NCBI GenBank assembly: GCA_027068075.1 | Contig: JAMOUJ010000006.1 | Span: forward strand, 410,706-462,358 | DNA: 51,653 nt | Reading direction: 5' to 3' | Origin: Candidatus Aminicenantota bacterium | GTDB lineage: Bacteria; Acidobacteriota; Aminicenantia; S016-38 | In this document: piece by piece, positions 1 through 51,653 of the stretch | Layout of the letters: each line of letters starts with the position of its first letter | Numbering within the stretch: position 1 is the first letter of the stretch | Position numbers and translations under genes: made by a program | The notes under the pieces: model-generated | What the model saw: only the letters and a program-made list of their open reading frames with translations | Told to the model about the DNA's origin: nothing | The model's database searches: none

Positions 1-1
1 G

Positions 2-280
2 GAAAAGGCCGGGGTGGACATAAAGGATGTGGCCCTCTTCATTCCCCACCAGGCCAATCAGAGGATTACCGTCTCCACGGGGGAAAGGCTGGGGATTGAC
101 CTGGAAAAGGTTTATTCCAACATAGACAGGTTCGGTAATACTTCCGCCGCCTCCATACCCATAGCCTGGAGGGAGGCCTATGACAAGGGACTCATAAAGA
201 AGGATGATATAATACTGCTGGCGGCCTTCGGGGCCGGTTTTACCTGGGGGGCGGCTGTGGTAAAATGGAGGAAACCATGA
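2..280 (+). CDS. fabH: Beta-ketoacyl-ACP synthase III, C-terminal part (cut by window edge)
   Basis: This is the last 92 codons of KAS III, which condenses acetyl-CoA with malonyl-ACP to begin fatty-acid synthesis in the cytosol. The reading frame is open from base 2, so the start lies outside the window. Two hallmarks of the thiolase-fold C-terminal half are visible: the catalytic His in IPHQANQRI and the catalytic Asn in RFGNTSAAS. The protein ends with the usual glycine-rich GAGFTWGA segment. Its TGA stop overlaps the proposed ATG of fabG (ATGA), and acpP and fabF follow, so this is a standard fab operon. Identification is secure; only the 5' part is missing. Confidence 0.95.
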   Translation, partial: EKAGVDIKDVALFIPHQANQRITVSTGERLGIDLEKVYSNIDRFGNTSAASIPIAWREAYDKGLIKKDDIILLAAFGAGFTWGAAVVKWRKP

Positions 281-1002
281 GAATGAAGGATAAGGTAGCG
301 CTGGTAACCGGCGGTAGCAGGGGCATTGGTAGGGCTATCGCAGAAAGGTTAATAAAGGAAGGCGCCCGGGTGTGGATAGGCGATATCAACGAAGAACTCC
401 TGGGAAAAACCGCCAAGGAAATAGGGGCTAAGGCAGTGAAGATGGATGTTACCAACGAGGAAGAAGTGGCCCAGGCAGTGGAGAGGATTCTCAGCGAAGA
501 AGGGAAGATAGACTATCTGGTAAACAACGCCGGCATTACCAAGGACAAACTTTTGATGAGGATGAAAAAACAGGATTGGGATGCGGTTTTAAATGTAAAC
601 CTCACCGGAGCCTTCATCGTTACCAGGGCGGTTATTTCACCCATGATAAGGCAGCGCAGCGGGGCCATCGTAAACATCGCCTCGGTGATCGGGGAAATGG
701 GAAATCCTGGACAGGCGAATTACGCCGCCTCCAAGGGAGGTCTTATAGCCTTCACCAAGTCCGTGGCCAAGGAGGTGGCCTCCAGGAATGTAAGGGTGAA
801 TGCAGTGGCTCCCGGGTTCATTCTTACCCCCATGACTGAAGCCCTGCCGGAGAAGGTGAAGGAAGAGTATTTTAAATTGATTCCCATGAAGAGGTTTGCC
901 CGTCCCGAGGAGGTGGCCTCCGTGGTGGCCTTCCTTCTCAGCGACGACGCGTCCTATGTTACCGGAGAGGTCATAAGGGTTAACGGAGGTTTATACACCT
1001 AA
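277..1002 (+). CDS. fabG: 3-oxoacyl-ACP reductase FabG
   Basis: This short-chain dehydrogenase/reductase of 241 residues reduces 3-ketoacyl-ACP in each elongation cycle. The cofactor motif TGGSRGIG is at residues 11-18, NNAG at 83-86, and the catalytic triad is Ser136, Tyr149 and Lys153 (YAASK). I place the start at the ATG at 277: GGAGG lies 5 bases before it and it overlaps the fabH stop as ATGA. The in-frame ATG at 265 lies before that SD. Asp36 at the end of beta strand 2 (WIGDINEE) is the residue that in SDR enzymes usually favours NAD(H) over NADPH, so cofactor preference may differ from E. coli FabG. The family and its operon place are secure; the cofactor point is inference. Confidence 0.95.
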   Translation: MRMKDKVALVTGGSRGIGRAIAERLIKEGARVWIGDINEELLGKTAKEIGAKAVKMDVTNEEEVAQAVERILSEEGKIDYLVNNAGITKDKLLMRMKKQDWDAVLNVNLTGAFIVTRAVISPMIRQRSGAIVNIASVIGEMGNPGQANYAASKGGLIAFTKSVAKEVASRNVRVNAVAPGFILTPMTEALPEKVKEEYFKLIPMKRFARPEEVASVVAFLLSDDASYVTGEVIRVNGGLYT

Positions 1003-1026
1003 AAAACTACATATAAGGAGGTTTCC

Positions 1027-1272
1027 ATGACCAGAGAAGAGATCGAAGCCAAGGTTAAGAAGATCATCGCAGACAAACTGACGGTGGATGAGGAAAAACT
1101 GAAGCCCGAAGCCAAACTCATTGAGGACCTGGGTGCCGATTCCCTGGATATTCCTGACATGGTGGCGGATTTTGAAGAGGCCTTTGACATTGAAATCCCC
1201 GATGAGGACCTGGAAAAGATAGTTACCGTGGGAGACATCGTGGATTACATTGCCGACAAGTTGGGAGTATGA
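1027..1272 (+). CDS. acpP: Acyl carrier protein
   Basis: This acidic 81-residue protein carries growing acyl chains on a 4'-phosphopantetheine attached to Ser39 in the motif GADSLD. Length and helical pattern fit AcpP, and the SD AAGGAGG stands before the ATG. The recognition helix after the serine reads DSLDIPDMV instead of the common DSLDTVELV. A proline therefore replaces Val40 and an Asp replaces Glu41 (E. coli numbering), in the helix that docks with partner enzymes. The stop overlaps the fabF start (ATGA), so the two are translationally coupled. Position between fabG and fabF makes it the housekeeping ACP. Confidence 0.95.
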
Positions 1273-2513
1273 GAAGGGTAGTAGTTACCGGTATAGGTAT
1301 AGTTTCGCCCATAGGAATAGGAGTAGAAGAAAACTGGAAATCTTTGAAGGAGGGGAGGAGCGGTGTGGCATACATCACCCACTTTGATGCATCCTCCCTT
1401 CCTTCCAGAATCGCCGGGGAGGTGAAGGACTTTACCCCGGAAAAATGGCTTCCCCCCAGGGATGTCAAGAGACTTCCCCTTTTCCTTCAGTATGCGGCGG
1501 TGGCCGCCCAGGAGGCCTTTTCCATGGCCGGCCTGGAGGTCTCCGAGGAACTGGGGGAGAAAATGGGGGTATCCATAGGCTCGGGCATAGGAGGAATAGG
1601 GGACATAGAGAAATACACCCTGGTCCTTAAGGAGAAGGGATGGAAGAAGGTTTCCCCCTATTTCATCCCCTACGCCATTATAAACATGGCCTCCGGATAT
1701 GTGGCCATCCAATTTAAGGCCTACGGTCCCAATCTATCGGTGGTGACGGCCTGCGCCACGGGCACCCACGCCATTGGGGAGGCCTTTAAAATGATCCAGA
1801 GGGGTGCAGCGGAGGTCATGATAGCCGGGGGTACGGAGAGCCCCATAACCCCCCTGGGAGTGGCGGGGTTTTCTGCCATGAGGGCCCTTTCCACCAGAAA
1901 CGACGAACCCGAGAAGGCCTCCAGGCCCTTTGACAAGGAGAGGGACGGTTTCGTGGTGGCGGAGGGAGCCGGAATAGTTATACTGGAGTCCCTGGAGCAC
2001 GCCCGCCGCAGGGGAGCGAAGATTATAGCGGAAATCGTGGGCTACGGAATGAGTTCCGACGCCTTCCACATAACCGCCCCTGACAAGTCCGGCCACGGGG
2101 CTGCCAAGGCCATGAAGGCTGCCCTGAGGGATGCCGGGATTTCCCCCTCCCGGGTGGATTACATCAACGCCCACGGAACATCCACCCAACTCAACGATGT
2201 GACCGAAACCAGGGCCATAAAGGCGGTTTTCGGAGATCAGGCCTACAAAATTCCGGTGAGTTCTACCAAGTCCATGACCGGCCACATGCTGGGGGCCGCC
2301 GGAGCCGCCGAGGCCATATACACCGTGCTGGCGGTGAGCAGAGATTACATCCCTCCCACTATAAACTACGAGGTTCCTGATCCGGAATGCGACCTTGATT
2401 ATGTTCCTAACAAGGGAAGGGAACGGGTGGTAAATTACGCCCTGAGCAATTCCTTTGGGTTCGGGGGAACCAACGCCACCCTTCTCATAAAAAAATACAG
2501 GGAGGAAGCATGA
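1269..2513 (+). CDS. fabF: Beta-ketoacyl-ACP synthase II
   Basis: This 414-residue elongating condensing enzyme adds malonyl-ACP to acyl-ACP. The Cys-His-His triad is complete: Cys162 (VTACATG), His302 (NAHGTST) and His339 (TGHMLGAAG), each within one residue of E. coli FabF numbering. The glycine-rich end [10 protein letters not shown] is intact. The ATG overlaps the acpP stop and the TGA overlaps the next ATG, so the transcription unit continues into lemA. Full length and conventional. Confidence 0.97.
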
Positions 2514-3064
2514 CCATAATTTTGGTTATTTTAGGCATTTTGGCCTTGATAGTTTTGTGGTATGTGGGAACCTACAACAAATTCGTTCGTCTTCGTCAGC
2601 GGGTTAAAAACGCCTGGGCCCAGATTGAGGTTCAACTTAAAAGGAGACACGATCTTATTCCCAATCTGGTGAATTCCGTGAAGGGGTACATGCAGCACGA
2701 AAAGGGAACCCTGGAGGCGGTGGTGAACGCCCGCTCCAGGGCGGTATCTGCCGCCACCCCGGAGGAGGCCATACAGGCGGAGGGGGAACTCACCAGGGCC
2801 TTGAGACAACTTTTGATGGTGGTGGAAAATTATCCCAATTTAAAGGCTGATCAGCATGTTCTGGAACTGATGGAGGAGTTAAGAAACACCGAAAATCAAA
2901 TAGCCTTTGCCCGCCAGGCCTACAACGATGTGGTGATGATTTTCAACACCGCCATAAAGAAGATACCCGATTCCATAGTGGCCTCGCAGATGGGGCTGAA
3001 GGAATATCCCTTCTGGGAAATAGAGGACGAAGGGGACAGGGAGGTTCCGGAGGTCCGCTTCTGA
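2510..3064 (+). CDS. lemA: LemA family membrane protein
   Basis: This 184-residue protein has one N-terminal membrane segment (about residues 3-20) followed by the helical LemA domain. The family signature is clear: [11 protein letters not shown], then [20 protein letters not shown], and later [17 protein letters not shown]. LemA proteins are widespread and their exact role is unsettled. They are often encoded beside HtpX/M48 membrane proteases, as here, where the protease begins 18 bases downstream. Its ATG overlaps the fabF stop (ATGA), so it is probably expressed with the fab genes. Family assignment is firm; function is not known. Confidence 0.92.
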
Positions 3065-3082
3065 CGACCCGAGGGCCAGTAG

Positions 3083-4645
3083 GTGAAAAATAAAACCTTC
3101 TGGGACATAGAAAGGTCCCGGAAAAGAGCAGCCCGGGTTCTTTTTCTCCTTTTCTTTCCCTTCTTCACCCTTTCCCTGGTGGGGCTTTTCTACCTTGTTA
3201 TGTTCATCCTGGCGGGTCGCCCCGGAGGAAATTTCTGGGAAATCCTCGCCGTGGCCTCGGCCATTTCCCTGGTACTTTACTTCATAGGCAAGAGCGGAGC
3301 CAACCGCAGAAGAATCCTTGAGTACCTGGCCTTCCTCAGGGCCCAGGAGCCGGATCTTCAGGACCTCAAGCACAAACAAACCCAGAATGTGGTGAGGGAA
3401 ATGGCCATAGCCGCTTCGGTAAAGGAGCCCAAACTGTACATAATTCCCGTTCTTGCCAAAAACGCCTTCTCCGCCTTTGACATAATAGCCGTCACCGAAG
3501 GGGCTGTATCCGGCCTGGATAGGGATGAACTTCAGGCGGTGGTGGCCCACGAAATGGCCCATTATCTCAGGGGGGATTCCTATTACAAGGGAATAATATC
3601 CACCTTTTTGATGACCGTAACTTCCCTCTTTGGACTTTCCATGGCGGTGAGCGGCGGTCGTCAGGAGGACCGGGGTTTTCGCAGGGGTTTAGCCAGTGGG
3701 AGGATGTGGTTTCTGGTGGCCTATCTTTATCTGGTTCAGATCATGGCGAGGCTGCTCAATGCGGCCATATCCCGGAAGATGGAGGAACTGGCCGATGCCA
3801 GGGCCGTCCAGTTCACCAGAAACCCCCTGGCTCTGGCCTCCGCCCTCTACAAAATCGCCCGGGACAGGGTGAGGGGACTTGCCTCCTTCGCCAGTCCGGC
3901 CCTTTCCCCTCTCTTCATAGTGCCCCCCACCGTGAGTTCCCTGGACGAAGGAAAGGGGTTGTTTTCTAATCTCTTTTCCAGCCATCCCCCCATAAACAAG
4001 AGGATTCAACTTCTTCTGAACATGGCCCATTCGGACCTGGGGCGTTTGAGGGATAGGGTGTTGAGACGCAGGCCCCGGGGAGATTGGTGGGTGGAGATGG
4101 AGGGGAAGTGGCTCGGCCCCTTTACCTTGGAACAACTCATGGAAAAGACCTGGCTTCGGGAAGGGGCCAGGATAAAGGGAAAGGAAGGGGAATTCGTGTT
4201 CGGTCCGGGTTTCCTCCAGAAGTTTAAAAAGACCCAGGGCCAGTGTCCACGATGTGGAGGTCCCCTTTTCAATGTTCGTTATGAATTCGTCCCGGTGGTG
4301 AAATGCGGAAGATGCGGGGGAATTTTGGTCAGGGAAGACAGGGTTATGAAACTCATAGCCAGGCTGGAGGAACTGCTCACCAAGGGGGAGGAGAAACTTT
4401 ACCTGGAGGATCTGGAAAAGAAGAAAAGGGTCCTTCTGGAAAAGGGGGCCAACCCATGGGCGGTGGACCCTTCGGAGCCCCTGGTCTGTCCTTTCTGTGG
4501 AAAGCCCATGGAAAGGAGGTTTTTCAACTTCGTGACTTATACTCCGGTGGACTATTGCCGAAAATGCGGGGTGATATTCTTTGATTCCGGAGAACTGGAG
4601 ATAATAATCTCCGGGCTTCATAGAATAGTCTCCCTTTACAAGTAG
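3083..4645 (+). CDS. M48 (HtpX/Ste24-like) membrane metalloprotease with C-terminal zinc ribbons
   Basis: This 520-residue protein begins with two hydrophobic segments (about residues 15-42 and 52-70). The zinc-protease motif VVAHEMAHYLRGD follows, with His156, Glu157 and His160, then another hydrophobic stretch and the EELADARA segment that supplies the third zinc ligand. That is the M48 architecture of membrane quality-control proteases. The last 190 residues are unusual. A GYF-2-like stretch (WWVEMEGKWLGPFTLEQL) is followed by two CxxC zinc-ribbon-like units starting at Cys388 (CPRCGG ... CGRCGG) and Cys469 (CPFCG ... CRKCG). HtpX itself is about 290 residues and lacks these. I take the GTG at 3083 as start, with a weak GAGGG upstream. 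It is paired with lemA. Confidence 0.88.
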   Translation: MKNKTFWDIERSRKRAARVLFLLFFPFFTLSLVGLFYLVMFILAGRPGGNFWEILAVASAISLVLYFIGKSGANRRRILEYLAFLRAQEPDLQDLKHKQTQNVVREMAIAASVKEPKLYIIPVLAKNAFSAFDIIAVTEGAVSGLDRDELQAVVAHEMAHYLRGDSYYKGIISTFLMTVTSLFGLSMAVSGGRQEDRGFRRGLASGRMWFLVAYLYLVQIMARLLNAAISRKMEELADARAVQFTRNPLALASALYKIARDRVRGLASFASPALSPLFIVPPTVSSLDEGKGLFSNLFSSHPPINKRIQLLLNMAHSDLGRLRDRVLRRRPRGDWWVEMEGKWLGPFTLEQLMEKTWLREGARIKGKEGEFVFGPGFLQKFKKTQGQCPRCGGPLFNVRYEFVPVVKCGRCGGILVREDRVMKLIARLEELLTKGEEKLYLEDLEKKKRVLLEKGANPWAVDPSEPLVCPFCGKPMERRFFNFVTYTPVDYCRKCGVIFFDSGELEIIISGLHRIVSLYK

Positions 4646-4664
4646 TTGAATTTTTTTCTATAAT
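4635..4664 (+). promoter_or_regulatory. Sigma-70-type promoter for the 4685 gene
   Basis: TTTACA (4635-4640) and a perfect TATAAT (4659-4664) are 18 bases apart and overlap the end of the protease gene. They lie just upstream of the SD CAGGAGGA and the ATG at 4685. A new transcription unit probably starts here. Confidence 0.55.
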
Positions 4665-4684
4665 CCTTTTCTCAGGAGGAAGAT

Positions 4685-5287
4685 ATGAAGAGAAGCGAAA
4701 GGCACAAGATTAAAAGGGACGATTTCTCTACCTTTATGGTGAGTTTCCTCAAGCGGTTGAAGCCCTACTGGAGGGAAATTTCCATAGCCCTCGCCGTAGG
4801 ATTGATAGCCCTGATAGGCTGGTTTTCCTATAGAGCCTACATGAACTCCAGGATAGAAAAGGCCAATCTTGCCCTGGGGCAGATAATCTACTACGGGAAA
4901 GATGCCGATCTTTCGTCCTATCCGGAGCCCTTCCCTGCCATGGGAGGGATGCTCAAAGCCAGCAGGCTGGCGGACAGGGGGAATTTCAAGGAAGCCCTCA
5001 ACCTTTTAGAAGGAACAAAACCCGCCGGAAGGATGAAGAACTATGTGTTTTTTGCCAGGGGCGGTCTTCACTATGAGATGAACGATTGTCAAAAGGCCAT
5101 AGAAAATTGGAAGAAAATAGACCAGGAGGACGAGAACTTCCCTTACGATGCGGCGCTGGCCTTTATGGGAAGATGCTATAAAATCCTGGGCAAGGAGAAG
5201 GAGGCCTCTGCCATGTTCAACCAAATCTTGACCCTTTACAAAAACAGCCCGTATGCGGCGGAGGCAAATTTTAAAAGGGGGGAGTAA
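4685..5287 (+). CDS. Membrane-anchored TPR protein (YfgM-like)
   Basis: This 200-residue protein has a basic cytoplasmic N-terminus and a single membrane segment at about residues 34-53. The exported part holds tetratricopeptide-like helices (FKEALNLLEG, YEMNDCQKAIENWKKI, YKILGKEKEASAMFNQIL). The layout matches YfgM-type ancillary proteins of the Sec translocon, which work with periplasmic chaperones, but similarity by eye is to the architecture only. A good SD (AGGAGGA) precedes the ATG, and a promoter lies at 4635-4664. The next gene starts directly after its stop codon. Confidence 0.65.
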   Translation: MKRSERHKIKRDDFSTFMVSFLKRLKPYWREISIALAVGLIALIGWFSYRAYMNSRIEKANLALGQIIYYGKDADLSSYPEPFPAMGGMLKASRLADRGNFKEALNLLEGTKPAGRMKNYVFFARGGLHYEMNDCQKAIENWKKIDQEDENFPYDAALAFMGRCYKILGKEKEASAMFNQILTLYKNSPYAAEANFKRGE

Positions 5288-6574
5288 ATGGAGAAAAAGA
5301 TTGAAGAGGCAATTTTAAAATACATTAACGGAATTTTAGAAGAGAGAAAGAATCTCATCCAGAGCGGATGGGAGGAGTTTTCCGAGAACCTGAAGAAGGC
5401 TCTGGACAGTTTCGCCCTTCATTTGAAGGTGGATTTCGCTCCCCTGGGAAGGGATAGCCTGAAGCCCCTGGAAGGCCTCATTGAGGAGCCTGCCCCGAAG
5501 GAAGCCCCCTCGGTTCTTCCACTGGTGCTCACCGGGGTCAGGGGTTTGAGGGGTGAAAGTTCCCAGGGAAGGCTAATAAATTACCTCTTGAACTCCCTAT
5601 CCAGGCTGGCCAACCGGGTAGTTCTCTTCGTGGTGAAGGACGAAAAACTGGTGGGATGGGATGGAAGGGGGTTTGAAGGGCTTTCGGAACTTGACTTCCG
5701 AAAAATGGTCTTCCCCCTTTCCTCTGAAAACATCTTCTCCCGGGTGGTCAAGGAGGGGGGCATATATCAGGGTAAGATCCCCGTTTTGAAGGGAGATCCC
5801 AGGGTGCTTTCCCTTCTGGGGGGTGAACCGGAGGAATCCTTCCTCATACCCATCGTGGTCAGGGGAAAGGTGTCGGGGGTTCTTTATGCGGACGAGTGGC
5901 CCGAAAAATTAAAAATAAGGAATCCCGAGGCTATAGAGATTCTGGCCGATTTTGCCGAGGCCATGGTGGAACTTCTTCCCATAAGAACCAAGTATCCCGT
6001 GGGGCCCAAGGAAAAGATAAAGATAAAGCCGAAGAAGAAGGAGGAAGAAGCCGAGCAGGAAGTCGTCTCTTCCATGGGGGATACCACCAGAAAGCAGGTG
6101 GTTTTCAAGGAGGCCGAGACCCGCTCCATCCCCATAGAAGATGCCACGAAACCGGGTGTTCCTCCGGAGGTGGAGGACCTGGAAGAAGAAGTGGAGGAAT
6201 TGGAGATTCCCCCTGCCGCTCAGCCTACCCCTACTCAACTGGAGGAGAGCGTGCCGGTGGAAGAGGAAACCGAAGAGGAAATAGAACTGGCCGAAGAAGA
6301 AATACCGGAGGAGGAAAGGGAATTCTACGAAGTGGCCATGAGGAAGGCCCGGGTGCTGGTTTCGGACCTCATACTTTACAACCGCGAGAGAATAGAGAAG
6401 GCCAAGGAAAAGGGTAATGTATACGAGGAACTCAAGGACGAAATTGACCTGGCCATAGAAATTTACAAGAAGAAGGTGGGGAAAAAGGTAAAAAAGGACT
6501 TTCTCTACCAGGAACTCCTTAAAAAGGTGGCCGATGGGAATCCTTCCCTCCTGAAGGGCTATCCCGGTGTATGA
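5288..6574 (+). CDS. GAF-like domain protein with acidic linker
   Basis: I do not recognise a named family for this 428-residue cytoplasmic protein. Residues about 80-235 read like a GAF-type sensor fold: LFVVKDEKLVGWDGRGF, then FPLSSENIFSRVVKEGG, and ESFLIPIVVRGKVSGVLYAD. A long, very acidic low-complexity linker follows (about 255-345, runs of Glu). The protein closes with a charged helical domain of about 80 residues (FYEVAMRKARVLVSDLILYN). There is no kinase, cyclase or output domain, so it may be an adaptor. It lies between the TPR membrane protein and a lytic transglycosylase and overlaps the latter by ATGA, which suggests an envelope-linked role. That link is inference. Confidence 0.6.
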   Translation: MEKKIEEAILKYINGILEERKNLIQSGWEEFSENLKKALDSFALHLKVDFAPLGRDSLKPLEGLIEEPAPKEAPSVLPLVLTGVRGLRGESSQGRLINYLLNSLSRLANRVVLFVVKDEKLVGWDGRGFEGLSELDFRKMVFPLSSENIFSRVVKEGGIYQGKIPVLKGDPRVLSLLGGEPEESFLIPIVVRGKVSGVLYADEWPEKLKIRNPEAIEILADFAEAMVELLPIRTKYPVGPKEKIKIKPKKKEEEAEQEVVSSMGDTTRKQVVFKEAETRSIPIEDATKPGVPPEVEDLEEEVEELEIPPAAQPTPTQLEESVPVEEETEEEIELAEEEIPEEEREFYEVAMRKARVLVSDLILYNRERIEKAKEKGNVYEELKDEIDLAIEIYKKKVGKKVKKDFLYQELLKKVADGNPSLLKGYPGV

Positions 6575-8325
6575 AGACAATTAGAGTTCTGACCTTCCTT
6601 TCCCTTATTCTCCTTCTGGCAGGGGTTTCCTCCTATTTCAGCAGCAGGAGGTCTTCAAGCCCCAGGGAAAGGAAGAAGGAGGTTTCTCCTGCACCAAAGC
6701 CCCATCCCCTGGACCTCATCCCATCCCTTCCCAACCAGGAGGCCCTGGAACTTCGCCGGGCCAAGGACCTTCTTCTTTACGGAAAACCCGAAGAGGCGGT
6801 GAAAATCCTGCAGAAGGAATTTAAGGATTTCCCCTGCTGGCGGGATTATTTCCTCGGACTTTCCCTCCAGAGGCTGGGTAAGGAGGATGGATGGAGTGTT
6901 CTGGCGGATATTCCTGACGGATGCCCTTCCAGGGGAAAGGCCCTGGCCTATATTCTGGCCAACGCTCCGGTGGAGGTTTTAAAGGCGATTCCTCCCTCGG
7001 AACTCCACGGTAAGGATAGGGTTGAACTGGAATACAAACTGGGTCTCGTGAAGCCCGAGAGGATATTTTGCGAATATCCGGATCTGGCGGAGAAGTTCAG
7101 AATAAGACTCCGGAAGGTGAGCAAAAAGTGCAGAGAAAAAAGGTACGCTTATTTTTTCTCCAGAGGTTGGTGGTCCAGGGCCTACAGGGAAGGCCTAACC
7201 CCTTATCAGAAGGCCCGGGCGGCCTTTCGTTGGAGAAGGTATAGGAGGGTGGCGTCGCTTCTGAGAAAACCGAAAACTTCGGGAGAGGTTCTTTTGCTTT
7301 TTCGCTCCTACCTGCGCCTGGGATATGTCTCCAGGGCCCGGAGAATGAGGAAGACCCTGGAGAGGTTCGGACTGGGCCAGGAGTACCTCTGGAAAATGGC
7401 CATGTATTACTACCCCAGGGAGAAGGGATTTCAAATTTTCAAAACCTACCTGAAAAAATACCCGACGGGCAAGTATTCGGAGCAGGCCCGGACCTATCTT
7501 GATCTCCGAAGAAAATGTCTCCACGGAGAAGGGGTGGACGAGGAAGAGATTCAGTATGTGGAATTTTCCCTTCCCGAGGTCTCCCCCGGGGAGAAGGAGG
7601 TGGTCAGGAGGGCCGGGTACCTCTCCTCTGCCTTTCTGTATCAGGAAGCCCTGGAGGAGTTGAAAACCGCCCTCGGGGGCAAGGACTCTCCCTTTCTCAA
7701 GTATTACCTGGGGGTGGTCTATTACCGGGCCGGGGAGTATCTCAAGGGGTTGAAGGCTATAGTTTCAGCCCTGGGGGGACTTCCCGATGATCCAAGGACC
7801 CTGAGGTTGATTTATCCCTTCCCCATGAGAAAAAAAATAGAAAACCTGGCCCTTCTCAACGGTCTGGATCCCTTCCTGGTGGCGGCTCTGATTCATCAGG
7901 AAAGCCTTTTTAACTCTTCGGCCCGGTCCTATGCCGGGGCGGTGGGCCTCATGCAGATGACCCCCGGCACCTTTTCCTCCACCGCCTCAAGGATGGGAGC
8001 CGGGTTTTCCAATCTCTGGGATCCCCACGAAAACCTGGTGGTGGGTATTCGCCATTTTTCCGAACTTTTGAATTATTACCGGGGAAGGGTGGAATACGCC
8101 CTGGCGGCCTACAACGCAGGGATCAAAAGAGTTGACCGATGGAGGTCTTACCTTCCCTGTCCCAGGGCCTCCACCTTCGTGGAACTTATCCCCATAGAGC
8201 AGACGAAAAAATATGTGAAAAGCATAAAGAGAAAATGGAAAATATACAGGAGGCTCTACGGTGAAGATAGGACTGATTTTCGGAGGACGCTCCTCGGAGC
8301 ACGACATTTCAATAATATCCGCTAA
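6571..8325 (+). CDS. Soluble lytic murein transglycosylase (Slt family)
   Basis: This 584-residue exported protein cuts the glycan strands of peptidoglycan. An N-terminal hydrophobic signal (LTFLSLILLLAGVSS) precedes a long superhelical TPR-like region (about 60-420), as in Slt70. The C-terminal SLT domain shows HQESLFNSSARS with catalytic Glu444, the GAVGLMQMTPGT motif and YALAAYNAGIKRV. Length is close to E. coli Slt70. The last 65 bases, coding for a basic tail, overlap the start of ddl in another frame. The ATG overlaps the upstream stop. Function is secure; substrate preference is not visible. Confidence 0.9.
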   Translation: MKTIRVLTFLSLILLLAGVSSYFSSRRSSSPRERKKEVSPAPKPHPLDLIPSLPNQEALELRRAKDLLLYGKPEEAVKILQKEFKDFPCWRDYFLGLSLQRLGKEDGWSVLADIPDGCPSRGKALAYILANAPVEVLKAIPPSELHGKDRVELEYKLGLVKPERIFCEYPDLAEKFRIRLRKVSKKCREKRYAYFFSRGWWSRAYREGLTPYQKARAAFRWRRYRRVASLLRKPKTSGEVLLLFRSYLRLGYVSRARRMRKTLERFGLGQEYLWKMAMYYYPREKGFQIFKTYLKKYPTGKYSEQARTYLDLRRKCLHGEGVDEEEIQYVEFSLPEVSPGEKEVVRRAGYLSSAFLYQEALEELKTALGGKDSPFLKYYLGVVYYRAGEYLKGLKAIVSALGGLPDDPRTLRLIYPFPMRKKIENLALLNGLDPFLVAALIHQESLFNSSARSYAGAVGLMQMTPGTFSSTASRMGAGFSNLWDPHENLVVGIRHFSELLNYYRGRVEYALAAYNAGIKRVDRWRSYLPCPRASTFVELIPIEQTKKYVKSIKRKWKIYRRLYGEDRTDFRRTLLGARHFNNIR

Positions 8326-9256
8326 ATCGGTTTACAGGAATTTTCCTGCGGGCTACCAGCCGGTTTGTATATACATCACCAGGGAGGGAAAGTGGAAGTT
8401 CGTGACTTCTCCCTGGGAACTGGAGGGGGAGGAGGTTTCCTTTCTGCCGTGGGAGGGCAAGGATATGGGGGTGGGAATAGACCTCTATTTTCCCCTACTT
8501 CACGGTCCCTTCGGTGAAGACGGAAGCATCCAGGGATTGCTGGAATTGGCGGGGGTGCCCTATGTGGGCTCCGGGATTCTGGGCTCTGCCCTGGGCATGG
8601 ATAAATCCTTTATGAAGATGGCCTTTGAAAGGGAAGGTCTCCCGGTGGTGGACTACATGGTTTTCAAAAAATGGGAGAAAATTCCGCTGGAAGAAGTAAA
8701 GAGGGCGTTTTCCCTCCCCATATTCGTAAAGCCCGCCAACCTGGGCTCCAGCGTGGGAATAACCAAAGTTAAAAAATGGGATGAACTGCCCCGGGCCCTG
8801 GATGAGGCCTTTGCCCACGATTACAAAATCGTCTTGGAGCGGGGGGTTTCTGGAAGGGAGATAGAGTGTTCGGTGCTGGGGAACGAGGAGCCCCGGGCTT
8901 CCCTCCCCGGAGAGGTCATTCCTGCCCGGGAATTTTACGATTATCAGGACAAGTATGTTGACGGGAAAACCCAATTCAGGATTCCGGTGGAACTCCCCCC
9001 AGCCCTGGAAAATAGGGTCAGGGAATACGCCGTCAGGGCCTTCAAAGCGGTGGAGGCCTGGGGATTTGCCAGGGTGGATTTTTTCTTAGAAGAAGAAAAC
9101 CTTTATGTGAACGAGATAAACACCATTCCGGGCTTCACCGAGATTAGCATGTTTCCCAAACTATGGGAGGTTTCCGGACTTCCCTTTCCTCAACTGGTGG
9201 AAAAATTGATAGAATTGGGTTTTGAAAGATGGAAAAAATGGAGAAGAAGAGGATAA
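8261..9256 (+). CDS. ddl: D-alanine--D-alanine ligase
   Basis: This 331-residue ATP-grasp ligase makes the D-Ala-D-Ala dipeptide for the peptidoglycan stem. The N-terminus has the diagnostic FGGRSSEHDISIISA, followed by LLHGPFGEDGSIQGLLE. The ATP-grasp core shows VKPANLGSSVGITKV, and the metal-binding EINTIPGFT closes the active site. The start is GTG at 8261, with CAGGAGG 8 bases upstream inside the preceding gene; no shorter start keeps the N-terminal motif. The 65-base out-of-phase overlap with the Slt gene is longer than usual in this window. ruvX begins inside its 3' end. Confidence 0.95.
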   Translation: MKIGLIFGGRSSEHDISIISAKSVYRNFPAGYQPVCIYITREGKWKFVTSPWELEGEEVSFLPWEGKDMGVGIDLYFPLLHGPFGEDGSIQGLLELAGVPYVGSGILGSALGMDKSFMKMAFEREGLPVVDYMVFKKWEKIPLEEVKRAFSLPIFVKPANLGSSVGITKVKKWDELPRALDEAFAHDYKIVLERGVSGREIECSVLGNEEPRASLPGEVIPAREFYDYQDKYVDGKTQFRIPVELPPALENRVREYAVRAFKAVEAWGFARVDFFLEEENLYVNEINTIPGFTEISMFPKLWEVSGLPFPQLVEKLIELGFERWKKWRRRG

Positions 9257-9660
9257 TGGCCCTGGATGTGGGGGACAAAAGAATAGGGATAGCCCTGAGC
9301 GACCTCACCCTTTCCCTGGTGAGGCCCCTGGAGACCTACACCAGGAGAAATCCCCGTCAAGATGCGGAGTATTTTCTTGAACTCTCCCGCCGGTGGAATG
9401 TGGGCCTGGTGGTGGTGGGGCTTCCCCTTCGCCTATCCGGGGGAGAGGGGACCCAGGCCCGGAAGGTCAGAGAATTTGCAGAATTGCTGAAAAACCTGGG
9501 ATTGAGGGTGGAGTTCTGGGATGAAAGTTTCTCCACGGACCGGGCCATGGAATTCCTGCGGGGAAGACCGCCCCGGGAAAAGAAGGAAAAGAAGGATTCC
9601 ATCGCAGCGGCCATAATCCTGGAAGAATATTTGAGGGAAAAAATTGAGAAAAATAATTAA
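9229..9660 (+). CDS. ruvX: Putative pre-16S rRNA nuclease / Holliday junction resolvase-like RuvX (YqgF)
   Basis: This 143-residue RNase H-fold protein is involved in pre-16S rRNA 5'-end maturation. The family signature is clear: MALDVGDKRIGIALSDL at the N-terminus, GLVVVGLPLRLSGGEG in the middle, and DESFST near the C-terminus with its acidic residues. It starts within the end of ddl (28-base overlap); ATG codons at 9229 and 9238 are both possible because no strong SD distinguishes them. Its 3' end overlaps mltG. A ruvX-mltG neighbourhood is common in bacteria, which supports the call. Confidence 0.9.
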   Translation: MEKMEKKRIMALDVGDKRIGIALSDLTLSLVRPLETYTRRNPRQDAEYFLELSRRWNVGLVVVGLPLRLSGGEGTQARKVREFAELLKNLGLRVEFWDESFSTDRAMEFLRGRPPREKKEKKDSIAAAIILEEYLREKIEKNN

Positions 9661-10636
9661 AGCCGTGCTGTTTTGGGGCCTGGTCCTTCTGGGATTTGGG
9701 CTTTTTCTATTTATGAAGGAATACCACACCTACTACAGAGGGTATTGGGGAGAAAGCAAAAAAGTCAGAATAGAAAGGGGGAGTTCCGTTCGGGAAGTAG
9801 CCCGCCTTTTGAAGAGGGAAGGCATTATAAGGAACGAGACCGCCTTCCTGATTTTTCACCGGTTCCTCTTCAAGGGAGCCCCCCTCCAGGCCGGAGTTTA
9901 CCGTTTTTCCAAACCACTTAGAACGGTGGATGTCATAAGGAAACTGGTGAACGGGGAGATATCCACCTTCCGGGTTTCTGTGCCGGAGGGTCTCACTATA
10001 GAGGAAACCGCCGAAGTTTTTTCCTCCTACATTCCTCCCCCAGCCTTCGTGGAGGCGGCGGGTAACTGGTGGCTTATCAAAGACCTTGACCCCGAGGCCC
10101 GGGACCTGGAGGGTTATCTCTTTCCCGATACCTATGTTTTTCCCGAGGATGTTCTTCCCTCCCTGGTGGTGAAGAGGATGGTGGGCAACTTCAGAAGAAA
10201 GTTTACCCCGGAGATGAGGGCCAGGGCTAAAGAACTGGGAATGAGTGTCAGGGAAGTGGTTACCCTGGCCTCCATCATAGAAAAGGAATCCTCCAATAAT
10301 GAGGAAAAGCCCTTGATATCTTCGGTTTTCCACAACCGGATGAAACTGGGGATGCCCCTCCAGAGCGATCCCACCGTCATCTACGCCATGAAAAAACTGG
10401 GCATCTGGGAGGGAAGGCTTTACAGGAGGCATTACCGGGAGGTGAAGTCCCCTTACAACACCTATCTTCACAAGGGCCTTCCTCCGGGTCCCATATGCAG
10501 TCCCGGGCTTTCATCCATAAAAGCCGCCCTTTATCCGGCCAGCACCGACTATCTTTATTTCATAGCGGTGGACGGTCACCACGAGTTTTCAGAAACCTAT
10601 CAGCAACATCTGGAGATTCTAAGGAGCCGAAGGTGA
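9644..10636 (+). CDS. mltG: Endolytic murein transglycosylase MltG (YceG-like)
   Basis: This 330-residue inner-membrane enzyme cuts nascent glycan strands and sets their length. It has one N-terminal membrane segment (about residues 6-25), a LysM-like region (IERGSSVREVARLLKREGII) and the YceG core. The catalytic motif ASIIEKES holds Glu213 and Glu215; one is the family's catalytic acid. LQSDPTVIYAM and SPYNTYLHKGLPPGPICSPG are further hallmarks. The start is TTG at 9644 within the end of ruvX. The TGA stop overlaps the murA GTG start (GTGA). Confidence 0.93.
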   Translation: MRKIIKAVLFWGLVLLGFGLFLFMKEYHTYYRGYWGESKKVRIERGSSVREVARLLKREGIIRNETAFLIFHRFLFKGAPLQAGVYRFSKPLRTVDVIRKLVNGEISTFRVSVPEGLTIEETAEVFSSYIPPPAFVEAAGNWWLIKDLDPEARDLEGYLFPDTYVFPEDVLPSLVVKRMVGNFRRKFTPEMRARAKELGMSVREVVTLASIIEKESSNNEEKPLISSVFHNRMKLGMPLQSDPTVIYAMKKLGIWEGRLYRRHYREVKSPYNTYLHKGLPPGPICSPGLSSIKAALYPASTDYLYFIAVDGHHEFSETYQQHLEILRSRR

Positions 10637-11871
10637 AGAGGGCAGTAATAGAAGGGGGTAGGATTCTTACCGGAGAAGTGAAAATTTCCGGGGCCAAAAA
10701 CGCCGCCCTTCCCGAACTGGCCGCCAGCCTTCTCACCGGGGAAGAATTGGTTCTTCGGCGGGTTCCCCGGGTGAAGGATGTGGAGACCATGCTGGAACTT
10801 CTCCTGGAACTGGGGGGGGAGGTCCATGTGGGGGAGACGGTGAGGGTGAAAATGGGCACAGTCCGGGGAGACCCCAGGGAGGAACTTTTCAGGGCGATGA
10901 GGGCTTCAGTTCTGGTGTTAGGGCCCCAGGTGGCCAGGTTCGGAAGGGGAGAGATCCTGTGGCCCGGGGGATGCTCCATCGGAGAACGACCCATAGATTT
11001 TCACCTCCAGGCTTTGAGGAAGATGGGGGCCGAGATAAGGGAAGAGAACGGGAGGATTCAGGCTAAGACCAGGGAACTGCGGGGAGCCAGGATAAGGTTT
11101 CCCCGGATCACCGTCACCGGCACAGAAAACATAATGATGGCGGCTACCCTGGCCCGGGGTGAAACCCTAATAGAGAACCCGGCCCTGGAACCAGAAGTAA
11201 AGGACCTGGCCGACCTGCTGGTCAGGATGGGTGCCAAAATTTCCTGGGATAGGGATGGTCTCCACATAGAGGGTGTGGATGGCCTGCATGGGGCGGAGCA
11301 CACCGTCATCCCGGACAGGATTGAGGCGGGGACCTTTTTAATAGCAGGCGCTTTAGTGGGGAAGAAAATAAAGATTTCCCGATGCATGCCCTCCCATCTC
11401 CAGGCGGTTCTGGAGGCGGCCCGGGAAGCCGGGGTGGAATTTCAGGAGGGAGAGGACTGGATAGAGGTGAAGGGCGGTGGCCAGTTTAGGGCCCTTGAAA
11501 TAGAGACCCGGGAATACCCGGGATTTCCCACGGACATGCAGGCCCAGTTTATGGTTCTTCTCTGTTTCGCCCACGGGGTTTCCACCGTAAAGGAAAACAT
11601 CTTTCCCCATCGCTTCCGCCACGCAGAGGAACTTCGTAAGATGGGATGCGATATTGAAATTTCCATGGGAAGGGCTATAATTAAAAGGGTGAGCAAACTT
11701 AGAGGAACGCAAGTGCTGGCCACGGACCTGAGGGCTTCGGCCTCCCTGGTTCTGGCGGGTTTGGTGGCAGAGGGAAGGACCGTGGTGGAAGACATATACC
11801 ACTTGAAAAGGGGATACGAAAACTTCTTTGGAAAACTGAAAAACCTGGGAGCCGAGATAAAGGAGGAATGA
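10633..11871 (+). CDS. murA: UDP-N-acetylglucosamine 1-carboxyvinyltransferase MurA
   Basis: This enzyme adds enolpyruvate from PEP to UDP-GlcNAc, the first committed step of peptidoglycan precursor synthesis. At 412 residues it is full length. The N-terminal KNAALPELAASLL motif and the catalytic loop WPGGCSIGERPIDFH with Cys114 are present, so the target of fosfomycin is intact. The start is GTG at 10633, overlapping the mltG stop as GTGA, with AAGGAG just upstream. An in-frame start further back at 10495 would add 46 residues that are an out-of-frame read of MltG. It is followed directly by a HIT gene. Confidence 0.96.
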   Translation: MKRAVIEGGRILTGEVKISGAKNAALPELAASLLTGEELVLRRVPRVKDVETMLELLLELGGEVHVGETVRVKMGTVRGDPREELFRAMRASVLVLGPQVARFGRGEILWPGGCSIGERPIDFHLQALRKMGAEIREENGRIQAKTRELRGARIRFPRITVTGTENIMMAATLARGETLIENPALEPEVKDLADLLVRMGAKISWDRDGLHIEGVDGLHGAEHTVIPDRIEAGTFLIAGALVGKKIKISRCMPSHLQAVLEAAREAGVEFQEGEDWIEVKGGGQFRALEIETREYPGFPTDMQAQFMVLLCFAHGVSTVKENIFPHRFRHAEELRKMGCDIEISMGRAIIKRVSKLRGTQVLATDLRASASLVLAGLVAEGRTVVEDIYHLKRGYENFFGKLKNLGAEIKEE

Positions 11872-12212
11872 TGGAAGAATGCATTTTTTGCAAAATAGTA
11901 AAGGGGGAAATACCGGCCAAAAGGATTTACGAAGACGAAGATTACCTGGCCTTCCACGACATAAATCCCCAGGCCCCTGTTCATGTTTTGATAATCCCGA
12001 AAAAGCACATAGAAAGTCTGAATGCCGCCGGGGAAGAGCACCGGGCTCTCCTCGGGGGGCTTCTTCTCGTGGCAAAGAAGGTGGCTGCCGAGATGAACCT
12101 TAAAAAGGGTTACAGACTCGTGATAAACACCGGTCCCGATGGGGGACAGGAGGTTTTTCACCTTCATCTACATCTCCTCGGAGGAAGGGCCCTGGCCTGG
12201 CCTCCGGGATAA
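11871..12212 (+). CDS. HIT-family nucleotide hydrolase (HinT-like)
   Basis: This 113-residue histidine-triad protein probably hydrolyses nucleoside phosphoramidates or related adenylates. The start MEECIFCKIVKGEIPA with a CxxC pair, the DINPQAPVHVLIIPKKHI segment and the closing triad HLHLHLLGG are all present. ATG codons occur at 11868 and 11871. The SD AGGAGGA ends one base before the first, so the second is the better-spaced start. The gene overlaps the murA stop. Biological role in this operon is not evident. Confidence 0.9.
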   Translation: MEECIFCKIVKGEIPAKRIYEDEDYLAFHDINPQAPVHVLIIPKKHIESLNAAGEEHRALLGGLLLVAKKVAAEMNLKKGYRLVINTGPDGGQEVFHLHLHLLGGRALAWPPG

Positions 12213-12225
12213 AAAGGAGGGAAGC

Positions 12226-13176
12226 ATGAAAAAAATCATAGGATTTCTGGGGCTTTTAAGCCTCCTCTCTCTGATTTTGCTTGCCCAGGCTTACAGGGGA
12301 AGGTCAAAACTCATGGGGTTCGTTTACGACGAACAGGGCAGGCCCCTGGAAGGCGTGGAGGTGAAACTTTACAGCGTTAAGGCCGACTCCGGCTTTACCA
12401 CCAAAACGGATAAAAAGGGAGAGTGGAAGGCCTTCTGGATAAGGGGCGGAAGGTGGGATATAGATTTTTACAAGCCCGGCTACGAAGTAAAGAAGATATC
12501 CGTTTACCTGAGGGAGGGGGAAAGAAAACCTCCCATTGAGATAAAACTTAAGAAGATCAAAGGCTTAGTTATCACCCCTGAATTGGAAGGGCTTTTGGTA
12601 GAGGGCAACAAACTCTTCAAGGAGGGCAAATACCAGGAGGCCCTTGAGAAATTCCAGGGGATCATAAAGCAATTTCCCGAAGCCTACCCCATTTACCTAA
12701 ACATAGGAAACTGTTATTTCAAAATGAACCAGTACGATAAAGCCATAGAGGCCTACAAGAAGGTGCTGGAAAAGGACCCCAACAATGTGAGGGCTCTTAT
12801 CTCCATAGGGAACGCTTATCTGAACATGGGAAAAACCGAGGAGGCCATGAAGTGGTATGGCAAGGTCCAGATGGACAAGATAGACGATCCCACCGTCCTT
12901 TACAACCTCGGAACCATTTACTACAACAACGGCAAGTACGATCTGGCCCTCAAGTACTACGAAAAATGCCTGGAACTAAACCCCAAAGACCTGGATGCCC
13001 TTTACCAACTGGGCCTCACATACACCGCCCTGATGCAGTTTGACAAGGCCGTGGAGACCTTCAAAAAATACCTTGAGGTGGACAGCGAGTCCGAGAGGGC
13101 TCAAACGGTCAGGGAGACGATTAAGTACATAGAGGACACCATAAAGGAAGAAAAACAGTTGAAGAAACAAAAATAG
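12226..13176 (+). CDS. Exported TPR protein with carboxypeptidase-regulatory-like domain
   Basis: This 316-residue protein has a signal peptide (KKIIGFLGLLSLLSLILLAQA). A small beta-sandwich of the carboxypeptidase-regulatory type follows (about residues 30-105: LMGFVYDEQGRPLEGVEVKLYS, TKTDKKGEWKAF). The rest is at least five tetratricopeptide repeats (about 118-300). The start is the ATG at 12226, preceded by AAAAGGAGGG; a longer frame from 12139 runs through the HIT gene and is rejected. Proteins of this layout in Acidobacteria and relatives are thought to be periplasmic scaffolds. It heads a run of three exported proteins of unknown partners. Confidence 0.75.
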   Translation: MKKIIGFLGLLSLLSLILLAQAYRGRSKLMGFVYDEQGRPLEGVEVKLYSVKADSGFTTKTDKKGEWKAFWIRGGRWDIDFYKPGYEVKKISVYLREGERKPPIEIKLKKIKGLVITPELEGLLVEGNKLFKEGKYQEALEKFQGIIKQFPEAYPIYLNIGNCYFKMNQYDKAIEAYKKVLEKDPNNVRALISIGNAYLNMGKTEEAMKWYGKVQMDKIDDPTVLYNLGTIYYNNGKYDLALKYYEKCLELNPKDLDALYQLGLTYTALMQFDKAVETFKKYLEVDSESERAQTVRETIKYIEDTIKEEKQLKKQK

Positions 13177-13185
13177 GAGGCTAAA

Positions 13186-14049
13186 TTGAGGAAAATTTTA
13201 ATTCTGCTGATAATACCCCTTTTCCTTCTCTCCTCCGACAATTTCAAGAAGGAAAAGCAGGAGGTATTTGATCAACTCCAACTCATAATGACGGATCAGG
13301 AGAAAAAGGAATTCAAATCAATAAAGACCGAGGAAGAACTCAAAAAATTCGTGGAAGAATTCTGGAAAAGAAGGGATCCCGACCCTTCGGACGATAAGAA
13401 CGAGGTCAAGGAGTTGTATTACAAAAGGATGAAGGAAACCATGCGTCTCTTCAGGGAGCCGGGAAGGAAGCCCTGGCTTACCGACCGGGGAAAGGTTTAC
13501 ATGATCCTGGGAAAGCCCATTTCCTGGAGAAGAGATTTCATGAACAAAAACACCACCGTCAACTCCGAATTATGGAGTTACGACGATATGAACCTGTGGG
13601 TTTCCTTTGAGGACAAACACGGAATGGGGAGATACGAACTTGTGGACCCTTCTCCTAAATTCATAGAGATTTACGAGCACGAGCGCAAATTCTTCCTCCC
13701 CAGGGTCCATAAACTTCCCATGAAACTTTCGGTGGAAATAGACCGGAAGGCTAAAAAACTCTTCGTCCATGTTCCCCTCAATTCCTTCGCCTTTACCAAA
13801 AAGGACGGGAAGTATTACGCCAATTTCCTCTTCCGATTTTCCTACGGCCATCCCGACGAACCCCAGCCAAAGACCTTCACGCAGAAAATGAGCGTTCCGG
13901 TTTCTGAAAAGGACATAAAGGCCGGAGACAAGGAAATCACCATACCCCTCTCCATAGCGCCTCTGAAAGGGGTTTACATCATCATGGTGGAGGTGGAGGA
14001 CCTCGTTTCCGGAAACAAGGTTTCCAAAACCTATAAAATGAGAATCTAA
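13186..14049 (+). CDS. GWxTD domain-containing exported protein
   Basis: This 287-residue secreted protein has a short signal peptide (ILILLIIPLFLLSS). The GWxTD domain is at about residues 25-130: LKKFVEEFWKRRDPDPS, then PWLTDRGKVYMILGKP, where Pro replaces the Gly that names the motif. An all-beta domain fills the C-terminus. GWxTD proteins occur mainly in Acidobacteria, Aminicenantes and the FCB group; their biochemical role is unknown. The start is TTG at 13186 with GGAGG 6 bases upstream. It sits between a TPR protein and an unknown exported protein, probably in one mRNA. Confidence 0.82.
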   Translation: MRKILILLIIPLFLLSSDNFKKEKQEVFDQLQLIMTDQEKKEFKSIKTEEELKKFVEEFWKRRDPDPSDDKNEVKELYYKRMKETMRLFREPGRKPWLTDRGKVYMILGKPISWRRDFMNKNTTVNSELWSYDDMNLWVSFEDKHGMGRYELVDPSPKFIEIYEHERKFFLPRVHKLPMKLSVEIDRKAKKLFVHVPLNSFAFTKKDGKYYANFLFRFSYGHPDEPQPKTFTQKMSVPVSEKDIKAGDKEITIPLSIAPLKGVYIIMVEVEDLVSGNKVSKTYKMRI

Positions 14050-14061
14050 GGAGGAAATCCC

Positions 14062-14958
14062 ATGAAGAAATTTTCCATCATACTGGCAACCCTGGCGGTT
14101 GTATTCATGCTCCACGGGGCTGACAAGGCCTCCGAAGGGTTTAAAATGCCCAAGAGGGTGGAGAAGGCCTTTAAAAAAGCCTTGAAGAAAGGGGAATTCA
14201 AGAACCCCTACAACCTTGAAATCATTGACCAGATGAACTTCCTCATGGGGGGAGGGCAGAACTTCGTGGTTATCCTTTTCAAGGGGGAGATACCGGAGCC
14301 CAAAGAGGGCGAAAACAACTATCTCTATGCCCGGATAATCAGGGAAGACGGTGGTTACATAAATGTTCTTAAGGTTATCAAAGGCAGGGCGAAGAATTTT
14401 TACTCCTTCGCCATTTTAGTAGTTCCGGGCACCTACAGGTTCCTTATGGGGGTAGGGGACAAGAAGGGCAAGAAGTTCTCCATGATAATGACCATGCTCA
14501 AGGTTCCTTCCCTGGAGAAGCCCGAAGAGATAACCTATTCCAGGCCCATATTTATTAAAAACTATACCAGGGGCGATAGAAACGAAGTTCTCACCTCCGT
14601 GATCCCCGACGCCTTCTACTCCGGAATGATTAAAATCGTTCCCTATCTCAAATATCGCTTCACCGCAGACCAGCAGCCTTCGGTGTTCATGTATCTTTAC
14701 GGCCTTGGAAAGGACGAGTCCGGGCTGGCCAGGGGAACCGTTAAGTTTACCGTAATGAAAGACGGCAAGGAGTATGTTAAGTTCAAGGAAACCTCCCTCA
14801 ACGGACGGGGAGGCATAGGGGTAATTGACCAGCCAATTCCGCTCAAAAAAGGTGACGAGCCATTTCCCGCCGGCAAATACGAACTTAAGATAGATGTGAA
14901 GGACGAAATTCTCGGCAAAGGCGTGGAGGTTACCCTTCCCTTTGAAGTGATAGAATAA
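14062..14958 (+). CDS. Exported protein of unknown function
   Basis: I do not recognise this 298-residue protein. It has a signal peptide (FSIILATLAVVFMLHGA) and a predominantly beta C-terminal part with alternating hydrophobic residues and many glycines. No lipobox, no catalytic motif and no membrane anchor beyond the signal are visible, so it should be periplasmic or surface associated. A strong SD (AAGGAGG) stands 8 bases before the ATG. It follows the GWxTD gene by 12 bases. The closing segment (PAGKYELKIDVKDEI) resembles the end of the GWxTD protein's beta domain, so the two may be related or interacting; that is inference. Confidence 0.7.
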   Translation: MKKFSIILATLAVVFMLHGADKASEGFKMPKRVEKAFKKALKKGEFKNPYNLEIIDQMNFLMGGGQNFVVILFKGEIPEPKEGENNYLYARIIREDGGYINVLKVIKGRAKNFYSFAILVVPGTYRFLMGVGDKKGKKFSMIMTMLKVPSLEKPEEITYSRPIFIKNYTRGDRNEVLTSVIPDAFYSGMIKIVPYLKYRFTADQQPSVFMYLYGLGKDESGLARGTVKFTVMKDGKEYVKFKETSLNGRGGIGVIDQPIPLKKGDEPFPAGKYELKIDVKDEILGKGVEVTLPFEVIE

Positions 14959-14959
14959 T

Positions 14960-16219
14960 ATGAACCTTTACCAGGAGTTTCTCTGGAGGGGTTTCGTATA
15001 CCAGGAAACGGAGGGGGCGGCGGAGGCCCTCTCCCGGGGAAAGATTACCGGGTATATAGGCTTTGACCCCACGGCCCCCAGTCTTCATGTGGGCTCCCTT
15101 CTACCGATAATGGGGTTGGTTCACCTTCAGAGGCACGGCCACACCCCCATAGCGGTGGTGGGTGGAGCCACGGGGATGATAGGGGACCCCAGCGGAAAGA
15201 GCAAGGAGAGGGTTCTTCTGGACAAGGAAACCCTGGAAAGAAACCTTCTGGGCATAAAGAAGCAACTGGAGAGATTCCTTTCCTTTGAAGGGAAAAACCC
15301 TGCCCTCCTTCTCAACAATTACGATTGGACCCGCAACCTGAGCATCATTGACTTCCTCAGGGATGTGGGCAAGCATTTCTCCGTGGGCTACATGCTATCC
15401 AAGGAGTCGGTAAAGCGGAGGCTGGAGGGGGCCGGAATTTCCTACACCGAATTTTCCTACATGCTCCTTCAAGCCTACGACTTCCTCCACCTCTTTGACC
15501 GCTACGGCTGCAAGTTTCAGATGGGGGGGTCAGACCAGTGGGGAAACATAACGGCGGGGATAGACCTTATAAGGAGGGTGAGGGGAGAAAGGGCCTACGG
15601 GATAGTTTTTCCTCTCCTTACCACAGCATCCGGGACCAAGTTCGGCAAGACCGAGGAGGGAACGGTGTGGCTTGATCCTGAGATGACCTCCCCTTACAGG
15701 TTCTACCAATTCTGGATGAACGCCGACGATAGGGATGTTCCCCGGTATTTGAGGCTTTTCACCCTTCTTCCCAGGGAGGAGATAGAATCCCTGGAGGATG
15801 AGTTGGAGAAAAGGCCTGAGAAGAGGCTGGCCCATCGGCGTCTGGCGGAGGAGGTTACCAGGATGGTACACGGGGAAGAAGGCCTGGAGAAGGCGAAGAA
15901 GGCCAGCGAGGTTTTATTCGGTGGTTCCCTGGATGGGATGAGCGCCCGGGAACTGGAGGAGATAATGGGGCATGTGCCCTCCCGGGAAGTGAGCCGTGAG
16001 GAGATCGCCGGTCTAACCGTCCTGGACCTCGCCCTGAAGTCCGGGTTGGTTCCCTCCAGGGGTGAGGGGAAAAGGCTGATTTCCTCCGGCGGTCTCTACT
16101 TGAACAACCGGAAGGTGGATTCCCCCTCCAGAAAGGTGGAGGAAGGGGACCTCATAGACGGAAAACTTCTGGTCCTCAGAAAGGGGAAGAAAAACTACCT
16201 TCTGGTAAAAGTCAGATGA
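14960..16219 (+). CDS. tyrS: Tyrosyl-tRNA synthetase
   Basis: This 419-residue class I synthetase charges tRNA-Tyr. The HIGH-type signature is HVGS at residues 43-46 (PTAPSLHVGS). The KMSKS-type loop is KFGKT at 227-231, the form usual in bacterial TyrRS. QMGGSDQWGNI binds the substrate, and an S4 RNA-binding domain closes the protein (about 345-410). The ATG comes one base after the upstream stop with no clear SD, so translation is probably coupled. No T-box leader is visible upstream. Confidence 0.96.
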   Translation: MNLYQEFLWRGFVYQETEGAAEALSRGKITGYIGFDPTAPSLHVGSLLPIMGLVHLQRHGHTPIAVVGGATGMIGDPSGKSKERVLLDKETLERNLLGIKKQLERFLSFEGKNPALLLNNYDWTRNLSIIDFLRDVGKHFSVGYMLSKESVKRRLEGAGISYTEFSYMLLQAYDFLHLFDRYGCKFQMGGSDQWGNITAGIDLIRRVRGERAYGIVFPLLTTASGTKFGKTEEGTVWLDPEMTSPYRFYQFWMNADDRDVPRYLRLFTLLPREEIESLEDELEKRPEKRLAHRRLAEEVTRMVHGEEGLEKAKKASEVLFGGSLDGMSARELEEIMGHVPSREVSREEIAGLTVLDLALKSGLVPSRGEGKRLISSGGLYLNNRKVDSPSRKVEEGDLIDGKLLVLRKGKKNYLLVKVR

Positions 16220-16238
16220 AAATCTTTAAGGAGGTAAA

Positions 16239-16961
16239 GTGAGAAAAATCCTTATCCCCATGGTAATTTTGAGTTTGGTTTTAGGGGTTTTCGCCCAGGA
16301 AAACCCCTTGAAAAGGGCCGACGAATTGGTGGCCAATAGGGAAAACCCACAACAGGTTCTCCAGGCCATGGAGATTCTCAAAAAAGAAATGGCCACCCAT
16401 CCCTACGAAGCCGGCTGGAGGTACCTGAAGGCCGCCTATTACTTCGGCAAGAAGTGCAAGGATAAAAACAGGAAGATCAAGGTCTATCAGGAGGCCATAA
16501 AAATAGGCGAAGACCTGGTCAAAAAATACCCGGATAAAGTGGAGGGACATTTCTGGCTGGGCGTGGTTTACGGAGTTTACGGGGAGGCCCGGGGGGTTAT
16601 GAAGAGTTTGTTTTTGGTAAAGCCCATCAAGCGCCAGATGAAGGAGGTTCTCCGCCTTGATCCCCAATACAACTGCGGAGGAGCCCAGAGGGTTCTGGGC
16701 AGGCTTTACTACAAGGTTCCGGGACTTTTTGGAGGAAGCAAGACCAAGTCCCTGGAGTACCTCCGAGAATCCAAGAAAATATGCCCCAACAGCCTTCTCA
16801 CCAGAATATACCTGGCCGAGACCCTGATTGCCAAAGGGAAGAAGAAGGAAGCGAAGGCCGAACTGGAGGAGGCCCTGACCCTGGAGCCCGTTCCCACGGA
16901 AAAACCCGAAGAAGAGCAATACAAGGCTCAGATAAAGGAATTGCTCTCCAAACTCCGGTGA
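16239..16961 (+). CDS. TatT-like exported TPR protein
   Basis: This 240-residue protein has a signal peptide ending near VFAQENP and helical repeats. It resembles the TatT component family, periplasmic TPR proteins linked to some TRAP transporters. The telling stretch is HFWLGVVYGVYGEARGVM, then VLRLDPQYNCGGAQRVLGRL and PGLFGGSKTKSLEYL. No TRAP transporter genes are in the window, so it may be a stand-alone member. The start is GTG at 16239 with AAGGAGG 6 bases upstream. It ends the tyrS transcription unit. Confidence 0.7.
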   Translation: MRKILIPMVILSLVLGVFAQENPLKRADELVANRENPQQVLQAMEILKKEMATHPYEAGWRYLKAAYYFGKKCKDKNRKIKVYQEAIKIGEDLVKKYPDKVEGHFWLGVVYGVYGEARGVMKSLFLVKPIKRQMKEVLRLDPQYNCGGAQRVLGRLYYKVPGLFGGSKTKSLEYLRESKKICPNSLLTRIYLAETLIAKGKKKEAKAELEEALTLEPVPTEKPEEEQYKAQIKELLSKLR

Positions 16962-16968
16962 TTTTCCC

Positions 16969-16997
16969 TTGACAACCACCGGCGTTTGAGCCATTAT
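16969..16997 (+). promoter_or_regulatory. Promoter for the 17005 gene, probably giving leaderless mRNA
   Basis: A perfect TTGACA (16969-16974) is followed after 17 bases by CATTAT (16992-16997), and the ATG at 17005 comes 7 bases later. No SD lies between. Initiation would fall on or beside the start codon. Confidence 0.5.
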
Positions 16998-17004
16998 ATA
17001 GGTG

Positions 17005-17358
17005 ATGATCTGGGAAATTGCTCTGCTGGTCGTTTCCGTGGCCATTTTGATTCTGGTGGTTTTCTTCATCCCGGCCCTCCTGCAGATAAAAGACTCGGCC
17101 AAGGAACTTGAATTTACCCTGAAGGAATTTCGCTCCACATTAACCAAGTTGAACCAAGCCATAGAGAAGGCGGACCAGTCCTTAGAGGAGGGCAGGAAAG
17201 CCATAAAGAAATTAGACAAGGCCCTGCAGGTCATTGACCAGACCCTGGGGACATCTACTCTGAGGGTTTTGTCCAGACCCCTCACCGGTTTACTGGAAGC
17301 CATGCCGGTCATAGTTTCGGCCAGCAAAATATACAGAAAATACATAAGAAGGAGGTGA
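17005..17358 (+). CDS. DUF948-like membrane protein
   Basis: This 117-residue protein has one N-terminal membrane segment (about 3-25, LLVVSVAILILVVFFI) followed by a long amphipathic coiled-coil-like helix rich in Lys, Glu and Leu. The pattern matches DUF948 (YtxG-like) proteins, often paired with YtxH-like proteins, as here. Function is unknown; stress-linked envelope roles have been suggested for the Bacillus relatives. ATG at 17005 is chosen over GTG at 17002 because the -10 spacing fits the ATG better; neither has an SD. The next gene follows after 4 bases. Confidence 0.7.
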   Translation: MIWEIALLVVSVAILILVVFFIPALLQIKDSAKELEFTLKEFRSTLTKLNQAIEKADQSLEEGRKAIKKLDKALQVIDQTLGTSTLRVLSRPLTGLLEAMPVIVSASKIYRKYIRRR

Positions 17359-17362
17359 TAAA

Positions 17363-20154
<2,792 letters not shown>

Positions 20155-20155
<1 letters not shown>

Positions 20156-20226
20156 GCGGGCGACGGGACTCGAACCCGCAACCACGAGCTTGGGAAGCTC
20201 GCACTCTACCATTGAGTTACGCCCGC
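20155..20226 (-). tRNA. tRNA-Gly (anticodon CCC)
   Basis: The reverse strand folds as a 72-base cloverleaf. The acceptor is GCGGGCG/CGCCCGC, the D stem ACTC/GAGT, and the anticodon stem CGAGC/GCTCG with loop TTCCCAA. The T arm is GCGGG-TTCGAGT-CCCGT, with discriminator T. The anticodon CCC is the complement of 20192-20194. CCA is not encoded. The 3' end overlaps the last base of the symporter stop codon on the opposite strand. Confidence 0.95.
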
Positions 20227-20237
20227 TTTTCAGTAAA

Positions 20238-20265
20238 ATTTTAGCAAAAATTTTACCGGCGTCAA
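20238..20265 (-). promoter_or_regulatory. Promoter for tRNA-Gly
   Basis: On the minus strand TTGACG (complement of 20260-20265) and TAAAAT (complement of 20238-20243) are 16 bases apart and stand about 12 bases before the tRNA 5' end. Confidence 0.6.
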
Positions 20266-20273
20266 CCTGAGCA

Positions 20274-21860
20274 TCAGGAAAATTTTAAACGGAATTTGCC
20301 CGGGGTTTTCAACCGGAGATTGAATCTCGGAAAGATTTTTCCCTCCCCGTCGGAGATGAAGTCCACCTCCATGCGAAGGCCGGAGGGTATTTCCATTTTC
20401 AAAACGGTTTCCTCCCTCTTTAACTCCACCACATCGTCAAATATGGATATGTGAGTTCCCGGCCACAGGACGGTGTTCCACAGGGCCTGCCGAGGGGATT
20501 TGAGTTCAACTTCCAGAAGAAACCCGTCCTTTTCCTTATTAACCCTGAGGCTGGAGGGTTCTTCCTGGATAACTTCCGCCTCCAGGCCGTCCTTCGTGCA
20601 GGAAAGAAACCTCAACTCCGCCTCGGCCCCGGGGAAAAAGAGGCCTGAGGAGGAAAGAGACCTCCCTCCGCCGGAAAGGTAGACCAGGGGCCGATTGGCT
20701 CTGGAGATAACCGCAGAAAAGGCCTGCTCCCGGTGGGATTTCATCCTGCTTATCACCAGGGAAATGTCCCCCTGATGAAGGGCGGAGAGGTGGCTTTCCG
20801 TAGAGCAGAATCCCGTGGGTATGTATTTCCCGGCCACGGGTTTGGTGAAGATCTCCACCCCCTCCACCGGTTCCACCCCTACCCGGGAACTTTTGTGGAA
20901 GGAAGAAAAGACCGACACGAGGAAGTCCGGGGTTCGGGAATAAAGGTGAAGAGGAAGCAGGTACAGTCCCTTTACACCCCCCAGGGGAGGAATCCCCTCT
21001 TCGTTTCTCACTTCCATGAGTATGCGGGCTGCCATCTCCAGCCTGTCCCAGGCCTCGCCTATCAAGTATTTATTCTTGGCCAGCAGGAGGGTGGCGTATA
21101 GGGAAACTTCAAAGAAGAAGAGGTGTTCCTCCAGGGATTCTCCCTTGAAAATCCCTTCCCTGTCCGTTTCCTTGTGCACGAAGGAGATGAATTCCTCCAG
21201 GAAGAGGTCAAAATCCGGGGCCGGCATGGAAAACTTCCTCAGGAAGAGCCCTGAGAAAAGAAGAGAGGGAGACTTCAGAATTTTTCTCCACCCTTCCGGT
21301 TGTATGTCCTCCCGGATGTAGAGGTAATGTTGATAAATGGAGGTGTAGAGTTTTTTAAGCAGTTTTTTCTCCTGGGAAATTCTTTCTTTCAGGGCGTCGT
21401 AGAGAATGGGAAAGACGATGGCCCTGGCCATGATTTCCTCTTCTCCGCTCCAGCCAATTCCCCGCAGGGGAGGGTTTTTCTCAAGCCACCCCAGGAGGAT
21501 TGAGGATATTTTGCGATATGTCCCTTCATCCCGGGTGTAAAGATAAGAAAGGGCCGGGGGGACCAGCCAGGAAAAGGAGGTCAACTTCCTGCTCTCCTTT
21601 ACGCAACCTCCCTTTTTCAGACAGGATTGGGTTGGGATGGAAATTTCCCCCAGGAAGGGGACGAGGACCTTTCCCCGGGAAAACTTTTCCCTAAGCCCTA
21701 CCAGAAAGGAAGGTTCCTTCCCCCGGGGTTCTTCCAGCAGAAATTTAAACTTGAAGGGGGTGATGGGGGCCAGGTTTTTTACCGCCGCCTTGAGCCATTT
21801 TTCCTTTTTGCTTGGGACCAGGTTTTTGAAGTCAATCATTGCCTTCTTATGATAAAACAA
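20274..21860 (-). CDS. Heparinase II/III-like protein, possibly inactive
   Basis: This 528-residue protein has the two-part layout of heparinase II/III-type polysaccharide lyases: an alpha-toroid (about 60-330) and a C-terminal beta-sandwich (about 360-528). Recognisable pieces are ENPPLRGIGWSGEEEIMARA and the histidine-containing EEHLFFFEVSLYATLLLA, which parallel the family's NPP..G..W...E..R and H(E)..Y..E..LY. The usual GHAHxD catalytic stretch of the beta-domain start is not visible (ESHLSALHQGDISLV stands there). No signal peptide is seen. The TTG at 21860 follows a GGTGAT; an ATG at 21839 is the alternative start. It is encoded 3 bases after an O-antigen-ligase-like gene, a pairing seen in exopolysaccharide loci. 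Confidence 0.6.
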   Translation of the reverse strand: MFYHKKAMIDFKNLVPSKKEKWLKAAVKNLAPITPFKFKFLLEEPRGKEPSFLVGLREKFSRGKVLVPFLGEISIPTQSCLKKGGCVKESRKLTSFSWLVPPALSYLYTRDEGTYRKISSILLGWLEKNPPLRGIGWSGEEEIMARAIVFPILYDALKERISQEKKLLKKLYTSIYQHYLYIREDIQPEGWRKILKSPSLLFSGLFLRKFSMPAPDFDLFLEEFISFVHKETDREGIFKGESLEEHLFFFEVSLYATLLLAKNKYLIGEAWDRLEMAARILMEVRNEEGIPPLGGVKGLYLLPLHLYSRTPDFLVSVFSSFHKSSRVGVEPVEGVEIFTKPVAGKYIPTGFCSTESHLSALHQGDISLVISRMKSHREQAFSAVISRANRPLVYLSGGGRSLSSSGLFFPGAEAELRFLSCTKDGLEAEVIQEEPSSLRVNKEKDGFLLEVELKSPRQALWNTVLWPGTHISIFDDVVELKREETVLKMEIPSGLRMEVDFISDGEGKIFPRFNLRLKTPGKFRLKFS

Positions 21861-21863
21861 AAA

Positions 21864-23588
21864 TCACCAGGTTCCAAGGATTTTCACACCCAGAACCCTT
21901 CGGTCGCCTTTTCTTTCAAACCGGGCCGGAACGAAGGTGGGTGAAATTCTGAATTCAAGAAATCCCCTTCCCCTAACTTCAAGTTCTGCCTTTCTTCGGG
22001 AAGGGGTGAAGGTTAAGGTTTTAAGCCTCTTTCCCCGCCAGAACACCCTTACCTTCTGAGCCTTCCTGCCCGTTTTCTCAAAGGGGAATCCGGATTCCAG
22101 AATCACGGGTTTCCTGAAAATAAAGTAAATCCCAGCCTTTTTCCGGGTCCATGAAAAGCCCTCCTCCCGGGGATATAACCCGTAGGAATAGATTTTGCCC
22201 TTTTCCACCGACCATGTGGCCGGGTGAAGTTTCTGGAAGGAGACAAGGCTTCCAAGGAGAAAGGAGGCCAGAAGCAAGAGCCGGGCTATCCTTTGCCATC
22301 TCATTTCCGGGGGTTTCATCTGGCCCAGAAGGAAAAAGAAAAGAAGGATTACCTCGGGGTTCCACAGGGCGCTGTGGACGAGGAGGGCGAAGAGGAAGAG
22401 GAGAAAAACCTTTTTTTCCGGACCGGGCCTTGCCAGGAGATATGGGAGAAGGAAAAGAAGGAAGCCTGCAAGACCTGCCATGCCCAGTTCCGCCGCCATC
22501 CCCAAGTAGACCGAGGGAACCACATCGTTGAGGCCCGGATTGTCGTATTCCGCCATGACGAAGAAAATGAAATTTCCGGGACCAACCCCGGAAAGGGGAG
22601 CGGTTTTCAAAGCCCTTAAAGCCCGGGAATAGAGGATGTTTCTGCCCTCGCTCACCACAGTCATGTCCGGATTTTCCTTCACATATTTTTTCATCCTCCT
22701 GTGAAGGTGAGGAAGGGAGACTAACAGGCCCAGGAGGAAAATGGGCACGAATATGGCCTTGAATTTCGTGGAGAGGGCTTTGTCAAACACGAAGAAAACC
22801 ATGGCCAGAAAGACTATAATCAGCCCTGTTCTTGAGGAAGAGAGAAAAACCATGCCCAGGGGAGGAAGAGACCATAGGGCTTCCTTCAGGGACTTTGACC
22901 TCAGGAGGAGCCAGGAGAATAGAGCAGCGGAGAAGATCCCCGCAGCGTTGGGGTCGGAGAAGGTTCCGTTGTACCTGAAAACCCAGCGCCAGGGACCCGG
23001 AGGAAGCAGAACGAACCTCCCGGAACTCTGGATGAGGGCCACCCCCAGGGAAATGAGGGTGGAGAGGGACATCGTTCTCAGAGCCAGGTCAAGATTTATA
23101 TCCTTGAGGAGATGGTATCCCCGGGACCCGGCGGTGTAAAGAAAAAGGGTAAAGGCCAGAAGTAAAATGCCGAAGGAAAGCCTGGGACCTCCCGGGGCCA
23201 CGGGGGTGTTTTTCAAAAACGCCAGGGGGGATAGGGTTATGTTGGACCACCTGAGCAAAAGAAAAAAGGCTCCGGTCCACAGGAGGGGAAGGAAAAAGGA
23301 ATAATAGGGGGTGGATTTTTCCCCTTCTTTCTTGAACAACACATATCCCACCACCGGATATAGGGAAAGGGCGGGGTAATTGAAGGGGAGTTCTACCGGG
23401 AGAAACCAGACCAGGGAGTTTACCAGGGGCAGGAGGAACAATACGAAGTATATTCCCCTTTTTCCCGCCAGGGCTGCGGCCATTCCCGCCAGAAGGAGGC
23501 CCAGCATGAAGGGAAGGGCTCCCAGTCTGGAAAAGGCCCATAGGTGAAGGGAAAGGGCCAGAAGCAATGCAGTTCTTTCAATTTTCAA
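21864..23588 (-). CDS. O-antigen ligase / polymerase-like membrane protein (Wzy_C type)
   Basis: This 574-residue protein has 10-12 hydrophobic segments and a C-terminal soluble domain of about 110 residues. The Wzy_C hallmark is present: FSDPNAAGIFSAAL, then the large-loop pattern RALKTAPLSGVGPGNFIFF, and VYLGMAAELGMAGLAGFLL. Such proteins join or polymerise lipid-linked glycans on the periplasmic side. The conserved loop His is not obvious. I start at TTG 23588, which has GGAGGAAA 6 bases upstream; the longer frame to 23639 lacks an SD. The heparinase-like gene follows within 3 bases. Confidence 0.75.
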   Translation of the reverse strand: MKIERTALLLALSLHLWAFSRLGALPFMLGLLLAGMAAALAGKRGIYFVLFLLPLVNSLVWFLPVELPFNYPALSLYPVVGYVLFKKEGEKSTPYYSFFLPLLWTGAFFLLLRWSNITLSPLAFLKNTPVAPGGPRLSFGILLLAFTLFLYTAGSRGYHLLKDINLDLALRTMSLSTLISLGVALIQSSGRFVLLPPGPWRWVFRYNGTFSDPNAAGIFSAALFSWLLLRSKSLKEALWSLPPLGMVFLSSSRTGLIIVFLAMVFFVFDKALSTKFKAIFVPIFLLGLLVSLPHLHRRMKKYVKENPDMTVVSEGRNILYSRALRALKTAPLSGVGPGNFIFFVMAEYDNPGLNDVVPSVYLGMAAELGMAGLAGFLLFLLPYLLARPGPEKKVFLLFLFALLVHSALWNPEVILLFFFLLGQMKPPEMRWQRIARLLLLASFLLGSLVSFQKLHPATWSVEKGKIYSYGLYPREEGFSWTRKKAGIYFIFRKPVILESGFPFEKTGRKAQKVRVFWRGKRLKTLTFTPSRRKAELEVRGRGFLEFRISPTFVPARFERKGDRRVLGVKILGTW

Positions 23589-23712
23589 GGGCTTTCCTCC
23601 GCCGTTAGAATGATAAGATAAGGGGGAAGAAAATATCAAGGAGGTTTTTGTGGAAACTTCCTCTTTTTTTCGTAAAAATAAATTGGGTGAAATTTATAAG
23701 GAGGTTGACCGT

Positions 23713-26700
23713 ATGAAAAAAATTTTATCCGTTTTCATCTTGCCTTTGGTTCTAATGGCGGGAACGAAACTTCTGAGAATGCCCCACATCAGCGGCGACA
23801 GGATAATCTTCTCCTATCAGGGAGACATCTGGATGGCCCCCGCCACAGGGGGAAGGGCCTGTAGGGTGACCTCTTCCCCGGGGTTTGAGTCCTATCCCAG
23901 GTTTTCCCCCGACGGCAAATTCGTGGCCTTTACCGGTCAATATCACGGAGGAATGGATGTTTATGTGGTCCCCGTGGGAGGTGGCGATCCCGTGAAACTC
24001 ACCTACCACTCCGGAAGGGAGATGGTGGTGGGCTGGACCCCCGGAGGTAAGGTGGTCTTCATCTCCGACAGAGAGGCTATTTTCCCCACGGCCACGGCCT
24101 TTTACATGGTGAGTCCCCGGGGCGGTTTTCCCGAAAAATTGCCCATTGATAAGGGAAGTTTCATTGATTTTTCCCCCGACGGAAGGTTCGCCGTCTTCAA
24201 CAGGAACAGCGGATACTTCTGGTGGTGGAAGAGGTATAAGGGCAGCGCCAACCTGGATGTGTGGTTGGTAGACCTCAAGACGAAAAAATTTCGCAAACTG
24301 ACCTCCTGGGAGGGAAACGATGCGTGGCCTATGTGGGGAGCAGACGGAAGGGTTTATTTCGTGTCGGAGAGGGACGGTATAGCCAACCTCTATTCCCTGG
24401 ATCCCGGGGCCAAGGATCCCTCCGCCACCTTAAAGAAACACACCCACTTTAAGGAAGACGGCATCCAGTGGCCTTCCATCTCCACCGAAAGGGATAGAAT
24501 AGCCTTTGAACAGGACGGGGAAGTTTTTGTTTATTACATAAAAACCGGAAAACTGGTTAAACTGGACATAGATGTCCAGGGAGACCTTCCCTTCCCCCTG
24601 AGGCAGGTTACCAATCCCAGGGATCTTCTGGGGAGTTTTTCCGTTTCCCCCGGAGGAAAGAGGCTGGCGGTGGAGGCCCGGGGAGAGATTTTCTCCGTGC
24701 CTAAAAAACACGGTCCCACCAGGAACCTTTCCCATAGCCCCCGGCGGGAGAAGTCCCCGGCCTGGTCCCCCGACGGCAAGTATGTGGCCTTCGTATCCGA
24801 TAGGGACGGGGAAGACCAGATTTACCTGGTGGAGGAAAAGAGCGGAAAAACCGAAAAAATCACCGGTATGCCCCTCTTCAAAAAACATCTGGTCTGGTCT
24901 CCCGATGGGAAGAAAATAGCCTTTTCCACCAACGACGGGGGGATACACATCGTGTTCGTTAAGGATAAAAAAACAGTTCTGGTGGACAAAAACCCCACGG
25001 GGGAGACCCTGGACTACAGTTGGTCCCCTGACAGCAATTACCTGGCTTACACCAAGCGGGAAAGGAACCAGTTGGGGGACATATTCGTTTACAGTTTGAA
25101 GGAGAAGAAAGCCTACAGACTCGTTTCCTCTTCCTTTGACGATTTCAGCCCCGCCTTCACCCCCGACGGGAAACGCCTCATCTATCTCTCCGTGGATGTA
25201 ATTCGGCCGGCCTTTGACTTCTTCTCCGAAATGATAACCGTGAAGGGTGGAACGAAGGTAATGAGCGTGGACCTGGTGCCGGGTCTTCCCAATATTTACG
25301 AGCCCCCTTCCGACGAAGTGGAAGTAAAGGAAGAAAAGGGGAAGGCCCAGGACTCCGGCCAGAAAAAGAAGGACGAGGGCCTTCTGGTTAAAATAGATTT
25401 CAAGGGGATAGAGAGAAGGATAAGACCGGTTCCAGTTTCCCCTGGCCATTATTACACCCTGGAGGCCGTGGGAGATTATTATGTCTTCTGGGACTACAAG
25501 GGAAGGGTTCTGAAGGGATACAACACGAAGTCCAGGAAAACCGAAACCCTGATTAAGGGGGTGGAGGGCTACGACATTTCTCCCGACGGTAAATTCGTGG
25601 CCTACAGAAAGGGAAAGAAGGTGGCCATAGCCAGGCTGGGGAAGGTCTCCAAGGACGAATTCGTTTCCTTCAGGGACCTTAGAATGGAACTGGACAGGCT
25701 GGCGGAGTGGCAGCAGATTTTTGACGAAGCCTGGAGGATGGTCAAGGATTATTTCTACGACAAAAACCTCCACGGGGTGGATTGGGTGAAGATCCGGAAA
25801 CATTACGAAGCCCTTCTTCCCTATGTGAGAACTCGCCAGGAACTCAACCTGCTTCTGGAGGAGATGGTAGGCGAACTGAACGCTTCCCACCAGGGAGCCC
25901 GGGGCGGGGACTACGGGGTGAAACTTCCAAGGTACAGCGTGGGTTACCTGGGGGTTAAATTCACACCGGACAGATCCCGGGGCCTTTACAGGATCTCCCA
26001 CATATACGCCCACGACCCTGATGTGGAGGTTTTCCACAATCCGGCCTTCGGACGGCTGAAGGAGGGGGAATACATCCTGAAGATCGGGGACCAGGTGGTT
26101 TCCACCTCCAGAAACATTTACTCCTATCTGGTGGGGTATGCGGGAAAGCAGGTGGAACTTCTGGTTTCCCCCGACGGAAGCGAAGCCCGGGCCAGGAAGG
26201 TTACCATCAAGGCCATCCCCTCCGAAACCATGCTTATCTACCACGACTGGGTGGAGAAAAACCGCCGGTATGTGGAGGAGAAGAGCGGTGGAAAGATCGG
26301 ATACATTCACCTCCACGACATGGTGGGTTTCGGCATGAGCCAGTTTTTGAGGTGGATAAACGCTTACCGCTACAAGGACGCCGTTATCATAGATGTGAGG
26401 TTCAACGGGGGAGGTGGAATAGACCCCTACCTCATAGACATCCTTGAAAGGAGGCCCTACCAGACGGTCAAGGGAAGAAACGAAATAGCGGTGGAAAGGC
26501 CCATGGGCGGGTTCTACGGTCATGTGGCGGTCCTGATCAACCAGTTTTCGTACTCCGACGCCGAGGTTTTCCCCGCCGCGGTCAAGGCCAGAAAACTGGG
26601 CACCCTCATCGGCGTCCCCACCCTGGGCTTCGTTATAGCCGTCACCGCCTATCCCATGATAGATGGAGGCTATGTTAGAAGGACCAGTTGGGGTCTATGG

Positions 26701-26883
26701 GAACTCAGCGGCGAAATGCTGGAGGGAAGGGGGGCCATCCCGGATATTTATGTGGAAAATCCCCCGGAGGCGGTCCTCGCCGGAAAGGATCCCCAACTGG
26801 ACAAAGCCATAGAATACCTGCTGGAACAGATAAAAAAGAACCCCAGAAAGAAATATCCCAGGGATTTCTTTAAAAAGCACTAA
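23713..26883 (+). CDS. Exported Tricorn-type protease (S41 family, beta-propeller and PDZ)
   Basis: This 1056-residue protein has a signal peptide (LSVFILPLVLMAG), two stretches of WD40/PD40-like propeller repeats with the SPDGKxxAF signature (about 25-690), a helical bundle, a PDZ domain (about 760-840) and an S41-type catalytic core. The likely active site is Ser725-His726 (LNASHQGA), Ser948 in FSYSDAEVFP and Glu1004 near GRGAIPD, matching the Ser-His/Ser/Glu arrangement of Tricorn. Tricorn of Thermoplasma trims peptides from the proteasome in the cytosol; bacterial members with signal peptides act outside. The ATG at 23713 has AAGGAGG upstream. Divergent from the ligase gene. Confidence 0.92.
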   Translation: MKKILSVFILPLVLMAGTKLLRMPHISGDRIIFSYQGDIWMAPATGGRACRVTSSPGFESYPRFSPDGKFVAFTGQYHGGMDVYVVPVGGGDPVKLTYHSGREMVVGWTPGGKVVFISDREAIFPTATAFYMVSPRGGFPEKLPIDKGSFIDFSPDGRFAVFNRNSGYFWWWKRYKGSANLDVWLVDLKTKKFRKLTSWEGNDAWPMWGADGRVYFVSERDGIANLYSLDPGAKDPSATLKKHTHFKEDGIQWPSISTERDRIAFEQDGEVFVYYIKTGKLVKLDIDVQGDLPFPLRQVTNPRDLLGSFSVSPGGKRLAVEARGEIFSVPKKHGPTRNLSHSPRREKSPAWSPDGKYVAFVSDRDGEDQIYLVEEKSGKTEKITGMPLFKKHLVWSPDGKKIAFSTNDGGIHIVFVKDKKTVLVDKNPTGETLDYSWSPDSNYLAYTKRERNQLGDIFVYSLKEKKAYRLVSSSFDDFSPAFTPDGKRLIYLSVDVIRPAFDFFSEMITVKGGTKVMSVDLVPGLPNIYEPPSDEVEVKEEKGKAQDSGQKKKDEGLLVKIDFKGIERRIRPVPVSPGHYYTLEAVGDYYVFWDYKGRVLKGYNTKSRKTETLIKGVEGYDISPDGKFVAYRKGKKVAIARLGKVSKDEFVSFRDLRMELDRLAEWQQIFDEAWRMVKDYFYDKNLHGVDWVKIRKHYEALLPYVRTRQELNLLLEEMVGELNASHQGARGGDYGVKLPRYSVGYLGVKFTPDRSRGLYRISHIYAHDPDVEVFHNPAFGRLKEGEYILKIGDQVVSTSRNIYSYLVGYAGKQVELLVSPDGSEARARKVTIKAIPSETMLIYHDWVEKNRRYVEEKSGGKIGYIHLHDMVGFGMSQFLRWINAYRYKDAVIIDVRFNGGGGIDPYLIDILERRPYQTVKGRNEIAVERPMGGFYGHVAVLINQFSYSDAEVFPAAVKARKLGTLIGVPTLGFVIAVTAYPMIDGGYVRRTSWGLWELSGEMLEGRGAIPDIYVENPPEAVLAGKDPQLDKAIEYLLEQIKKNPRKKYPRDFFKKH

Positions 26884-26886
26884 GGG

Positions 26887-26913
26887 TCAGGGAGGGGAAT
26901 TTCCCCTCCCTGA
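26887..26913 (+). terminator. Inverted repeat after the protease gene
   Basis: A 12-base perfect stem (TCAGGGAGGGGA / TCCCCTCCCTGA) with a 3-base loop follows the stop by 3 bases. There is no T-run, so it may stabilise the mRNA end rather than act as an intrinsic terminator. Confidence 0.5.
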
Positions 26914-26921
26914 ACTTCCTG

Positions 26922-26951
26922 TTGACTGAGGAAGGGAAACTTATTTAAACT
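26922..26951 (+). promoter_or_regulatory. Promoter for the GT2 gene, probably giving leaderless mRNA
   Basis: TTGACT (26922-26927) and TAAACT (26946-26951) are 18 bases apart. The GTG start comes 7 bases after the -10 and has no SD. Confidence 0.45.
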
Positions 26952-26958
26952 TTTAACC

Positions 26959-27900
26959 GTGAAGAAACTTTCCGTGGTAATACCGGTTTACAACGAGGAG
27001 GAGAATCTCCTGCCCCTTTACGAAGAATTAAAGGAGGTTTTGAAAAACCTCCCCATGGAGCACGAAATAATCCTGGTGGACGACGGGAGCGGGGACCGTT
27101 CCTGGGAGATAATCAAGGACCTGGCCGGAAGGGATCCAGCGGTAAAAGGTATAAGGTTCCGGAGAAACTTCGGGCAGACCCCGGCCATGGTGGCTGGATT
27201 TGACGAGGCCACCGGGGATGTGGTGGTTACCATGGACGCCGACAGGCAGAACGACCCCAGGGACATTCCAAAACTACTGAAGAAGATGGAAGAGGGCTAC
27301 GACATAGTCAGCGGATGGAGAAAGGACAGAAAGGATCCCTTTCTCACCAGAAAACTCCCGTCCATGATAGCCAACAAACTTATTTCCTGGGTGACGGGGC
27401 TTCACCTTCACGATTACGGTTGCACCCTCAAGGCTTATAAAACGGAAGTGGTCAAAAACATTGACCTTTACGGTCAGATGCACAGATTCATCCCCGCGGT
27501 GGCCTCCATGTACGGGGTGGATGTGGCGGAGATCGTGGTTAACCACAGGCCCAGGGTGGCGGGTAAGTCCAAATACGGTCTTTCCAGGACCTTCAAGGTG
27601 ATCCTGGATCTCATCTCCCTTAAATTCCTCATGAGTTATTCCACCAGACCCCTTCACATCTTCGGGGGATTGGGCCTGCTTTCCTTTTCCCTGGGAATGC
27701 TCTCCGGGCTTTACCTCACCTACATAAAGTATGTTCACAAAAAGCCCATAGGAAACCGTCCTCTTCTCTCCCTTACCGTTCTCCTCATCCTGGCCGGCGT
27801 GCAACTCATAGTGCTGGGTTTGCTGGGGGAACTCCTCACCAGGACCTATTACGAAAGTTCACGAAAAAAAATATACTCCGTTAAGGAGAAGATTCCATGA
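26959..27900 (+). CDS. GT2-family glycosyltransferase (polyprenyl-phosphate sugar transferase type)
   Basis: This 313-residue protein has the GT-A fold start (LSVVIPVYNEEENL), the nucleotide-binding LVDDGSGD and the metal-binding VTMDADRQNDP. A basic KSKYGLSRT stretch and two C-terminal membrane helices (about 235-260 and 270-295) follow. This matches the dolichyl/undecaprenyl-phosphate sugar transferase subgroup (ArnC, GtrB, DPM1), which puts one sugar on a polyprenyl phosphate. The donor is not readable. The start is GTG at 26959 with no SD. A small outer-membrane-like protein follows. It could feed the GT-C enzymes found elsewhere in the window, but that is inference. Confidence 0.85.
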   Translation: MKKLSVVIPVYNEEENLLPLYEELKEVLKNLPMEHEIILVDDGSGDRSWEIIKDLAGRDPAVKGIRFRRNFGQTPAMVAGFDEATGDVVVTMDADRQNDPRDIPKLLKKMEEGYDIVSGWRKDRKDPFLTRKLPSMIANKLISWVTGLHLHDYGCTLKAYKTEVVKNIDLYGQMHRFIPAVASMYGVDVAEIVVNHRPRVAGKSKYGLSRTFKVILDLISLKFLMSYSTRPLHIFGGLGLLSFSLGMLSGLYLTYIKYVHKKPIGNRPLLSLTVLLILAGVQLIVLGLLGELLTRTYYESSRKKIYSVKEKIP

Positions 27901-27919
27901 AAATTTTTCAGGAGGGGCT

Positions 27920-28453
27920 ATGAGAAAAACAATTCTTTTTCTGGCTTTGGGAGTCCTTCTTCTGGCAGGTACTGTGGACCTTTCCGTCCACGGAGCCTGG
28001 ATGGGCAAGGAGGACCAGGGCTTCAGGGATGTATACGGAAACGGAGCCTGGGCATATGGTATAAGGGGGGAAGTGAAAATTTTCGGCCCCTGGCATGTAT
28101 ACGGAGGATACGACTACCTCAGCAAAAAGGGAAAGACCGTCCTCATGGGGGAGGAAGCCTCCACCGTTCACAACTATTACTCGGTGGGGCTTGAATATGT
28201 CAAGGGATTTCCCCTGGTTTCCCTTCTGGCCAGGGCAGGGGTTTTGTTTGTGGATTACAGCGAAGAGGCCCTGGGCCAGAGCATCAGGGACAACTGCGTG
28301 GGGTTTGAAGCCATGGCCGGTCTGAGGCTTAAACTCAGGCCGTTTTTCATTGAAGGCGGTGCCGGCTACATGGCCGCCAGCGACCGAATCCTGGACAGCG
28401 ACATTAAGTTCAACGGAATTAAACTGGAAGTCGGGGTCGGGGTGGGGTTTTAG
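27920..28453 (+). CDS. Small outer-membrane beta-barrel-like protein
   Basis: This 177-residue protein has a signal peptide (TILFLALGVLLLAG). Glycine-rich, alternating strands follow (HVYGGYDYLSK, YYSVGLEYVKG, FEAMAGLRLKLRPFFIEGGAGYMA). The protein ends in VGVGF with a terminal Phe, as required by the outer-membrane insertion machinery. About eight strands can be counted, the size of an OmpA/OmpX-type barrel. The function is unknown. The SD CAGGAGG precedes the ATG, and the gene is 19 bases downstream of the GT2 gene. Confidence 0.7.
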   Translation: MRKTILFLALGVLLLAGTVDLSVHGAWMGKEDQGFRDVYGNGAWAYGIRGEVKIFGPWHVYGGYDYLSKKGKTVLMGEEASTVHNYYSVGLEYVKGFPLVSLLARAGVLFVDYSEEALGQSIRDNCVGFEAMAGLRLKLRPFFIEGGAGYMAASDRILDSDIKFNGIKLEVGVGVGF

Positions 28454-28471
28454 CCGCCTTAGTCAGGCAAA

Positions 28472-28530
28472 ATAAAAAAGGGGGGACACCCTGGTCCCCC
28501 CAAAGAGCATCTATTAAAAGAAGCCACCCC
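28472..28530 (-). ncRNA. Candidate small RNA with intrinsic terminator
   Basis: Read on the minus strand, TTGTTC (complement of 28559-28564) and TATAAA (complement of 28537-28542) are 16 bases apart. About 35 bases beyond the expected start at about 28530 lies an 8-base stem (GGGGGGAC / GTCCCCCC, 28480-28501) followed by TTTTTTATT. That is promoter plus terminator with about 60 bases between and no ORF. The hairpin has no T-run in the plus direction, so it does not serve the plus-strand barrel gene. The product would begin with a G-rich stretch. No known family is recognised. Confidence 0.35.
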
Positions 28531-28679
28531 CGCCCTTTTATATGCAAGAAGCGTGCCAGAACAACCCCGCTCCAGAAAAGGGCTTTCAGTTTTCAGGTGT
28601 AAAAAAACTTACTCCGTGGAGAAAAAACTTTACGGTGGGAGTGAAGGTGGAGAAGTTTTTAAAGGTGCTTCAAATGTTA

Positions 28680-28685
28680 TATAAT
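28680..28685 (+). promoter_or_regulatory. -10 box before the aldolase gene
   Basis: A perfect TATAAT stands 30 bases before the aldolase ATG, within TTATATAATAAA. No convincing -35 is visible at the usual distance. The SD AAAGGAGGG follows, so this unit has a short leader. Confidence 0.4.
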
Positions 28686-28715
28686 AAACCTGATATCAAC
28701 CAAAGGAGGGTGGAG

Positions 28716-29765
28716 ATGATAGATGTAGAGAAACTTCTGGGAAACGAAGCGGATTATCTTTTGAATCACAAGTCCACCACCATTCCAAAGGAAATGCTAC
28801 ACCTGCCCGGCCCGGATTTTGTGGACCGGATATTCGTTCAGACCGATAGACCCCCGGCGGTTCTCAGGAACCTCCAGTGGATTTTCAACCACGGAAGGCT
28901 GGGTGGCACGGGGTATCTTTCCATACTTCCCGTGGATCAGGGCGTGGAGCACTCCGCCGGCGCTTCCTTTGCCCCCAACCCCATTTATTTTGATCCGGAG
29001 AACATAGTGAAACTCGCCATGGAAGGGGGATGCAACGCCGTGGCCACCACCCTGGGAGTTCTGGGCGCCGTCTCCAGGAAATACGCCCACAAGATACCCT
29101 TCATCGTAAAAATCAACCACAACGAACTCCTTACCTACCCCAACATATACGACCAGACACTGTTCGCTTCGGTGGATCAGGCCTTTAACCTGGGGGCTGT
29201 GGGCGTGGGGGCCACCATTTACTTCGGTTCCCCGGAATCCCGTCGTCAGATTCAGGAAATCTCCCAGGCCTTTGAATACGCCCACAGCCTGGGCATGGTG
29301 ACCATCCTGTGGGCTTATCTCAGAAACAGGGCCTTTAAGACCCAGGAGAAGGATTACCATGTGGCGGCGGACCTTACTGGCCAGGCCAATTATCTGGGAG
29401 CCACCATTGAAGCGGACATAATAAAACAAAAGCAGCCTCAGAACAACGGCGGATTCATAGCGCTGAAGTTCGGAAAAACCCATCCCAAGATGTACGAAGA
29501 ACTCATGAGCGACCACCCCATTGACCTTACCCGCTACCAGGTGGCCAACTGCTACATGGGAAGGATAGGCCTCATAAACTCCGGAGGGCCTTCGGGGAAG
29601 AACGACCTACAGCAAGCCGTCAAAACCGCCGTTATAAACAAGAGGGCCGGTGGCATGGGGCTGATTACCGGGAGAAAGGCCTTCCAGAAACCCATGAAGG
29701 AAGGGGTGGAACTTCTCCACGCCATTCAGGATGTTTACCTGAACAAAGAAATAACCGTGGCGTAG
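28716..29765 (+). CDS. fbaB: Class I fructose-bisphosphate aldolase (FbaB/DhnA type)
   Basis: This 349-residue enzyme cleaves fructose 1,6-bisphosphate through a Schiff base. It belongs to the bacterial-archaeal DhnA type, about the length of E. coli FbaB. Recognisable features are [16 protein letters not shown], the [12 protein letters not shown] segment, [10 protein letters not shown] with the probable Schiff-base Lys, and the phosphate-binding [12 protein letters not shown]. The start is the ATG at 28716 with AAAGGAGGG upstream; the frame reaching back to 28542 is non-coding leader. No other glycolytic gene adjoins it (enolase is 9.8 kb away). Confidence 0.92.
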
Positions 29766-29781
29766 TCCTTGACACCGGGGA

Positions 29782-29787
29782 TATAAT
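29782..29787 (+). promoter_or_regulatory. -10 box for initiator tRNA
   Basis: A perfect TATAAT ends 10 bases before the mature tRNA 5' end. A TTGACA at 29769-29774 is only 7 bases away and cannot be its -35 partner; no other -35 is clear. Confidence 0.5.
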
Positions 29788-29797
29788 ATGGTCGGAT

Positions 29798-29874
<77 letters not shown>

Positions 29875-29900
29875 TCCTTCCCTCAAAATCCCCCTCCTTC

Positions 29901-29929
29901 TTGCAATTCTAAGGCCTGGAATATATAAT
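29901..29929 (+). promoter_or_regulatory. Promoter for the 29938 operon, probably giving leaderless mRNA
   Basis: TTGCAA (29901-29906) and a perfect TATAAT (29924-29929) are exactly 17 bases apart. The ATG at 29938 comes 8 bases after the -10 with no SD, so transcription should begin at the start codon. This is the cleanest of the leaderless candidates. Confidence 0.65.
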
Positions 29930-29937
29930 TACCCTTC

Positions 29938-30867
29938 ATGAGAAGGCTTCCGCTTGTAAGTTTTATGTTCCTTTCCCTTGCCTTTTGTGGGGCCAGGGGA
30001 GAAAAATCTTCCAGACCCGGTCCTGTCCGTGAAAGCGGAGAATCCCGGGTAATCCTTCAGATAGGGGACAAAACTTACACCACCAGGGATTTTGAGATCT
30101 TTCTTGAGGGCAAAAGGATATCCTTGAGGGACCTCCCGGAGGAAGCCCGTTCGTCTCTTTTCAAGGAATTCGTTAACACCAGGCTTATGCTTCAGGATGC
30201 GGAGAGGCGGAAGATAATACTGAACCCGGACGAAATCTCCATTTACAGGAAGATCTTAGAAGACCTCAGCGTCAAGGTGGATGCCTCCGTTTTAAAATCC
30301 ATTTACGAAAACCTCATCATAAGCAAATATCTGGGGGAGGTGGTCTACAAGGGAATAAAGGTGAGCGACCAGGAGGCCTATCAATACTACCGGGCCCATC
30401 CCCAGGAGTTTATCCGAAAGGAAAGGGTTAAACTTCACCACATCCTGGTGGATTCCGAATCCCTGGCCCTGCAACTCCGGGAGAAACTTTCCAGGGCAGG
30501 GGTCAAGGAATTTGAATCCCTGGCCAGGAAGTTTTCCACCGCTCCGGAGGCCAAGAACGGAGGAAGAATGGGTTGGTATGAGAAGGGGGACCTGCCCCGG
30601 GAGATGGAGGATGTCGTCTTTTCCCTTTCCCCCGGGGAAGTATCCCAGGTGGTTAAAACTCCCATGGGATACCACATCTTCCGCCTGGATCAGAAGCAGC
30701 CCCAGAGGATGCTTTCCTTCCAGGAAGTAAAGGAAAGGATAAAACAGAAACTTCTGGAGGAAAAAAGGGAGGAGGCCCTTCAGCGATGGATAGAGAAGTT
30801 GAGGAAACAATACAATGTTATCCTTTATCCAGAAAATCTGGATTTTAAGTACAAGGAGGAGGGATGA
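29938..30867 (+). CDS. Parvulin-type peptidyl-prolyl isomerase, SurA/PrsA-like, possible lipoprotein
   Basis: This 309-residue exported chaperone has an N-terminal hydrophobic signal ending in SLAFCGARGE. The Cys could be lipidated, although Phe at -1 is not typical. A SurA-N-like helical region is followed by a parvulin domain (about 165-265): RVKLHHILVDSES with the conserved His, FESLARKFSTAPEAKNGGRMGWY, and VVKTPMGYHIFRLD. Such proteins fold outer-membrane or secreted proteins. The stop overlaps the next gene's ATG, which encodes a related chaperone. A good promoter is at 29901-29929. Confidence 0.85.
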   Translation: MRRLPLVSFMFLSLAFCGARGEKSSRPGPVRESGESRVILQIGDKTYTTRDFEIFLEGKRISLRDLPEEARSSLFKEFVNTRLMLQDAERRKIILNPDEISIYRKILEDLSVKVDASVLKSIYENLIISKYLGEVVYKGIKVSDQEAYQYYRAHPQEFIRKERVKLHHILVDSESLALQLREKLSRAGVKEFESLARKFSTAPEAKNGGRMGWYEKGDLPREMEDVVFSLSPGEVSQVVKTPMGYHIFRLDQKQPQRMLSFQEVKERIKQKLLEEKREEALQRWIEKLRKQYNVILYPENLDFKYKEEG

Positions 30868-31799
30868 AGAAATTTATTCTTGCGTTCGCCCTTGGTTCTT
30901 TACTCCTGGCCGGAGAATACAAACTGGTGGACGAAGTCCTGGCGGTGGTGGGGGATGAGATAATCACCCTTTCCGATGTAAAGGCCTACGAAAAAGAACT
31001 TTATAAATTCCTCTCGCAGAAGTACAGCGGGAAGGAACTTGAGGAAAAATTTGCCCAGGAAAGAAAAAACATCCTTGATACCATGATACAGAGGAGGCTT
31101 CTTCTGGTGAAGGCCCGCCAGGAGGGACTCAATGTGGACGAAGAACTCAAAATAACCATGAAGAACATGGCCAAGGAATACGGTTTTTCCACCGTGGAGG
31201 AACTGGAGAAGGCCATGAAGGCCCAGGGGATGGATGTGGAGGAATGGAAAAAGGCGGCCCGGGAAAACCTCCTTCAGCAGAAACTCATTCAAAGGGAAGT
31301 AGACGCAAAAATATCCTTGACCGAGGGCGAGATAAGGGATTATTACGAAAAGCACAAAGAGGAATTTGGAGAGCCCGCCCGCTGGGTTTTGAGGGCCATT
31401 AAGGTGGAAAAGGGCCCTGGAGCCGAAGAGCAGAAAAGGGAGATAGACAGGCTCCTGGAGGAGAAGGGCTTTGAAGAGGCGGTTAAACTTTCCGCTCCAC
31501 CCTTCAACGCCAACGGAGGGGAACTGGGAGAACTCACCCAGAAGGACATAAGGCCGGAGTTTCTGGAGGCCATAAAGAAAACCCCCGCCGGGGCTTATAC
31601 CCCGTGGATAGAAGCCGAAGATGGGTGGTATAAATTTCTTGTGGAAAAATACATCCCCCCCACCACGAAGAGTCTGTCCCAGGTGAGGAAGGAAATAGAG
31701 GAAAAGATCCTCGCCCAGAAAAGGCGAAAGGCCCTGAAAAAATTCATTGAAGAACTGAAAAAAGAAATTCCCGTGAGGATTATCCGCCGCTATCCATGA
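30864..31799 (+). CDS. SurA-like periplasmic chaperone with degenerate parvulin domain
   Basis: This 311-residue exported protein begins with a signal peptide (FILAFALGSLLLAG) and the SurA-N signature LVDEVLAVVGDEIITLSDV. A long helical chaperone module follows. The parvulin-like part (about 170-265) keeps FEEAVKLSAPPFNANGGELGEL but has WVLRAIKV where active parvulins have a His (xxxxHIL). It may therefore lack isomerase activity, as the first parvulin domain of E. coli SurA does. Overlap ATGA with the upstream isomerase gene and with the radical SAM gene downstream puts it in the same operon. Confidence 0.85.
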   Translation: MKKFILAFALGSLLLAGEYKLVDEVLAVVGDEIITLSDVKAYEKELYKFLSQKYSGKELEEKFAQERKNILDTMIQRRLLLVKARQEGLNVDEELKITMKNMAKEYGFSTVEELEKAMKAQGMDVEEWKKAARENLLQQKLIQREVDAKISLTEGEIRDYYEKHKEEFGEPARWVLRAIKVEKGPGAEEQKREIDRLLEEKGFEEAVKLSAPPFNANGGELGELTQKDIRPEFLEAIKKTPAGAYTPWIEAEDGWYKFLVEKYIPPTTKSLSQVRKEIEEKILAQKRRKALKKFIEELKKEIPVRIIRRYP

Positions 31800-33277
31800 A
31801 GGTGATGATATTTGTCCCTCCGGGGGGATACTTTGCAGAGAGGTGGTCCAGGGGTCCCTTCATGCCTCCCCTGGGGATCATATACATTGGAACGGTGCTT
31901 AAAAACCACGGGGTAGATGTGGAACTGGTGCCTGCGGAACTTTACCGAATGTCCTGGGGAGAGATAGTCCGAAAAATAGAGGAAGATAAACCGGATATCG
32001 TGGGGGTTACCTCCACCACGGAAAACCGGTTTCAGGCCTTTAAACTCCTCAATCTTGCCAAGAAGACGAGACCCCAGGCCTGGACGGTTTTCGGAGGGCC
32101 CCACGCCTCCATGGCCGCCCGCGACACCCTGGAACATCTTCCCTTCGTGGACATAGTGGTTAGAAACGAAGGGGAGATAACCACCCTGGAACTGGTGAAG
32201 GCCCTGCAGACGGGAGATCCGTATAAAAACCTGGAGAAGGTCCTGGGAATTTCCTACAGAACCCAGGAAGGAAGGGTGGTGGAAAACCCCAGAAGGCCCT
32301 ACATAAAGCCTCTGGACCTCCTCCCCATTCCAAACCGTGAACTCATCCACTTCAGGGAGTACAATTTTTCCATGGAAATCCCCGGTAAGGGGAGGGTGCC
32401 GGCCCTCAACATGATGACCTCCCGGGGGTGCCCCTTTAACTGCAATTTTTGCGCCACTCCGGTAAACTGGGGCAGGGCGGTGAGGATGCATTCGGTGGAA
32501 AGGGTTATAGAGGAGATAGAGCAGGGGATGACAGAATACGGGATAAGGGCCGTCTGGTTTTACGACGATACCTTTGACGCCAACCCCAGAAGGCTTGAGA
32601 AACTATGCGACATATTCCTGGAGAGAAAATACAACATAAACTGGTATGCGGAAGTGAGGGTGGACATTTTAACCAGGCCCCTTCTTGAAAAAATGGTCCG
32701 CTCCGGTCTTTATTACCTTTCCTTCGGAGTGGAGGCCGGTTCGGAAAGGGTCCGCAAGGAAATCATAAGAAAAAATGTGAACATTGAGCAGGTAAGGCGA
32801 ACCATAAGATGGGCTAAGGAACTGGGTATAACGCCCAACCCCTTCTTCATATTCTCCCATCCCACGGAAACCTGGGAAGAGGCCCAGGAGACCATAAAAC
32901 TCATTGAGGAATTCAGCGAAGATTGTGACATTTCCGTTTCCATACTTCATGTTTATCCAGGCACGGACCTGGAGAAAACCGCCGTAGAGTTGGGGGTTCT
33001 GCCCGAAGATTTCACCTGGACCAGAAAAAGGGACCCCAGGATAATCACCCTTCCTGCTGCCCAGGGGGATGTTCCCCTTTTCAAACACCTCCTCACCTGG
33101 GCCCAGATAAGCGAACTGGTTTTCCGGTGGAACCTGGCCCAAAGGAAGGTATCCGTGTGGAAAAAGGCCTTTCAGGCCCTTAAAAACCTGAGGAGTTGGC
33201 GGGACATACCGCGGTATTTAACCATGCTTTATGTTTATCTAAAACTTAAATTGAAGAAGGCCATAGGAAGGTTGTAA
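31796..33277 (+). CDS. B12-binding-domain radical SAM protein (BchE-like clan)
   Basis: This 493-residue enzyme has an N-terminal cobalamin-binding-like Rossmann domain (about 1-150; FVPPGGYFAERWSRGPFMPPLG). A radical SAM core follows, whose 4Fe-4S cluster ligands are Cys212, Cys216 and Cys219 (SRGCPFNCNFC). The canonical DxHxxG cobalamin ligand is not visible, so cobalamin may bind base-off without a His or not at all. Relatives alter lipids, tetrapyrroles or natural products; the substrate cannot be told here. It overlaps the SurA-like gene (ATGA) and thiI (TAATG), so it is in the envelope-chaperone operon. Confidence 0.85.
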   Translation: MKVMIFVPPGGYFAERWSRGPFMPPLGIIYIGTVLKNHGVDVELVPAELYRMSWGEIVRKIEEDKPDIVGVTSTTENRFQAFKLLNLAKKTRPQAWTVFGGPHASMAARDTLEHLPFVDIVVRNEGEITTLELVKALQTGDPYKNLEKVLGISYRTQEGRVVENPRRPYIKPLDLLPIPNRELIHFREYNFSMEIPGKGRVPALNMMTSRGCPFNCNFCATPVNWGRAVRMHSVERVIEEIEQGMTEYGIRAVWFYDDTFDANPRRLEKLCDIFLERKYNINWYAEVRVDILTRPLLEKMVRSGLYYLSFGVEAGSERVRKEIIRKNVNIEQVRRTIRWAKELGITPNPFFIFSHPTETWEEAQETIKLIEEFSEDCDISVSILHVYPGTDLEKTAVELGVLPEDFTWTRKRDPRIITLPAAQGDVPLFKHLLTWAQISELVFRWNLAQRKVSVWKKAFQALKNLRSWRDIPRYLTMLYVYLKLKLKKAIGRL

Positions 33278-34407
33278 TGGATTTGATTCTGGTAAGATAC
33301 GGTGAAATTGCCCTGAAGGGAGCCAACCGCAGGAAATTTGAAAAAAACCTGGAGGAGAACCTCAGGGCTTACCTTAAAAAGGAGGGGATCTCCTTCGGGG
33401 GAGTTGCTTCCAAAAGGAGCAGGATATTCATCTATTCCCCCTCCCGCCTTCCGGACCTATCCCGGGTTCTGGGCGTAGTTTCCTATTCCCCTGCCTGGGA
33501 GTTTCCCACCCTGGAGGAGGTCAAGGACTTCCTGGCCCAGCAGGAGGCTCTTTTTTCCGGGGCCTCTTCCTTCAGGATAACCGCCTCCCGGGCCGACAAG
33601 AATTACCCCCTCACCTCCCCGGAAATTGAGAGAGAACTGGGGGCGGTGGTCCACGAGAAGTTTTCCGTCCCCGTGAACCTCAAGCAACCCCAGATAAATG
33701 TGGGGGTGGAGTACATAGACGAGTTTTTCTATGTGTATTTTGAAAAAATGCCGGGATGGGGTGGACTTCCCGTGGGGGTGAGCGGAAAACTGGTGGTTCT
33801 CCTATCCGGAGGGATAGATTCGCCGGTGGCCGCCTTCCTCATGATGAAGAGGGGAGCGGAACTGGTGCTTCTCCACTTCCGAAAAAATCCCATAGACGAC
33901 AGGATCGGGGAAATCCACAGGGCCCTCTCCGCCTATGCCGTCGGACGGGAGCCGGAACTGGTGGTAATGGACCTGGGGAAGGTCAAAAAATTCTACGACC
34001 TCGCCAGGCGCAGGGACGAAACCCACCGTTACATGTGCGTCCTGTGCAAACACATGATGCTCAGAACTGCCGAGAAACTGGCCTTTAAAAAGGGAGCCCT
34101 GGGAATAGTCACCGGAGACAGCCTGGCCCAGGTGGCTTCCCAGACCCTGGAGAACCTGGCGGCCCAGAGATACGGACTGAAACTTCCGGTTTACTCCCCC
34201 CTTATAGGGCTGGACAAGACCGAAATAGTGAACATCGCCAAAAAAATAGGGACATACGAGCCCTCCATTCACCACAAGGAGAAGCCCTGTCCCCTTCACC
34301 CCCATCCTGTTACCAGGGCCAGGATGGATAAGTTTTTCCAGGCCTGGGACGAGGTGACGGAAAAACTGGGTTATCTCCCCTGGGAAAAATTCTTCCAGAG
34401 AAAATAA
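33277..34407 (+). CDS. thiI: tRNA 4-thiouridine synthase ThiI (no rhodanese domain)
   Basis: This 376-residue enzyme adenylates U8 of tRNA before sulfur transfer. An N-terminal ferredoxin-like/THUMP region (about 50-165) is followed by the PP-loop SGGIDS at 177-182. CVLCKHMM and the C-terminal HPHPVTRARMDKF are also typical. The rhodanese domain found in E. coli ThiI (482 residues) is absent, as in Bacillus, so sulfur must come from a separate desulfurase. The ATG overlaps the upstream TAA. 4-thiouridine is a near-UV sensor and also supports tRNA stability. Confidence 0.93.
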   Translation: MDLILVRYGEIALKGANRRKFEKNLEENLRAYLKKEGISFGGVASKRSRIFIYSPSRLPDLSRVLGVVSYSPAWEFPTLEEVKDFLAQQEALFSGASSFRITASRADKNYPLTSPEIERELGAVVHEKFSVPVNLKQPQINVGVEYIDEFFYVYFEKMPGWGGLPVGVSGKLVVLLSGGIDSPVAAFLMMKRGAELVLLHFRKNPIDDRIGEIHRALSAYAVGREPELVVMDLGKVKKFYDLARRRDETHRYMCVLCKHMMLRTAEKLAFKKGALGIVTGDSLAQVASQTLENLAAQRYGLKLPVYSPLIGLDKTEIVNIAKKIGTYEPSIHHKEKPCPLHPHPVTRARMDKFFQAWDEVTEKLGYLPWEKFFQRK

Positions 34408-34417
34408 GGAGGAAAAC

Positions 34418-35719
34418 ATGGCCAGATTTCCCAAAACCTTCTGGGCAGCCAACACCGTGGAACTTTTTGAAAGGGCGGCCTATTACGCCGTAGCCTCCTT
34501 CGTGGTCATTTACTTCCACGAAGTTCTGGGGATGAGCCCCACCTTTTCCACCTTCCTCAACGGGACCATCCTCTGGGGTTTGATATACTTCCTGCCGCCC
34601 CTCAGCGGAACCCTGGCGGACCGATTCGGCTTCAAAAAATCCCTTTCGGTGACCTTCGTCCTCTTGTTTCTGGGTTACCTGGTGGTGGGCACGGTGAAGA
34701 ACTTCTGGCCCGGACCCGATTACACCCTTCCCGTGGTGGTGGGAATAGTCCTCATAGGGATAGGGGGTTCCTTCGTAAAACCCTGCATTTCCGGAACGGT
34801 CCAGAAAACCGCCGGTGCCAATGCGGCCCTGGGTTTCGCCATTTTCTACATGACCATAAATGTGGGATCCATGATAGGGAGAATAGTCTCCTATTTTGTC
34901 AGAATAAAATACGGGATCCCGGCCATATTCTCCTATGTGGCCACCGGTTTTGCCTTCCTGGGACTTTTGGTGGTTTTCTTCGTTTACCGGGAGCCGGAGT
35001 ACCAGGGGGAGGAGGGGGGAAAATACAAGCCCAGAACCCTTAAGGAAGCCCTCCTGGGCATGTTCACCGTCTTGAAGAACCTGAAGTTCGTGTTCTTTCT
35101 CGTGGTCATCGGTCTTTTCTGGATCATCTATGTCCAGATATACAACTTGATTCCCCTGTTTCTCAGGCAAATAGACCCCCATGCTCCGGTGGAACTCTAC
35201 ACCCTGGTGAACCCGGTCTCCATAGTTTTGCTCCAACTTCTGATAGCGAAGATTTCCAAAAACTGGTCCTCCCTGAAGTCCATAATGGTGGGCATCGGCA
35301 TCACCATAGCCGGCATGTTGATAAACGCCGTTCCCTTCCTGTTTTCCATGGATCCCTATCGGAAACTTGACCTGGGGATGGTCACCGTTCCCGTGGCCGG
35401 CGCCTTCATGCTCCTTTCCATTTTCTCCATGGCCTTAGGGGAAATGTTCGCTTCCCCCAGAATATATCAGTACATCGGAGCCATTGCCCCCAAGGGCCAG
35501 GAAGGTCTTTATCTTGGATACGCCAACCTACCCCTGGCCCTGGGAACCATCGTGGGGGCTCCCCTGGGGGGTATGCTCTTTGAGAAGTTCATAGAGACTC
35601 CACTGAAGGCCGGCCTCGGCATGAAGGCAGGGATAATGTGGGTCATAGTGGCGGCCATGGGGGTGATTTCCCTGATAGGCGTTCTCCTCTACGACCGATT
35701 CATGGTGGAGAAGAAGTAA
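34418..35719 (+). CDS. POT/PTR-family proton-coupled oligopeptide transporter
   Basis: This 433-residue carrier has about 12 membrane helices. The first shows the POT signature ELFERAAYYAVASFVVIYF (ExxERfxYY, proton-coupling and peptide-binding). GSFVKPCISGTVQ parallels the second family motif (KPC). It imports di- and tripeptides with protons; an exported Tricorn-type protease in the window could supply such peptides, though the genes are not linked. The SD AAGGAGG precedes the ATG. It ends the 29938 operon. CCTTAAGG followed by TTTTT at its 3' end is a weak terminator at best. Confidence 0.85.
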   Translation: MARFPKTFWAANTVELFERAAYYAVASFVVIYFHEVLGMSPTFSTFLNGTILWGLIYFLPPLSGTLADRFGFKKSLSVTFVLLFLGYLVVGTVKNFWPGPDYTLPVVVGIVLIGIGGSFVKPCISGTVQKTAGANAALGFAIFYMTINVGSMIGRIVSYFVRIKYGIPAIFSYVATGFAFLGLLVVFFVYREPEYQGEEGGKYKPRTLKEALLGMFTVLKNLKFVFFLVVIGLFWIIYVQIYNLIPLFLRQIDPHAPVELYTLVNPVSIVLLQLLIAKISKNWSSLKSIMVGIGITIAGMLINAVPFLFSMDPYRKLDLGMVTVPVAGAFMLLSIFSMALGEMFASPRIYQYIGAIAPKGQEGLYLGYANLPLALGTIVGAPLGGMLFEKFIETPLKAGLGMKAGIMWVIVAAMGVISLIGVLLYDRFMVEKK

Positions 35720-35761
35720 TAGCCCCTTAAGGTTTTTCAAAAAAAAATATTTTTCTGGAAC

Positions 35762-35790
35762 TTGCGAAATCCCGATATATTTGATAGGAT
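35762..35790 (+). promoter_or_regulatory. Probable promoter of the nitric oxide reductase gene
   Basis: TTGCGA (35762-35767) and TAGGAT (35785-35790) are 17 bases apart, leaving a leader of about 108 bases. No clear FNR/DNR or NsrR palindrome is seen over it. Confidence 0.4.
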
Positions 35791-35836
35791 TTTTCTGTGG
35801 TAAGGAAAGGTGAGGAGAGGAGGGTGTTTTTCGGGA

Positions 35837-35856
35837 AAAGGCAGGGCTTTGCCTTT
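35837..35856 (+). promoter_or_regulatory. Hairpin in the nitric oxide reductase leader
   Basis: A 7-base stem (AAAGGCA / TGCCTTT) with a 6-base loop lies about 50 bases before the norZ start. Purine-rich sequence surrounds it, and the SD AAAAGGAGG follows. It could be a regulatory leader; no known riboswitch is recognised. Confidence 0.35.
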
Positions 35857-35905
35857 ACAGGGCGAGGGGACCAGGAAGGGCTATTAGACCGAAAAGGAGG
35901 ATAAA

Positions 35906-38125
35906 ATGAAACAATCCATTCTTGACAGGTTTATGAGCCGGAAGGGATTGTATGTTGGGTTTTGGTTCGTTACCATAGTGATGGTAACGGCCCTGATTAT
36001 CTTCACTGCCAATCTGGCAAAGGAAGTCCCGCCCATACCCCAGACGGTAAAATCCGCCTCCGGGGAGGTGCTCTACACCTACGACGATGTGGTGCAGGGC
36101 AAGGCCTATTTCCAGGAATTTGATCTTATGGACTACGGAACCATTCTGGGAATGGGGGCGTATCTGGGGCCGGACTTCTCCACGGAGTTCTTTCACAAAA
36201 GGGCAGAATTTCTCTACGACTACTACGCCAAGGAACTTTTCAACAAGCCCAGGAGCGAACTCACGAAACTGGAAATGGGAGCCGTTAAGGAAAGGGTGAA
36301 GCAGGACATCCGGGAAGAGACCCATTTAAGGAAGGAGGGGGTTGTTTACACCCACGCCTCCGCAGAGGCCTTCAAGCGCAACCGGGATTATCTGGTTAAT
36401 TTCCTGGTAAACGGAGACAGGTCCAGGGCCTGGCCGGGGAAGGTTATAAGGCCGGAGGAGGCGGTTAAAATCGCCGCCTTCATTGATTGGTCCCAACTGG
36501 TCCAGTCCTCTTTGAGGCCGGGCACCAACAGGACCTGGTCCAACGATTGGCCTCCGGAGCCCCTGGTGGACCAGCGCTCCTCCTGGACCAACCATTTTTA
36601 CTCCCTATGGGAGTTCCTCCTCCTGTGGACCTTTACGATTCTGGTGATTTTCCTGGCCTACGAATACCTCCTGAAGAAGGACGAACCCCTGGGACCTCCC
36701 CTGGAAATAACAGACCTTTATCCTTCCCAGGTAAAACTTCTTAAATATGTTCCCATAGTGGCCCTTCTTTTCTTCGTCCAGTTGATAATAGGGGGTTATC
36801 TGGCCCATCTTTACGCCGACCCTGCCAACGACTTCGTCTTCTCCCAGAACCTTTTGCCCTTCAACGCCATGAGGGGAATCCACATAAACCTGGCCATCCT
36901 CTGGATTGCCATCGGATGGTTGGTGGGTGGACTTCTTATAGCCCCCTTGGTGGCGGGGGAGGACCTGAAATTTCCCTGGCTGGTGGATGTTCTGTGGGTG
37001 GCCCTGCTGGTGGTGGGCCTGGGAGGAATAGCGGGGATTTACCTGGGAGCCACCGGGCACCTCAGGGATGTGTGGTTCTGGCTGGGCAACGAAGGCAGGG
37101 AGTTTTTGAACCTGGGGAGAATATGGGACATCGCCCTGGTCCTTGGACTGGTCCTCTGGTTCCTCATGGTCTTCAGTCTGGTGAGAAAAGCAAAGGAAAA
37201 CAGCGTCATGCTGGGGGTGATCATATGGTCCGCCTTTGGAATCGCCACCCTCTACATCGCCGGTATGATGCCCCTCACCAAAATTATGCCCAACTTCACC
37301 GTGGGAGATTACTACAGGTGGTGGGTGGTCCACCTCTGGGTGGAACTTACCTTTGAACTCTTCGCCGCCGGAGTTCTGGCCTATCTATCCGTGGCCATCG
37401 GTCTGATTTCCAGAAAGACGGCGGAGAGGATCATGCTGTTTGAGATCTTCCTCATCATGATGACCGGCGTCCTGGGGGTTGGCCATCACTACTGGTGGCA
37501 GGGACTTGATCAGTACTGGATCGCCGTGGGAGGAATTTTCTCGGCCCTGGAGCCTCTCCCCCTGGTCCTCATGATGATAGAGGCCTGGAAGAACCAGCGG
37601 GAGAAGATATCTTCCCCGGGAGGGTTTGCCTACACGGTGCCCTTCATGTGGCTGGCGGGTTCGGCCTTCCTCAACTGGCTTGGAGCGGGATTCTTCGGGA
37701 TGGTGATCAACACCCCCACCATAGATTACTACGCCCACGGAACTTACCTCATCATGCCCCACGCCCATGTGGCGCTCCTCGGAGCCTTCGGATACATTTC
37801 ACTGGCTTTCCTCTATCTGGTGGCCAGATCCCACGCTTCAGCCCGGGGATTAGTCTGGAGCGAAAAACTCAGCAAATGGGGTTTCTGGCTTCTCACCATA
37901 GGGGTCGTACTTTTCGCCGTTCCCACCTCTATAATAGGATTCCATCAGGCTCAGGTTTCCCACGATCTGGGCTATTATTTCGCCCGGAGCAGGGAGGCCC
38001 TTGCCCCGGTCATGGGATGGGCTAAGATAAGGATAATTCCCGATACCCTCATGATCGTGGGGGGAGCCCTCATACTTCTTGACCTGGTGAAGAAGATTTA
38101 TCTGAGCAAAAAGGCCACCGGCTGA
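35906..38125 (+). CDS. norZ: Quinol-dependent nitric oxide reductase (qNOR, NorZ)
   Basis: This 739-residue inner-membrane enzyme reduces 2 NO to N2O using quinol. A periplasmic domain (about 40-230) between the first helix and the NorB-like core marks the quinol type, where the NorC-like part is fused and carries no haem c (no CxxCH). Metal ligands are present: His476 and Glu480 (HLWVE), His527-His528 (GVGHHYWW), and His619 and His621 (MPHAHVA) for the haems and the non-haem iron. It is monocistronic, with a leader and a terminator-like hairpin, and no denitrification genes are nearby. That suggests NO detoxification rather than respiration. Confidence 0.93.
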   Translation: MKQSILDRFMSRKGLYVGFWFVTIVMVTALIIFTANLAKEVPPIPQTVKSASGEVLYTYDDVVQGKAYFQEFDLMDYGTILGMGAYLGPDFSTEFFHKRAEFLYDYYAKELFNKPRSELTKLEMGAVKERVKQDIREETHLRKEGVVYTHASAEAFKRNRDYLVNFLVNGDRSRAWPGKVIRPEEAVKIAAFIDWSQLVQSSLRPGTNRTWSNDWPPEPLVDQRSSWTNHFYSLWEFLLLWTFTILVIFLAYEYLLKKDEPLGPPLEITDLYPSQVKLLKYVPIVALLFFVQLIIGGYLAHLYADPANDFVFSQNLLPFNAMRGIHINLAILWIAIGWLVGGLLIAPLVAGEDLKFPWLVDVLWVALLVVGLGGIAGIYLGATGHLRDVWFWLGNEGREFLNLGRIWDIALVLGLVLWFLMVFSLVRKAKENSVMLGVIIWSAFGIATLYIAGMMPLTKIMPNFTVGDYYRWWVVHLWVELTFELFAAGVLAYLSVAIGLISRKTAERIMLFEIFLIMMTGVLGVGHHYWWQGLDQYWIAVGGIFSALEPLPLVLMMIEAWKNQREKISSPGGFAYTVPFMWLAGSAFLNWLGAGFFGMVINTPTIDYYAHGTYLIMPHAHVALLGAFGYISLAFLYLVARSHASARGLVWSEKLSKWGFWLLTIGVVLFAVPTSIIGFHQAQVSHDLGYYFARSREALAPVMGWAKIRIIPDTLMIVGGALILLDLVKKIYLSKKATG

Positions 38126-38131
38126 GGCTGA

Positions 38132-38159
38132 AAAGGAGGGGGGAATCTCCCCCTCCTTT
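38132..38159 (+). terminator. Terminator-like hairpin after norZ
   Basis: An 11-base perfect stem (AAAGGAGGGGG / CCCCCTCCTTT) with a 6-base loop starts 7 bases after the norZ stop. The T-run is short (TTT then C), so termination may be moderate. Confidence 0.65.
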
Positions 38160-38182
38160 CCCGTTGAGCCGCGATTACCTCG

Positions 38183-38212
38183 TTGACATAAAGGGTTCAC
38201 CTGGTTTATAAT
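38183..38212 (+). promoter_or_regulatory. Promoter for tRNA-Met and tilS
   Basis: Perfect TTGACA (38183-38188) and TATAAT (38207-38212) are 18 bases apart, 11 bases before the tRNA 5' end. This is the strongest consensus promoter in the window. Confidence 0.8.
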
Positions 38213-38222
38213 TCTTAGTCCT

Positions 38223-38296
38223 GGCGGCGTAGCTCAGTTGGTAAGAGCATGCGGCTCATATCCGCAGAGTCGGGGGTTCAAATCCCTCCGCCGCCA
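38223..38296 (+). tRNA. tRNA-Met, elongator (anticodon CAT)
   Basis: This is a 74-base cloverleaf. The acceptor is GGCGGCG/CGCCGCC, the D stem GCTC/GAGC, and the anticodon stem TGCGG/CCGCA with loop CTCATAT. The T arm is GGGGG-TTCAAAT-CCCTC, with discriminator A and no encoded CCA. The anticodon is at 38257-38259. A CAT anticodon could also mean tRNA-Ile2 (lysidine). The GGCGGCG acceptor and G4-G5 match elongator tRNA-Met rather than the C4-C5 of Ile2, even though tilS is next door. Confidence 0.85.
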
Positions 38297-38304
38297 ATTT
38301 ATTT

Positions 38305-39654
38305 ATGCCCTTCAGGAAATTTAAGGAAACCGTAAGAAAGCATTCCCTCATAGAGCCCGGTGACAGGGTTCTGGTGGCCTTTTCCGCAGGACCCGATTCC
38401 ACGGTTTTGCTCCATTTTTTGTACCTTTTTTCCGAGGAACTGGGTTATCAACTGGGGGTGGCCCATTTCAACCACATGCTGAGGGAGGAGGCAGAGGAAG
38501 AGGAGGAGTTCTGCCGTAGACGGACCTCGGAATACGACCTGCCTTTTTTTTCCGCCAGGGAAGATGTTAAAAAATACGCAAAGGAGAGGGGCTTAAACCT
38601 TGAGGAAGCCGCCCGCCACCTGAGATACGCCTTTTTAGAGGAGGTGGCGAAGCGGGAGGGATACGATAAAATCGCCACGGGGCACACCCTCTCGGACCAG
38701 GCGGAAACCCTCCTTTATCGTATGCTCAGGGGGTCTGGGGTAAGCGGGCTTTCCTCCATAGCGCTTATCAAGGAGGGAAAGTACATCAGGCCCCTTCTTA
38801 GGGTTTCCCGGAAGGAGATTTTGGATTTTCTTGAAAAAACCGGAATTCCCTTTATACAGGACCCGTCCAACCGGGACCTTTCCTTTGACCGCAACTGGTT
38901 GCGCCATGTTCTTATCCCCGCCGTGGAGGGCAGGTTTCCCGGGGTGGAGGAGGTCCTGGCCCGGGAGGCTGAGATCCTCTTTCATGAGGACCGGTGGATT
39001 GAAGGGATGATGGAGGAGGAACTTCGGCGGAGACTTAAAGGAAGAAAGTTGATAGTGGACGATTGGTCCCAGCCCCTGGGTTTCAAGAGGAGGCTCATAA
39101 GGACTTTTCTGAGAAGGATGAGGGGAAACCTCCGCAGGATAAATTTTGACCACATTGAGCACCTGGTGAACCTGAAGCCCGGGGATGAATATTTCCTTCC
39201 GGGGGAAGAAAGGGTTTTAAGGCAGGGGAAAGCCTTTTTTTACCTGGGAAAATTACCCCCTCTAACCCATTACCGCCTTTCCATTGAAGGGAAGGGAATC
39301 TATCGGATAGGGGATCTCTGGGAGATTTCCGTGGAGGAATTTGAAGGGGAGGGCTCCTTTGACTCCCCGGACGAGGCCCTGGTTACCGCAGAACTCCCCC
39401 TGACGGTGAGAAACTGGAGGGCCGGGGATCGCTACATTCCCCTGGGTAGGCGGGAGGAAAGGAAACTTTCCAGCGTGTTCAATTCCCTGGGCGTGCCGGG
39501 TCCCCTAAGGCCTTATCTTCCGGTCTTCGTCAGAGGGGATAGGATCGTGTGGGCCTTTCCCCTCCCCGTGGCCGAGGAGTTCAAATATCGTGGAAGGGGC
39601 TTAAAAATTAAAGTTAGGCCCCTGAACCCGGCCCTGGAATTCCTTCATTCCTGA
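38305..39654 (+). CDS. tilS: tRNA(Ile)-lysidine synthase TilS
   Basis: This 449-residue enzyme converts C34 of tRNA-Ile(CAU) to lysidine so that it reads AUA. The PP-loop is SAGPDS at residues 27-32, a variant of SGGxDS. ATGHTLSDQAETLLYRMLRG is typical, and the TilS C-terminal domains run to the end (about 250-449). AUA codons are very frequent in this window, so the enzyme should be essential. The ATG is 8 bases after the tRNA-Met and has no SD; it is probably co-transcribed with the tRNA. The 3' end overlaps rsmB, on the other strand, by 10 bases. Confidence 0.92.
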   Translation: MPFRKFKETVRKHSLIEPGDRVLVAFSAGPDSTVLLHFLYLFSEELGYQLGVAHFNHMLREEAEEEEEFCRRRTSEYDLPFFSAREDVKKYAKERGLNLEEAARHLRYAFLEEVAKREGYDKIATGHTLSDQAETLLYRMLRGSGVSGLSSIALIKEGKYIRPLLRVSRKEILDFLEKTGIPFIQDPSNRDLSFDRNWLRHVLIPAVEGRFPGVEEVLAREAEILFHEDRWIEGMMEEELRRRLKGRKLIVDDWSQPLGFKRRLIRTFLRRMRGNLRRINFDHIEHLVNLKPGDEYFLPGEERVLRQGKAFFYLGKLPPLTHYRLSIEGKGIYRIGDLWEISVEEFEGEGSFDSPDEALVTAELPLTVRNWRAGDRYIPLGRREERKLSSVFNSLGVPGPLRPYLPVFVRGDRIVWAFPLPVAEEFKYRGRGLKIKVRPLNPALEFLHS

Positions 39655-40895
39655 GTTAGAAGGGCGTAGAACATCCCGTCGCTCTGGAGGATCTCCGGCT
39701 GGGTGAAAAGAAAATTACCCCTTTTTTCAAGGATTCCTTCAGCAGGAGGGCTCAGGGGAAGGGTCGGAAAGCCCTCCAGCGTCCCCTCGGTTTCTTCCTT
39801 CTCCTGGGTGCAGACCACATAGAGAAGTTTTTGGCCGTGGGGCAAAAGGGCCTTCACCAATTCCCGCTGGAGTTTGGAAAGTTGGGAGAGACCCCGGGGG
39901 GTTGTTCTCCACTTCACCTCCGGGGCCCGATGAATTATCCCCATGGATGAACAGGGGGCGTCCAGTAGAATCAGGGGAAATTCGCCCCTCACCGGCGGTT
40001 TTCTTCCGTCGGCCACGAAGACCCTGATACGGAGGCCCAGCCTTTTGAAATTTCCCAGGGTCAGTTTCAGCCTCGGCAGGGATATGTCCGAAGATATGAC
40101 CTCCAGCCCCATTTCCGCCATGTGGGAGGCCTTTCCCCCGGGGGCAGAGCATGGGTCCCAGACCCTCTTCGCCAGGCCGGAAGCCATGAGACCCGCCAGT
40201 TGGGAAGCCCTGTCCTGGATGTAGTAAAACCCCTCCCTCAGAGCACTGGTCTCCCTGGGATTTCCCTGAACTATCTTCAAGCAGAAGGGCGATTCCGGGC
40301 AGGCCTTGGTTTTTATTCCCTCCCGTTCAAGCCTCCGGGACAATTGCGCCGGGGATGTTTTTCTCCGGTTTACCCGGATGTAAAGGGGAGGTGGGGAATT
40401 GTAGTAGAGGGCCAGGGCTTCGGCCCTTTCCAGGCCGAATTCTTCCAGCCATCTTAACGCCTTCCACTCGGGGGTGGAAAGGGTGTGGGTCAAGTACATG
40501 AGTGGGTCTTCCCTGCCGGGATACCTCACCCCTTCCCGAAGGAAGGCCCGGAGAATCCCGTTGACGAAGGCCCTCTTCCATGGGGCCGCCAGAAGTTTCA
40601 CCGTTTCCTTAACCGCTGCGTGGTCCGCCACCCTCATTTTTTCAATCTGATAGATCCCCAGCCTCAGGGCATTTAACACATAGGGTTCAATTTTTTCCAG
40701 CCTTTTATTGGAAAGGTAAGCCACGGCGTAGTCCAGACGGCCCCTCCAGCGGAGGACCCCCATTACCATTTCGGTAACGAACCCCCTGTCCCTGGGCTTT
40801 ACCTTCTTCAAATAAATGTCCAGCACCTGGGAGGAATTCCCCCCGGCCTCTACATCCATGAGGGCCTTCAGGGCCACGAATCGGGGGTCGGTCAT
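39645..40895 (-). CDS. rsmB: 16S rRNA m5C967 methyltransferase RsmB
   Basis: This 416-residue SAM-dependent RNA methyltransferase has an N-terminal NusB-like domain (about 1-135; RFVALKALMDVEAGG, HAAVKETVKL). The catalytic domain follows, with DPCSAPGGKASHMAE (SAM), LLDAPCSSMGIIHRAPEVKW with the catalytic Cys in APCS, and the second Cys in YVVCTQE. This is the Sun/RsmB arrangement. The ATG overlaps the fmt stop (ATGA); fmt-rsmB pairs are common in bacteria. The last 10 bases overlap the tilS end. Confidence 0.93.
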   Translation of the reverse strand: MTDPRFVALKALMDVEAGGNSSQVLDIYLKKVKPRDRGFVTEMVMGVLRWRGRLDYAVAYLSNKRLEKIEPYVLNALRLGIYQIEKMRVADHAAVKETVKLLAAPWKRAFVNGILRAFLREGVRYPGREDPLMYLTHTLSTPEWKALRWLEEFGLERAEALALYYNSPPPLYIRVNRRKTSPAQLSRRLEREGIKTKACPESPFCLKIVQGNPRETSALREGFYYIQDRASQLAGLMASGLAKRVWDPCSAPGGKASHMAEMGLEVISSDISLPRLKLTLGNFKRLGLRIRVFVADGRKPPVRGEFPLILLDAPCSSMGIIHRAPEVKWRTTPRGLSQLSKLQRELVKALLPHGQKLLYVVCTQEKEETEGTLEGFPTLPLSPPAEGILEKRGNFLFTQPEILQSDGMFYALLTQE

Positions 40896-41815
40896 TTAAG
40901 GAAGTCTCCCCTCCTGAGCCTGGCTCCGTTCATGAAGGAAGCCCCGGAGACGGGTTTTTTGCCCGGCACCTGAAGTTCTTGGAGAAGCAGGGTGCCCTTT
41001 CCGGTGGCCACCCACAGGCCCTCCTCCTTCCTTCCCAGGATTTCCCCGGGTTTTCCCTGGCCCTCCAGGACCCTGGCCCTCAGCAGGATAAGCCTTCCCC
41101 CCCGGAAGGGAATCCAGGGTTTAAGGTCCGGATTAAAGGCCCGAATTTTCCTCTCCAGCACCATCGCATCTTCTTCCAGGGAAAGGGCCGCCATGGCTTT
41201 ATCTATCGCGGGGGCATAGGAGGGTTCCCCCTCCTGGGGTTTCGGGGTTATTTTTCCCTCCACCCATGCCTTCACCGTTTCCCAGAGGAAGGGGGCGGTC
41301 TCTTGGGCCATTCTCTCCATGGCTTCTCCGTAGTTTTCCTCCCTCTTTATTTCAAACCCCATCTGGGCAAGGATGGGACCCGTGTCCAGACCCCGATCTA
41401 TGAGGAAAACCGTTGCTCCGGTTCTTTCCATTCCCTTTAAAATGGCCCAGCGAAGGGGAGCCGCTCCCCTTAGGGCCGGCAGGAGGGAAAAGTGTAGGTT
41501 CACCGTCCCTGCCCGGGGGATGTTGAAAACCGAAGGAGGTATTATCTTTCCGTAGGAAATCACCACGAAAACATCGGGATTCAGGGAGATGAGTTTTTCC
41601 TTCAGGGCGGAGTTTTTTCTCAGTCTTTCCGGCTGAAGCACCTCAACGCCGTGTTTTTCACCAAAGATTTTAGGGGGCGGAGATTTCACTTTCATCCCCC
41701 GGCCAACGGGTCTGTCCGGGCCCGTAACGATGGCTTTTATTTTTGCCCCTCGCCTTAAAAATTCCTCCAGGGCAGGAAGCGATACCCTGTCTGAAGCGAA
41801 GAATACGGTTTTCAT
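40892..41815 (-). CDS. fmt: Methionyl-tRNA formyltransferase
   Basis: This 307-residue enzyme formylates Met-tRNA-fMet, the tRNA encoded at 29798. The formyl-transferase motif HFSLLPALRGAAPLRWA and the LDTGPIL segment are intact, and the C-terminal oligonucleotide-binding domain is present. A TATATT (complement of 41823-41828) lies 7 bases before the ATG with only a weak GAG as SD, so this gene may also be read from a leaderless mRNA. The stop overlaps rsmB. Confidence 0.95.
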   Translation of the reverse strand: MKTVFFASDRVSLPALEEFLRRGAKIKAIVTGPDRPVGRGMKVKSPPPKIFGEKHGVEVLQPERLRKNSALKEKLISLNPDVFVVISYGKIIPPSVFNIPRAGTVNLHFSLLPALRGAAPLRWAILKGMERTGATVFLIDRGLDTGPILAQMGFEIKREENYGEAMERMAQETAPFLWETVKAWVEGKITPKPQEGEPSYAPAIDKAMAALSLEEDAMVLERKIRAFNPDLKPWIPFRGGRLILLRARVLEGQGKPGEILGRKEEGLWVATGKGTLLLQELQVPGKKPVSGASFMNGARLRRGDFLK

Positions 41816-41818
41816 CTC

Positions 41819-41848
41819 TTGAAATATACCCCCTTTTTGTTCTATCCT
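41819..41848 (+). promoter_or_regulatory. Promoter for the STAS gene
   Basis: TTGAAA (41819-41824) and TATCCT (41843-41848) are 18 bases apart, 31 bases before the STAS ATG. It overlaps the divergent fmt -10 (TATATT, complement of 41823-41828). Confidence 0.45.
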
Positions 41849-41878
41849 ATTTCCGTGAAAAAATCAAGGAGGTGAAGG

Positions 41879-42220
41879 ATGCTCAAAATAGTGAAAGATA
41901 AGTTGAAGGATGTCACCGTCCTGAGGCTGGAGGGAAAACTTGTCATAGGCGACGAGGTGGAGGAGTTTCGCAAGGCCATAACCGAGGCAGTAAAGGAGGG
42001 GGCCAAAAAGATAGTGATAGACCTCTCTAAACTTTCCTACATGGACAGCACAGGCCTGGGAGAATTGGTCAGGGCCTACACCACGGTGAAAAAGGCCAAC
42101 GGAAATTTGAAACTTGCCAGCCTTACAGAAAAGGTCAAGGACCTCATGTTCATGACTAAACTTCTTACCATATTTGAAAACTACGACACGGTGGAGGAGG
42201 CAGCCGGCTCCTTTGAATGA
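41879..42220 (+). CDS. STAS-domain anti-sigma factor antagonist
   Basis: This 113-residue protein has the SpoIIAA/RsbV fold. The switch motif YMDSTGLGELVRAY carries the phosphorylatable Ser57. In its unphosphorylated form such a protein binds and removes an anti-sigma or partner kinase. No RsbW-like kinase, phosphatase or sigma factor is encoded nearby in this window. A full SD (AAGGAGGTGAAGG) precedes the ATG. Its stop overlaps the next ATG (ATGA), so it is translated together with a membrane protein of the glycan locus, which is unusual company. Confidence 0.92.
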   Translation: MLKIVKDKLKDVTVLRLEGKLVIGDEVEEFRKAITEAVKEGAKKIVIDLSKLSYMDSTGLGELVRAYTTVKKANGNLKLASLTEKVKDLMFMTKLLTIFENYDTVEEAAGSFE

Positions 42221-43662
42221 GGAGATTTTTTCTCCTTCTTTTTCTTGTCTATGTTTTCTTCGCCCTGACCGGGGATTTTTCCGCCATTAAAAGGGGATTT
42301 TCCCCGGCCGAAGAGGCCACCTATCTCCTGGCCCAGAGGTGGGAGGGAGCAACCCCCACCGGCTTGAATTACCTCAGGAGACTTTACCCCCGGGGCGGAC
42401 GGGTGGTTCTCACCTGGAGGGAAAAACCTCAACCCTACTCACCCTGGCTTTACAACGCCGCATCCTATCCCTTTTTCCGCCTTTTAGGGGAAAGGGGGCT
42501 TTATCTCCTCAACGCAGTTTTTCTCCTCTTGGCCCTGGAGGTTCTGCTCCTCGTCCTGGGCCCTTCAGTTTTTCCTTTTCTGGCACTTTTAGGTTCAACC
42601 CTTCCGGTCTTCCTTCTAACGGAGGGGCCCTATGCCCTGATTTTCTTCCTTGCAACACTTGTTCTATACCTGATTTCCTCAGGAAAACCCGCCCTGGCCT
42701 CCGTGGTCGGCGGCTTCCTTTCCTTTTTAGCCCTGCCCTTTTTCTTTTTTCTCCCCCTGGTGGCCGTGGCCGGTAAAAGGAGGACGGTCAATCTTTTTCT
42801 GGGGTTTTCGGCCTTTTTCCTTCTGGTGGCGGTGGGCCTGCACCTGCCTGGAGCCCTTCCATGGGACCTGACCTACACGGCGCCCCTTTACTCCTCTGCC
42901 ACATCGTTTTTGACCCAGCCGGTCCTCTTTTCTTCGGGCAATTTCCCCGTCCTTGAGTTTTTCCTGGGCAGGTTCACAGGCGCGGTTTTGTATTTCCCGC
43001 TCCTTCTGGTCTTTGTGCTGGGCGGTGGCAAAAAAATTCTTCCCGGCCTTCTTTTTCTCGCCGCCTTCCTCTTCATCGGCCCCTTTCACGCTCCCTTCGG
43101 CTTTCACGGGAATCCGTGGCTGGTGGCCTTCGTGCCCTTTGCCCTTCCCCTTATAAAGGGTTTTTATCCCAGGATTCTTGCGGCGGTGGCAGTACTGGCG
43201 GTCTTTTCCATAAACATATTTCCCCTGCGGAGCGGAGCCTATCCTCTGATTTTTTCCAGCCAGATTCCCTTCGTGTGGGGACCGGCAGAGACGAACATAA
43301 TAAATTCAATCCCGGCCATAAAAATAGGCGAAAACCTTCACCTTGACAGGAATTTCTTCAATTACCGGGGTAGTTCCTTCAGGCCCCGGGGAAGGGAGAG
43401 GGTGGAGTTCCTCAGGGTTTCCCCGGAAAGGGAGACGGTTTTCATAATCAAAGACCTGGCCGGAGGAAACCGGGTGTTTCTGAAGGTGAACGGGGCCGTC
43501 CGCAGGTTGAACATGAAGAGGAGGGCCAGGTACACCGAAAAATTTTCAGGGAGGGAATTGGTCCCTGGACTCTTTCTTTACCATGTGACGGTCCAGGCCA
43601 GCCGTTGTAGTCCCGTTCTTCCTCAGAAAATATGCCTGGGGGTGGAGGTCCAGTGGAAGTGA
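42217..43662 (+). CDS. Multi-pass membrane protein, GT-C glycosyltransferase-like
   Basis: This 481-residue protein has 9-11 hydrophobic helices (residues about 1-360) and a soluble C-terminal domain of about 110 residues. An early extracytoplasmic loop holds SPAEEATYLLAQRW, and LYNAASYPFFRLLG follows, which is the general layout of GT-C enzymes where an acidic residue in the first loop is catalytic. I cannot name the family. It lies between the STAS gene (overlap ATGA) and a methyltransferase (overlap GTGA), ahead of a UbiA-type prenyltransferase, so glycan assembly at the membrane is the likely role. Confidence 0.55.
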   Translation: MRRFFLLLFLVYVFFALTGDFSAIKRGFSPAEEATYLLAQRWEGATPTGLNYLRRLYPRGGRVVLTWREKPQPYSPWLYNAASYPFFRLLGERGLYLLNAVFLLLALEVLLLVLGPSVFPFLALLGSTLPVFLLTEGPYALIFFLATLVLYLISSGKPALASVVGGFLSFLALPFFFFLPLVAVAGKRRTVNLFLGFSAFFLLVAVGLHLPGALPWDLTYTAPLYSSATSFLTQPVLFSSGNFPVLEFFLGRFTGAVLYFPLLLVFVLGGGKKILPGLLFLAAFLFIGPFHAPFGFHGNPWLVAFVPFALPLIKGFYPRILAAVAVLAVFSINIFPLRSGAYPLIFSSQIPFVWGPAETNIINSIPAIKIGENLHLDRNFFNYRGSSFRPRGRERVEFLRVSPERETVFIIKDLAGGNRVFLKVNGAVRRLNMKRRARYTEKFSGRELVPGLFLYHVTVQASRCSPVLPQKICLGVEVQWK

Positions 43663-44519
43663 AATGCCCCCTCTGCGGAGGTTCCAGGGTTAGTTTCTGG
43701 AAAAGAGGGAATTTTGACTACCGCCAGGCCGGAGCCGACGATTTCAAAATAACGGATTCCGACTACGGACTTTTTCCGGACCTTCTTAAGTGCGAAGAAT
43801 GCGGACTTCGCTTTGCCCGGGAGATGCCGTCCCCTTCACAACTGCTCAGCCTTTATTCGGGGGTGGTGGACCCTGACTACGAGGAGGAGGCCGAGGGAAG
43901 GGGACAGAACTTCCTCAGGATTATAAAATTTCTCAAGAGGATAAAACCCGGCGGTAAACTCCTGGATGTGGGGGCGGCCACAGGGATATTTATGGATCTG
44001 GCCCGGCAGGCGGGATGGGAGGTTTACGGGGTAGAGCCTTCCCGATGGGCTTCCCGGAGGGCCCAGGAAAGGGGGCTGAAGGTCTGGGAAGGGGATTTTC
44101 TGGATTATCCCGGGGAGGATAAGTTTCAGATTATCACCATGCTGGACATAATAGAGCACATGGCTACCCCTGGATTGGCCCTGCAGAAGGCCCGGGAACT
44201 CCTGGATGAAGGGGGGATTCTCGTGATTACCACCCCGGATATAGAAAGCCTTGCCGCCCGGATTATGGGGAAAAAGTGGTGGCATCTTCGGCCAGCTCAT
44301 GTGAATTTCTTTTCCCGCCGCACCCTGTTAAAGGCTTCGGAAAAATTCCGGTTCCGCCCGGTAAAACTCAGGCATTACATGTGGAATTTTTCCCTTCACT
44401 ACCTGATAACCCGGTTTTCCTGGGGCAGAAAATATTTTAACTGGAACTTGCTTAAAAAGGTAAAATTAAAACTTGCCCTTTTTGATTCTCTGGAGGCATA
44501 TCTTGAAAAATTACCTTAG
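43659..44519 (+). CDS. SAM-dependent methyltransferase with N-terminal zinc-binding motif
   Basis: This 286-residue protein has an N-terminal CPLCGG ... CEECGL zinc-ribbon-like unit (about 3-55). A class I methyltransferase fold follows: GGKLLDVGAATGIFMDLA for SAM, EVYGVEPS, and ITMLDIIEHM. The type is frequent in O-antigen and deoxysugar loci (C-methyl- or sugar O-methyltransferases). I place the start at GTG 43659, which overlaps the upstream stop as GTGA and has GGAGGT 9 bases before it; an ATG at 43632 lies upstream of that SD. Substrate unknown; context suggests a sugar. Confidence 0.82.
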   Translation: MKCPLCGGSRVSFWKRGNFDYRQAGADDFKITDSDYGLFPDLLKCEECGLRFAREMPSPSQLLSLYSGVVDPDYEEEAEGRGQNFLRIIKFLKRIKPGGKLLDVGAATGIFMDLARQAGWEVYGVEPSRWASRRAQERGLKVWEGDFLDYPGEDKFQIITMLDIIEHMATPGLALQKARELLDEGGILVITTPDIESLAARIMGKKWWHLRPAHVNFFSRRTLLKASEKFRFRPVKLRHYMWNFSLHYLITRFSWGRKYFNWNLLKKVKLKLALFDSLEAYLEKLP

Positions 44520-45390
44520 AGCATTAAGGCTTGGACGCTGGCCCAGAAGCGCATCCATAATAATAGGCACCGGCGCCTACTGGGCCCTGAGGATGAAGTT
44601 TGCCACCCCCACCCCGGACCAAATTCTGAAATTTATTCTGGCCTTTCTCCTGACATGGGGAATTTCCACCGCCAACTACATAATCAACGAAATTGCCGAT
44701 GCCCCCTACGATGTTCACTATCCGGATAAGGCCAGCAGACCGGTGGCTTCTGGCAGGGCCCGGGAGGACCTTCTTCTCCTGGTGTTTTTGTTCCTGGTGG
44801 TGGTTTCCCTCACCGTGGCCTATTACGCTTTCAACCGGGTGTTTTTCCTGGCTCTTATTTCCCTGCTCATAGCCGGAATTTTCTACAATGTAAAGCCCAT
44901 GCGGCTTAAAGACACCCCCTTTGCCGATTCCATCTTTGAGTCCATCAATAATCCCATAAGGCTCACTCTGGGATGGTCCTTCCTTGAACCTTCCCTTCCC
45001 GACCCCTTCCTTCTTCTGGCCTGGTGGGCCTTCGGGAATTTCCTCATGGCAGGTAAAAGGCTTTCGGAGAAATTGTATCTGGGGGATAGGGCGGAAAAAT
45101 ACCGCCGATCCCTGAGGTTTTACTCCCTTTACAGCCTCAAGGCAATGATGATGGCCTCGGCCCTGGCCTTTTTCGTCTTCTTTTTCCTCTTTTGTTTGAG
45201 GAATCACCTGCCCTTCACCATGGGGGCCTCCCTTTTTTCCATCCCCTTCCTGATTAAGTTCTACAGGGATTCTTCCCTTAAGGCCATGGACGAGCCGGAG
45301 AAGGCCATAGTGAGGAGTTCACTTCTGCTTTCCTTTGCCATCTTCGCCTTTATTCTTTTCCTGGGCTTGCTTCTGGACCTGAAGTTTTAG
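44503..45390 (+). CDS. UbiA-family prenyltransferase, DPPR synthase-like
   Basis: This 295-residue membrane protein has about 8-9 helices. The first Asp-rich motif is NEIADAPYDVHYPDKASRPV (Asn62, Asp66, Asp70), then ASG. The Asp-His-Lys-Arg-Pro spacing matches decaprenyl-phosphate phosphoribosyltransferase (mycobacterial Rv3806c), which joins PRPP to decaprenyl phosphate, better than the quinone or haem UbiA enzymes. The later AGKRLSEKLYLGDRAEKYRRS also parallels the KRxxE stretch of that subgroup. The start is TTG at 44503, with GGAGGC 6 bases upstream, inside the methyltransferase end. It converges on an AftA-like gene with a 41-base tail overlap. UbiA fold is sure; the DPPR role is inference. 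Confidence 0.72.
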   Translation: MKNYLRALRLGRWPRSASIIIGTGAYWALRMKFATPTPDQILKFILAFLLTWGISTANYIINEIADAPYDVHYPDKASRPVASGRAREDLLLLVFLFLVVVSLTVAYYAFNRVFFLALISLLIAGIFYNVKPMRLKDTPFADSIFESINNPIRLTLGWSFLEPSLPDPFLLLAWWAFGNFLMAGKRLSEKLYLGDRAEKYRRSLRFYSLYSLKAMMMASALAFFVFFFLFCLRNHLPFTMGASLFSIPFLIKFYRDSSLKAMDEPEKAIVRSSLLLSFAIFAFILFLGLLLDLKF

Positions 45391-47458
45391 GGATTTTTAC
45401 CCTAAGTTCCCAGAGCACCGTTCCCTCCCTTTCCTGTCCCACCCTGACCTCCGAGAATTCAAATTTCGGGAACTTCATCACCACCACGCATTTTTTCCGG
45501 TAAAAAGCCCCCTTCCTTCTTCCATCAATCCTCTCTTCCTTTCCCTCGGGTTCGTATTTTACGAAGAAGGTGGGGAGCAAGTCCCTTTCGCTGCATTTTT
45601 CCTTTATCAGAATCAGTTTTTTCCCGTCCCTGTAAACCCTGAACTCGTCCGCCTGGGCCAGCGGTTTTTCTTTCAACGGAAGGTCCTTGAACCGGGTAAA
45701 ATCGTTGTATATGATCCTCTCCAGCAGTCCCAGTTTTTCCCTGTTTTTTAGGCCGATGTCCTTTACCCGGTAAAGATATTTATACCTCCGCTTCCAGGTC
45801 CTTTCCAGGGCAGAGAAGGCCCCCGGGGAAAATTCTATCTTCAGGGGAAAGAAGGAGTTGGGATATGTGTATGGAAACTGATCCATGAGGAGGGTTATGT
45901 ACCTTCCCCCTCCGGGCCACACGAAGTCTATCCTCCCAAACTTGTTGTGGACGAGTGCCCAGCGGACGAATCCGGGATTTTCGCTGAAGGATAGGAGTTG
46001 GAGGAAGGCCAACCGCTGGGAAAGGAGGGCAGAGGGGTGGGAAAATATGGAGGCGGTGGGAAGGAAAAAATAAATGGGGCGGAAGGGATTCATGCTCTGG
46101 TTGATCCTGTAGGTGGTCAAAACCACCTTATCCTTCAGAATCTCCGCCAGGGACGGGTCCCAGGAGATTCCGTTGACCAGGGAATTTATTATCTGCTTTC
46201 TCCGTTCCTTCACCTCCACATTGGAGATCTGATAGAGGAGGGGGTTTACGGCGAAGAGAAAAAGGAGGACGGCGGCCACCCTGGTAAATCCTTTCCATTT
46301 AAGGGAAAGTTCGTGCAATAAGTAGGCCAATCCCACCAGCAATATTAAAGTGAGAAACGGGGATGTCTTGTGGGGAAGCATGGGGGATTTTTCCAGGGAG
46401 AAGAAGTAGGCCAGGAAAAGCCACCCCAGGGTTCCCAGAAGGAGGGAAAGGAGGACTCTCCTGTGGATTATGTAAAGAAGGCCCGCCAGGTAAATTAAGC
46501 CCAGGAGGGAATACATGCGGGAAAGGTAAAAATGGGTGATTAAGTGCCTTCCCGAATAGGGTTCCATCCCTTTGAAGACGAGGTCCTTGAGGTAAGGGAG
46601 GGTGTAAGGGGCCGAGGCCAGAAAGAAGAAAATCCCCAGGACCAAAAGATAAGGTAGCGTTTTCCTCAGGTTTTTTCTTTTTTCGGCGAGGAGGAAGGGA
46701 AGGGATAATCCCAGGGGAAGAAACCAGTAATAATAGGTGCCGAAGAGCAGGCCCCCCATAACTCCGCCGACGGCGGCCCTTTTAAACCCGTGGTTTTCCC
46801 CGGCCAGATAAAAGAAATACCAGGGGATCAGGAGAAAGAGAACCAGAAGTTCGTAGGGCTTCTGGAAGAGGTAGAAATTTCCGCTGGTGGAGTATATGGA
46901 GGCAAACTGGGCCAGAAAAATGAAGAAGGAGCGCCGGAGGGGATTGGTTTTCAGAAGAAACCAGAAGGAGAGGACCGGGGCCAGGTATATCACCGCCAGG
47001 GCCCCTTGCTTGAAAACCCATTCAGGGGCCAGGGAAAGAGCGGAGGAGAGTTTTCCCAGAAAATAATGGAAGTAAAATGGATAATGGCTGCTGAGTCCCT
47101 TGAAGTTGAAGTCCACATTTGCCCATGAGTGGGAAAACTTGGTGATCATGGAAATGGAAAAATAATTGTCCCCCCTTATTCCGCCCAGGGTAGTGGGGGT
47201 TCCGTAAAGGATAAACACCGAAAGAAAAAGCATGGTGGCGGAAATTACCGAGACGGCCCAGTGGTAGGGGTATTCGTCCCTTTCCCAGGGCATACTCACC
47301 GTCAAAACCAGAAGGAGGATGGAACAGAGGGGAAAGACCGAGACCACCAGGGGAGGGAATTCCCCGATGTTTTTGAAGAGAACCCCAGGAAGGAGCAGGG
47401 CCGGAATCAGAGGCAAGGCGTAGATTAAAAACAGTTTAGTGGAATGGGAAAGTTTCAT
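45350..47458 (-). CDS. AftA-like membrane arabinofuranosyltransferase (GT-C)
   Basis: This 702-residue protein has 10 or more helices (about 1-420) and a large C-terminal extracytoplasmic domain. The first loop reads TPTTLGGIRGDNYFSISM, with Asp97 as candidate catalytic residue. Asp116 and SSHYPFYFHYFLGKL follow, then PEWVFKQGALAVIYLAP. The order (GTP..G..GD..., D...., YP....LG, W..K......P) follows the N-terminal region of AftA. The C-terminal half (SALLSQRLAFLQLLSF, FVRWALVHNKFGRIDFV, LLMDQFPYTYPNSFFPLKIEF) resembles the AftA C-terminal domain. AftA adds the first D-arabinofuranose to galactan from decaprenyl-phospho-arabinose. I judge by remembered pattern, without alignment. ATG at 47458 follows AAGGGAA; it follows the DUF3187-like gene by 12 bases. 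Confidence 0.6.
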   Translation of the reverse strand: MKLSHSTKLFLIYALPLIPALLLPGVLFKNIGEFPPLVVSVFPLCSILLLVLTVSMPWERDEYPYHWAVSVISATMLFLSVFILYGTPTTLGGIRGDNYFSISMITKFSHSWANVDFNFKGLSSHYPFYFHYFLGKLSSALSLAPEWVFKQGALAVIYLAPVLSFWFLLKTNPLRRSFFIFLAQFASIYSTSGNFYLFQKPYELLVLFLLIPWYFFYLAGENHGFKRAAVGGVMGGLLFGTYYYWFLPLGLSLPFLLAEKRKNLRKTLPYLLVLGIFFFLASAPYTLPYLKDLVFKGMEPYSGRHLITHFYLSRMYSLLGLIYLAGLLYIIHRRVLLSLLLGTLGWLFLAYFFSLEKSPMLPHKTSPFLTLILLVGLAYLLHELSLKWKGFTRVAAVLLFLFAVNPLLYQISNVEVKERRKQIINSLVNGISWDPSLAEILKDKVVLTTYRINQSMNPFRPIYFFLPTASIFSHPSALLSQRLAFLQLLSFSENPGFVRWALVHNKFGRIDFVWPGGGRYITLLMDQFPYTYPNSFFPLKIEFSPGAFSALERTWKRRYKYLYRVKDIGLKNREKLGLLERIIYNDFTRFKDLPLKEKPLAQADEFRVYRDGKKLILIKEKCSERDLLPTFFVKYEPEGKEERIDGRRKGAFYRKKCVVVMKFPKFEFSEVRVGQEREGTVLWELRVKIPKTSGPEASPGKE

Positions 47459-47470
47459 TTCCCTTGGATT

Positions 47471-48289
47471 TTAATTTCCGCCGGTGGATAAGTCAACGGA
47501 AAGGTAAAGGGTGAAGTCCGCCGAGGTGTCGTAGGGGGCCATGTCCTCCACCATCCCTATCTTCACCCCCCTGTAGATCCGAACCGCTGCGAAGGCGGCC
47601 ACCGCCGCATGGGAGAGGTCCCCGGCGGTGTAAGGACTGGTCCTCACCAGAAGGCCGAAGTCAAGTCTCCTCCATCGGGCTTCCATCCTTGATGTGAAAA
47701 AACTGCTTTTTCCTGCCGCCACCGCCAAACCCAGGGTGGATTTGAAATAGAGGGAACCCGCCTTCCCCTCCAGGCTCCCCCCCAGAAAAACCCGGGACCT
47801 TCCGCTGCGGAACCCGTCGTTCTTCAACGGTATTTTCCCCCCCAGGATAATTTTGAAGTAGCCCCCGTAGGAGAAAAAGACCTCCGGCTCCCCCACGAGG
47901 GGACCCCTTCGGGCCAGGTCCCGGGCGAAAAGCAGGTATGTATTTCTTCCGTAGGGCACCTGTCCCCGCCCTCCGTCGGGAAGTCCGAAGAGCCGATGAA
48001 ATCCGTCTATGGCCCCGTCCATGACCCCTCCCCCCGTATAGATGAAGGGAAGGTAGAGGTAAACCCTGCCGGCTTTCGCAACGGGGAAGGAGATGTTTAC
48101 CGTGAGTCTGGTTTCCTCCAGGTCCAGATAGTATGCCTGTTTTTTTTCAAATATGTTGGCCTGGTATAGGTGGAAACTCAGGGTTTCCCGGCCCAGGGGA
48201 GGCAGGACGAAGCACCTCTGAACCGGTGGAAAGACCACCTCCTGGGCGAAGAGCAACGGCACGAGGAGGAAAAGACTTAATTTTCTAAT
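47471..48289 (-). CDS. DUF3187-like outer-membrane protein, proposed ATT start
   Basis: This protein of about 272 residues has a signal peptide (RKLSLFLLVPLLFAQE) and a strongly alternating beta pattern. The DUF3187 signature GGGVMDGAIDGFHRLFGLPDGGR is present; the family is of unknown function and barrel-like. No ATG, GTG or TTG gives a plausible short N-terminus. An ATT at 48289 (ATTAG overlap with the purH stop) has AGGAGG 10 bases before it and yields a signal like those of neighbouring exported proteins (MRK...). The alternative is TTG at 48319, adding 10 residues without an SD. Confidence 0.7.
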   Translation of the reverse strand: MRKLSLFLLVPLLFAQEVVFPPVQRCFVLPPLGRETLSFHLYQANIFEKKQAYYLDLEETRLTVNISFPVAKAGRVYLYLPFIYTGGGVMDGAIDGFHRLFGLPDGGRGQVPYGRNTYLLFARDLARRGPLVGEPEVFFSYGGYFKIILGGKIPLKNDGFRSGRSRVFLGGSLEGKAGSLYFKSTLGLAVAAGKSSFFTSRMEARWRRLDFGLLVRTSPYTAGDLSHAAVAAFAAVRIYRGVKIGMVEDMAPYDTSADFTLYLSVDLSTGGN

Positions 48290-49778
48290 GGCGGAAGTGC
48301 CTCCTGGGGGTGAAACCAAAGGCTATGCCCAGTTGTTTTGCCTTTTCGGCCACCTCCGGATCTCTTTTGGAGCCTCCGGGGGCCACCACCAGACCTATGC
48401 CGTGGGCGTGGGCTACCTCCAGAGAATCCGGGAAGGGGAAGAACCCGTCGGAGGCCAGCACCGCCCCCCTGGCCCGTTCTCCGGCCCTTCCGCAGGCTAT
48501 CCTCACCGCCTCCACCCGGCTGGTCTGACCTCCGCATCCGCCCACCATCATTCCATCCCTGACCACCGCCGCCGAGTTGGATTTCAGGGCCTTGGCTATT
48601 TTCAGGGCCAGTTTTATGTCCTTCCACGGGATCCGGGGTGGTTTTACCACCCATTCTATCTGGAAGTCCTCGTCGGTAAACCTGTCCCTTTCCTGGATCA
48701 GCATACCCCCTTCCACCAGGCGTCCCTCGTAGGGATAATCAGTTTCAAAGGGGATCTGAACCAACCTCAGGTTCTTTTTCTTCTTTAGAATTTCCCTGGC
48801 TTCCGGGGAGAAGGAGGGGGCCACTATGACCTCCAGGAAGGTTTTTTTCATTTCCCGGGCGGCCTCTTCGTCCACCTCACGGTTTAGGGCCACTATTCCT
48901 CCAAAGGCCGACTGAGGGTCCCCTTCCAGGGCTTTTCTATAAGCCTCCGCAGGGGTTTCGCCCAGGGCCGCTCCGCAGGGGTTTTGATGCTTGAATATGG
49001 CGCAAAAGGTTTCGCTAAAGTCCATGGCCATTTCCCTGGCGCTGGCCAGGTCGGCTATGTTGTTGAAGGAGAGTTTCTTTCCCTGCAGCACCACCATTTC
49101 CCTCCAAGCCGAAAAGGGGGAGACATAGAAGGCGGCGGCCTGGTGGGGATTTTCTCCGTAGCGCAGGTTCTGATACTTTCTGAAGTTGGCCAGGAAGAAT
49201 CCCGGTAGGGTCTCCTGGTTGAAGTTCCAGAATATGGATGCGTCGTAAAAGGAGGTTATGGCAAAGGCTTTCGCCGCCAGTTTTTTTCTGGTCTCCAGGG
49301 TGGTATCCCCCAATTCCTGAATTTCTTCCAGAACACTCAGGTAATCCTCGGGCTGAACCACCACCGTTACCCAGCGATGGTTTTTAGCCGCGGCCCTTAT
49401 AAGGGCCACTCCCCCGATGTCTATCATTTCCACCAGATCTTCCCCTTCAAGGCCCTTCCTGGCGGCTTCGGTGAAGGGATACAGGTTTACAGCCACCAGG
49501 TCAAACAGGGGGAAACCCATTTTCTCCATCTCGGCGGCATCTTCATCCCTCCGGGCCAGAATTCCCGCAAAGATGGCGGGATGAAGGGTTTTTACCCTGC
49601 CTTCCAGTAGTTTCTCAAAACCGGTGATTTCCTCCAGTTTTTTCACTTTTATCCCTTCCTCCGAGAGGAACCGGTAGGTTCCTCCGGTGGAGTATATTTC
49701 CCATCCCGCCTCCGCCAGGCCTCTGGCGAAACTCTCTATTCCCCTCTTTTCGTAAACCGAAATAAGAGCCCTTTTCAC
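48285..49778 (-). CDS. purH: Bifunctional AICAR formyltransferase / IMP cyclohydrolase PurH
   Basis: This 497-residue enzyme catalyses the last two steps of IMP synthesis. The MGS-like cyclohydrolase domain is at about 1-145 (ALISVYEKRG, YSTGGTYRFL). The AICAR formyltransferase domain fills the rest, with FKHQNPCGAA carrying the catalytic Lys-His pair and the terminal FTPRRHFRH. The start is GTG at 49778, overlapping the upstream stop as GTGA. The 3' end overlaps the DUF3187-like start. Confidence 0.96.
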   Translation of the reverse strand: MKRALISVYEKRGIESFARGLAEAGWEIYSTGGTYRFLSEEGIKVKKLEEITGFEKLLEGRVKTLHPAIFAGILARRDEDAAEMEKMGFPLFDLVAVNLYPFTEAARKGLEGEDLVEMIDIGGVALIRAAAKNHRWVTVVVQPEDYLSVLEEIQELGDTTLETRKKLAAKAFAITSFYDASIFWNFNQETLPGFFLANFRKYQNLRYGENPHQAAAFYVSPFSAWREMVVLQGKKLSFNNIADLASAREMAMDFSETFCAIFKHQNPCGAALGETPAEAYRKALEGDPQSAFGGIVALNREVDEEAAREMKKTFLEVIVAPSFSPEAREILKKKKNLRLVQIPFETDYPYEGRLVEGGMLIQERDRFTDEDFQIEWVVKPPRIPWKDIKLALKIAKALKSNSAAVVRDGMMVGGCGGQTSRVEAVRIACGRAGERARGAVLASDGFFPFPDSLEVAHAHGIGLVVAPGGSKRDPEVAEKAKQLGIAFGFTPRRHFRH

Positions 49779-50332
49779 TTTACCTCCTTTATCTCAATGG
49801 CTTTTTTCTCAAAATAATTATCCCCGGATTTCTCCAGCCTGTAAAGGGGCATGTTGAAGGGAAGGTCCTTCCAGAGGTATATCACGCTGAGACTTAACGG
49901 CGTTTTTTTGGACAGGACCAGACACCTCCTCCCCAGAAATTCTTTCTCCCCCTGTTTCCTGTAGCCCTTCTTGAGGTATACCTTCACCAGGCCCTTGAAG
50001 TCCGAAGCCTTAAGGGCCTTCCACCAGGTGATTTTCCTGAGTTCCCTGTCCGGGACTTCCCTCCTCACATTGTTTATCATCTGATATCCGGTCTTCTTCC
50101 AGTAATCTATGTGGATTACCGTGCGGCCCGGGGGAAATTCTCTGGAATATCCCCGGGAGACGATGGCTTCCATTTCCCAGACCCAACCGTGGTCCTTGAG
50201 CCTTTCCACGGCGAAGCCCTCAACTATTCCCTTCAACTGATATTTTATTTCCAGTTCCTTCCAACGGATCAAATGGAATTTACAGGTGGGGGTCGCAACA
50301 AGAAAAACCAAAAGCGGAATCCACCTCTTCAT
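49775..50332 (-). CDS. Exported protein of unknown function
   Basis: I do not recognise this 185-residue protein. It has a signal-like N-terminus (WIPLLVFLVATPTC), where the Cys is not in a good lipobox, and then a basic, mainly beta domain. No catalytic motif is visible. The pattern of IHIDYWKKTGYQMINN and LGRRCLVLSKKTPLSLSVIYLWKDLPFNMPL-type strands (split here) could suit an LolA/LppX-like lipid-binding fold, but I cannot show that. It is coupled by overlaps to ribE upstream and purH downstream. Confidence 0.6.
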   Translation of the reverse strand: MKRWIPLLVFLVATPTCKFHLIRWKELEIKYQLKGIVEGFAVERLKDHGWVWEMEAIVSRGYSREFPPGRTVIHIDYWKKTGYQMINNVRREVPDRELRKITWWKALKASDFKGLVKVYLKKGYRKQGEKEFLGRRCLVLSKKTPLSLSVIYLWKDLPFNMPLYRLEKSGDNYFEKKAIEIKEVK

Positions 50333-50913
50333 GGGAGTCGGCTCTGGATTTTCTTCAAAAAGGACGAAATGTACTTCCCTATGATGTCCGCTTCAAGGTT
50401 GACCCGGTAGCCGGGACGGGCCTCCGACAAATTGGTCCTCCTGAGGGTTTCCGGGATAAGTTCCACCTCAAAACTATTTCCCCTGATCTGACTTACGGTC
50501 AAACTTACTCCGTTCACCGCCACTGAACCTTTATCCACCAGGTAGTGCGCCACCTCCTTCGGAGCCTGGATCCTCACCCTCCTGGCTTCCCCCATTTTTT
50601 TTACCGCCTCCACGGTTCCTACCCCGTCCACATGACCCTGAACTATGTGGCCGGAAAGGAAGGTTTCCGCCGTGGCCGGAAGTTCCAGGTTTACCCTTTC
50701 CCCGGCCCTTCTGTACTTAAAGGCGGTGGTATTCCATGTCTGGGGAAGGAGGTCAAATTCAAGGAGGTTTCCCCTGGACCTCACCAGGGTCAGGCATACC
50801 CCGTCCACGGCCACGCTTTCCCCGACCTCCACCTCCAGGGGGGCTTCCAATTTCAGGCTGGAGGGCAGTATGCTTTTTATGACGCCCTGAAATTTGATTA
50901 TCCCGGTAAACAT
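50329..50913 (-). CDS. ribE: Riboflavin synthase, alpha subunit
   Basis: This 194-residue enzyme dismutates two lumazines into riboflavin. It has the two tandem lumazine-binding domains: MFTGIIKFQGVI and SVAVDGVCLTLV in the first, GSVAVNGVSLTV in the second. No other rib gene is in the window, and no FMN riboswitch (RFN element) fits in the short upstream region. The ATG lies 6 bases after a -10 box with no SD, so the mRNA is probably leaderless. The stop overlaps the next gene. Confidence 0.95.
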   Translation of the reverse strand: MFTGIIKFQGVIKSILPSSLKLEAPLEVEVGESVAVDGVCLTLVRSRGNLLEFDLLPQTWNTTAFKYRRAGERVNLELPATAETFLSGHIVQGHVDGVGTVEAVKKMGEARRVRIQAPKEVAHYLVDKGSVAVNGVSLTVSQIRGNSFEVELIPETLRRTNLSEARPGYRVNLEADIIGKYISSFLKKIQSRLP

Positions 50914-50919
50914 ATGCCT

Positions 50920-50948
50920 ATTTTAATTCCCATTCTTTCCCTTTTCAA
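50920..50948 (-). promoter_or_regulatory. Promoter of ribE, probably giving leaderless mRNA
   Basis: On the minus strand TTGAAA (complement of 50943-50948) and TAAAAT (complement of 50920-50925) are exactly 17 bases apart. The ribE ATG follows 6 bases after the -10. Confidence 0.6.
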
Positions 50949-50950
50949 CA

Positions 50951-50956
50951 TATAAT
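50951..50956 (+). promoter_or_regulatory. -10 box for the histidine kinase gene
   Basis: A perfect TATAAT stands 6 bases before the GTG start, with no SD between. The -35 region overlaps the divergent ribE promoter and is not obvious. Confidence 0.5.
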
Positions 50957-50962
50957 AAAAAG

Positions 50963-51653
50963 GTGGAAGAAAAGGATGCCATTGCCAGGTTGATGGAGGA
51001 AGTCTCCAGGCTAAGGGAGGAGAACAAGAGGTTGAAGCGGGAACTTTCCCGAATTTCCAGCGAGAGCGAGGGAAAGTACCGCATGCTTTTTGAATACTCG
51101 GGGTATGGGGTGGTCATACTTTCCCCCGAGGGGAGGATTCAGGATGTTAATCGGACGATTTTGAAGTTCTTAAACCTCACCGAGGAAGAACTGGTGGGGA
51201 AGAGCATTTTTGAACTTCCCTACTGCGATCAGTCCCAGAGGGAATTTATGCGTCGGCTGCTGGACCAGCACAAAAAATGCAAAATGAGTATAGTTAACGA
51301 GGTCACCTGTGAGGTCAAGGGGAATTCGTACACCCTGGAGTTCACCTCCGCCAGCGTCATGGCCGGGGAGAGGCTTTGTTGCATAGCCGTCCTCATCAGG
51401 GATGTTACCAGGAGGAAACAGTACGACCAGCGCTTGAGGCAGGCCCTGCGGGAGAACAGAATCCTTTTGAAGGAACTTCACCACAGAATCAAAAACAACC
51501 TTCAGGTTATCTACAGTCTCCTGAGCCTTCAGGAGAGGTTCACCAGGAGCAAGAAGGTGGCTGAAATTCTCAGGGGGGTAAAAAGCCGAATAAAGACCAT
51601 AGGTTTTCTCCACGAAAAACTGTATTCCAGGGGAACCTTCCTTGACAGGGTGA
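50963..51653 (+). CDS. PAS / HisKA_2 sensor histidine kinase, N-terminal part (cut by window edge)
   Basis: The first 230 residues are present and the frame is open at the window end. A coiled coil (about 5-35; RLMEEVSRLREENKRLKREL) leads into a PAS domain (about 38-150; YRMLFEYSGYGVVILSPEGRI, VLIRDVTRRK). The start of a HisKA_2 dimerisation domain follows, with the phospho-acceptor His in LKELHHRIKNNLQVIYSLLSL. There is no membrane segment, so it is a cytosolic sensor. The start is GTG at 50963, lacking an SD and 6 bases after a TATAAT. The ATPase domain is outside the window, so output is unknown. Confidence 0.88.
   Translation, partial: MEEKDAIARLMEEVSRLREENKRLKRELSRISSESEGKYRMLFEYSGYGVVILSPEGRIQDVNRTILKFLNLTEEELVGKSIFELPYCDQSQREFMRRLLDQHKKCKMSIVNEVTCEVKGNSYTLEFTSASVMAGERLCCIAVLIRDVTRRKQYDQRLRQALRENRILLKELHHRIKNNLQVIYSLLSLQERFTRSKKVAEILRGVKSRIKTIGFLHEKLYSRGTFLDRV

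Follow-up and report, generated by a model that had tools for sequence, protein, structure and literature searches.

The UbiA-type protein encoded at 44503 in the window (the whole analysed stretch of 51,653 nucleotides from a Candidatus Aminicenantota bacterium) is, by sequence comparison, part of a sister subfamily of the DPPR synthase equivalog with the signature ES[IAV]NNPIR, rather than a member of that equivalog. By chemistry, it is predicted with high confidence to be a PRPP-using polyprenyl-phosphate phosphoribosyltransferase, and its constant genomic partner is a zinc-ribbon methyltransferase. On balance, we favor the view that the locus encodes a methyltransferase-coupled variant of the polyprenyl-phospho-pentose (three-component) pathway. 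An initial annotation of the same DNA had placed a DPPR-synthase-like enzyme beside an AftA-like arabinosyltransferase; its interpretation is partly supported, and the reading moves from an arabinan picture toward a methyltransferase-coupled phosphoribose lipid.

Gene organization

The source genome is 1.9 Mb in size and is rated 100% complete; the nearest named relatives of the bacterium are Candidatus Aminicenantes/Acidobacteriota assemblies. The features of interest are:

41879..42220, plus strand: STAS-domain protein, first gene of the same row (PF01740, 76 bits)
42217..43662, plus strand: 481-residue multi-pass membrane protein, possibly a remote GT-C (weak fold resemblance)
43632..44519, plus strand: class I SAM methyltransferase with an N-terminal CxxC...CxxC zinc-ribbon-like part (PF13489, 98.5 bits)
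44503..45390, plus strand: predicted UbiA-superfamily polyprenyl-phosphate phosphoribosyltransferase, ES[IAV]NNPIR subfamily (PDB profile, NCBIfam, contact residues and tree)
45350..47458, minus strand: AftA-like GT-C membrane protein, probably a polyprenyl-phospho-pentofuranose glycosyltransferase (AftA_N, 8if8 profile and fold)

The UbiA frame begins with a TTG start at 44503 behind a GGAGG box, ends with a stop at 45390, and is overlapped at its start by the last 17 bases of the methyltransferase gene. The AftA-like frame has an ATG start and encodes 702 amino acids. A single operon of the UbiA and AftA-like genes is ruled out because they converge and overlap, with 41 bases shared at their 3' ends.

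The 481-residue protein has a conserved EExxY close to helix 1 and ends in a beta domain, and within the class it is restricted to the family of the source organism. It had initially been annotated as GT-C-like, and a low-confidence model does weakly resemble the GPI mannosyltransferase fold, but no family match was found. Naming the protein from its predicted fold was dropped because model confidence is too low.

Placement of the UbiA-type protein

In Pfam, the window UbiA protein scores 79 bits against PF01040, above the cut-off. The three best NCBIfam models are all for decaprenyl-phosphate phosphoribosyltransferase, at no more than 78 bits against cut-offs of 207 to 474; for NF008977, the equivalog cut-off is failed at 78.4 bits versus 234. 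Models of this kind match all 13 members of the subfamily. When a profile from 13 relatives was searched against the whole PDB (threshold E<=0.001), the sole match was the M. tuberculosis decaprenyl-phosphate phosphoribosyltransferase (8j8j/8j8k, E 1.6e-22). Phylogenetic analysis places the subfamily beside canonical phosphoribosyltransferases and apart from UbiA/CyoE, with modest support for the subfamily branch (65/80) and a long MenA branch.

In Rv3806c, the residues binding PRPP, Mg and the lipid phosphate have been identified (PMC10994848), and additional conserved motif positions are described in PMC11127046. The window protein carries the motif N62-E-x2-D66-x3-D70-x5-K76-x2-R79-P, and 13 of the 18 substrate-contact or motif residues of Rv3806c are identical in it. 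These comprise contacts R22, Y70, N73, D77, K87, R90, Y138, K143 and K191 together with nearby D81, R160, R192 and E195 (Rv3806c numbering), and both sets are identical across all subfamily rows. Three further changes are conservative (K28R, D74E and K208R). Throughout the subfamily, Q135 is replaced by G and Y157 by N; in Rv3806c, Q135 contacts ribose O3 and Y157 contacts the 5-phosphate and the lipid phosphate (PMC10994848), so that substrate detail may differ. The initial annotation is thus confirmed for both the frame and the motif of a DPPR-synthase-like protein, and the PDB match and residue identities make the case stronger than it had shown.

An ordinary quinone, haem or lipid prenyltransferase would also have the UbiA fold, and the window protein has weak matches to the ubiA and chlorophyll synthase models of NCBIfam. 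Such an identity is highly improbable, however, and for a quinone or haem enzyme it was rejected on the profile, contact residues, tree and separate genomic copies. Haem O synthase and MenA-like proteins are encoded elsewhere in the genome; these two, with E. coli UbiA and CyoE, served as controls in the residue alignment. K87, which is kept in the subfamily, is replaced by T in each of the four controls; Y70 and R160 likewise distinguish the subfamily from all of them. GKRxxE stands where prenyltransferases carry their second acidic motif. Grouping with phosphoribosyltransferases rather than with quinone or haem enzymes, which had been proposed as a check on the initial assignment, is therefore what profile, contact residues and tree indicate.

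The predicted phosphoribosyltransferase resembles M. tuberculosis Rv3806c (8j8j) in its UbiA superfamily membership, NxxxDxxxD...KxxRP and GKRxxE motifs, and most PRPP/polyprenyl-phosphate contacts. It differs in forming a separate subfamily with ES[IAV]NNPIR, in having NE for ND, in the replacement of Q135 and Y157, and in the coupling of its gene to that of a methyltransferase.

Relationship of the GT-C-type membrane protein to AftA

Assignment of the 702-residue protein to the AftA type is well supported at a remote level by profile and model comparisons. Its one Pfam match, to AftA_N (PF12250), scores 23.2 bits against a cut-off of 26.7, which is passed by the G003 orthologue (27.5 bits) and by the paralogue on contig C4 (52.6 bits). 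When the family profile was searched against the PDB, AftA alone fell below E 0.4 (8if8, E 5.7e-15). Residues D128 and D147, GLPPFYP and K181 of AftA align with D97, D116, the GLxxxYP pattern and K150, which are invariant in the AftA-like family. An AlphaFold2 model from seven sequences (pLDDT 64) has 8if8 as its best fold match (E 4e-9, TM-score 0.49/0.56) and aligns with most of that structure over ~650 columns; the next fold family, PglB, follows at E 0.03, a gap of about six orders of magnitude. The initial annotation had noted the loop order and C-terminal pattern of AftA. The relationship to 8if8 holds in both profile and fold searches, but none of seven family members has a Pfam match to the C-terminal AftA domain or to any family besides AftA_N. 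An unrelated GT-C, one of the outcomes that would have counted against the assignment, was not seen; AftA was best in profile and fold searches alike. Together with the UbiA results, this level of agreement far exceeds chance expectation.

Relative to AftA (galactan 5-O-arabinofuranosyltransferase, 8if8), the window protein shares the N-terminal GT-C domain, the D...D...GLxxxYP...K pattern and the predicted fold. It differs in having only ~15% identity and no C-terminal AftA Pfam match, and in belonging to a genome in which DprE1 was not found. The AftA-like family is rare, with matches in four of 297 phylum genomes, three of them in the source genus and one weak. We consider it probable that the protein uses a polyprenyl-phospho-pentose.

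Conservation of the gene neighborhood

By translated search, the methyltransferase gene lies directly upstream of the UbiA gene in 76 of 80 named loci, almost all from Acidobacteriota. The initial annotation had included the methyltransferase but had missed its status as the conserved partner. Solved relatives of the methyltransferase are mostly uncharacterized. The four loci without it come from records labelled Actinobacteria, Planctomycetes (two) and Sinorhizobium meliloti. In all three exceptions that were examined (one each from Actinobacteria, Planctomycetes and Sinorhizobium), genes for HAD-type phosphatases occur near the UbiA gene, and in two of the three it is adjoined by a PMT_2-type GT-C gene; this is the pattern expected for a pentofuranose pathway (PMC11127046). 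Across the class, most families contain proteins that match the UbiA subfamily strongly, whereas family f4 largely lacks them. MgtC- and RdgB-like neighbors in relatives, named by eye, were set aside as unlikely members, since in the source genus they do not flank the UbiA gene.

All four species of the genus keep the gene order STAS, 481-residue membrane protein, methyltransferase, UbiA, and a DUF3187 gene comes next. The side-by-side occurrence of a phosphoribosyltransferase-type UbiA and an AftA-type GT-C that had been described for this bacterium is confirmed; as a unit, the pair fares poorly. The AftA-like gene stands between UbiA and DUF3187 only in G000 and G003, and it adjoins the UbiA gene in one of 80 fetched relatives. 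G001 and G002 have an intact locus that lacks it, with ~40% identical copies elsewhere in the genome. An AftA-like gene is missing from almost every genome in which the UbiA gene occurs.

These observations give real weight to an explanation that we nevertheless rank below an even chance, in which the two genes are chance neighbors: the methyltransferase and UbiA proteins would make their own class-wide lipid or glycan product, and the AftA-like proteins would pair with a canonical phosphoribosyltransferase encoded on contig C5. The rarity of adjacency, the intact loci of G001 and G002, the convergent orientation and the presence of two phosphoribosyltransferases in the genome are all consistent with it. 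Against it, adjacency is seen in a pair of species whose AftA-like proteins have diverged at one third of their positions, and polyprenyl-phospho-pentose chemistry is common to both enzyme classes. Joint action of the UbiA and AftA-like proteins is a possibility toward which we lean slightly negatively.

Pathway completeness and the identity of the sugar

Four UbiA-type proteins are encoded in the genome: the haem O synthase, the MenA-like protein, the window copy and the canonical DPPR synthase on contig C5, which passes the NF008977 cut-off at 245.6 bits. This second phosphoribosyltransferase and a second AftA-like gene, on contig C4, lay beyond the view of the initial annotation. The canonical enzyme could serve the AftA-like proteins instead of the window UbiA protein.

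Neither DprE1 nor an ALO-domain protein was found in the genome. Among 142 class genomes, none has DprE1 above cut-off, with the best matches covering the FAD domain only; a C. glutamicum control passes. A search of the genome for the GtrA-type flippase (Rv3789; PF04138) gave no match, with a positive C. glutamicum control. Phosphatase candidates consist of one PAP2 protein and one HAD protein beside a pgsA-like gene, neither linked to the locus.

The arabinose branch that had been proposed initially is not borne out by these searches. A full mycobacterial-type route, in which decaprenyl-phospho-arabinose would be made from this lipid and AftA-like enzymes would build arabinan, draws on the fact that the closest solved relatives of both end enzymes belong to that pathway. 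It is improbable on the DprE1 result in the class genomes, and the two FAD_binding_4 proteins of the genome are one of GlcD type and a frame of 286 residues, about the length of MurB, with no ALO domain; arabinose through DprE1 was set aside because the oxidase was not found. A ribofuranose route has no need for DprE1 (PMC11127046). With no DprE1 found, arabinose is unlikely and polyprenyl-phospho-ribose is the likelier donor, so that we favor ribose over arabinose as the sugar, with fair confidence.

Proposed pathway and known systems

In the methyltransferase-coupled pathway proposed here, the UbiA protein would move the 5-phosphoribosyl group of PRPP onto polyprenyl phosphate on the cytoplasmic side. 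A phosphatase would then take off the 5-phosphate to give polyprenyl-phospho-ribofuranose. The methyltransferase encoded upstream may modify this lipid-linked pentose, or a sugar onto which the pentose is built. Once the lipid has been flipped, a GT-C would transfer the pentofuranose to an envelope acceptor; in the source genus, this role probably falls to the AftA-like protein, its paralogue or both. The scheme joins elements taken from comparison (family placement, active-site residues, the conserved methyltransferase neighbor and the negative DprE1 searches) with predicted ones, namely the substrate and product, methyl target, phosphatase, flippase, acceptor and use of this donor by the AftA-like protein. 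The envelope glycan based on a polyprenyl-phospho-pentose that had been suggested initially likewise stays conjectural.

Pilin arabinosylation by Pseudomonas TfpW also combines a polyprenyl-phospho-pentose route with a membrane glycosyltransferase in a diderm; no pilin gene link was seen at the window, and the likeness is drawn from the literature. The three-component pentofuranose systems, exemplified by ORF15/ORF14/ORF12 of Citrobacter youngae with GT136 (PMC11127046), are similar in that a UbiA-type polyprenyl phosphoribosyltransferase and a GT-C occur in a diderm and ribofuranose would require no DprE1. Unlike in these systems, neither an HAD phosphatase nor a MATE flippase was seen fused or next to the window genes, the GT-C resembles AftA, and a methyltransferase is present.

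Implications

Loading of ribose-phosphate onto a membrane lipid is the first step toward the arabinan cell wall in the tuberculosis bacterium, and benzothiazinone drugs target this pathway in mycobacteria. The present analysis extends predicted polyprenyl-phospho-ribose chemistry across much of an uncultured diderm class, where it apparently bypasses DprE1, and shows AftA homologues in the Aminicenantes class. More speculatively, and with considerable doubt, most Aminicenantes outside one family may make a methylated polyprenyl-phospho-pentofuranose as donor for an undescribed envelope glycan, with the UbiA protein and methyltransferase acting on the same lipid-linked sugar; a single genus would have recruited transferases of the AftA type to this system. 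The methyltransferase and phosphoribosyltransferase genes are a concrete pair that predicts an undescribed lipid-linked sugar.

Related genes elsewhere in the genome and genus

The genome that holds the window (G000) carries a canonical decaprenyl-phosphate phosphoribosyltransferase (DPPR synthase) gene on contig C5 (36987–37631, locus L007), which exceeds the curated cut-off (245.6 bits; NCBIfam NF008977, 234 bits) and is adjoined by putative pyrF and pyrD genes. A second AftA-like gene of this genome lies on the short contig C4 (24039–25727, locus L018); its product scores above the AftA_N cut-off (PF12250; 52.6 against 26.7 bits) and a peptidase-like gene adjoins it, with a comparable layout in G003, another species of the genus. 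Contig C4 also bears a putative type I CRISPR-Cas gene set (L003, 979–8793), named by eye. In the remaining two species, G001 and G002, putative RsbU phosphatase, RsbW-type kinase and STAS genes are followed by the AftA-like gene (loci L022 and L023); a STAS protein is likewise the first member of the window cassette.

Other genes in the window

The window also has a gene for an O-antigen-ligase-like protein (21864–23639; Wzy_C match, 39.6 bits), adjoined by that for an unassigned 528-aa protein, and a GT2 glycosyltransferase gene (26959–27900; PF00535) whose product, judged by eye, resembles polyprenyl-phosphate hexose synthases. NorB, a quinol-type nitric oxide reductase, is encoded at 35906–38125.
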